A program made the translations under genes and the position numbers. DNA of 35,127 nucleotides from Chitinivibrionales bacterium (GTDB lineage Bacteria; Fibrobacterota; Chitinivibrionia; Chitinivibrionales; WJKA01), in assembly GCA_014728215.1 (NCBI GenBank), contig WJLZ01000071.1, positions 1 to 35,127 of the forward strand, given 5' to 3'. Numbering within the stretch: position 1 is the stretch's first letter; each line of letters begins with the position of its first letter. Positions 1-35,127 of the stretch are shown piece by piece. The notes under the pieces were generated by a model. It worked only from the letters and a program-made list of their open reading frames with translations, made no database searches and was not told the DNA's origin.

Positions 1-380
1 ACATCAACAGTCGCATACTGCCCCTGCATTCCCCAGTGTTCTTCAAGCGGCACGAAACTTTTTCCGCCCCTGTCCGCCTGATACAAGCTCCGATGAATAG
101 TAATCTCTCCAAAGCAAGTCAGATAACTCTTGCTTACTTTCCCTTTTTTGCGCATGATATGACCATCTTTGGAAATAGTCGGCTTATCACAATCAAAAGA
201 CTCAATATAGTCGCTGTAACCGGCTTTTCCTGCTTCTGCAAGGGATTCTTTAAGCTTTTGCGACATCTGCTCAGCCAGTTCCGGCATCAGATGCGAAAAA
301 TCAAAATCATTACAAAATTCCACCATTTCCTGTTTAAATTTGTTGACTGTGCCATTTATTATTTTTTTATATGTATTCAT
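1..380 (-). CDS. ISKra4-like transposase, N-terminal part (runs off the left edge)
   Basis: An open frame starts with ATG at 380 and stays open to the window edge (126 codons visible). The protein begins MNTYKKIINGTVNKFKQEM and has a helical N-terminus. It then shows a segment reading CFGEITIHRSLYQADRGGKS followed by FVPLEEHWGMQGQYATVDV. This G-E-(I/V)-x-(I/V)-x-R-x-x-Y ... PL(D/E)E-x-(W/L)G pattern is typical of the region before the catalytic domain of ISKra4-type transposases, although the zinc-finger cysteines seen in many members are not present here. GGGAAG lies a few bases upstream and could serve as a ribosome site. The catalytic DDE part would lie left of the window, so whether the element is intact cannot be judged. 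The family name is an inference from motif resemblance. Confidence 0.6.
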   Translation of the reverse strand, partial: MNTYKKIINGTVNKFKQEMVEFCNDFDFSHLMPELAEQMSQKLKESLAEAGKAGYSDYIESFDCDKPTISKDGHIMRKKGKVSKSYLTCFGEITIHRSLYQADRGGKSFVPLEEHWGMQGQYATVD

Positions 381-789
381 AGGACTTCCCGGGGTTTATT
401 TCTAACTTCATGATTATCAATAAGTTAAAAATATCCGAGAAGTCCTTTTTAATTCAACCCCAAACGCGTAAAATCGAGACTACACCCTAAAGAATCGTGT
501 CCTGTGTGAACCGGGATAAACAGCCATCGGTATATACTGTATCCTGTATCCGGCATTACAAGCTCAAAACGAAACGAATCCATGATGTCAGTTATTAGCG
601 GGCATTTTTCTTTGGAAAGCTGCGTTTTTGATATATTTGTGTAGTCTGCGGGCTACATAAAGATGCAAAATTTCCCTTTTGTTTATTGACATCCACTTAT
701 TATTATGTATATTATACGGGTAAATCAGATCTATTTGATTCTCTCCGTATTGCTAATATGTAATGAAGCCGCTATTATTATAGAAAACA
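381..789. other. Intergenic region with an inverted repeat next to the transposase
   Basis: No convincing gene. AGGACTTC (381-388) is complementary to GAAGTCCT (439-446), which is followed by a T run; this could be a terminator or part of the end of the adjacent insertion element. On the minus strand an open stretch from about 660 down to 450 ends in a stop and reads ...FRFELVMPDTGYSIYRWL...; it could be the tail of a decayed secreted protein, but it has no recognisable domain. Confidence 0.4.
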
Positions 790-1617
790 ATGAATTTACT
801 ACAAGAAGCATTCCGATCATTAATAAAATGGAAAAGCCAGGGCAAACTATTTGCGCCTCTGCTGCTTTTTGTTCTTCTATTGACTGTCAATTGCGATATA
901 GAAATCGTCAACTCGGATCCCTTACCATCACCCTACCGCACAGAACATTTTATTATCCATTACAGTGATCAGGTCTTTACTCCTGTTGTAATAGAGCAGG
1001 TTGGCATGTTGAAAGAGGACCTTTTAAGGCATGTCAACACTTATCTTTCAACCAATTATGATGGAACCATTGAAGTATTTATTACCGATTCTTTCTATTC
1101 GAGATCGGCTAAAGCCAACACTGTTGAACAGATAACCGAAAAAGCAAGCTATACGCTCGGCGATGACGGTCATGAAATTGCGCATATTGTTTCCATTCAG
1201 CAATGGGGACTCTCAACATCCCGATTTATCGAAGAAGGTATAGCAGAAGCGGCATCGGTATATAATGATGGGAATGCATTTACTTTCTATGCAAATTGGT
1301 TGAAATTGCACTCAAGCGATACAAAATTATTTGATTCATTGAAATATGAGATTGAAAAAGATATTACTGAATCTGATCTTTATTTTTCCTATGCTAAATA
1401 TTCTCGTGCCGGGGCATTTTTACATTATCTGGTAGAACGATACGGGGTTTCAAATGTTAAGCGCTGGTATCAAAGCACGGTTATTCACAGCAATGAGAGC
1501 GCCAGGGATGACACGATAAGCATTCATAAAGAATATTTCGAGGACGTTTTCGAGGTAGCGCTTGACCAGGCGATCGATAAATTTTTTAATGCTCTTAAAA
1601 ACGAAACATCTTATTGA
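790..1617 (+). CDS. Lipoprotein with gluzincin (HExxH...E) peptidase motif
   Basis: The 275-residue protein has a hydrophobic segment ending LLLTVNC (Cys35), a plausible though non-canonical lipobox, so it is probably membrane-anchored outside the cytoplasm. Residues 128-132 read HEIAH and residues 146-152 read FIEEGIA. This HExxH plus downstream EEG(I/L)AE pattern is that of Peptidase_MA-like gluzincins, in which the two His and the later Glu bind zinc. The rest is helical, which fits that fold. It is the first of three genes on the same strand (1646-2923 and 2920-4296), all envelope proteins, so it probably works with them. The first ATG is at 790 without a strong ribosome site; a slightly different start is possible. 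The substrate cannot be told from the sequence. Confidence 0.75.
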   Translation: MNLLQEAFRSLIKWKSQGKLFAPLLLFVLLLTVNCDIEIVNSDPLPSPYRTEHFIIHYSDQVFTPVVIEQVGMLKEDLLRHVNTYLSTNYDGTIEVFITDSFYSRSAKANTVEQITEKASYTLGDDGHEIAHIVSIQQWGLSTSRFIEEGIAEAASVYNDGNAFTFYANWLKLHSSDTKLFDSLKYEIEKDITESDLYFSYAKYSRAGAFLHYLVERYGVSNVKRWYQSTVIHSNESARDDTISIHKEYFEDVFEVALDQAIDKFFNALKNETSY

Positions 1618-1645
1618 CATATATCTTTTTATCAGGAGAAACAGA

Positions 1646-2923
1646 ATGAACAAGTGCTGGATACTACCTTTGTTGTTTTTGATTGTAATCAACTGCACAA
1701 ATGATCCCGACATTTTGATATCTAAGTCGGATTACAAAGCCGTTGTTGGCGGATCAGTATACCCAGACAGCATTCGGGCAAAAGTAAGTCTTGTATTGCA
1801 AAGCGATACGGTATATTCTACCTGGTCTGATCCCGGCACCGGCGAGTTCCTTTTTACCGATATCCCTTTCGGTGGTTATACCATTGTCGCATCGCATGGC
1901 ACATGGCACGGCGATGAATATATAAGGATTGATGAGCCTTTTCATCATGTATATCTAATACACATGCTGTATGGCGGCAACTATTTCCGGGATATTGAAC
2001 CTTCTGCAATGAGCGTTCTAAATGCATCATATATTGCAAAATATCCCGAATTTACTTTAAGTCTGCACAGCAAAAGCGGTACTTTTGTTAACAATGTTAC
2101 GATAGCCAGCCCTGCACACCTGGATACTATCAAAACAGTTAAAAGGGACAGCTATGTATACACATTTTCTTTCCCGACAGAAGCACTTCTTTCCTGCTCA
2201 ACGTTGTCAGTGGCGGTAAATCTGACAATTTCAGGCAATTCACAATCCGCGTATCATGATAGCCTGTTATTAGAATATTCTATCGACACAACCGGGTATG
2301 ACAGCATTTTAACCCATATGTCCATCAGACAAATGGATCCTGATTTTCAGAATGAGGACTCATTTCCTTGCGAATCGCCCATTACAATTCTCTTTAACGA
2401 TGCAATGCATTGGCAATCGGTTGAAGAAAATACAACAATAAATCCATCGGTCCCTCTTAATTTTGTCTGGAGAGATAATGTTTTAGATATTATTCCTTCG
2501 AACAGCCTTACTCCCTTAACCCGGTACACTCTCACAATCGACACCGGCGCCATGACTATCGACTCATCTCATCTCCGAGCTCCATTTCATTTACATTTCA
2601 CAACCGGTAGACTTTCGTTCTTCACGCATTACTGGCCGCTCCATGGCGCCGGTGACGTTCCGCTGAATGCACCTTTTGAATTCTATTCTTCAATTTCACT
2701 TACCGCAGAACTTCTTCAAGCGGGATTCAGCATCACGCCCGACGTCGATTCCCTGGCGTTCATTGAAATAGAGGAGGGCAGAATTGAAATCGAGCATGCT
2801 CCCCTGTTACCCGATACAACCTATCAAATTACAATAGACAGTTCATTACAATCGAAAAAAGGCGCCATGCTCGGTAAAGAGTTCATTATCAGGTTTCAAA
2901 CCGTGACAACAGGTAATCCATGA
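1646..2923 (+). CDS. Lipoprotein with Ig-like (Big_5-type) domains
   Basis: The frame is open from 1562, but ATG at 1646 is preferred: AGGAG lies 8 nt upstream and translation from it gives a short lipoprotein signal, MNKCWILPLLFLIVINC. After the Cys comes a carboxypeptidase-regulatory-like beta-sandwich (about residues 30-105, with GEFLFTDIPFGGYTIVASHG). Further on are two copies of a bacterial Ig-like fold, recognisable by LTPLTRYTLTIDTGAM...LRAPFHLHFTTG and LLPDTTYQITIDSSLQS...GKEFIIRFQT. These resemble the SbsA/Big_5 domains that occur in surface proteins. The stop overlaps the next start (ATGA), indicating translational coupling to the barrel-like protein. The protein is probably a structural or substrate-binding partner in an envelope complex; no catalytic motif was seen. 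Confidence 0.7.
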   Translation: MNKCWILPLLFLIVINCTNDPDILISKSDYKAVVGGSVYPDSIRAKVSLVLQSDTVYSTWSDPGTGEFLFTDIPFGGYTIVASHGTWHGDEYIRIDEPFHHVYLIHMLYGGNYFRDIEPSAMSVLNASYIAKYPEFTLSLHSKSGTFVNNVTIASPAHLDTIKTVKRDSYVYTFSFPTEALLSCSTLSVAVNLTISGNSQSAYHDSLLLEYSIDTTGYDSILTHMSIRQMDPDFQNEDSFPCESPITILFNDAMHWQSVEENTTINPSVPLNFVWRDNVLDIIPSNSLTPLTRYTLTIDTGAMTIDSSHLRAPFHLHFTTGRLSFFTHYWPLHGAGDVPLNAPFEFYSSISLTAELLQAGFSITPDVDSLAFIEIEEGRIEIEHAPLLPDTTYQITIDSSLQSKKGAMLGKEFIIRFQTVTTGNP

Positions 2924-4296
2924 TGGCAAAAGCGGTAATTATTAAAGCAGCGATAACTCTCTGCATGCTTTTCTCTTTTATTTCCAGCATGGATAAATTT
3001 CCTCTTTCCGATTATATTTTGCGTGATTACAATCTCAGCTCATCATTTGACATCTCGTATAATCGACTGGAAGCGAAAACAACGATCCATAATCTTACTT
3101 TGCTGAATGTCCCATTTTCCTATTATGGAATCATAAACAGCCCTTTTAGTCAGGAACGAAGCCTTGCTGAATACCATACCTTATTCTTTGCACGTAAAAG
3201 AAGATCAACAGCAATCAGTCTGACAACAGGACTTGGTTTCAATCACAGCGATTATTCGAAATCAGAATCCCGCCATGATTTTGCCGGCGATACGTCGGCG
3301 ATCTCAAAATTTTATATAAAAACAGACAAAGCGGTTAAAAACCATACTCAATTACTCTATCGCGGACTCATAAATTTGTGCTTATACTCTCCAGGAAGTA
3401 CGTTGAATTTATCCCTTGGTGGAGAATTATCCAATCATTACGGCTATAATTATGAAGAACAAACCACTTATCAAAACAATAAGGAAAGCGATATTGCAGT
3501 CTACGATTACGAGCCATCCGATCTCTCCCGATCGGTTGCAATCGGCCTCCTGGTAAACAACCGGTTACGAGTAGTGCACGGTATTTACCTTCCTTATGTC
3601 TTCGGCGAATATTCTTTGCACCAAAACCGCAATCCATTGAGAGCCCCAGGATGTCTGGGCAATGACAACTTTTTAATAAATACCCGCATTACCTGGCATG
3701 GTCGGAAAGAAAAAATAAACACTGGGGTTATTCAAGCCGGCATCAAGCCTGCTTTCCCTCATCAATTTTCGTATAATTATCTGTTATATCGAGGGAAGCT
3801 GATTCGCGGTATTGCAGTGAAAGAAACGTTTGTGCAGTACAGCAGAAAAAATATATTCAGCACCGAATATTCTTATGCGCCAACAAAGCAATTCAGCCCG
3901 GCAAAAGTGGATACTGCAATCCTGGAAAATGATCTCAGAGAATTCAAGATACTGTTCAATCCTGAAATATGTATTCGTAAATGGATTTCATTTTCTGTGC
4001 CATGTACATATATTTCCGAAAAGAATTCTTTTCCCCATAGGCATAAGCTGTTATATCCTGTATCTGTTCGGAAACAATATGGAATAGCAGCAAAATATTT
4101 CACTTTGGCCGGCGAATTGCATTTCCGGCTTAAGATTCGAAACAGCATATTATTGCAAGCATCCCTCAAAACAGGTGAACTTGTGCTGAATATGGAAAAT
4201 GTACTCATGCATTATGATCAAAAGCCCTATTACCGGATGCATGATGCCGCTTTTATGCTGAGCGTTTCGGAATTTATTCGCTGGCCCGGGAATTAG
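2920..4296 (+). CDS. Probable outer-membrane beta-barrel protein
   Basis: This 458-residue protein has an N-terminal signal sequence (AVIIKAAITLCMLFSFISSM). The body alternates polar and aromatic residues over many short stretches such as RLRVVHGIYLPYVFGEYSLH and GIAAKYFTLAGELHFRLKI, the periodicity of transmembrane beta strands, and no helical membrane segment follows the signal. It starts inside the stop codon of the Ig-like lipoprotein gene (ATGA overlap), so it is the third gene of that operon. It is not recognised as a named family. The interpretation as an outer-membrane barrel, possibly anchoring the two lipoproteins, is an inference. It ends against the convergent M23-like gene, overlapping by a few bases. 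Confidence 0.6.
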   Translation: MMAKAVIIKAAITLCMLFSFISSMDKFPLSDYILRDYNLSSSFDISYNRLEAKTTIHNLTLLNVPFSYYGIINSPFSQERSLAEYHTLFFARKRRSTAISLTTGLGFNHSDYSKSESRHDFAGDTSAISKFYIKTDKAVKNHTQLLYRGLINLCLYSPGSTLNLSLGGELSNHYGYNYEEQTTYQNNKESDIAVYDYEPSDLSRSVAIGLLVNNRLRVVHGIYLPYVFGEYSLHQNRNPLRAPGCLGNDNFLINTRITWHGRKEKINTGVIQAGIKPAFPHQFSYNYLLYRGKLIRGIAVKETFVQYSRKNIFSTEYSYAPTKQFSPAKVDTAILENDLREFKILFNPEICIRKWISFSVPCTYISEKNSFPHRHKLLYPVSVRKQYGIAAKYFTLAGELHFRLKIRNSILLQASLKTGELVLNMENVLMHYDQKPYYRMHDAAFMLSVSEFIRWPGN

Positions 4297-5487
4297 GGGG
4301 TCAGGCTGTACTGACGCTCGGGAAGCTTTCGGAGAAACTCATAGTAGTGCGAGTTTTCGGTAATGCTCCCCGACACCGACCCGGCTTCGGCTGCCGCCTG
4401 GGTATCGAAGTATTTGATCTTGTGGGTGTCAACAGACAGACTGTCAGGGCTCGCTATTTCCACTTTGAACTTCGCGAATTTGGTTGTCTGCAATGGAGGA
4501 ACCGTGAACTTGATTACCCCGGCGGTATCGTTTCCGCTGACTTGGTCGATATACGCGAACGAAATGTGCCTGCTCCAGACTTCGGCCGGCCAGACATACA
4601 GATCCGGTCGTGACCCCATGGCTTCATTGTAGTCCTCGACATATAAGCCATCGACACCGCTTGGTACGGTATATGTCTCCGGGTTGGTATCCGATGATTT
4701 CAGCAGGTAGAGCATGGAAAGGTTGAAAGTATACCCAATGTGGATGTCATTGAGGGTTCTCACCTTATTATACCAGAGCCCCCAGACCGAATTGGCGTGA
4801 TTATACGTGCCCGGTTCCCCGATCCCATCCTTGAACATGAAAGGAGATTTCTTGTTTTTGTGCCGCAAGATCATAGAGGCGACCGTATTGGGTCGTGAAG
4901 GTTTGCAGCAAGGAGTCCTGCAAAAGGAGTGTCGGGTTTATCGCCCAATAGTACTGATGAACCGGGCTGAGGGCCGGATGATAGGAATCATCGTCTCTGA
5001 CAATGATCTCCAAACCGTAGGTGGTATCGCCAAATACAACCTGGGGAATCATGTAGCCGATCTGATCGCCGGCCTGCACAGGATGTCCTTCACCGAAAAC
5101 AAAATCACCTTTTGCCACTCTGCTGTCATCGTAGATACTCTTTTCCAGAAGTATATCCCAGTAATTTACATGTATGTTTTCACTATTACCGTTGGAGACA
5201 GTCTTGGGAACCTCTAAGACACATGAGGTCTTTACATGGACTACATTGTTTACCGAGATGACTTCTTCGTAAACATCCGCCCCCGTGATTTTGCCGTCTT
5301 TGACCGCATAAACCGGCAGTTGTACGTGTCCACTAAGATACCATTTACAGGAACCTTCGATGTGGTCTCCGGAGCGGAAATAGAACCATGACGCCACTCC
5401 GGGATTCGGCGTCTCGGCGTTACGGTAAAAAACAGCGGAACGCTTGGTGATGGCTTCTCTGAGAATGAACCGGCACCCATTCTGCAA
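4293..5487 (-). pseudogene. M23/LytM-like protein, frameshifted and catalytically degenerate
   Basis: Two overlapping frames form one protein. The upstream frame (5487 to about 4860) gives ...LPVYAVKDGKITGADVYEE..., ...RVAKGDFVFGEGHPVQAGDQIGYM... and ends in ...YGRLYDLAAQKQ. The downstream frame continues with KKSPFMFKDGIGEPGTYNHA to the stop at 4293. The switch lies in the A-rich stretch near 4850-4860, so it is a one-base indel (real or a sequencing error). The first part resembles the lysostaphin-type beta domain of M23 peptidases (VYAVKDG = core start; V-x-x-GD-x-V-x-AGDQIG). The zinc ligands are missing: the usual HLHFE position reads TYGLEI and the YxHL position reads NYWDIL. No signal peptide is visible at 5487, so the N-terminus may be lost. 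The second part has no recognised domain. Confidence 0.55.
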
Positions 5488-5675
5488 CTACTGTTTTCGT
5501 TTTAGAATAGTGATGCCGAATGTACTCGCCAAAATCCACTATTTTTGCACGATGTTACGGCAATTTATTGCAACAACCATTGATTTCGTTAAAAACATTT
5601 TCTTCGATTATCAGGTAAATCTTCGTTACATTATAATGAGGAGAAGGTTTATTTCCCGCCCGAAAGGATCGATCA

Positions 5676-6821
5676 ATGCAAAAATTTGCCTCTTTTTTTG
5701 TGCTTATTCCGGTTTTCGCTGTTATTCAGACGCTCTATGCAGCCATAGGTCTTCCGGCGGTAATCGACAACAATATGGTTCTTCAGCAGGGCGAAGGTGG
5801 TCCGGGATATTCGACAAAACAGATGTTTCCGATCATGGGCGCGATTGTTTACGGATGGCAAATGCATTTTGAGCAGGACGATCTCTGGTTTGTATACAAC
5901 CAGAAACCCAACGGCGGCGGCCCGTCATTTCATGTCCCGACCGGCAATGAATGGCCACATTCATTCGGTAAAGTTGTCAGTCAAACCTTGCCAACCAGCA
6001 TCGACAGCTCTATTGATTCGGTCATATCGGGTTACTGGTTTTATTCGGGCGACCAGACGCACGACTACACCATGATCGAGAAATTTCCCCGGACCCTCAT
6101 GGCAAGTTCTGCCGATTTGAGCGAAGGCTCTCACCCCAGGAACAAAAAGGGCAATGCCATGCGTGCTGCCCGGGGCGCGCTGGGCGCTGTGTATGGGAAA
6201 ACCGATCTTTACACCGATTATACCGGGCCACGGTACGACGGCTACTCCATTGAGGGCTCATCGATCCGAATCTATTTCAAGCATGCCAAAAGCGGACTGG
6301 CCGCAGCACAGATACCAACGCTGCAGGGGTTCATAATTCGTGGGCAGGACAGTATCTGGCAATGGGCCGATGCACAGATTGAAAATGACACACAGGTTGT
6401 GGTCTCGCACAGTGATGTAGCCGACCCAATCGAAGCGCGTTATGCTTATTCTCGAAATATCGCCTACTGCAACCTTTTTAACAACGACAGCATCCCCGCC
6501 GCTACTTTCCGCACCGGACAAGAACAGCAATATTATGTGCCCAGACAGGAAAGCCTGCCGGTTGCGGCTCGATCGATTCGACATGTTACCGAACAGCCGG
6601 GAATCCGTGTCGACAAAAAGCACATCAGCTTTGCCGGTATCCCGGCAGGTGAATCCCTGAAAATCGTGACCTTATCCGGCAAAGTTGTCTATGAATCGAA
6701 AATTCACAATTCACAACCACCAATTGACATGAACAACTTGTCGCTTCCTTCGGGATGTTACTGTATCACACTCTCTTCGAAGGCATATTCTCTGCACCCT
6801 TTTACCGTCATTCACAACTGA
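5676..6821 (+). CDS. Sialate O-acetylesterase relative lacking the catalytic Ser block, with C-terminal sorting tail
   Basis: Translation starts at ATG 5676, 7 nt after AAAGGA; TATAAT at 5632-5637 is a possible -10. The protein has a signal peptide and the N-terminal hallmark of sialate O-acetylesterases, GLPAVIDNNMVLQQG. At that point the normal family continues into a beta domain and the SGNH Ser block (GQSNM). Here it jumps directly to YSTKQMFPIMGAIVYGWQM, which matches the much later Y-x-x-LFP-x-(L/M)I-x-x-W block. After that come SADLSEGSHPRNKKGNAMR (the His block, HP-NK) and the C-terminal domain (YDGYSIEGSSIRIYFKHA ... GFIIRGQDSIWQWADA). The Ser nucleophile is therefore absent. The last about 60 residues form a sorting-type tail ending LPSGCYCITLSSKAYSL. 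It is open throughout but probably inactive as an esterase. Confidence 0.75.
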   Translation: MQKFASFFVLIPVFAVIQTLYAAIGLPAVIDNNMVLQQGEGGPGYSTKQMFPIMGAIVYGWQMHFEQDDLWFVYNQKPNGGGPSFHVPTGNEWPHSFGKVVSQTLPTSIDSSIDSVISGYWFYSGDQTHDYTMIEKFPRTLMASSADLSEGSHPRNKKGNAMRAARGALGAVYGKTDLYTDYTGPRYDGYSIEGSSIRIYFKHAKSGLAAAQIPTLQGFIIRGQDSIWQWADAQIENDTQVVVSHSDVADPIEARYAYSRNIAYCNLFNNDSIPAATFRTGQEQQYYVPRQESLPVAARSIRHVTEQPGIRVDKKHISFAGIPAGESLKIVTLSGKVVYESKIHNSQPPIDMNNLSLPSGCYCITLSSKAYSLHPFTVIHN

Positions 6822-6848
6822 TTGGTATCGGTCATCTCTCTTACCGCT

Positions 6849-6866
6849 GCCGGTGGCTTCGCCGGC
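6849..6866. terminator. Possible bidirectional terminator hairpin
   Basis: A 7-bp stem (6849-6855 with 6860-6866, one G-U pair) and a 4-nt loop lie between two convergent genes ending at 6821 and 6888. The following sequence is pyrimidine-rich but without a clean T run, so the call is tentative. Confidence 0.35.
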
Positions 6867-6887
6867 TATCTCTTGTCGATTTCAAGC

Positions 6888-7334
6888 TCAGTTCAAATCG
6901 ATAACTAATTGATTTCCGGTCAAAGTCGCAGTGTACTGCTGCAACGAAGTACTTGCCGGTCCTTGTATGACCGCACCGGTTTCTGCGTTGAATTGCGAGC
7001 CGTGGCACAGGCAATCAATCGTTCCATTGGCGGGCGATTCAACGATACATCCCTGGTGTGTGCACACGGCGCTGAGCGCAACAATTTCGCTTTCCGATTT
7101 TCTGTACAGCGCAATTTCCCGGTCATTATACGTGGTGACGACTCCATTTCCAACAGTCTGCAATGCCTGATACTGCTGTTCGCTGATATCGATGCCTGCC
7201 GATGAGCCACCGGCCGGATTTGAATCGTCATCGCCATTGGTGCATCCGGCAAAAAAGCCCACCGAACCGGTTACTAAAAGTGCTGCGCCGGAGTTGCGGA
7301 GAAATGTTCTCCGGGGGAGCTGTTTATCGTGCAT
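6888..7334 (-). CDS. Tat-exported Rieske [2Fe-2S] lipoprotein
   Basis: The start at 7334 is chosen over the in-frame 7370 because AAGGAGG sits 6 nt upstream; it gives 148 residues. The N-terminus MHDKQLPRRTFLRNSGAALL is a twin-arginine signal and ends near GFFAGC, a lipobox, so the protein is probably a Tat-exported lipoprotein. The cluster-binding motifs CTHQGC and CLCHGS (two Cys and two His ligands plus the two disulfide Cys) are complete, followed by the usual GPAS-x-x-L loop and final beta strands. It is small and single-domain, like periplasmic Rieske proteins outside the bc1 complex. It overlaps the end of the upstream beta-barrel gene by 11 nt, so the two are co-transcribed. The electron partner is not in the window. 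Confidence 0.9.
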   Translation of the reverse strand: MHDKQLPRRTFLRNSGAALLVTGSVGFFAGCTNGDDDSNPAGGSSAGIDISEQQYQALQTVGNGVVTTYNDREIALYRKSESEIVALSAVCTHQGCIVESPANGTIDCLCHGSQFNAETGAVIQGPASTSLQQYTATLTGNQLVIDLN

Positions 7335-8124
7335 GGTAATCCTCCTTGTTTCGTTTGGCAATGCGGTCAAGATGTAACTTTCGCTTTATGATGAATCCGA
7401 TATAAAGCCCGTCATCACCCCCACTCAGAAAGGGCAGTTTCCGGAGCGAGAGATCCGTGTTGTTGCTGATAAAAAAGTGGAATTGATGACCGTGAGTGAT
7501 CAGATACGCCCCTCCCAGGAGTGTGGCGTTGTCGATGAGATCATGATGAAACCCGGGGTATATCTCGGCTGTCAATCGAAGAAATCTGATTGGCTGATAA
7601 AAAAGCGCACAGCCTCCACCGAGCATGTTCCGATTGCTGTTCCAGGTTGCATGAATACCAAGGTCGAGATGGTGTGCAAGAAGCGACTGCTGTGCCGTCA
7701 GAGAAACGATCATCAGGTGCTTTCGCTGCTCATCGCCGGATATCTCGAACGGATCATCGGCAAATGTGGCGTAGTGTGCGGATGGCGTTACCGAAGTGCT
7801 TAGCGAAGAGAAAAGAAACGTGTATGTTGCACCAACAAGATATTCCCGTTCCCGTGTGAGGACTTCGGTTATCACAGCGGCGGTTTTATACGGAACCCAT
7901 CGGAGCTTCAGATTGACCAGCGCTCCTTGCCTGAGACCGAATATGTTCCGGATCGGCTTATCACGCAGGTCGCCCTGAAAGACATGGCCTATTGAGAATT
8001 CGAGATCTTTTAGTGGTCGAAGCGTGGTTACATGGGGGATCGTGAAAAAACTTCGTTCATACGCTGATCCCATCCTGGGAAACAAGAGTATAAGTAATGC
8101 GCAAAGAGCTGAAAACCGGACCAT
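7324..8124 (-). CDS. DUF5777-like beta-barrel outer-membrane protein
   Basis: This 266-residue protein has a signal peptide (MVRFSALCALLILLFPRMGSA). It continues with TTLRPLKDLEFSIGHVFQG, matching the start of DUF5777 proteins (a strand beginning 'L-x-x-L-E-x-x-I-x-H-x-F'), and then shows alternating beta-strand segments rich in aromatics. An iron-sulfur Rieske gene follows with an 11-nt overlap. From general knowledge, DUF5777 barrels are often next to genes for periplasmic redox proteins such as Rieske or YceI-like proteins, which agrees with the arrangement here. The function is unknown; a porin-like or anchoring role for the redox partner is an inference. Confidence 0.7.
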   Translation of the reverse strand: MVRFSALCALLILLFPRMGSAYERSFFTIPHVTTLRPLKDLEFSIGHVFQGDLRDKPIRNIFGLRQGALVNLKLRWVPYKTAAVITEVLTREREYLVGATYTFLFSSLSTSVTPSAHYATFADDPFEISGDEQRKHLMIVSLTAQQSLLAHHLDLGIHATWNSNRNMLGGGCALFYQPIRFLRLTAEIYPGFHHDLIDNATLLGGAYLITHGHQFHFFISNNTDLSLRKLPFLSGGDDGLYIGFIIKRKLHLDRIAKRNKEDYHAR

Positions 8125-8321
8125 GCATTATCGCTTTCACATTTATAGCCGTGCCTGAATACTCCCAGTAGAATTAAAATAGAACGAAAGTACGAATAAT
8201 TCAAACTGTTGCAGTCTTTCCCTGAAAATGATTGGCAACAAGTTGAAAAAGCGGATTAATGCGCAATAAACCTCCCCAAAAAGCGTAAATTTACTGAAAA
8301 ACCGTGTGTAAGGAGGATATA

Positions 8322-9062
8322 ATGAAATCGTTGATTTTCTTTCCTTTTCTCTTTTCCTTTGTTTTATGCTATGATACGGGAGATTCCATGAATTCTTATC
8401 TGACATCGGAACATTCGAATACCTCACTGCCGGCGATCGATGTCGCAATCCCGGAAAATCTTCAAACAGCGACGTTCGCCCTGGGGTGATTCTGGGGTCC
8501 CGACTCCCGGTTCGGGAGTATCAACGGTGTTTATCGGACACGAGTCGGCTATGCCGGAGGGTTGAAAGAGAATCCCACATACCGCTCGATCGGCGATCAT
8601 ACCGAGTCAATCCAGATCGATTTTGATTCTTCCGTGATATCTTTCGGAGAGCTGATCCGGATATTCTGGGAAGAACATAACCCTGCGGCCTATACGGCCT
8701 CGCAGCAATATAAAGCGATCGCTTTTTATCATGATGCCCTGCAAAAAGAGATCATAGAGACGACAGCAGACAGTATTGCCGCGGTGCGGGGAAAGGTTGA
8801 AACTGAAATAAAGCCGTTCACCCATTTCTATCTTGCCGAAGCATACCATCAAAAGCACACGCTTCGCTCGCATTCCTCATTTATGAAACAGTTCGAGCGT
8901 ATGTACCCCGACTCCCTGGGCTTTATCAATTCAACTGCCGCGGCAAAGGTAAACGGCTATCTCGGGAGACACGCCGGTATCGAAGAGATCGAGCGCACCG
9001 TTGACAATTTAGGATTAGATGCGGAATCGCAGCAGAAACTGCTAACCTACGCAGCACGATAA
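8322..9062 (+). CDS. msrA: Peptide methionine sulfoxide reductase A, selenocysteine-containing (Sec56)
   Basis: MsrA reduces the S-epimer of methionine sulfoxide. ATG 8322 has AGGAGG 5 nt upstream. The frame runs to TAA at 9060-9062 with one internal TGA at 8487-8489, giving 246 residues. The TGA falls exactly at the catalytic position of the family motif GCFWG: the sequence reads ATFALG-U-FWGPDSRFGSING. Both sides are clearly MsrA: RTRVGYAGG, NPTYRSIGDHTESIQIDF and QQYKAIAFYHDALQKEI. A hairpin with bacterial SECIS geometry follows the TGA. The N-terminus is a signal sequence (SLIFFPFLFSFVLC), so the enzyme is exported. The only Cys (Cys16) is in the signal, so there is no resolving Cys in the mature protein. 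The C-terminal extension (after about residue 190) is helical. Ordinary gene callers would report only the part after 8562. Confidence 0.88.
8503..8519 (+). promoter_or_regulatory. Bacterial SECIS-like hairpin in msrA
   Basis: ACTCCC (8503-8508) pairs with GGGAGT (8514-8519). The loop GGTTC can close further by one G-C pair to GTT. The loop begins 19 nt after the TGA and has G at its first position, as required of bacterial SECIS elements bound by SelB. It lies within the coding sequence, as is normal in bacteria. Confidence 0.78.
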
Positions 9063-9095
9063 TGATCGGCGTTGAAGAGCTTGGCTTAAAGCGAA

Positions 9096-9977
9096 TCACA
9101 TCAGCACAAGGGCTATGCATGCGCTTACGCTTATCAGGGCACCGGCGAGTGCCCGTATGCTTGGGCGGTCCTTGTTGACTATCCATGCAAGCGGAACTAC
9201 CACAACAGGCATCATGCTCAGTATGGCCTGCACGACCGCCGAGGGCTGCCGGTTTAATGCTTCATGGTAGGCTGTCATTCCCAGTACCGGTCCGATAACA
9301 ACACTTGCGGCAAGCCACGCGCCGAACCGGGCGCTGTGCTGCCGCGGGATGCTCCAGGGTTTTTTGAATACCGTTGCACCGGCAAGGAGCAGCAGCGCCG
9401 TACCGCCCGCCACCCTGTAGAGCGCTGTTACGATAAGCGGAATTTCTATCCCCTGCTCATGGGTATGGTGCATGGCATAACGCGTGAGTACCGCACTTAC
9501 CGACATAAATGTCCCGGCCAGAAGCGAAACCACAATACCGGAATGCCATTGCCGTGCAGTGAACTGTTTTTTCTCTGCAGGGGCCAGTGCGATTATCACC
9601 CCGAACACGACAACGCCCGCCGCAACCAGCTCCATTACATCCGGGCTGCTGTGCAGGAATATCCATTCTATGCACCAGGACAGTATCGGACTGCTGCACA
9701 ACGCAATAAGCATAGTCAGCCGCGGCCCGATTCGATTATAGCCGATATACAGAAACGTATCACCTATACCGATATGGAGTATACCGCCGAGAAAAAAGAG
9801 CCACGCAGTGGGAAACCAGAACGGCGCACCCGTCAGCATCGATATGATAACCATGATCGGTAACGAAAGCGTGATCCTCCACCTGTTGGCGGCAATGCCC
9901 CCGACCCATCCGGCGCATTTCGAGCCGCTGAAACCTCCGAAGGTAAAGGCCAGAAGAGTAAGTATTGTCCATACCAC
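9096..9977 (-). CDS. EamA/DMT-family transporter
   Basis: The 293-residue protein has ten hydrophobic segments in two repeated halves, as in EamA (drug/metabolite transporter) proteins. Typical features are the end of repeat one (GVVVFGVIIALAP) and the second half starting SGIVVSLLAGTFMSVSAVLTRYA, then PVLGMTAYHEALNRQPSAVV and a final helix RALAGALISVSACIALVLM. The substrate cannot be predicted. It converges on msrA with only 33 bp between them. AAAGGA occurs 11 nt before the start. Confidence 0.85.
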   Translation of the reverse strand: MVWTILTLLAFTFGGFSGSKCAGWVGGIAANRWRITLSLPIMVIISMLTGAPFWFPTAWLFFLGGILHIGIGDTFLYIGYNRIGPRLTMLIALCSSPILSWCIEWIFLHSSPDVMELVAAGVVVFGVIIALAPAEKKQFTARQWHSGIVVSLLAGTFMSVSAVLTRYAMHHTHEQGIEIPLIVTALYRVAGGTALLLLAGATVFKKPWSIPRQHSARFGAWLAASVVIGPVLGMTAYHEALNRQPSAVVQAILSMMPVVVVPLAWIVNKDRPSIRALAGALISVSACIALVLM

Positions 9978-10106
9978 AGCATGTCCTTTGTAATAGTGGC
10001 ATTATTACTATAGAAGCAGCCCGGAAAAATATATAATCGACTGAGCTTTCGGTGCAGTGGGGGAGGGGAAACAACCGGTAAGGGCGGCAACCCGCCCGCA
10101 ATCAGT

Positions 10107-10793
10107 CTACACCCTTAGTTCAAATAACACCTGATGCGTAATATTCACCCAGGGATATTGATATATTCTCGTGCACTGTTCTACTTTCAAATCAAGGGCA
10201 TTGAACGTTTCGTGCCACTGCTGAATTTTCATGAAATTCAGGGGGATTTTCATCTTGGTTGACAGGAACTTGTTTCCGTTATCGTGCAGGTGCAAAACTT
10301 TTTCGGCGAATTTACTTTCAAAAACTTCTTCCATAACAATGATTTTTCTACAGGTAACTCGCTTGATTTCGTGCAGGATAGCTTCAATGTTATTGCAATG
10401 ATGCAGCATATACGCAACGACGGTTGCATCGAACGTGTTTTCCGGAAAGGGTATCCGATTGCCGTCATACAAAATCACCGGCATCGAGGACAGATTGGTA
10501 TCGACCGTGTCGACAGCAGTCACCTGCAGGGGTGAGTGGTGTTGCAAGAATTCGGTAAGGATCATATCGCCGCAGCCAAGGTCAAGCATGCTTGAGCATT
10601 CATGCAGTGAGTCAATGATTTTCGGTGCAAGGCGACGGGCGCGTGCCTGCAGCAATGATTTAAATAAAAAGCGGCGGAAAAATTTCTTTAATGAGAACGC
10701 TGGAAATTCCGGCCGGCAGGTATCATGCGCAGGCGCTTTATCGAACGATATTTCCGGTGCACGCGGCGCAACGGAGGGATATGACATTTTCAA
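10107..10793 (-). CDS. Class I SAM-dependent methyltransferase
   Basis: The 228-residue protein contains the SAM-binding glycine loop in SSMLDLGCGDMILTEFL (about residues 67-83), the acidic residue ending strand 2 in VTAVDTVDTN, and FDATVVAYMLHHC (post-II/motif III region, methyltransferase type 11 style). The N-terminal about 55 residues are basic and proline-rich (FFRRFLFKSLLQARARR) and may bind membrane or nucleic acid. The C-terminus KVEQCTRIYQYPWVN is unlike well-known subfamilies, so the substrate is unknown. The start could be the second Met (10787); no clear ribosome site separates them. Confidence 0.8.
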   Translation of the reverse strand: MKMSYPSVAPRAPEISFDKAPAHDTCRPEFPAFSLKKFFRRFLFKSLLQARARRLAPKIIDSLHECSSMLDLGCGDMILTEFLQHHSPLQVTAVDTVDTNLSSMPVILYDGNRIPFPENTFDATVVAYMLHHCNNIEAILHEIKRVTCRKIIVMEEVFESKFAEKVLHLHDNGNKFLSTKMKIPLNFMKIQQWHETFNALDLKVEQCTRIYQYPWVNITHQVLFELRV

Positions 10794-11117
10794 ACGGAGA
10801 ATCCTTTCGGCAGAAAAGAAGCGGCCGTTCCGGGGGTTCCGTAATCACACGAGATCGTGTCAGGTGAGGGGGAACGTGTCAGTTGGGCCCGGGTGTTCAA
10901 TTATCAGGCAGGAAATACGCACGTACGGTGCGTCCAACCCGCAATAAAAGATACTCATCCGCTGCGGGGTATAGCAATAATGCAAAAGATGGGTATGCGA
11001 AAAGGGTTGGTGATCTGACAGGGATTGCTGAGAAATATCCCGAAGTGCGCCGTAAACCGTCAGATACTCTCGTTTACCCCCACGCGACATCACGGTTCAA
11101 CAAGACCGGAAGGTTAT
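10794..11117. other. Intergenic region with short inverted repeats
   Basis: No gene seen. ACACGA-GA-TCGTGT (10847-10860) is a perfect inverted repeat about 55-65 nt upstream of the methyltransferase start and could be an operator. A 6-bp hairpin ACGCAC/GTGCGT lies near 10916-10932. Confidence 0.35.
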
Positions 11118-13454
11118 TTACCAGATCATCAGACATTTTTTATGACCCGGCTGATCATTGTATGCGCCATCACCGGCTTGTATGAAGTACATGCCTGAAG
11201 GAACCGGTGAATTACGGTTGTCTCTCAAATCCCATGCTCCTGATTTACCGGAAACAGGTCGATTTAATTTCCGGACCTGTTTTCCACATGCATCCAGGAT
11301 TATAATCTCGATTTCATCGTTAACCCGTTCTGAAAAGTGTATCGTGAGTTTTCCATTGCGGAAATGAAACGAAAAAGCCGGTGATGGATTAGCCCTGTTG
11401 GCGCCCTGGTACGGAGTTTGGGACACAACCGGACTACAGTTATCGTTCGGGCACCATTTATAGAAAAGGTTTTTGCTGCGCCAATCATCTTCAATAGCAA
11501 TCAAGTACTCTCCATTAGACAATTTGCTTACGGTGATGGGTTCCGTAATGTCCAACCAACCAATGGTACCCATTTCGGCAGTGGGTTCCATATAGCCCAC
11601 GTCGGTTCCATCGGTTTTATATACCATGAGATGACCTCGGCTGTAGGAAATATTCCCTTCATTCCCGCAAGGTGCCAGAAAAACATATCCATCCAGTACT
11701 TCCATCCCCTGTATATTTCCATCGCCTGCGCGGGGAGCATCATCCAACGGAGGAACAATTTCCCAGTCCGGCGTGCTAAATGTTCCACTCCAGTTTTCAA
11801 ACCCGCTAAAAATTCTGCCTGCTCTCTTGAAGTGCCATCCTGTTAATTTGGGATAGGTGCTGTTGAATCCACTTAACACCATGAGGTTATTTTGTTCCGG
11901 GTAAAACTTGATTCTCCTTAATTCATTGAAATGAGAAGGCATACCATATTCAACCCGACTCGTGAGGTTATATTCCGGTACCCCATTGGCATCTATTCTC
12001 TGCAAAGGGTACTTGAAGATGCCATCTGTCTGACTTGCCTGCCAGATATCGCCGTTGCTATCTACATAAAATCCACGAGTGGTACCCGTGCTTTGCGATG
12101 TTTTTTCCCCGGTATCGATATGGCCGTCACCATCGCTATCATACCATATTTCACTTTCTGTAACATATCCGGCGGGTACAGCGATATACCCATCATACCG
12201 GAATATGTCTATTTCAGTTCCATTCATTACACCCACGAACATAAACAGTTGATTGGAAAGCATACGTAACCATGTGGCCCCGGGGTGTCCGCCACGTGGA
12301 TCGTCGGGGTATGTAAATTCATCGATGGTACTTGCTATATATGACCAGTCTCCTGTGGAAAAATCAAATTCCATAATTTCTTCCGAACCATACCAGACAT
12401 TTTCATTCCTGGGATCGGGGGATACAGCCTCAATCCATATCAGACATTTCAAATCCCACAACAGGTTCCCTGAAGAATTATATTTTTGAAACAGGGAACT
12501 GCCTTCATGCCCGGGCCGATTCGCTATATACATGTTGCCGGTACTGTCGAATCCTATGCCGTGCGGGTTATCGAGTTTTTTAGCGGCATATTCCCCCCGG
12601 GTTCCGGAATATATTCCACCGGTATTGCCGAACGTGCCGTCATAGGCAGGGGAAGTGGTGATGTCTTTATAAATTTTCACATTATAATCGGCACCAACAT
12701 CAGTTACATATAATTTAGTGCCATATATGGCTATGTCTGTTGGGACTATACCTGACGCCAGGCTGATTTCGTCCACTTTGCTTTTACTTGACACATCGTA
12801 CCGGAGCACGTTGTTCGTTGAAGGTTGCAGTACCCATAACGTGCCTTCGCCGTCAAAATACAGATCTTCGGGGCTGGTTACGGAAATGTTTTCGGCTGAT
12901 TTGCCATGTAAGCTCAGGTCATACACTTTGATCGTGTTAAGGGACTTTACAGAAGCATATACCCTGGTGGAATTTACAGCCAATCCATATACACGATCAC
13001 CACAATCAACATGCACGTTTAAGTTTGTATTGTTGGGGTCGGACCTGTCACGCCTGTCAACACCCTGGTTCCCTGTGCGATGATTGTTGCCGGCAAAATA
13101 AATATAATCACTGTTCGCGGTAACGGCATTGCCACCGCCACGGTTTCCTACCCAACAGCGAGATGTCATAGTGCCATCCGAGTTAATAATGCTCACGTTA
13201 GAACCACTTTCTTCCCATCCAACATTTGTGAAAGCCGTACCATCTGATGCCACGAATAAATCAGCTACATTGTGCGGTACGTTAATATGATCAGTACTGG
13301 GATAATCGTTTCCAATGTACAAGCACTCATGCGTCAGTTGTTGAGCTGTAGCGATACTCATCAGGATATTCATAATGCCAATAATAGATGTAGCTGTCAC
13401 AGACAATTTACGAGTTAATTTCATTTTTCTTTTCATAGTGAAAATTATTTTCAT
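11118..13454 (-). CDS. Large secreted beta-propeller (NHL-like) protein with C-terminal sorting domain
   Basis: The 778-residue protein has a signal peptide within its first 40 residues (cut near ATAQQ); starts at 13454, 13436 or 13424 are all possible and none has a strong ribosome site. Residues about 50-350 hold repeated propeller blades such as VYGLAVNSTRVYASVKSLNT, SPEDLYFDGEGTLWVLQPST and PHGIGFDSTGNMYIANRPGH, which are NHL/SMP-30-like. A D-S-D-G-D-G-H-I-D calcium-type loop lies in the middle (about residue 445). The last 90 residues form a FlgD-like/type IX-type tail with IHFSERVNDEIEIIILDACG, PVPSGMYFIQAG and a positively charged end. Its role is unknown, perhaps binding carbohydrate at the cell surface. 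It is divergent from the beta-helix lipoprotein gene at 13887. Confidence 0.75.
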   Translation of the reverse strand: MKIIFTMKRKMKLTRKLSVTATSIIGIMNILMSIATAQQLTHECLYIGNDYPSTDHINVPHNVADLFVASDGTAFTNVGWEESGSNVSIINSDGTMTSRCWVGNRGGGNAVTANSDYIYFAGNNHRTGNQGVDRRDRSDPNNTNLNVHVDCGDRVYGLAVNSTRVYASVKSLNTIKVYDLSLHGKSAENISVTSPEDLYFDGEGTLWVLQPSTNNVLRYDVSSKSKVDEISLASGIVPTDIAIYGTKLYVTDVGADYNVKIYKDITTSPAYDGTFGNTGGIYSGTRGEYAAKKLDNPHGIGFDSTGNMYIANRPGHEGSSLFQKYNSSGNLLWDLKCLIWIEAVSPDPRNENVWYGSEEIMEFDFSTGDWSYIASTIDEFTYPDDPRGGHPGATWLRMLSNQLFMFVGVMNGTEIDIFRYDGYIAVPAGYVTESEIWYDSDGDGHIDTGEKTSQSTGTTRGFYVDSNGDIWQASQTDGIFKYPLQRIDANGVPEYNLTSRVEYGMPSHFNELRRIKFYPEQNNLMVLSGFNSTYPKLTGWHFKRAGRIFSGFENWSGTFSTPDWEIVPPLDDAPRAGDGNIQGMEVLDGYVFLAPCGNEGNISYSRGHLMVYKTDGTDVGYMEPTAEMGTIGWLDITEPITVSKLSNGEYLIAIEDDWRSKNLFYKWCPNDNCSPVVSQTPYQGANRANPSPAFSFHFRNGKLTIHFSERVNDEIEIIILDACGKQVRKLNRPVSGKSGAWDLRDNRNSPVPSGMYFIQAGDGAYNDQPGHKKCLMIW

Positions 13455-13533
13455 GGTAAATACATGTAATCGTTAATAAAAATACGTTAATGTGCCATGT
13501 TTGGCGAATATTTCATGTGGGTGTGCATATACC

Positions 13534-13598
13534 GATAGATATTATGGATAACCACCCTTTCGTTTCCGGGGCTGGTTACCCGGATAGGGTATGTTTAT
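13534..13598 (+). repeat. Dispersed 65-bp repeat, copy 1
   Basis: 54 of 65 positions match 25641-25705 in the same orientation, with an identical 19-bp core GGGGCTGGTTACCCGGATA. In plus-strand RNA, CCGGG (13566-13570) pairs with CCCGG (13579-13583) around an 8-nt loop; copy 2 keeps the stem with a U-G pair. Confidence 0.8.
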
Positions 13599-13778
13599 AA
13601 AACAACATGTATCGCACGATCGCAACCGCTTGGCCGCTTGATGATAGATTAGGGTGAACGCCACATTCGAACAAAATTACTGCGTTAACCAGCACCACGA
13701 AAGCGCCCTTAATAGGAACAGCGTTGAGTCAAGCCTCATTTTAATGCATTGACGGTTTCATTTTTTTTTCAAAAAGCA

Positions 13779-13808
13779 TTGTATGGGCATACTAAATCGT
13801 TATATATT
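13779..13808 (+). promoter_or_regulatory. Candidate sigma70-type promoter for the beta-helix lipoprotein
   Basis: TTGTAT (13779-13784) and TATATT (13803-13808) are separated by 18 bp, and an A/T-rich stretch lies immediately upstream. The gene starts about 80 nt downstream. Confidence 0.4.
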
Positions 13809-13886
13809 ACTCCATAATGCGGGATGCGCCAGATACGTTACTCGACCATTTATACTTAACACAACACACATACCAAGGAGGTCTGT

Positions 13887-15968
13887 ATGACTTCAGCACG
13901 CAAGACCATGTCATCTTTGCTCATGCTGGTCGCGGCGGGGCTTTGCCTGTTTTTCTCCGCATGCGGGGTGCTCGATCCGGCGGATGAAAATGAGGCCCCG
14001 GTTATTACGCTGAAAGGCAAACAGGTCGACTCTATCGGTATCGGCCATAGTTATATTGACTCCGGCGCAACCGCCAGCGATGCGGAAGACGGCGATTTGA
14101 CGTCAGCAATTGTAACAAGCGGTTCGGTCGACACGTCGACGGCCGGCAAATATACGATTACCTATTCGGTTGCCGACAGTGACGGCAAAACCGCCAGTGC
14201 CCTGCGAACGGTGTGGGTGGTAGACAATACGATAGCAATTGAATCTCCGGAATGTCCGTCGGTTTACGACTGCACATCGGTATCATACAAAATTGCCGAA
14301 AATCTGACGATACCCTCAGGATGTACGGTTACATTCGGCGCCAACACCGTCATTGAAGTGCTGGATGATATCGATGTTGACGGAGAGCTGATTATACGGG
14401 AAGGCGCGAAATTGCTGGTGGATGAAAATGTTTCCATTGATATTGACAACGGCACGCTGACCATTGAAGGCAGCGAAACCGCTAATGTGGTATTCACGAA
14501 TTACGCGCCCGGAAAATACTGGGGCCGGGGCGAAGACGACTCCTACTGGTATTCACGCTATGGCGTTGTTATTAGCGACAATGCCAACAGCAACACCTCA
14601 ATCAAACACTGCACGTTTGACTCGGCAACGGTAGGCCTCTATGTAGAAAAAGACGGTATAACGATTTCGCATGCCACTTTTTCCAACAATGCATATGCCG
14701 GCATTTTTTTCGAATCATGCGGGCCGAAGGATTCGGCTTCGTTTCTGAACAATTCGTTTACCGGAGTCGGCAAAACCGCTTCGTATTTTCCGATGTATAT
14801 CGACGCTACCTTTCTGTCGCGTCTTTCCGGCACCGCCGTTTTCAACACGAATGCCAATGACGCGGTCGCCGTGGAAGGCGAGGAGATAACGGAGACGGGA
14901 AGCTGGAAAAAACTTGATGTCCCCTATGTGTTTCGTGATTATGCAACGATCAACAATTCGAACGGGGTAACCATCACTATTCGCCCGGGAGCGAAATTTG
15001 CTTTTCTGGGAGAAACATACCTTGCGGTCAACTACGGAACATTCATTGCAGAGGGTGAAAGCGCCGACAGCATCGTATTCACCAACTTTGAAGGCGGTAA
15101 ATACTGGGGCAGCGGCGACGACAATTCGTACTGGTATTCCCGCTACGGCATTCGATTTACCGATAACGCCAACACCAACTCTTCACTTAAGTACTGTGTT
15201 TTCGATTCAGCAACCGCAGGCGTGTATTCCAAAGCAGATGGGATAAGCATATCGCATTGCAATTTTACCAAATGCGCATACGCGGGCATTTATTTCGATA
15301 ATTGCGGGCCGAAAGATTCAGCCTCCTTTCTGAATAATTCATTCGTGGAAAACGGCAAAACCGCAACGTTTTTCCCGCTGTATATCGACGCGACATATCT
15401 GTATCGGATGTCGGGAACCAGCGGGTTCAGCGGCAATGCGGTTGATGCGGTCGCTGTGGAAGGCGAGGAGGTTAGCGAAACCGGCGTATGGAAAAAGCTG
15501 GATGTGCCCTATGTTTTCAGAGATTATGCGGTCATTAACAACACGAACGGGGTCGTGATAACAATCGAGCCGGGTGCAAAATTTAAATTTCTGGATGAGA
15601 TGTCGCTGTCGGTCAACAACGGTACGCTCATCGCCGAGGGCACCGCCACCGACAGCATCCGTTTCTCGAATTATGTGGACGGAAAATACTGGGGCAATGG
15701 AGACGCCAACAGCTATCTGCACAGCCTCTATGGCCTGAAATTCACCGACAATGCAAACGCGAATTCATCGGTGAAATATTGTGCGTTCGACTCGGCAACG
15801 GTTGCAATCAATGTCGATGAGGCCACCGTGCATGTATCCAACTGCACAATCAGTAACACACTGATGCATGGCATATATTCCTATGGTGCCGGCAACACCA
15901 ATATCGACGATGCATCGATAACATATGTCAACATCGGTCAGACACCGGATCATATGCACGAACAATAA
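13887..15968 (+). CDS. Surface lipoprotein: DUF5011 domain plus repeated parallel beta-helix
   Basis: ATG 13887 is preceded by AAGGAGG. The lipoprotein signal ends LFFSAC. Residues about 35-112 form a DUF5011-type Ig domain (APVITLKGKQVDSIGIGHSY ... AGKYTITYSVADSDGKTAS). The rest is a right-handed parallel beta-helix made from units of 195 residues. Each unit has YWYSRYG, N(T/S)SxKxCxFDSAT, GPKDSASFLNNSF, W-KKLDVPYVFRDYA and PGAKF. Two units are complete and the third stops early and ends in a His-rich TPDHMHEQ. Such folds bind or cleave polysaccharides, but no catalytic residues are recognisable. A strong terminator follows. The protein is probably cell-surface exposed. Confidence 0.8.
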   Translation: MTSARKTMSSLLMLVAAGLCLFFSACGVLDPADENEAPVITLKGKQVDSIGIGHSYIDSGATASDAEDGDLTSAIVTSGSVDTSTAGKYTITYSVADSDGKTASALRTVWVVDNTIAIESPECPSVYDCTSVSYKIAENLTIPSGCTVTFGANTVIEVLDDIDVDGELIIREGAKLLVDENVSIDIDNGTLTIEGSETANVVFTNYAPGKYWGRGEDDSYWYSRYGVVISDNANSNTSIKHCTFDSATVGLYVEKDGITISHATFSNNAYAGIFFESCGPKDSASFLNNSFTGVGKTASYFPMYIDATFLSRLSGTAVFNTNANDAVAVEGEEITETGSWKKLDVPYVFRDYATINNSNGVTITIRPGAKFAFLGETYLAVNYGTFIAEGESADSIVFTNFEGGKYWGSGDDNSYWYSRYGIRFTDNANTNSSLKYCVFDSATAGVYSKADGISISHCNFTKCAYAGIYFDNCGPKDSASFLNNSFVENGKTATFFPLYIDATYLYRMSGTSGFSGNAVDAVAVEGEEVSETGVWKKLDVPYVFRDYAVINNTNGVVITIEPGAKFKFLDEMSLSVNNGTLIAEGTATDSIRFSNYVDGKYWGNGDANSYLHSLYGLKFTDNANANSSVKYCAFDSATVAINVDEATVHVSNCTISNTLMHGIYSYGAGNTNIDDASITYVNIGQTPDHMHEQ
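14490..15968 (+). repeat. In-frame tandem 585-bp repeats (2.5 units)
   Basis: Equivalent codons recur at exact 585-bp spacing (for example 14490, 15075 and 15660). The third unit is cut after about 310 bp by the stop codon. Similarity is clear at both DNA and protein level, so duplication is fairly recent. Confidence 0.85.
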
Positions 15969-15998
15969 AAGGATTTGTTTATTTCAGAATGAGATGCA

Positions 15999-16029
15999 AC
16001 CGCGGCCCGTTTGGGCCGCGGTTTTTTTT
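15999..16029 (+). terminator. Rho-independent terminator
   Basis: The stem runs from 15999 to 16008 and pairs with 16013 to 16022 (GC-rich core CCGCGGCCC/GGGCCGCGG) around loop GTTT, followed by an eight-T run. It terminates the beta-helix lipoprotein gene. Confidence 0.92.
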
Positions 16030-16030
16030 G

Positions 16031-16180
16031 GTGCGCCCGGCAGGGCGCACCAACGTGGTGGAGCGGAGGTGATTGCCTCTTTATCCACTTCACACCCGAC
16101 AGGGGGGAAGTGTTAGCCGGACGGCAAGGGTGTCTATCGCAAGGTGGAATCTGAATGAAACCGCAGGCAAAGCGCCGACC
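16031..16180 (+). mobile_element. 5' fragment of a group IIC intron (domain I only)
   Basis: The sequence opens with GTGCGCCCGGCAGGGCGCAC, the conserved 5' end of bacterial class C group II introns, which itself folds as a perfect hairpin. It continues with GTTAGCCGGACGGCAAGGG, TGTCTATCGC, GGTGGAATCTGAATGAAACC and GCAGGCAAA, matching domain I landmarks (GTTAGCC...CGCAAGGGTGTC...GGAATCTGAAGGAAGC...GGCAAA). It starts directly after the T run of the preceding terminator, where class IIC introns characteristically insert. No reverse-transcriptase frame and no domains V/VI follow, so this is a truncated relic of about 150 nt. Confidence 0.75.
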
Positions 16181-16205
16181 CTTATCTCCTACTCTATCTT
16201 TTTTT

Positions 16206-16374
16206 CGGTTTTTTACTGGTTTTTTAAAGCTTTTTATGCTTTTTTGTAAGCTTTTGAGCATTTTCCATAAGCTATTATCGATTTTCTGAAAGCTTATGAG
16301 GTTTTTATTCAAAGCTTTTATGATTTTTGCGTAAGCTCTTGAAGATTTTCAGTATGCTTGTGGATATATTTTGG
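16206..16374. repeat. Degenerate 21-nt tandem repeat with phased T/A tracts
   Basis: Eight units follow at 21-nt steps (AAGC/ATGC starts at 16227, 16248, 16269, 16290, 16312, 16333 and 16354, plus one at 16206). The consensus is about AAGCTTTTGA-GATTTT with two T runs per unit. Spacing of about 10.5 bp per T run suggests intrinsically curved DNA. The array lies between two convergent genes. Confidence 0.75.
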
Positions 16375-16402
16375 TGGTTTTATTTGTTTTTTTCTTATTA
16401 AT

Positions 16403-18265
16403 TCAGCTGCATTTTCCTTTTTTGTTACGGTTCCGTTCGGACAGAAGCAGTATATCCCGTAACCCCTGTTCGGTATCAGCGGTCATCCATCGCTTATCAA
16501 AATCCTTTGCCTGGAATACTTCAACAATAGCCGCCAGGACCCGTAAATAAAAATTTCTTTCATCAGGGGTCCCGATAATAGTAAAAATTGACGTTATATG
16601 TTGTTCTTCCTTTGTGAACGCAACTCCCTTCCGGGCCCGCGCCAAAAGGAGCTGAAATTTTTTTTCTCCCGGTATAACGATATGCGGTACGGCCAGCGAA
16701 GGATTTAATACAGTACTGTTTTCCTTTTCCCGCTGTAATAATAGTTCGGCCAGCTTGTCTTCTGTAATATCAAGGTGCGGAGCGAGCCTCTTTGATGCCT
16801 TCCTGAAAAATTCATTCTTGGCCATATGCTCTTTTATGTCAAGCACGTGCGCTCTTTCGATGAGACAGTCCACCCTGTCCATTTCTATGTGGTCCCGCTC
16901 TCGGATAATCTCTTTCAACTCTTCTTCCAATGAGCCGGTGACCAGGGTCCTGTCGGTCAGATTCTGGAGTATGTGGAGTAGTGCATATTCCTGTTCGACA
17001 AATTTCCGGCCGTAAAACCAGTAAATCAGAAACCCGCTTAAAATCAGGATAACACTTATAAGATAGGCATGCCACCCCATCTCAAAAAGCAAAAATCCAA
17101 ATCCAATTATACCGGTGATCTGGAGCCAGGGATAGAGGGGGGCCTGATATTGGGGCCGGTAATTATGAATGCCGCTCTGCCGGAGTATGATAACCGAAAA
17201 GCAGGACATAACAAAGGTGAGTATCAATACTGTCGAAGCCGCTTCAACCAGTATTTTGAGGGGCAAAAATAAACTAATGAGAATAACTGCACCGGTCGTT
17301 ATGATTGCGATGTGGGGTGTTCCAAATTTATTATTTATCCGGGAAAAGTTTCGGGGTAAGAGATTATCTCTACTTAAAGCCAGCAGGTACCGTGAAGCCG
17401 ACATAATCCCGGCATTTGCCGTTGAAATAAATGCCAGTACAGCCGTCAGGCTCATAGCGATAAAACCCTTCTCTCCCATCAGAACCCGGCCTCCATGAGA
17501 AATCGGCATTAATGAATCATTCAGTTTCCCGGAGGGTAAAATGGCGCTGGTTACTAAGACAATGATGGTATAAAAAAGAGTAACGGTAATCAGAGAAAAA
17601 AGCATCCCGAGCGTAATTGACCGGCCCGGATCGCGGGTTTCCTCGGCAATTCCCGCAACTTTGAGCAGCCCTCCGTAGGCAATAAAGACAAATCCGGTTG
17701 TCATAAATACCTTGCCCCAGCCATGGGGGACAAAGGGCTGAAGCCGCTCAGGTTGCATGCGCGGGAGGGCAATTACAATATAGAGAATCAGCAGGATATA
17801 AATTGCCACCATCAGGCCGAGCTGTATCCGCGCCGCCTGATGAACTCCGGCTAAATTAATCATTGTAAAAAGCACACATAAAATTGCTCCCACAATTATT
17901 CCGGAATCCGGTGAAATATAGGAAACAAAAGCCGTCATCCCGGCAATGGCAAAGGCGCTTTTCAGGGAAAGAGAAAACCAGCTCAAGAGCCCGGTAATGG
18001 AACCGACTCCCGGGCCGAAACTCCGCATAATAAAGAAATAATCTCCGCCGGCTTTGGGCATCGCTGTGGTGAGTTCGGCGATACTCATCGTTCCGATCGC
18101 AGCCAAAAGTCCTGCAAAAAGATAGGAACAGATTACCGCCGGACCTGCCTGGGCATGGGCCAATCCCGGAAGAACAAAAAGCCCCGAGCTGATCATCGCC
18201 CCCGAGGCAATAGCAAAAACGTGTATGACTCCTAGTTGTTTTTTCAGTTTACCTTTTTGTGGCAT
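16403..18265 (-). CDS. APC-family amino acid permease fused to a PTS EIIA-like domain
   Basis: The 620-residue protein has an N-terminal twelve-helix APC permease (residues about 1-430). It begins with the conserved GVIHVFAIASGAMISSGLFV and contains AELTTAMPKAGGDYFFIMR and AGIAEETRDPGRSI. Residues about 430-480 form a charged helical linker (EEELKEIIRERDHIEMDRVD). Residues about 480-620 match a type-2 PTS EIIA (fructose/mannitol) domain, with the phosphorylatable His in NPSLAVPHIVIPGEKK (family GIAIPH) and SIFTIIGTPDERNFYLRVLA. The fusion suggests transport or its gating is sensitive to phosphorylation state or nitrogen/carbon status. No other PTS gene is nearby. The substrate is unknown. Confidence 0.85.
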   Translation of the reverse strand: MPQKGKLKKQLGVIHVFAIASGAMISSGLFVLPGLAHAQAGPAVICSYLFAGLLAAIGTMSIAELTTAMPKAGGDYFFIMRSFGPGVGSITGLLSWFSLSLKSAFAIAGMTAFVSYISPDSGIIVGAILCVLFTMINLAGVHQAARIQLGLMVAIYILLILYIVIALPRMQPERLQPFVPHGWGKVFMTTGFVFIAYGGLLKVAGIAEETRDPGRSITLGMLFSLITVTLFYTIIVLVTSAILPSGKLNDSLMPISHGGRVLMGEKGFIAMSLTAVLAFISTANAGIMSASRYLLALSRDNLLPRNFSRINNKFGTPHIAIITTGAVILISLFLPLKILVEAASTVLILTFVMSCFSVIILRQSGIHNYRPQYQAPLYPWLQITGIIGFGFLLFEMGWHAYLISVILILSGFLIYWFYGRKFVEQEYALLHILQNLTDRTLVTGSLEEELKEIIRERDHIEMDRVDCLIERAHVLDIKEHMAKNEFFRKASKRLAPHLDITEDKLAELLLQREKENSTVLNPSLAVPHIVIPGEKKFQLLLARARKGVAFTKEEQHITSIFTIIGTPDERNFYLRVLAAIVEVFQAKDFDKRWMTADTEQGLRDILLLSERNRNKKGKCS

Positions 18266-18585
18266 GCGTTTCTCTTTTTACTTACAGGAATGTCGAAGTA
18301 TCCGTCGTATCGCTGCCTGCAATAAGAAAAATATAACTCGCAGAATGCGGGAAAAAGAGGATTCGGGATATTATACTCCCAAAACGTCGCCACAAAGTAA
18401 TCTTTAATCTATTTGCACTAAAGCACCCATTATGCTTGAGAGCGGGTAACGCGCACCCAATTGCATTGCTTATTTGGCTATATAGCCAAATAGTAAACAA
18501 GTGTCAAGGGTAATTCTTGCCGGCAACTCAACCTGCTTGTTTTTGGTAGCTCTTTCCATCGTGTTTACGGCGAATATGCCGACAG
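18266..18585. other. Intergenic region with a perfect 22-bp palindrome
   Basis: No gene is supported. The region lies upstream of the minus-strand permease and downstream of the minus-strand EFR1 gene, and its one clear element is the palindrome at 18471-18492. Confidence 0.5.
18471..18492. promoter_or_regulatory. 22-bp perfect palindrome, likely operator
   Basis: Each half reads TATTTGGCTAT and its exact complement. It is about 205 bp upstream of the permease start. Perfect dyads of this size with a TATA centre are typical of winged-helix (ArsR/MarR/Lrp-like) regulators; no regulator gene is in the window. Confidence 0.55.
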
Positions 18586-19362
18586 CTACCGGGACGACTT
18601 CAGAATGTCATTTCGCGCAATATCGGGATGGTGATATCGTTTCGTTTGGGTGGTTGCGTTGCGGTATTGGATGGCAGTTTGCGGACACCAGTTCACGCAG
18701 GCAAAGCATTGCTCACAGTGGCCCTGCCAGTGTGGTTTACCCTCGTGCAGAGCAATGTTATTTACCGGACAAATACGTGTGCAGATCCCGCAGCTGTTGC
18801 ACGATGCATCGGAAGAAAACCCCCGGTCCATGCGCGGTATCTGAGAATGACCCAATGCGTAAAGAATGCCCGGATGCACCATAGTGCGGAAGAGACCGGT
18901 CGGGTTTGTATCAAAATGCTGTTTCCTTTCGGCAACCATCTCAGCAATGACCTCAACCTTGTCATCGGCAGCCATAAACAGGGATTGCTGCTCACTCTCT
19001 TCGGGATAGCCGAATGGCGTGTAGTTGGAAGGCATGGCGATATTGAACAGTGCCTGGAGGGGAAGTCCCTGTTTTCTGCACAGCTTCTTTACTTTCCGCA
19101 GTCCCCCACCGGGCTCACCCCCGCCGGCATAGATAAAGAATAGATAGTCTGTCTGTTGAATTTTCCTGATAAAATCGATCACGATAGGCGGCATGTCATA
19201 CATGTAAATTGGTGAAACAATTCCCATGACTTCGCTCTGGACAGGTGATTCGCTGGTTTGTGCGATTGATGCGATTGAAGCGCTTGGCAGGGCGGTGCTG
19301 AGTTTGCGGGCGATCGCCAGACAGTTGCCCGTGCCGGTGAAATAGAAAATTTTGGTCTCCAT
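18586..19362 (-). CDS. EFR1-family ferredoxin/flavodoxin protein
   Basis: The 258-residue protein begins METKIFYFTGTGNCLAIARK, the FMN-phosphate loop of flavodoxins in the EFR1 family. Its C-terminal part carries two [4Fe-4S] motifs, CNSCGICTRICP and CEQCFACVNWCP, about 16 residues apart. These proteins are cytosolic electron carriers of anaerobes that join an FMN domain with a bacterial ferredoxin domain. Downstream of it is the 22-bp palindrome region; upstream on the same strand are the CPBP remnant and a polytopic membrane protein. An AGGAGG-type site precedes the start. Confidence 0.88.
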   Translation of the reverse strand: METKIFYFTGTGNCLAIARKLSTALPSASIASIAQTSESPVQSEVMGIVSPIYMYDMPPIVIDFIRKIQQTDYLFFIYAGGGEPGGGLRKVKKLCRKQGLPLQALFNIAMPSNYTPFGYPEESEQQSLFMAADDKVEVIAEMVAERKQHFDTNPTGLFRTMVHPGILYALGHSQIPRMDRGFSSDASCNSCGICTRICPVNNIALHEGKPHWQGHCEQCFACVNWCPQTAIQYRNATTQTKRYHHPDIARNDILKSSR

Positions 19363-19378
19363 CTTCTCCTCCTTTGCC

Positions 19379-19828
19379 CTATGGGCTATGTGTCGGATGA
19401 TTCATAACCACCGTAGTGAATGCTTTTTTTCCAGAGAACATCTCTTTGCGCCTGAGCAATATGATCCCTGCAGCGATAGCGGTTAATGCATACGTATCAT
19501 ATGGCTGCGCATCGGGCCAGAGGGGGTTCATCAGCTGGAAGTGCATCAGAGCCGCAAGAAAGATGCTTCCCTTTGATGCATTGAACAGTGCGGTCATGAG
19601 GAGACTGATCGCAATCGTGCCAAAAAAAGGCATGAATGTCCCACTCTCATTTTGAGTCGCGCCAATGGCAAATCCTTCTTCCGCGAATGAAATATAGGTA
19701 TATGATTTTCCTTCTTTATTTCCCGAATTGCCTTGAACCCTCTCTGTACCCCCTCGGCCATCACTATCCCCGGCAACCGCAGCAATGAAAGTCAAACTCG
19801 CCGAAAATGAACGACGCGAAAAATCCAA
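19379..19828 (-). pseudogene. CPBP intramembrane metalloprotease-like remnant
   Basis: The C-terminal half is recognisable: ALFNASKGSIFLAALMHFQL with the H-x4-N motif (MHFQLMNP), followed by a hydrophobic helix and a basic end, as in CPBP (Abi/CAAX-type) proteases. Residues EEG-x-AIG could correspond to the EE motif, but the expected EExxxR spacing is not kept. The first 60 residues (DSDGRGGTERVQGNSGNKEG) are not membrane-like. In other frames upstream (19829-19875) hydrophobic bits such as GALVGFFASFIFGEF appear. This suggests a frameshifted or partly deleted CPBP gene. An intact short variant cannot be excluded. Confidence 0.5.
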
Positions 19829-19886
19829 CTAATGCGCCGACGGGTATCTATAGTAAATGCGAAATTCCAGTCATACATCAGCCTCC

Positions 19887-20774
19887 TTATCGTTGCATCG
19901 ATTCTTGAACGGCGGGAGCTTCTGCCTGCCGCAGAAGCAAGAACGAAAATAATATCGAGATTGCGCATATTGAAGGCATGATAAATATCACGGGAAGGAC
20001 ATTCTGGCCCTCGCGTGCCATGAAAAGAATCTTCGAAACGAGTGCCGCCATCATTAGCGAGAGGAATACCACATATATTGTCGTAAACAGATACCCGTAG
20101 GGATTTCTTCTTATGGCAAGCATGCCCACAACGAACGAGATCGGCAGGAGAAGCCCCAGGTCGAAGCCCTGTACAATCAAGGTTGTATAATGCTGCGCCT
20201 GGTCCGGGACAATTGTACCCTCCAACAACGGCGGCACCACAACACCAAGCCACAAAACTCCGACAGCAACCGCATCGAGCATCAGAAAAAAACCTGCAGC
20301 ACGGACTGCTTTGCTGCTCTCGAAAATCTGCTGTACCATGGATATGTCAAAGGAAAACAGGCTCAGCACAAATGCAAAGAAGGTTGCGGCAAGCAAGAAA
20401 ACATAGACCAGAAATAGTGCATTGTACATCCCCATCGCGGTATAAAAGAGATAAGTCACAAGGAAATAGCCCAGTACGCCCGAGAGAAGAAACTGTCCTC
20501 TGAGCGAATTCTTTCGCGCGAAATTGAATGCGACAAGCAGCAGCGGGATGCCCACAATAAGCGTGACATAATCCTGCGCAATTCCCTGTACCGCCACATC
20601 GGCCGACATGTCCTTATAAATGCCTTCGCCGTAAATAACTACTGTCCGTCCTCGGATAGATTCGTATTCATAACGACCTGGACCCCCACTGGAGAAAATT
20701 CCGCATAGTGTAGCCGCGGCTGCAAAGACAACGATAAGGACAACAATAATTGTTATCGTATTCCGATGTTTCAT
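19887..20774 (-). CDS. Polytopic membrane protein of unknown function
   Basis: The start at 20774 is chosen: GGAGAG precedes it closely and it gives a clean first helix (MKHRNTITIIVVLIVVFAAA); the upstream extension to 20825 is unlikely. The 295-residue protein has about eight hydrophobic segments and an extracytoplasmic stretch after the first helix (RYEYESIRGRTVVIYGEGIY). No named family is recognised. It is followed on the same strand by the CPBP remnant and the EFR1 gene, so these may be or have been one transcription unit. Confidence 0.7.
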   Translation of the reverse strand: MKHRNTITIIVVLIVVFAAAATLCGIFSSGGPGRYEYESIRGRTVVIYGEGIYKDMSADVAVQGIAQDYVTLIVGIPLLLVAFNFARKNSLRGQFLLSGVLGYFLVTYLFYTAMGMYNALFLVYVFLLAATFFAFVLSLFSFDISMVQQIFESSKAVRAAGFFLMLDAVAVGVLWLGVVVPPLLEGTIVPDQAQHYTTLIVQGFDLGLLLPISFVVGMLAIRRNPYGYLFTTIYVVFLSLMMAALVSKILFMAREGQNVLPVIFIMPSICAISILFSFLLLRQAEAPAVQESMQR

Positions 20775-20825
20775 GATTCTCTCCTCATTTAGGTATCCAT
20801 CATGCAGATCTGCAATAACGCCCAT

Positions 20826-21306
20826 TCGGGCCGGCGCCTTTTTCCAATGTCAGGTCACGCCTGAGTCACCGACGCCTCCATACGAAATTTGTCATCATGC
20901 CCGGTCACACCACTTATGAGTTTCCTTGCCCGTTTGGTGAACCATTCGGCAAAAACGGCTATTGCCACCAACCGGAAGGAAGTGCACAAAACGTGCCAAA
21001 CGGAATGGATAGTCCAAATGAGCTGCAAATGACATTTTTCGACAGATTGCAAGAATTGATGCTGCAAAAAAGGGGTGTGAGAAAGCTCACCATATGTTGA
21101 ACATATTCAACATCAAACATGCAGCAGGCGCTCTTGTGTGCCTGGTCCTTTTCGAGGACGAAGCAGCGCCCCTGTGGGGCAAATCGCTGCCGAAGAGGAG
21201 TTTCAGAATTGAGACAGCAGGACAGGCATTTACAAAATCCTCAACCTCACCTTTTTCAGTTTGCACCGGGAGCGGACCGTTTTCCCGGCAAATAGATATC
21301 CTATTC
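20826..21306. other. Intergenic region with an operator-like dyad and stem-loops
   Basis: Short open frames exist on both strands but none has a recognisable product or good start. Notable structures are the dyad at 21094-21113 and two adjacent stem-loops: GTCCT/AGGAC (21145-21159), and GCAGCG/CGCTGC (21163-21190) enclosing CCCC/GGGG. They could be a leader RNA or attenuator; no known riboswitch is recognised. Confidence 0.4.
21094..21113. promoter_or_regulatory. Operator-like inverted repeat
   Basis: ATGTTGAA and its complement TTCAACAT flank CATA, a 20-bp dyad in the region upstream of the minus-strand membrane-protein gene (320 bp away). Confidence 0.4.
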
Positions 21307-21861
21307 TCAGAACGGCAATGCCGTCTTTCTCACGAAGGTTTTAGCGCCGATTTCGACTGTTATCACATACAATCCAGCCGAATGGAAATTGTCTGAGGGA
21401 ATCGTTACCCGGCCCGCAAAATTTCCATCGATTCGCGTAATTCTTTCTCCACGAAGATTGGTAACAGTCAAGGTTGCCGCTGATGGTTCAGGTAAATTCA
21501 CGATCAGTCCCACTCTGTTCGTGATCAGCGTGAAGCCTGGTGCCGACTGATGATTTGTCCGGAGAACCGGTGTGCCTGCATCTTTTCGGAAATACACCAT
21601 CGATGCATCAGGACGGCCGACATAGCATATTTGGTCAAATCCATATTCCTGGATAATCACATACGCTTTTTGCGCTTCCGCTTCATTGGTATCGAAATCC
21701 AGCAATAAAGTTGCACCTTCGGCAATCTTCCATCGCCCGTTGTTTTGCGTTACCTCAATATTCCCGGGATCAAATCCAATACAATCTTCGGCATATGCCG
21801 AACCGGAATGGATTAACAACATAAGCGCGATTGATCCGTATCGGGCAGCTATTTTAAGCAT
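21307..21861 (-). CDS. Small secreted protein with C-terminal sorting tail
   Basis: The 184-residue protein has a signal peptide (ARYGSIALMLLIHSGSAYAE). Residues about 25-95 form a compact module: DCIGFDPGNIEV, GRWKIAEGATLLLDF, EAEAQKAYVIIQEYG and CYVGRPDASMVYFRK. I recognise this as a widespread uncharacterised secreted module with two Cys, but cannot name it. The last about 75 residues are a type IX-like tail (LTVTNLRGERITRIDGNF ... HSAGLYVITVEIGAKTFVRK). GGAGGC precedes the start. No enzymatic motif was seen. Confidence 0.7.
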   Translation of the reverse strand: MLKIAARYGSIALMLLIHSGSAYAEDCIGFDPGNIEVTQNNGRWKIAEGATLLLDFDTNEAEAQKAYVIIQEYGFDQICYVGRPDASMVYFRKDAGTPVLRTNHQSAPGFTLITNRVGLIVNLPEPSAATLTVTNLRGERITRIDGNFAGRVTIPSDNFHSAGLYVITVEIGAKTFVRKTALPF

Positions 21862-22151
21862 GGCGCCTCCTCTGGTGCTAAAATTGAGCAGTTAGTTTGG
21901 TATCGGCCTATAGTGAGCACGGATATTCGCAGAAGCGACAACAGATATTTCCCACTTGCGGGAATTGGAATACTCCTTTCCATTGTACATTCTTCGAAAA
22001 CCACGAATAGACCGACATTACCCAAGTTTAGCCCGCAAGGATTATGCCAGAGGAGAATGTCCGGCAACAGGAATGGAAAAATATCGTGTGCGCATTTGTC
22101 CAGGGGCATATGTGATTCGTGAATGATGAATAATTCTCCCTCGAGGAACTT

Positions 22152-24110
22152 TTACCTCGCCTGATGTCGCGACATCATTGTACCGCCCAAGACCGTCGCT
22201 TCCCCGCCGCTCTCATCATCGATAATCGTGCAGACAGCCTCGGTATAGGTGCCGGTTGCTCCCGGACCGGTCAAGCCGTCGATAATAACCTTGAACATCC
22301 GGTTACCGTCGGCTGCCCCATTGTCAATAATTGGTACTTTTAGCTGACGGTTGCCCTGGTTATTCCAGGAGCTCGTGCCCGACACCGCCTCATAGTCGAC
22401 ACCCGCTTTGGCCGTGCCGTCTTCGGTGTGATAGTTGATCGTCACATCGGGAGGAGGGAATTCATTTGAAAATCGAACGATTGCCGGCCATATGGCGGCG
22501 TCGATAGCATTTTCATAGGCGAAATATTCCTGATGGGTCAAATAGACCTGCCCGCCGTTTGGTCCGTCGGAATTCTCGGGCTGGCGGATACCGCTGGGAT
22601 CCTCGATCCGGATAAAAATGTCATTCATGCCGCCCAATTGAGCGCCCTGTGCATTGCTGATCGAAAAATGAAAATTTTCTCGCCCTTCGGGATCGCTGTC
22701 GTTGATTGTGGGAATAACCACTGTTTTTGGTGAATCGTCCCCATCGTCCCAGCTCAAAGTGCCTGACTTCGCGGTATAGTCGGAACCGGCTTTTGCCGCG
22801 CCGTCACGGGTTGTATATGAAACAGACGCTGCCCCCTGTTTTCCGCCGGTCCGTACAACCGTGACCGTTACATCGGCGCCCTCGTCGACAATGCGATAAT
22901 TGCCGCAGATATTCAGCACACCGGGTCCGGACGGCGCGGTGTTATTGATCAGATGATCGGGGTCGATCATCACATGCCAGATGCCTTTACCGCCGCGGCC
23001 GCTGATCCCCAGGTGCAATTTGCGGTCGGAAGCCTGCATCAGAGATTGCGGAGCAATCTCTGTGTACGACTCATGCACCTGCGCCTTCATACCAACCTGC
23101 AAAACGGTTGTCCAGCCGTTTTTCGGGTTTTGTGTAACATTGACATTGACAGCCCGTCTCTGGGTATATGAATTTGAGCGTACCATCACATACCAGCCCC
23201 GCAACGGTCCGGAATTGTACCAATCAAGCGGCAGAGCGTGCGTGTGCGCATCACCGGATGAGCCGGCATTTTGCCAAGAATCACTCCATGTTGCACCGCC
23301 GTTGCCGGAGTAGACCACATCGCCTTCCCTGGACCCGAAACCGGCATATAATGCCAGTTCTTCATAATCATCCGAAAGCGGAAGGATCGCGGTTGGCGCG
23401 GTGCCGCGCCAGGCCCAGACAGGAAAATCGGTTACATAGCTCCAGGGGTCTGCTCCCGGTACATTGCCAAGGTAATTATCGGGTGGTATTTTGACAAAAT
23501 ATGGTTTGTATCGCACGGGATTGGAGTTGGGAATCTCCACGCTGTTACAGGTCCATAATGTGCCGTCGGGAAGTTCAAACGGCGTGGTTTGAATTGCAGC
23601 ACCGGGAATGCCGTTGCGTTTGGCAAACAGCGGGTCATCCGATGACGGACACAGGACCCGGTCGGACCAGGTGTGCCCGTTGTCGGTTGATGTTCGAATA
23701 TAGGTCTCGGTATCCCGCCAGTTGCCGTTGAGGTGCAGAAACACCATCAGGGGATTATCGGTATGCTGCGATTGAAAGAAATTCGGCATGTAATTATTGG
23801 CGCCGTCATCGAGCACAAAGGGATACTCGCTCCACTTCGTGCCGTCAAACCGGCTCGCCATGGCAAAGCTATAATTGTTGCCTTCTTTAAACGACGCCTG
23901 CCAGACATTGAGAATGTCGCCGTTTTTCGTTTCAACCATACTGCCTTCATGTTGATAATCGAATGTTGCCGGCGGTACCGGATACTCGTTAACAATCGCA
24001 TGGGTGCGGCCGGTATGGGCCATGTATTCCTGCGCGATAGTCGTCAGCGAAAACATACACACCACAGTCGCAATGGTGAGTGCTGTCCGAGCAATGCAAC
24101 CCTTGTGCAT
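22152..24110 (-). CDS. Secreted sialidase-like (BNR) protein with two Calx-beta domains
   Basis: The start at 24110 (MHKGCIARTALTIATVVCMF) gives a good signal peptide and has AAAGGA upstream; the longer form from 24146 is less likely. Residues about 30-375 form a six-bladed sialidase-type propeller of the BNR_2 kind: HEGSMVETKNGDILNVWQAS, the Asp boxes STDNGHTWSD and SGNGGATWSD, and PLMVFLHLNGNWRDTETY. Two Calx-beta domains follow (about 390-505 and 520-640), each with the TxDGxAKAGxDY signature (TTRDGAAKAGSDYTAKSGTL; HTEDGTAKAGVDYEAVSGTS). It probably acts outside the cell on glycans. The sugar specificity (sialic acid or another) cannot be told by eye, since a clear arginine triad was not traced. 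No sorting tail is visible at the C-terminus. Confidence 0.8.
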   Translation of the reverse strand: MHKGCIARTALTIATVVCMFSLTTIAQEYMAHTGRTHAIVNEYPVPPATFDYQHEGSMVETKNGDILNVWQASFKEGNNYSFAMASRFDGTKWSEYPFVLDDGANNYMPNFFQSQHTDNPLMVFLHLNGNWRDTETYIRTSTDNGHTWSDRVLCPSSDDPLFAKRNGIPGAAIQTTPFELPDGTLWTCNSVEIPNSNPVRYKPYFVKIPPDNYLGNVPGADPWSYVTDFPVWAWRGTAPTAILPLSDDYEELALYAGFGSREGDVVYSGNGGATWSDSWQNAGSSGDAHTHALPLDWYNSGPLRGWYVMVRSNSYTQRRAVNVNVTQNPKNGWTTVLQVGMKAQVHESYTEIAPQSLMQASDRKLHLGISGRGGKGIWHVMIDPDHLINNTAPSGPGVLNICGNYRIVDEGADVTVTVVRTGGKQGAASVSYTTRDGAAKAGSDYTAKSGTLSWDDGDDSPKTVVIPTINDSDPEGRENFHFSISNAQGAQLGGMNDIFIRIEDPSGIRQPENSDGPNGGQVYLTHQEYFAYENAIDAAIWPAIVRFSNEFPPPDVTINYHTEDGTAKAGVDYEAVSGTSSWNNQGNRQLKVPIIDNGAADGNRMFKVIIDGLTGPGATGTYTEAVCTIIDDESGGEATVLGGTMMSRHQAR

Positions 24111-24442
24111 AATACGTCCTTTCAGATATATATAGTAATGGTACATAACCGGCTATCATACCGGTGTCGTATAGTCGCAAATATAGCGAGATACGAGCGG
24201 TAAAACACGCACACATTCTATATATTATTATCAGAATATTAAACTACCGATACTTTTTTTCAGGACGACAAAGAGGTTATCTATGTGAGTGGTTAAGCTT
24301 ATCCTCCCGGCTCATTCGTCATTCACCTGTCCATTTCAAGTTGAGCAGGAGGGAAAACTTTGTAATCAGGGCAGAAAAAAAACGCTGCCGTACTCATTGG
24401 CCCCTGCGGCGTTCCGATATTAAGCCGAACGGTTCTATTCGT

Positions 24443-24628
24443 TTACGACATAATCGTGTCGCGGTCGAGTTTGAGTATGTAAACATAATTGAGCCCGTCG
24501 TCCCCCTGCACGCAGAGATAATCGTTATGGTTTGACCATGAAAATTTATCCCATCTTGTTTCGGGCGCTATGGTGCTTTCGCACTGAAGCGTATACAACT
24601 CGTTTGCCGATGAATCCAAGAACGGCAT
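24443..24628 (-). pseudogene. C-terminal fragment of a beta-propeller-like protein
   Basis: About 60 residues ending at the stop at 24443 read TRWDKFSWSNHNDYLCVQGD then GLNYVYILKLDRDTI. This W-x-x-FSWSNH-DY pattern resembles the last blade of TolB/WD40-type secreted proteins. There is no signal or start context; the sequence similarity stops at about 24625, exactly where the neighbouring sulfatase fragment begins. Confidence 0.4.
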
Positions 24629-25635
24629 GATAATGCAGGAGCTTCGCAGGCTTGCCTGTGAAGGAGCGTTGACAGGTGCTGCCGCTACCTCTATGGCACG
24701 GATGCGCCCCCGTGAGGAGCTTTATGACTGTCGGGCCGATCCTCAACAACCTGGCGGAATTGCCGGAATATCAGCTGGTTCTTCAGGACCTGCGGCAGGC
24801 GCATCTCGATTGGATGAAAGAAACAAAAGATACCGCATTTATTCCTGAAGGACAGCTTCGGAAATGGGCTACGCAGTATGGCAATGAATATTCGGTTGTC
24901 GATGGTGGCGGGAATAATGCAATGGACCGATGGATAGCGGCAGTTCAGTTATCAGAGCAGGGCCCAGACAGCATACCGGCAATGGTAACTAACCTCGATG
25001 ACAGCGATCCTGTTGTCAGGTACTGGGCGACCATGGGACTTGGACACCAGGGAACCGTAGCGCAATCTGCGGAGCAGAAACTTCTTGTATTGCTCGATGA
25101 TCCTTCCGGTGATGTTCGGGTGGCGGCGGCGCGTGCGCTTACGCTCATGGATAAACCGCCTCAAGCGCTCGATGCATTCAGAGCATTGATCCAGCATCAG
25201 AGAAAAGAAGTCCGCCTTCATGCACTTAACGTTATTGAATTGCTCGGCTATCGTTGCCAACCACTGGTGCCGGATTTACAAAACAGATTAAATGATGAGC
25301 AGTACGATAAAGCCCGTAAGGCGCTCGAAAGCGCTATCGAGACAATCCCTCAGGCAAGCACGCCCAAAAGTCGATATACCCGCTCTACGTGGCGTCATAA
25401 CAAAAACCACCGTGCTGACGATGGGCGATGGTACACTTAAGCTTGATTTTGACAATTATTCCGGCCAAAAATAACCCTATCAATGTCTACTATGCATGGC
25501 TCCAAAGTATTGTCAATACACTCGACGCAAAACTCAGTAATAACCATTCCGGCAAATGCCGTTTCTCCGGGTTCCTATGTTCTTGCGGTCGATGACGGTA
25601 TTTCATTATGGAAACAGAAAGTTATATTGCAATAA
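24623..25635 (+). pseudogene. Secreted sulfatase remnant: C-terminal end, HEAT repeats and sorting tail
   Basis: Only the tail of a sulfatase is present, in several frames. Frame one gives MQELRRLACEGALTGAA then RPREELYDCRADP (the family's ELYDL-NDP motif). A one-base shift leads to ILNNLAELPEYQLVLQDLRQ, LDWMKETKDTAFIPEGQLRK, which are hallmarks of sulfatase C-termini. HEAT-like repeats follow (DPVVRYWATMGLGHQG; GDVRVAAARALTLMD; KEVRLHALNVIELLG). Near 25350 the sense frame moves (KTTVLTMGDGTLKLDFDNYS) and near 25470 it moves back. It ends with ITLSMSTMHGSKVLSI and NAVSPGSYVLAVDDGISLWK, a type IX-like sorting tail, stopping at 25635. The catalytic N-terminal domain is missing, so this is a decayed gene. 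Confidence 0.8.
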
Positions 25636-25640
25636 CGACT

Positions 25641-25705
25641 GATAAATCCTATGAATGACAACCCTCCCGTTTCTGGGGCTGGTTACCCGGATACGTTATG
25701 TTTAT
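25641..25705 (+). repeat. Dispersed 65-bp repeat, copy 2
   Basis: Matches copy 1 (13534-13598) at 54 of 65 positions. It starts 6 bp after the stop of the sulfatase remnant and lies about 55 bp before an IS110 transposase remnant. The stem CTGGG (25673-25677) / CCCGG (25686-25690) contains a U-G pair in plus-strand RNA. Confidence 0.8.
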
Positions 25706-25758
25706 TATGAACAATTAGCTTAACATGAGGGCGTTATCCTATGCCACCGAAGAAAATA

Positions 25759-26110
25759 TTTTGTGTCGGCATGTAAACGCTACGATATCAGATTTCCGGA
25801 AGACACGGGCCGCAAGACACATTGGACAGATGTGCATATTGCCTGGCTTAAGAAGAGAATAAAATCACTGGGTCGTTTAATGTCAAGTCGACATCGAAAT
25901 GCTACTGACGCAATATACCTGCCTGTGTGAAAGCATTGAAGAGCTTAACGCGGCATACTGAGCATAAGTGAGGGCGAACATTAAAAAAGGTTAATGGTGC
26001 ATTATGCACGTTCCGCTGGATTGACACACTGGGCTCCATGAGTCTTGTGAGTGAGATTGGTGACATACATCGTTTTGCACATCCCCGACAACGTACCAGA
26101 TGTACATATG
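25759..26110 (+). pseudogene. IS110-family transposase remnant
   Basis: The middle and start of the C-terminal domain of an IS110 transposase are visible in different frames: YDIRFPEDTGRKTHWTDVHI then AWLKK, later LTQYTCLCESIEELNAAY, and finally GALCTFRWIDTLGSMSLVSE then IGDIHRFAHPRQ (the family pattern ALR/TFRGIDTLTAM-LVAEIGDFRRFA-PRQ). The N-terminal DEDD domain and the C-terminal Ser region are missing, and there are stops and shifts. From 26110 to 26422 no gene is supported. Confidence 0.75.
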
Positions 26111-26422
26111 AGAATTTGTATAATCCCGCGTTGGCTTTAACGTTGACCATGGAAGCGGATTTTTATCTGGTTTTTCATTTGGGTTTTATTTCCGCAGGAA
26201 AAAAAGAATGGGCCGGCACAGGCAACGAATCGAGCGGCAGCGAGAACATTGCCGCTCTCATTGGCATGCCATTTACTGTGTTTTGAATGAACAACGTAGC
26301 TTTACATCCGTGTGCCCGAAGGGTGTGATAGCCCGGTGGTCGCAATTCGGGAAACACTGTTTGCAGAAGCGTGACATCCAAATATGGCCGGCGTCTGCTT
26401 TAATACGGAAGGAGGAGGCCAT

Positions 26423-27535
26423 ATGACGGAAGAATCGAAGGCGACATTGAATTCGAGTACTCGAAAATGGTGGATGCTTCTGCAGTTCGAAAAAGGTGGC
26501 GAATTCGATGTGGAAGTGCGAAGGCAGGTTGACGCCTATTTTGCAAAAATGGGACGGTCCCGCACGGGAACCGGCGCCCTCCATGCCAAGACGGCGATCA
26601 TTTTGAGTTCTTTTGTGCTCTCTTATGGTCTGCTGGTTTTCTGGGCGGAAAATGTTGTCGCAGCCCTGGGACTGGCGGTGCTGCTCGGTCTGTCGGCTGC
26701 GGGAATCGGGATGAACATTCAGCATGATGCCGGTCACGGGGCATATTCCCGTCGCGGCTGGGCAAACAGGCTTGCTGCGATGTCACTGAACCTTATAGGT
26801 GGCAACTCTTACGTGTGGAAATGGAAACACACTCGTTTTCATCACACCTTTGTTAATATCACCGATTACGATTCCGATCTGGATTTCGGGGGCATGGGAA
26901 GGGTTACCCCCTATCAGAAAAAACGGTGGTTTCACCGCTGGCAGCAATTCTACCTCTGGCCGCTCTACAGTCTGCTGGCGATCAAGTGGCAATTTATCGA
27001 TGACTTTCTTGTGATTGCACAAGGCCGCCTCGGTGTTCATGAAGTGCCCCGCCCCAAAGGGTGGGCTCTTCTCCTGTTTGTCAGCGGCAAGGCGGTGTTT
27101 TTCACACTGGCTTTCTTTGTACCCCTCCTGATGCGCCCATGGCCGCAGGTCCTGCTCTTCTATCTCAGCGCGTCCCTGGTCGCCGGTATCTACCTGAGTT
27201 TGATTTTCATCCTGCCCCATACGGTGGAGGATTCGATCTTTCCCGTTCCCGCAGAAGGGAAAGGGCGAATCGACACCTCTCGAACCGAACACCAGGCACG
27301 GGTAACCGCCGACTTTGCCCGTTCGAGCCGACTTTTCACCTGGCTTGTCGGCGCACTCAATTTTCATCGCGAACACCACCTCTTTCCCTCAATCTGCCAC
27401 TTACATACCCCTGCCCTGGCACCAATAATAGACGCGGTCTGTGAGCAATATGGTATCCCGCACACCGTGCACCGCTCATACTCCTCCGGCATCGTTTCGC
27501 ACTATCGGTTGCTCCGTCGCATGGGAAGAGAATAA
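26423..27535 (+). CDS. Membrane fatty acid desaturase
   Basis: ATG 26423 is preceded by GGAGGAGG and gives 370 residues (MTEESKATLN...); the longer in-frame start at 26384 is unlikely. The three diiron histidine boxes are complete: HDAGH, HTRFHH and HREHHLFP, with hydrophobic helix pairs between them (ALGLAVLLGLSAAGIGMNI; LLFYLSASLVAGIYLSLIFI). This layout is that of acyl-lipid/acyl-CoA desaturases (DesA/front-end type) which introduce a double bond using oxygen and a ferredoxin- or cytochrome b5-type donor. The third box starts with His rather than the Gln seen in front-end enzymes, and there is no fused cytochrome b5 domain. Oxygen dependence implies at least occasional exposure to air. Confidence 0.9.
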   Translation: MTEESKATLNSSTRKWWMLLQFEKGGEFDVEVRRQVDAYFAKMGRSRTGTGALHAKTAIILSSFVLSYGLLVFWAENVVAALGLAVLLGLSAAGIGMNIQHDAGHGAYSRRGWANRLAAMSLNLIGGNSYVWKWKHTRFHHTFVNITDYDSDLDFGGMGRVTPYQKKRWFHRWQQFYLWPLYSLLAIKWQFIDDFLVIAQGRLGVHEVPRPKGWALLLFVSGKAVFFTLAFFVPLLMRPWPQVLLFYLSASLVAGIYLSLIFILPHTVEDSIFPVPAEGKGRIDTSRTEHQARVTADFARSSRLFTWLVGALNFHREHHLFPSICHLHTPALAPIIDAVCEQYGIPHTVHRSYSSGIVSHYRLLRRMGRE

Positions 27536-27927
27536 CCGCACGCCTCACTCGACTTCAAAGGGGCGGTATCGGGAAGCAGGAGTGTCTGTTCAATGTTGCC
27601 GTCCACTTCACCTTTCGCGGAATAAAAATCTGTCAAGGCATAGCTCTGATGCTTGCTTTTTTATCGCCGACGCAAACATTCCGTGGATTTGGAATGAATC
27701 CTTATAACTATTTATATTAAAGCGGCCTTACGATTCATGTGCTCGGAGGAACCAATTGCATAATTTTTCTGCCAAAATACGCGACGCCGGCAAATTGACA
27801 GGTGCCAAACACAAGCTGCTTAGGTTTGTAGCCGGCCGCAGCGCGCGATCTCATTTTGAAAGAGACTCTTAGAGGGTAAATGAAACGGCAGAGACTGTTA
27901 TATACATAACCGGGAGCGATTTAGCCT
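27536..27927. other. Intergenic region upstream of the SLATT-GNAT pair
   Basis: No gene or clear regulatory motif was recognised. GGGAG (27911-27915) is the possible ribosome site of the next gene, which begins with GTG. Confidence 0.4.
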
Positions 27928-28824
27928 GTGGATTACAAAAATGTTCGCGAATGGTACATAGGAGCGCTTCACCGCCAGTTCGGCCACCGGGCAGCGGAGC
28001 TGCGGTTCATGCAACGCCACCGTATTTTGGGAGGCAGTAACCAGATATTGACTGTCGTTGTCGGCACGAGCGCTTTCGGAGCGATCATGAGTAAATTCAC
28101 TCATCAGTGGCTCATCTATATCCCATTGGGATTTTCGTTGCTGGCAATTGCACTTCCGGCAATTACAAGATTTCTGAATTATCTGCCACTTGCCGAGTCG
28201 CATGCATCGGCGAGAAGAAAATACGGTAAAATAACCTCGGAATTTCAATCGGTGATGGCTGGATGTTCACCGCGGCAATGCATGCAGTTTATTTCCGACA
28301 AATCTTCATGGTATGCCGATATCATGGAGAGCGCTCCTCCGATACCGCTGGATCTGTGGGAAGAGGCTGGAAAAGAAGCGGAAAATGTAGGCGGAGATAT
28401 TTCCGGGAACATGTTCCACGAGGTCGCATGTTTGGTGGAAATGTCCGATGATTTTCTCTATTCGGACAGCACTATCGCTCCCATGCCGGATCAGCGTCGC
28501 TGGCGGTATTCGGTAACGAACGCCAGGATCAGGTTCTATCAAAAACAATTGGATATCTCATTTGATGTCGAAGTCGTCAACCCTTCAACACAAGAAAAGG
28601 AACAATACCGCTGCCAGGGCTCTGGGCCGATGCATAACGCGGATGGATATATTACCTACACATTCTGTTCTCCCGCCAACGAAGCTCGCTGGGCCGGCAT
28701 CATGCTTCTTCGCATCCCATCCCACGGCGATATTTACGGTTTATGGATGACTACCAATGTCAACGAAGACGACAAGATCCCTCTGGGAAAGATTTCATTT
28801 CATCGCCAGGTCAAACATGATTAG
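27928..28824 (+). CDS. SLATT-like two-helix membrane protein with a C-terminal beta domain
   Basis: The GTG start at 27928 is preceded by GGGAG 12 nt away; 298 residues. The N-terminal about 110 residues match the SLATT fold: HRQFGHRAAELRFMQRHRIL, a first membrane helix QILTVVVGTSAFGAIM (the characteristic VGTSAF), a second helix WLIYIPLGFSLLAIALPAIT, then LAESHASARRKYGKITSEFQ (H-x-A-x-x-KYG-I-x-x-E). SLATT domains are predicted membrane pore effectors linked to SMODS/SLOG nucleotide-signalling immunity. The middle region is helical. Residues about 190-295 form a beta-rich domain (IRFYQKQLDISFDVEVVN ... WAGIMLLRIPSHGDIYGLWM), lipocalin-like in appearance but not identified, which could sense a ligand. 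The last 8 bases overlap the GNAT start. Confidence 0.65.
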   Translation: MDYKNVREWYIGALHRQFGHRAAELRFMQRHRILGGSNQILTVVVGTSAFGAIMSKFTHQWLIYIPLGFSLLAIALPAITRFLNYLPLAESHASARRKYGKITSEFQSVMAGCSPRQCMQFISDKSSWYADIMESAPPIPLDLWEEAGKEAENVGGDISGNMFHEVACLVEMSDDFLYSDSTIAPMPDQRRWRYSVTNARIRFYQKQLDISFDVEVVNPSTQEKEQYRCQGSGPMHNADGYITYTFCSPANEARWAGIMLLRIPSHGDIYGLWMTTNVNEDDKIPLGKISFHRQVKHD

Positions 28825-29383
28825 CCGGAATACGCATTATTTTGATGTCAATTTTTTCAGAAAAGCCAACCAATCCGATATCACAGCGATCGTTTCTATC
28901 AACAACTCCTGCGCGCTTCCGTGGAAGCAAAACGGGTTTGTTCTCAATGCAGTAGATGAGCAGCAAATCGCCGCACTAACAGGTCAGCCCGATAAAGCCG
29001 TGTATGTTTGCGGCACCGCGGGCCGAATCGAAGCATTCGTTATTACTGCATCCGATGAAGACAGGGGCGTTCTGGACAAGGTGCACTGGTACAGCTCTGA
29101 TATCCGCAGCCGTTTTTTTGCCTGTTCCCGGCTATATATCAGCAAAGTTGCCGTTCACCCCTCGGCACAGCGAAGCGGTCGCGCGCACTTTTTGTATGTT
29201 TCCCTATTGAATATGTTTCCCACCGAGCTTTTTTACGCTTTCATTACGCAGGCTCCGGTTCAAAACAGCAGCTCGGTCGCATTTCACCGCTCGATGAATT
29301 TCGGTGTTTTCGGCTGCTATACAGCAGAGGAGTACTGCGGACTGCAGGGTTATCGAAGTGAGTTGTACGGGCGCTTTATGTAA
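28817..29383 (+). CDS. GNAT-family N-acetyltransferase
   Basis: ATG 28817 lies inside the end of the SLATT gene (8-nt overlap), so translation is probably coupled; longer in-frame starts would overlap more. The 188-residue protein shows the GNAT pattern: KANQSDITAIVSINNSCALP at the N-terminus, a central beta strand CSRLYISKVAVHPSAQRSGR followed by AHFLYVSLL (motif A, V-x-P-x-x-(Q/R)-x-x-G-x-(G/A), acetyl-CoA binding), and SSSVAFHRSMNFGVFGCY (motif B, F-H-x-x-x-F/N-F-G). It resembles COG3818-like predicted acetyltransferases. The substrate is unknown. Its pairing with a SLATT protein suggests a role as toxin, modifier or antidote of that protein. Confidence 0.75.
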   Translation: MISRNTHYFDVNFFRKANQSDITAIVSINNSCALPWKQNGFVLNAVDEQQIAALTGQPDKAVYVCGTAGRIEAFVITASDEDRGVLDKVHWYSSDIRSRFFACSRLYISKVAVHPSAQRSGRAHFLYVSLLNMFPTELFYAFITQAPVQNSSSVAFHRSMNFGVFGCYTAEEYCGLQGYRSELYGRFM

Positions 29384-29655
29384 TGCGATATCCTTATGAG
29401 GTACCGTGAGGATGGAGACGGTTACTTGCGCTTCCTGCATGTGTTGCGCCGGCTCGCATGTTCGATTTGCGCTTTGCCGGCTTAACATATCTTCGGCAAA
29501 AAACGTCGGCGTAGTTTGTACATGCTCCTGCAGGATGGGTAGTGAACCTGACACGACCGTCTCTTTGTCTGAAAAAAACGGAGATGGAACGAAATACGTC
29601 AACCTGAAGCCCGGTTTGGCTACAGCGGTTGTTTACAGGCAAAAGGGTGCGGTAT
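29384..29655. other. Region after the GNAT gene without a supported gene
   Basis: Short open frames on both strands are Cys- or Arg-rich and lack motifs. The region ends in a strong hairpin. Confidence 0.4.
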
Positions 29656-29694
29656 AACTGCTTTCTATGCCGTAAACCGGCATAGAAAGCAGTT
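29656..29694. terminator. Perfect 17-bp hairpin, probable terminator or insertion relic
   Basis: AACTGCTTTCTATGCCG (29656-29672) is exactly complementary to 29678-29694, with loop TAAAC. TTATGTC follows, so the T run is weak. It may end the SLATT-GNAT transcript about 270 nt after the stop. Confidence 0.5.
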
Positions 29695-29762
29695 TATGTC
29701 TGAAGGACTTTATCTGTAAACAACGACTGAGAAACGCCGGGTGATGTCCCTGTCTCTTTACA

Positions 29763-30096
29763 ATCCCGTTTTTATGTGCCGCTGTCGTTTCATGGAATAC
29801 GGTATATCGAGCGAAAACAATAATTTCGGTAAGTTTGCCTGTGCAGATCTTGATCGCGACGGCAAAACTGAAATATTCACCGGTAACATTGACAGCAAGT
29901 TATTTGTATTTGTGTAATGCTCTTCAGAGGAATATGCATTCTTTCTTTTCTTTATGACCGAGCATATATTTTCAAATATGTACAATATTGTGATTGACCC
30001 GGATCTTGATGAGGACGGCCCGTTGGAGCTGATTGCTGCGGGATGCGAATGTATGAAAATATTTGAAAGCTCCTTCCACATTGGCCACCGCCTATA
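29763..30096 (+). pseudogene. FG-GAP/VCBS repeat protein remnant
   Basis: Two short coding pieces are recognisable. The first contains FGKFACADLDRDGKTEIFTG then NIDSKLFVF and a stop. The second (from about 29953) contains YNIVIDPDLDEDGPLELIAA then GCECMKIFES and a stop. Both show the calcium-binding D-x-D-x-DG loop of FG-GAP repeats. There is no signal sequence or full propeller; the gene is broken. Confidence 0.65.
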
Positions 30097-30410
30097 ATGA
30101 ACATGTTAACATCAGGCATGACATACTTTCTCACTTCACTCACGCACCATTTCGTTGGAACTCTCCAGATACCTGCAAGAGATCTTAAAATGACCGCTGG
30201 TCCGGTAATACCAATTAGAGAGAGCTTGGATAACAGAGATGGATTCCTGTTCATTCTTCAAATCGTCGCATCGTCGCGTCTTCGTGTCGTCCCGCCGACC
30301 GTTATGTTTTGTCGACGAACAGAAATTTAATCACTTGTTTCCTCTGAATTATCTCCCCAAAAGAAGGGCTACTGAAATCTCCGGTTTTATCCGGCCCTTT
30401 CAGATATTGA
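30097..30410. other. Intergenic region, nothing recognised
   Basis: Short frames occur on both strands without motifs. A run of CGTCGCATCGTCGCG near 30265 is mildly repetitive. Confidence 0.4.
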
Positions 30411-31077
30411 TTATTTTACCCAGGCCCTGACATCGGTAAGCGAGCCTTCAAGACCGGGATGATCGATCAGTACCACCGCCGAATCTTCATCAGGACCGCT
30501 TCCGATAGTTATGTCACCGCATGATAAAAAGTTAATTCCCAGCGAATTGCTATACCCCACAAGGTGTTGCACCCGCCACTGCATCGGCATCATCATTGTA
30601 TTTGTCTTGCCAGCGTTCGTTTATCCGGAAATAATTAAGTGCACCTCCACTGGTCAGCCACTGACCGACAAACAGTGTCTTTATATAATTGCTGTCTAAG
30701 TCTTCGAGCCAGACAGCTACTGTTTTACTGTGAGCTTCCAGATTTGTAGTGTAGGATATTTCGAGTGTATCTGACATAATCGGCACTACAACATCGAGGA
30801 CAGTTTTCCCGCTCTCCGGAAAATCGACCCACAATGTTTCTGAAGATATCGAATCACCGGAGTTTCCATACGTTTCAATATAAACAGAATAGCCGTACCA
30901 TGGTGGTACAGTGAACCATGAGGTGTCGCCCGAATGAGCTGAAGCGTAGAGGCCATCTGTGCTGTCGCTTTCAATAAATATGTTGCAAAGAAGGGTATCG
31001 CGTTTTGTGCAGGTGGAGCAGCATTTGACACTTACGCCGAGGTTATCCAGTTCGTAGACCGGTGATTGAAATGACAT
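30411..31077 (-). pseudogene. DUF2271-like protein, frameshifted
   Basis: The first frame (31077 to 30550) contains TLEISYTTNLEAHSKTVAVW then LEDLDSNYIKTLFVGQWLTS and DADAVAGATPCG, matching DUF2271 (VAVWIED-GKFV-TLFV... D-x-x-(S/T)GATP). It stops (TAG) right after the GATP motif. The sense continues in another frame with YSNSLGINFLSCGDITIGSG to a stop at 30411. A signal peptide is missing at the visible start and the N-terminal part (CCSTC) has no clear match. It is probably a broken gene for a secreted protein. DUF2271 proteins are often associated with flavinylated redox systems. Confidence 0.55.
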
Positions 31078-31574
31078 TTGTCGATTGGGCGATTACTGAA
31101 TAGGTGAAAAAAAATAAACAGAAGTTTTCTTTGAGAAAACATACTCGCCTCCAGGATTGGATTGTATATCCATTTTGAAATGATCCTATATACCGCATAT
31201 CAACATGTTCCTTTCCGGGATATTGCAGCCCTTACCATTTGTAAGATACTATATTATCACGAGATAGTCACACAAAAATATGCAGTGATAGCGATTTCCT
31301 TTTTTCATGATAACATACTTCAAGCAGCTCGCATCCTTGATTGCGTAACCTCAGCGAGGAAATCAAGAAAATCGTACAGCTCGTGGTTGTTACTCCGTTC
31401 TGCTACGTGAGGAAAAAAATGGCTAAAATTTAAAAAAAATGAGGATTTCTATACAGAATAATAATTAATTTGGACAGCAGTGACTTTTCCCATAAATATT
31501 CCTTCTTAAAAAGGACTGAGAAATAAAATATTTTCTTTTAAACAGAAGATGGTGCTATTTCAGGCAAAATATAT
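31078..31574. other. AT-rich intergenic region
   Basis: No gene is supported. The interval 31411-31574 is very A/T-rich and could contain promoters for the following Mut7-C remnant. Confidence 0.4.
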
Positions 31575-32150
31575 ATGAGCAACGAAAATGATCATCAATT
31601 TACCGCATCTTTCAGATTCTACGAAGAGCTGAATGATTTTCTTCCTGAAGAGAAACGGAAGCGGACCGTTTCCTATGCCTTTAAGGGGAAGCCGTCGGTG
31701 AAAGATGCAATCGAAGCAAGGGGGTACCTCATACCGAAGTCGACCTGATCGTGGTAGACGGCGAGTCGGTGGGATTCGGGTATCATCTCAGGGATAGGGG
31801 CCGGGTGGCGGTCTAACCAATGTTCGAGGGAGTCGATATCAGCCCCTGGTAAAGCACCGGGAAAAGCCGCTCCGCAACCCCAAGTTTATCGCCGATGTCC
31901 ACTTGGGGAAACTGGCGCGAGTTATGCGACTTCTGGGATTCGATACGCTCTACCGGAGCGACTACACCGACCGTGAGATCGTAGAATTGAGTGTTGCAGA
32001 GCGACGGGTGGTGCTGACCCGTGACCGGCGGTTACTCCATGTAAAGTTCGTTGCTCACGGCTATTGCATCAGGTCATTGGATCCTGAAAAGCAGCTTGCC
32101 GAAGTAATCGCTCGGTTCGACCTGAAGCGGCATATCGTCAGCGAAAACAG
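31575..32150 (+). pseudogene. Mut7-C (ubiquitin-like plus PIN-like RNase) pseudogene
   Basis: The start MSNENDHQFTASFRFYEELN and ...AFKGKPSVKDAIEARG is the Mut7-C ubiquitin-like domain. One G is missing in a G run near 31719, after which the sense continues in another frame (HTEVDLIVVDGESVGFGYHL). A TAA replaces a codon in the VAV-x-PMFEGVDISP motif at about 31816, and one more base is missing near 31848. The sense then runs in FIADVHLGKLARVMRLLGFD, RSDYTDREIVELSVAERRVV and LTRDRRLL, the PIN-like Mut7-C domain with its acidic residues intact. It ends near FDLKRH without the usual C-terminal zinc ribbon, and abuts the rhodanese gene on the other strand. Three or more lesions make it a pseudogene. 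Confidence 0.8.
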
Positions 32151-32151
32151 T

Positions 32152-32595
32152 TCATTGGGCCTCTCTTTCGTCCTCACTCAGCTGCCAGCTTTTCACAACA
32201 GGAAATCCTTTTTCTTCCCATTTCCAGACACCTTCTCTACATACAAGGATATTGGTATAACCGATCGCATGCGCCGCAACTGCGGCACGAGTGCTTTTCC
32301 CTCAGCCGGGACCATTGCAATAGAATACGATAAGCGTGTCTTTATCAGGCGGCATTCTTTTTGATGAGTTAACCTCTGTATGGGGAATGTTGAGAGCTCC
32401 TTTAATATGCGTTTTTTCATATTCCTTTGCCGAACGGGCATCAATGAGCACAAATTCGGTATCGTTCTTCGTTAAGGCAAAAAGGCTGTCGGCCGTAATA
32501 TATTCCGGCTCGAAATCACTGGCGGTATCGCTTTCTGTTGCCGAAAGGAGCGTGCAAAATATCAGAATGTGCAGGAAACAGTTTTTGTTTTTCAT
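32152..32595 (-). CDS. Exported single-domain rhodanese, selenocysteine-containing (Sec98)
   Basis: Rhodaneses move sulfane sulfur via an active-site Cys persulfide. ATG 32595 begins a signal peptide (FLHILIFCTLLSATES), so the protein is periplasmic or surface-associated. The fold is clear before the TGA (EFVLIDARSAKEYEKTHIKG, ALNIPHTEVN) and after it (RAAVAAHAIGYTNILVCREG, VWKWEEKGFPV). The active-site loop reads TLIVFYCNGPG-U-GKST; relatives have CNGPxCGRS, so the TGA at 32302-32304 replaces the second Cys. Reading through gives 147 residues and stops at 32152. A SECIS-like hairpin follows the TGA. Standard callers would end the gene at Gly97 and lose about a third of the domain. The alternative, a nonsense mutation in a pseudogene, is unlikely given an otherwise undamaged frame. 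Confidence 0.85.
32271..32288 (-). promoter_or_regulatory. Bacterial SECIS-like hairpin in the rhodanese gene
   Basis: On the minus strand GTGCCGC (32288-32282) pairs with GCGGCGC (32277-32271), seven pairs including one U-G, around loop AGTT. The loop starts 20 nt after the TGA and has G at position two, as in bacterial SECIS elements. Confidence 0.72.
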
Positions 32596-32905
32596 AAATC
32601 TTTTACTTGTAAAAGGTCGAAAGTATCTCTTATCGTAATATTAATATATATGAAGAATGAACTGCATATAAAAAATGTCATAAATTTAGCTTCACCGGTA
32701 GTTTCACCGTTCGGATCGGAAGGAGACCATTTTATTGGCTCTGCGCTCGATTCCGATATACACTGCTTTTTGTACCGCAGCCGGCCATCATCTCCATCTC
32801 AGAATAATCGGCTGCCTGTAACATTTTTCATATACCGGTATCTTGATCTTGTTTTGAATCGGCTGAAAACCTATTTTGATTCCATCGCTTCCCAACTGAA
32901 AAAGG
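32596..32905. other. Intergenic region upstream of the rhodanese gene
   Basis: The plus-strand frame from about 32650 has no recognisable motif. The A/T-rich part next to 32600-32650 probably holds the rhodanese promoter. Confidence 0.4.
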
Positions 32906-33142
32906 ATGGCGAATATATGCGGTACATTTTTCCTTGCGGCAATCATCTGTGCCGCACATCTCCGGTATGCCCAGTGCACTAAAGCTACTGATTGTAAAGG
33001 TGGCCGAATTAGCGTGTCGGTTGAAAATTTTGATGAATGGCAATATGTGGATCCTGTGCGTGTTGAAGAGAGCAAGGCGGAAAAAGGTGTTATTCCTTTT
33101 GGTATGGTTGAAGCGCTGGTGGGAATTGAATTCGAACGGTAA
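32906..33142 (+). CDS. Possible small exported protein
   Basis: The 78-residue frame starts with a hydrophobic stretch (MANICGTFFLAAIICAAHLR) that could be a signal sequence, followed by RISVSVENFDEWQYVDPVRV and a charged end. It lies 14 bp before the GH28 start on the same strand. There is no family match and no positive charge before the hydrophobic core, so it may be a chance frame or a truncated gene. Confidence 0.35.
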   Translation: MANICGTFFLAAIICAAHLRYAQCTKATDCKGGRISVSVENFDEWQYVDPVRVEESKAEKGVIPFGMVEALVGIEFER

Positions 33143-33156
33143 ACAGATAAAGTATT

Positions 33157-34449
33157 ATGACTACAATTCTTGATTTTGGCGCGCAATCGAATCCCGAATA
33201 TTTAAATACAAGTGCAATCCAAAATGCAATCGATTCCTGCGCGCAAAAAGGAGGGGGAAGGGTTATTGTCCCCTCGGGAATCTATACAACCGGTTCTCTC
33301 TCTCTGCGCTCAAATATTACGCTTCACCTTGAAGCCGGCGCAGTTATCCAGGGGAGCGCCGGTCGGGACGATTACAGCGAAGGAAATGCCGGCATTGTCG
33401 CTTTGATCGGCGCTGAAAAGTGCGAAAATTGTGCGATTACCGGTTTGGGTACTATCGATGGTCGGGGCAAAGTATTCTGGGAAGCACATAAGCAATGGAA
33501 AGAGGAGCAAACTAAACACGGCGACCCTGCCCGTGAAGGCACTATTCAGCCACTGCGGCCAAGGGCGTTGATGTTCAGTCGGTGTAACAATGTGACGGTG
33601 CAGGGGATCAGGATAACGAATTCCGCCATGTGGACCACCCATTTCCTCTGCTGTGAGAATGTGGTAGTCGACAGCATTTCGGTTTTCAATCCCCCCGACA
33701 GTATCAACACCGACGGCATCAATCCCGAATCGTGCAGGAATGTGCGGATAAACAACTGTTTTATTGCCACCGGTGATGACTGTATTACCCTGAAAGCCGG
33801 ATACGAAGACAGCGATTACGGTCCCTGCGAAAATATTGTCATCAGTAACTGCATAACCGGTCACGGCCATTGCGGCGTGGGAATCGGGAGTGAGATGAGC
33901 GGGGGAGTGCGAAATGTGACGATCTCCAATTGCATATTTGACGCCACCTATCGGGGAATAAGGCTCAAGACACGGCGGGGGAGAGGCGGATGTGTCGAGA
34001 ATATTACAGTGAGTAACTGTGTCATGAATACCGTCCTGTTTCCCTTCTTTATCGATATGTTTTACTATGATTTTGAAAAAGAGAAGCGTGTGCCGGTTTC
34101 AGATTCGACACCCTGTTTTAAAAATATAATGGTTCACGACTGTATAATAGACAAAGCATACAAGCCGGTGCATCTGTGGGGATTGCCGGAGATGCCGGTT
34201 GCCGATGTGACGTTTAACAATGTGATAATCAAGGCGGAAAAAAGCATCCTCTGCAAAAACGCCGAATCGGTTTGGTTCAGGAACTGCCGCGTGCAATTGT
34301 CGCAGGACACCAATCAGCTTGTTTGTGAAAATGTGAAGGAACTTGCCGTTGATAAAACCATAGCTGCTGTCGAGGGCCAAATTACCGATGATGAAGGGCA
34401 GTATAAGAATGCTGAATTGATGAAAAGGCTGTTGGATTCCGAAATATAA
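33157..34449 (+). CDS. Glycoside hydrolase family 28 (polygalacturonase-like)
   Basis: GH28 enzymes hydrolyse galacturonan-type polysaccharides by inversion. The 430-residue protein has the four signature sites in order: NTDGI (residues 184-188), GDDC (206-209), GHCGVGIGSE (237-246, one residue longer than the usual GHGISIGS) and RLK (269-271, family R-I-K), so the three Asp and the His/Arg/Lys are conserved. The N-terminus (TTILDFGAQSNPEYLNTSAI) is the usual start of the beta-helix (DFGA...DTxAIQxAID). There is no signal peptide, which suggests a cytoplasmic enzyme acting on imported oligosaccharides, unless the start is upstream. The minus-strand gene that follows is another glycosidase-like protein. 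Confidence 0.88.
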   Translation: MTTILDFGAQSNPEYLNTSAIQNAIDSCAQKGGGRVIVPSGIYTTGSLSLRSNITLHLEAGAVIQGSAGRDDYSEGNAGIVALIGAEKCENCAITGLGTIDGRGKVFWEAHKQWKEEQTKHGDPAREGTIQPLRPRALMFSRCNNVTVQGIRITNSAMWTTHFLCCENVVVDSISVFNPPDSINTDGINPESCRNVRINNCFIATGDDCITLKAGYEDSDYGPCENIVISNCITGHGHCGVGIGSEMSGGVRNVTISNCIFDATYRGIRLKTRRGRGGCVENITVSNCVMNTVLFPFFIDMFYYDFEKEKRVPVSDSTPCFKNIMVHDCIIDKAYKPVHLWGLPEMPVADVTFNNVIIKAEKSILCKNAESVWFRNCRVQLSQDTNQLVCENVKELAVDKTIAAVEGQITDDEGQYKNAELMKRLLDSEI

Positions 34450-34509
34450 AAAGCTATAGGTAGAATTTCAATTTCAGAGCGCGATTCGATAAGATTGGTC
34501 GATCTCAGT

Positions 34510-34608
34510 AATTTGACCGGTTCGTCTCACGTTATTTGACCGATATTTTCACCTGGTAGATTTTCTACTCAGATAAATTTAGATTTTCATAAGGTTACCG
34601 GTCAAATT
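34510..34608. repeat. Inverted repeat with three ATTTGACCG copies
   Basis: AATTTGACCGG (34510-34520) is exactly complementary to 34598-34608, and ATTTGACCGA occurs again around 34534. The right arm overlaps the stop of the next minus-strand gene. It could be an operator set or the scar of a small element. Confidence 0.45.
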
Positions 34609-35126
34609 AATTGAGAGTTATAGCCCCAGACATTTTCATACATATAAGCATTATCGGATATGAAAAGTGACCGATCAGGCCCGGAATATTGTCCGGGTCT
34701 TCCGTACTCGTCAAAGCCGAGAAGCCGCTGATAAATGCAATTGCACAGCGTTGCAGCGACGTGGGAAGATGCATAGAGGAATGCGGAGTGTTTTCCCTGG
34801 CTCAGTGTAGGGCTGTAAGCGGTATTCATTACCGGCTGTTGATAGAGATCATGAGCATTCCATAAGCTTCGAGCATAGTCCTGTTCGGTTTGAATAGCAA
34901 ATCGAGCATCTCCATAAAGTGAAAAAGATACAAAATCAATATATTTATATTTTTTATCAGGCTCAAGCAGCGAATCGATATGATTGAATATGGCGGCCGG
35001 TACTGCTCCAATGCCGGCGAATCCACCGAAAACAAGATGAGAATCCGCTGCGGCAAGTCCTTCAACACAAGCGTCATAGTATTTTTTGAAGTTGTCTTCG
35101 CCAAGTTCCCAGTAATCATAGTCCCA
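34602..35126 (-). CDS. Glycoside hydrolase-like protein, C-terminal part (runs off the right edge)
   Basis: The frame is open from the right edge to TGA at 34602 (174 codons). It reads WDYDYWELGEDNFKKYYDAC, VEGLAAADSHLVFGGFAGIG, KYIDFVSFSLYGDARFAIQT and ends DNAYMYENVWGYNSQLI. The pattern 'F-x-x-YYDA...GL..AD..L.FGG...' followed by 'IDFVSFS-YG' resembles the (beta/alpha)8 core of clan-A glycosidases such as GH39. It is only a tentative assignment because the catalytic acid residue would be upstream, outside the window. Confidence 0.55.
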   Translation of the reverse strand, partial: WDYDYWELGEDNFKKYYDACVEGLAAADSHLVFGGFAGIGAVPAAIFNHIDSLLEPDKKYKYIDFVSFSLYGDARFAIQTEQDYARSLWNAHDLYQQPVMNTAYSPTLSQGKHSAFLYASSHVAATLCNCIYQRLLGFDEYGRPGQYSGPDRSLFISDNAYMYENVWGYNSQLI

Positions 35127-35127
35127 C

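Follow-up and report, generated by a model that had tools for sequence, protein, structure and literature searches.

A predicted selenocysteine MsrA of the Clostridium oremlandii type, with a signal-like N-terminal segment and a conserved internal ATG, in a Chitinivibrionales bacterium

The closest described system is the MsrA of Clostridium (Alkaliphilus) oremlandii (4LWJ and 4U66; PMC4333827, PMC4479559), a 209-residue protein without a signal segment in which selenocysteine (Sec) occupies position 16 of a GUFWG active site, no other residue of the enzyme is Cys, and the catalytic domain is followed by a C-terminal helical domain that is needed for activity (PMC4333827). This Cys-free enzyme works 20 times as fast with Sec as with Cys, its reaction can pass through a dimer, and it accepts glutaredoxin but not thioredoxin as reductant (PMC4479559). 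Another bacterial Sec-MsrA, that of Syntrophobacter fumaroxidans, is listed by name in a published table (PMC1794560). Cys-type MsrAs of the same subfamily, from Halobacteria, Bipolaricaulota, Dehalococcoidia and Halanaerobium, share the core ATFALGCFWGPD with our gene; most have the extra C-terminal domain and some have signal segments, but they carry a Cys codon in place of TGA and mostly lack the codons specific to SECIS-bearing forms.

Here we analyse a stretch of 35,127 nucleotides from a Chitinivibrionales bacterium (contig WJLZ01000071.1, positions 1 to 35,127; hereafter the window), which contains an msrA frame with the following features:

8310..8316, + strand: SD of the first start, AAGGAGG, read from the sequence
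8322..9062, + strand: msrA frame interrupted by a single TGA; 246 aa counting Sec, ending in TAA at 9060-9062, PF01625 match
8322..8387, + strand: N-terminal hydrophobic signal-like segment MKSLIFFPFLFSFVLCYDTGDS; hydropathy peak 2.64, holding the only Cys in a lipobox-like, non-canonical FVLC
8378..8382, + strand: possible internal SD, GGGAG, 5 nt before ATG 8388
8388..8390, + strand: second in-frame ATG (Met23), 33 codons ahead of that for Sec, at a position kept in relatives; possible start of a 224-aa cytosolic form
8454..8867, + strand: MsrA catalytic domain, residues 45-182 (structure alignment, profile, model)
8487..8489, + strand: TGA, predicted selenocysteine, residue 56 (alignment with Cys homologues, codons of relatives)
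8503..8519, + strand: predicted bacterial SECIS element, stem ACUCCC/GGGAGU with apical GGUUC at 8509-8513, 19 nt after UGA
8868..9059, + strand: helical C-terminal domain as in C. oremlandii MsrA, residues 183-246 (structure alignment, model)

Taking together the computed codon position, SECIS fit, Sec machinery, family and fold, we are confident that the product of this gene is a selenoprotein, an MsrA of the same type as that of Clostridium oremlandii. An earlier note on this DNA had reported a single TGA in place of the catalytic Cys in GCFWG within an otherwise intact frame, and translation with homologue alignment returned the same picture: the only internal stop of the frame falls at residue 56, in the context ATFALG-U-FWGPD, and opposite it every one of the subfamily's 46 Cys loci has TGT or TGC. 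Whole-genome protein searches in which stops were read through found TGA at this same codon in 50 further homologues; a GTDB scan had returned 80 loci that were all Cys forms, probably because one of its patterns required TFALGCFW. The product matches the PF01625 profile at 127.7 bits (cut-off 23.7), with a GCFW-type active site present, and TIGR00401 at 110.7 bits (cut-off 108.1). MsrA residues 44-134 (8451-8723) also resemble NCBIfam NF041383, a VPGUxxT thioredoxin-like selenoprotein family, at E 3e-8, far under that family's cut-off; the NF041383 profile may itself contain an MsrA-like stretch.

The nearest solved chains are those of the C. oremlandii enzyme (E about 5e-53, the alignment covering CoMsrA residues 5-203). 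A predicted model of the window protein (mean pLDDT 89.9), with helices at 179-245, has 4LWJ as its best structure match (TM 0.89, normalised by 4LWJ length; 43% identity across the whole enzyme), and on this modelling the protein is a Sec-MsrA of the C. oremlandii type, without a resolving Cys and with the C-terminal helical domain. The absence of Cys, and so of a resolving residue, from the mature protein had been pointed out before; the sole Cys codon is that of residue 16 (8367-8369), inside the N-terminal hydrophobic segment, with none downstream, an arrangement known in C. oremlandii MsrA too (PMC4479559).

We infer that ribosomes would start at ATG 8322 and that, at UGA 8487-8489, SelB and Sec-tRNA(Sec) would bind the hairpin at 8503-8519 and insert selenocysteine at the catalytic position. 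The predicted enzyme would then reduce methionine-S-sulfoxide, with Sec attacking the sulfoxide and methionine leaving; because the protein has no resolving Cys, the resulting selenenic acid would have to be reduced either by a thiol from outside or by way of a dimer. The external thiol partner postulated in the earlier note agrees with the missing resolving residue, but glutaredoxin cannot be assumed to fill that role: whereas the C. oremlandii enzyme is recycled by glutaredoxin, a Pfam search of the window's own genome (5.0 Mb, 96% complete) found no glutaredoxin gene above cut-off (best 19.2 bits, cut-off 22.9). A search among the msrA neighbours in the window likewise found no redox partner.

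Unlike the C. oremlandii enzyme, the window protein begins with a hydrophobic segment, MKSLIFFPFLFSFVLC, preceded by an SD (AAGGAGG) stronger than that of ATG 8388, and export of this copy is likely on these sequence features, though its lipobox is non-canonical. The signal peptide proposed earlier is thus upheld as a strongly hydrophobic N-terminal segment and weakened at its cleavage site, where the canonical lipobox [LVI][ASTVI][GAS]C is absent from the window protein and FVLC stands instead. The accompanying view that an exported Sec-MsrA would be unusual is not supported, as a hydropathy criterion finds a signal-like N-terminal segment in 32 of the 50 Sec homologues; several of these relatives have lipoboxes (LITGC in L155 and LISGC in L163, both canonical, and LASC in L143) or twin-arginine motifs (L179 and L183). 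If exported, a selenoenzyme that lacks a resolving Cys would need a reductant outside the cytoplasm. It could instead be that ATG 8388 is the only true start, the enzyme purely cytosolic and the 22 upstream codons untranslated or inert: there is no clear signal peptidase I site after the non-canonical FVLC, and Met23 aligns with the start of the single-start Sec-MsrAs of Firmicutes. We consider this unlikely, given the stronger SD at ATG 8322, the strong hydrophobicity of the segment and the many Sec homologues with convincing lipoprotein or twin-arginine signals at the same place.

Export from the first start may be accompanied by use of the second. Collapsing near-duplicates left 26 signal-bearing Sec forms, and in 20 of them an in-frame ATG preceded by an SD-like sequence lies between signal and enzyme; 5.0 +/- 1.9 would be expected from codon shuffling of the linkers and 13.6 +/- 1.8 from synonymous shuffling that holds Met, and the figure for other exported ORFs of the loci is 15 of 60. 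In these comparisons kinship is only partly corrected and the control starts were picked mechanically. The internal ATG lies 32-34 codons ahead of the Sec codon in 14 of the 20, and exactly 33 in 10 of the 26; Met at this position stands out in an otherwise variable linker, and the single-start Firmicutes Sec-MsrAs begin near it. From these sequence patterns we tentatively propose, at slightly under even chances, that one Sec-MsrA gene may yield two enzymes: translation from the first start would give an exported one, and translation from an internal start about 33 codons before Sec would give a cytosolic one. If true, two starts would supply one costly selenoenzyme to two compartments. The window Sec-MsrA belongs to an already known kind; for the second start, a search covering few subscription papers found no description, which is weak evidence that none exists.

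The note had also seen a hairpin with a G-containing loop 19 nt past the TGA, and this is recovered as ACUCCC-GGUUC-GGGAGU, 8503-8519, its loop following a 19-nt spacer. The published model of bacterial SECIS elements describes a stem of 4-16 bp, a loop of 3-9 nt with G in the first two positions, a distance of 16-37 nt from UGA and an MFE no higher than -7.5 kcal/mol (PMC13188914); the window hairpin, with a stem of 6-7 bp, a GGUUC loop, 19-nt spacing and -9.8 kcal/mol, lies within all of these bounds. Equally good scores arise in 1.6% of synonymous-codon versions of the stretch (p=0.016), and -9 kcal/mol under the published constraints is reached by 1.4% of all TGA triplets in the window and the sel locus. 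The local fold is not significantly more stable than plain shuffles (z about -0.1 to -0.3), and an Rfam scan of 8400-8700 gave no family above its gathering score. Because the shuffle test is not significant, the single-sequence fold counts as weak evidence, and the deciding evidence comes from comparing relatives.

Among those relatives the codons that form the hairpin differ in frequency between Sec and Cys forms. The loop codon, +7, is CGG or CAG in all 51 Sec forms, the window included, versus 9 of 43 Cys forms, and codon +9 is GGG in 49 of 51 versus 8 of 43. Once near-duplicates are collapsed and the comparison is made at equal amino acids, the third base of +7 is G in 42/42 Sec versus 10/19 Cys forms (Fisher p 5e-6), and +9 is GGG in 41/42 versus 5/19 (Fisher p 7e-9), both tests ignoring the kinship of the sequences. 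Stem position four covaries among Sec forms, being G-C in 19 and U-A in 15, and the apical GGUUC of the msrA hairpin recurs in the hairpin of this genome's selD. Two Cys forms (L051 and L056) keep a SECIS-like hairpin downstream of the Cys codon, with a 12-pair stem in L051; this pattern suggests that these hairpins are remnants of a Sec ancestor, left by Sec-to-Cys reversion.

The genome also has the machinery that such an element would require. The earlier note had advised searching it for selA, selB, selD and tRNA-Sec, and had held that a lack of selB and tRNA-Sec would speak against selenocysteine; all four genes, these two included, are present. tRNA-Sec scores 61.1 bits (cut-off 47) and selB 349 bits (cut-off 242), the two lying close by on the same contig with selA between them, named from its sequence and position rather than by profile search. 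selD scores 367 bits and has one in-frame TGA; this Sec-containing gene (contig C187) lies next to two ORFs, one of 78 aa and one resembling a cysteine desulfurase. Two more MsrA genes, on contigs C159 and C115, have ordinary Cys, making the Sec form the third copy in the genome.

These results bear on whether the TGA might mark a pseudogene or a sequencing error, a TGC or TGT codon having turned into TGA by one change so that the gene is dead or was misread. The single step from either Cys codon would make such an event easy, and the 168 genomes searched in the phylum offer no same-species copy or close relative for comparison; we nonetheless judge it very improbable, since the TGA falls exactly at the catalytic residue, nothing else in the frame is disrupted, the strong SD has been retained, the genome has the Sec machinery and the codons specific to SECIS agree with those of the 50 other TGA homologues. 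Reassignment of TGA, globally or locally, to an amino acid other than Sec, such as Trp, would also leave the frame open but is barely credible and was rejected, as TGA remains the ordinary stop of several identified genes of this genome (selA, selB, EamA and permease genes), TGG is its Trp codon, and Cys homologues always have Cys, never Trp, at the TGA position. Sec at the catalytic position, the central proposal of the earlier note, is thus favoured by the codon alignment, the Sec genes, the SECIS fit and the TGA homologues alike.

The Sec form is common, not rare, in this subfamily, and often carries an export signal. TGA forms account for 24 of 25 matches in the phylum of a Syntrophobacterales genome, 15 of 19 in the Halanaerobium phylum and 3 of 4 in the Dehalococcoidia phylum. 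The 168 genomes searched in the window's own phylum yielded no second member of this MsrA subfamily, and the gene adds a Sec-MsrA to that phylum. The family tree requires a minimum of 10 switches between Sec and Cys; the window lies on a long branch without firm placement, and for that reason we name no donor lineage for its gene. In three of the relatives (L156, L168 and L170), upstream in-frame sequence resembles an MsrB domain fused to the Sec-MsrA. Another Sec-MsrA homologue (L189) has a second TGA two codons past Sec, at the active-site Trp, which may reflect a broken copy, a sequencing error or recoding.

Promoter and terminator scans gave results at chance level. Elsewhere in the window, two stretches, at 11118-13454 on the - strand and 5676-6821 on the + strand, weakly match the C-terminal sorting tails of type IX secretion.
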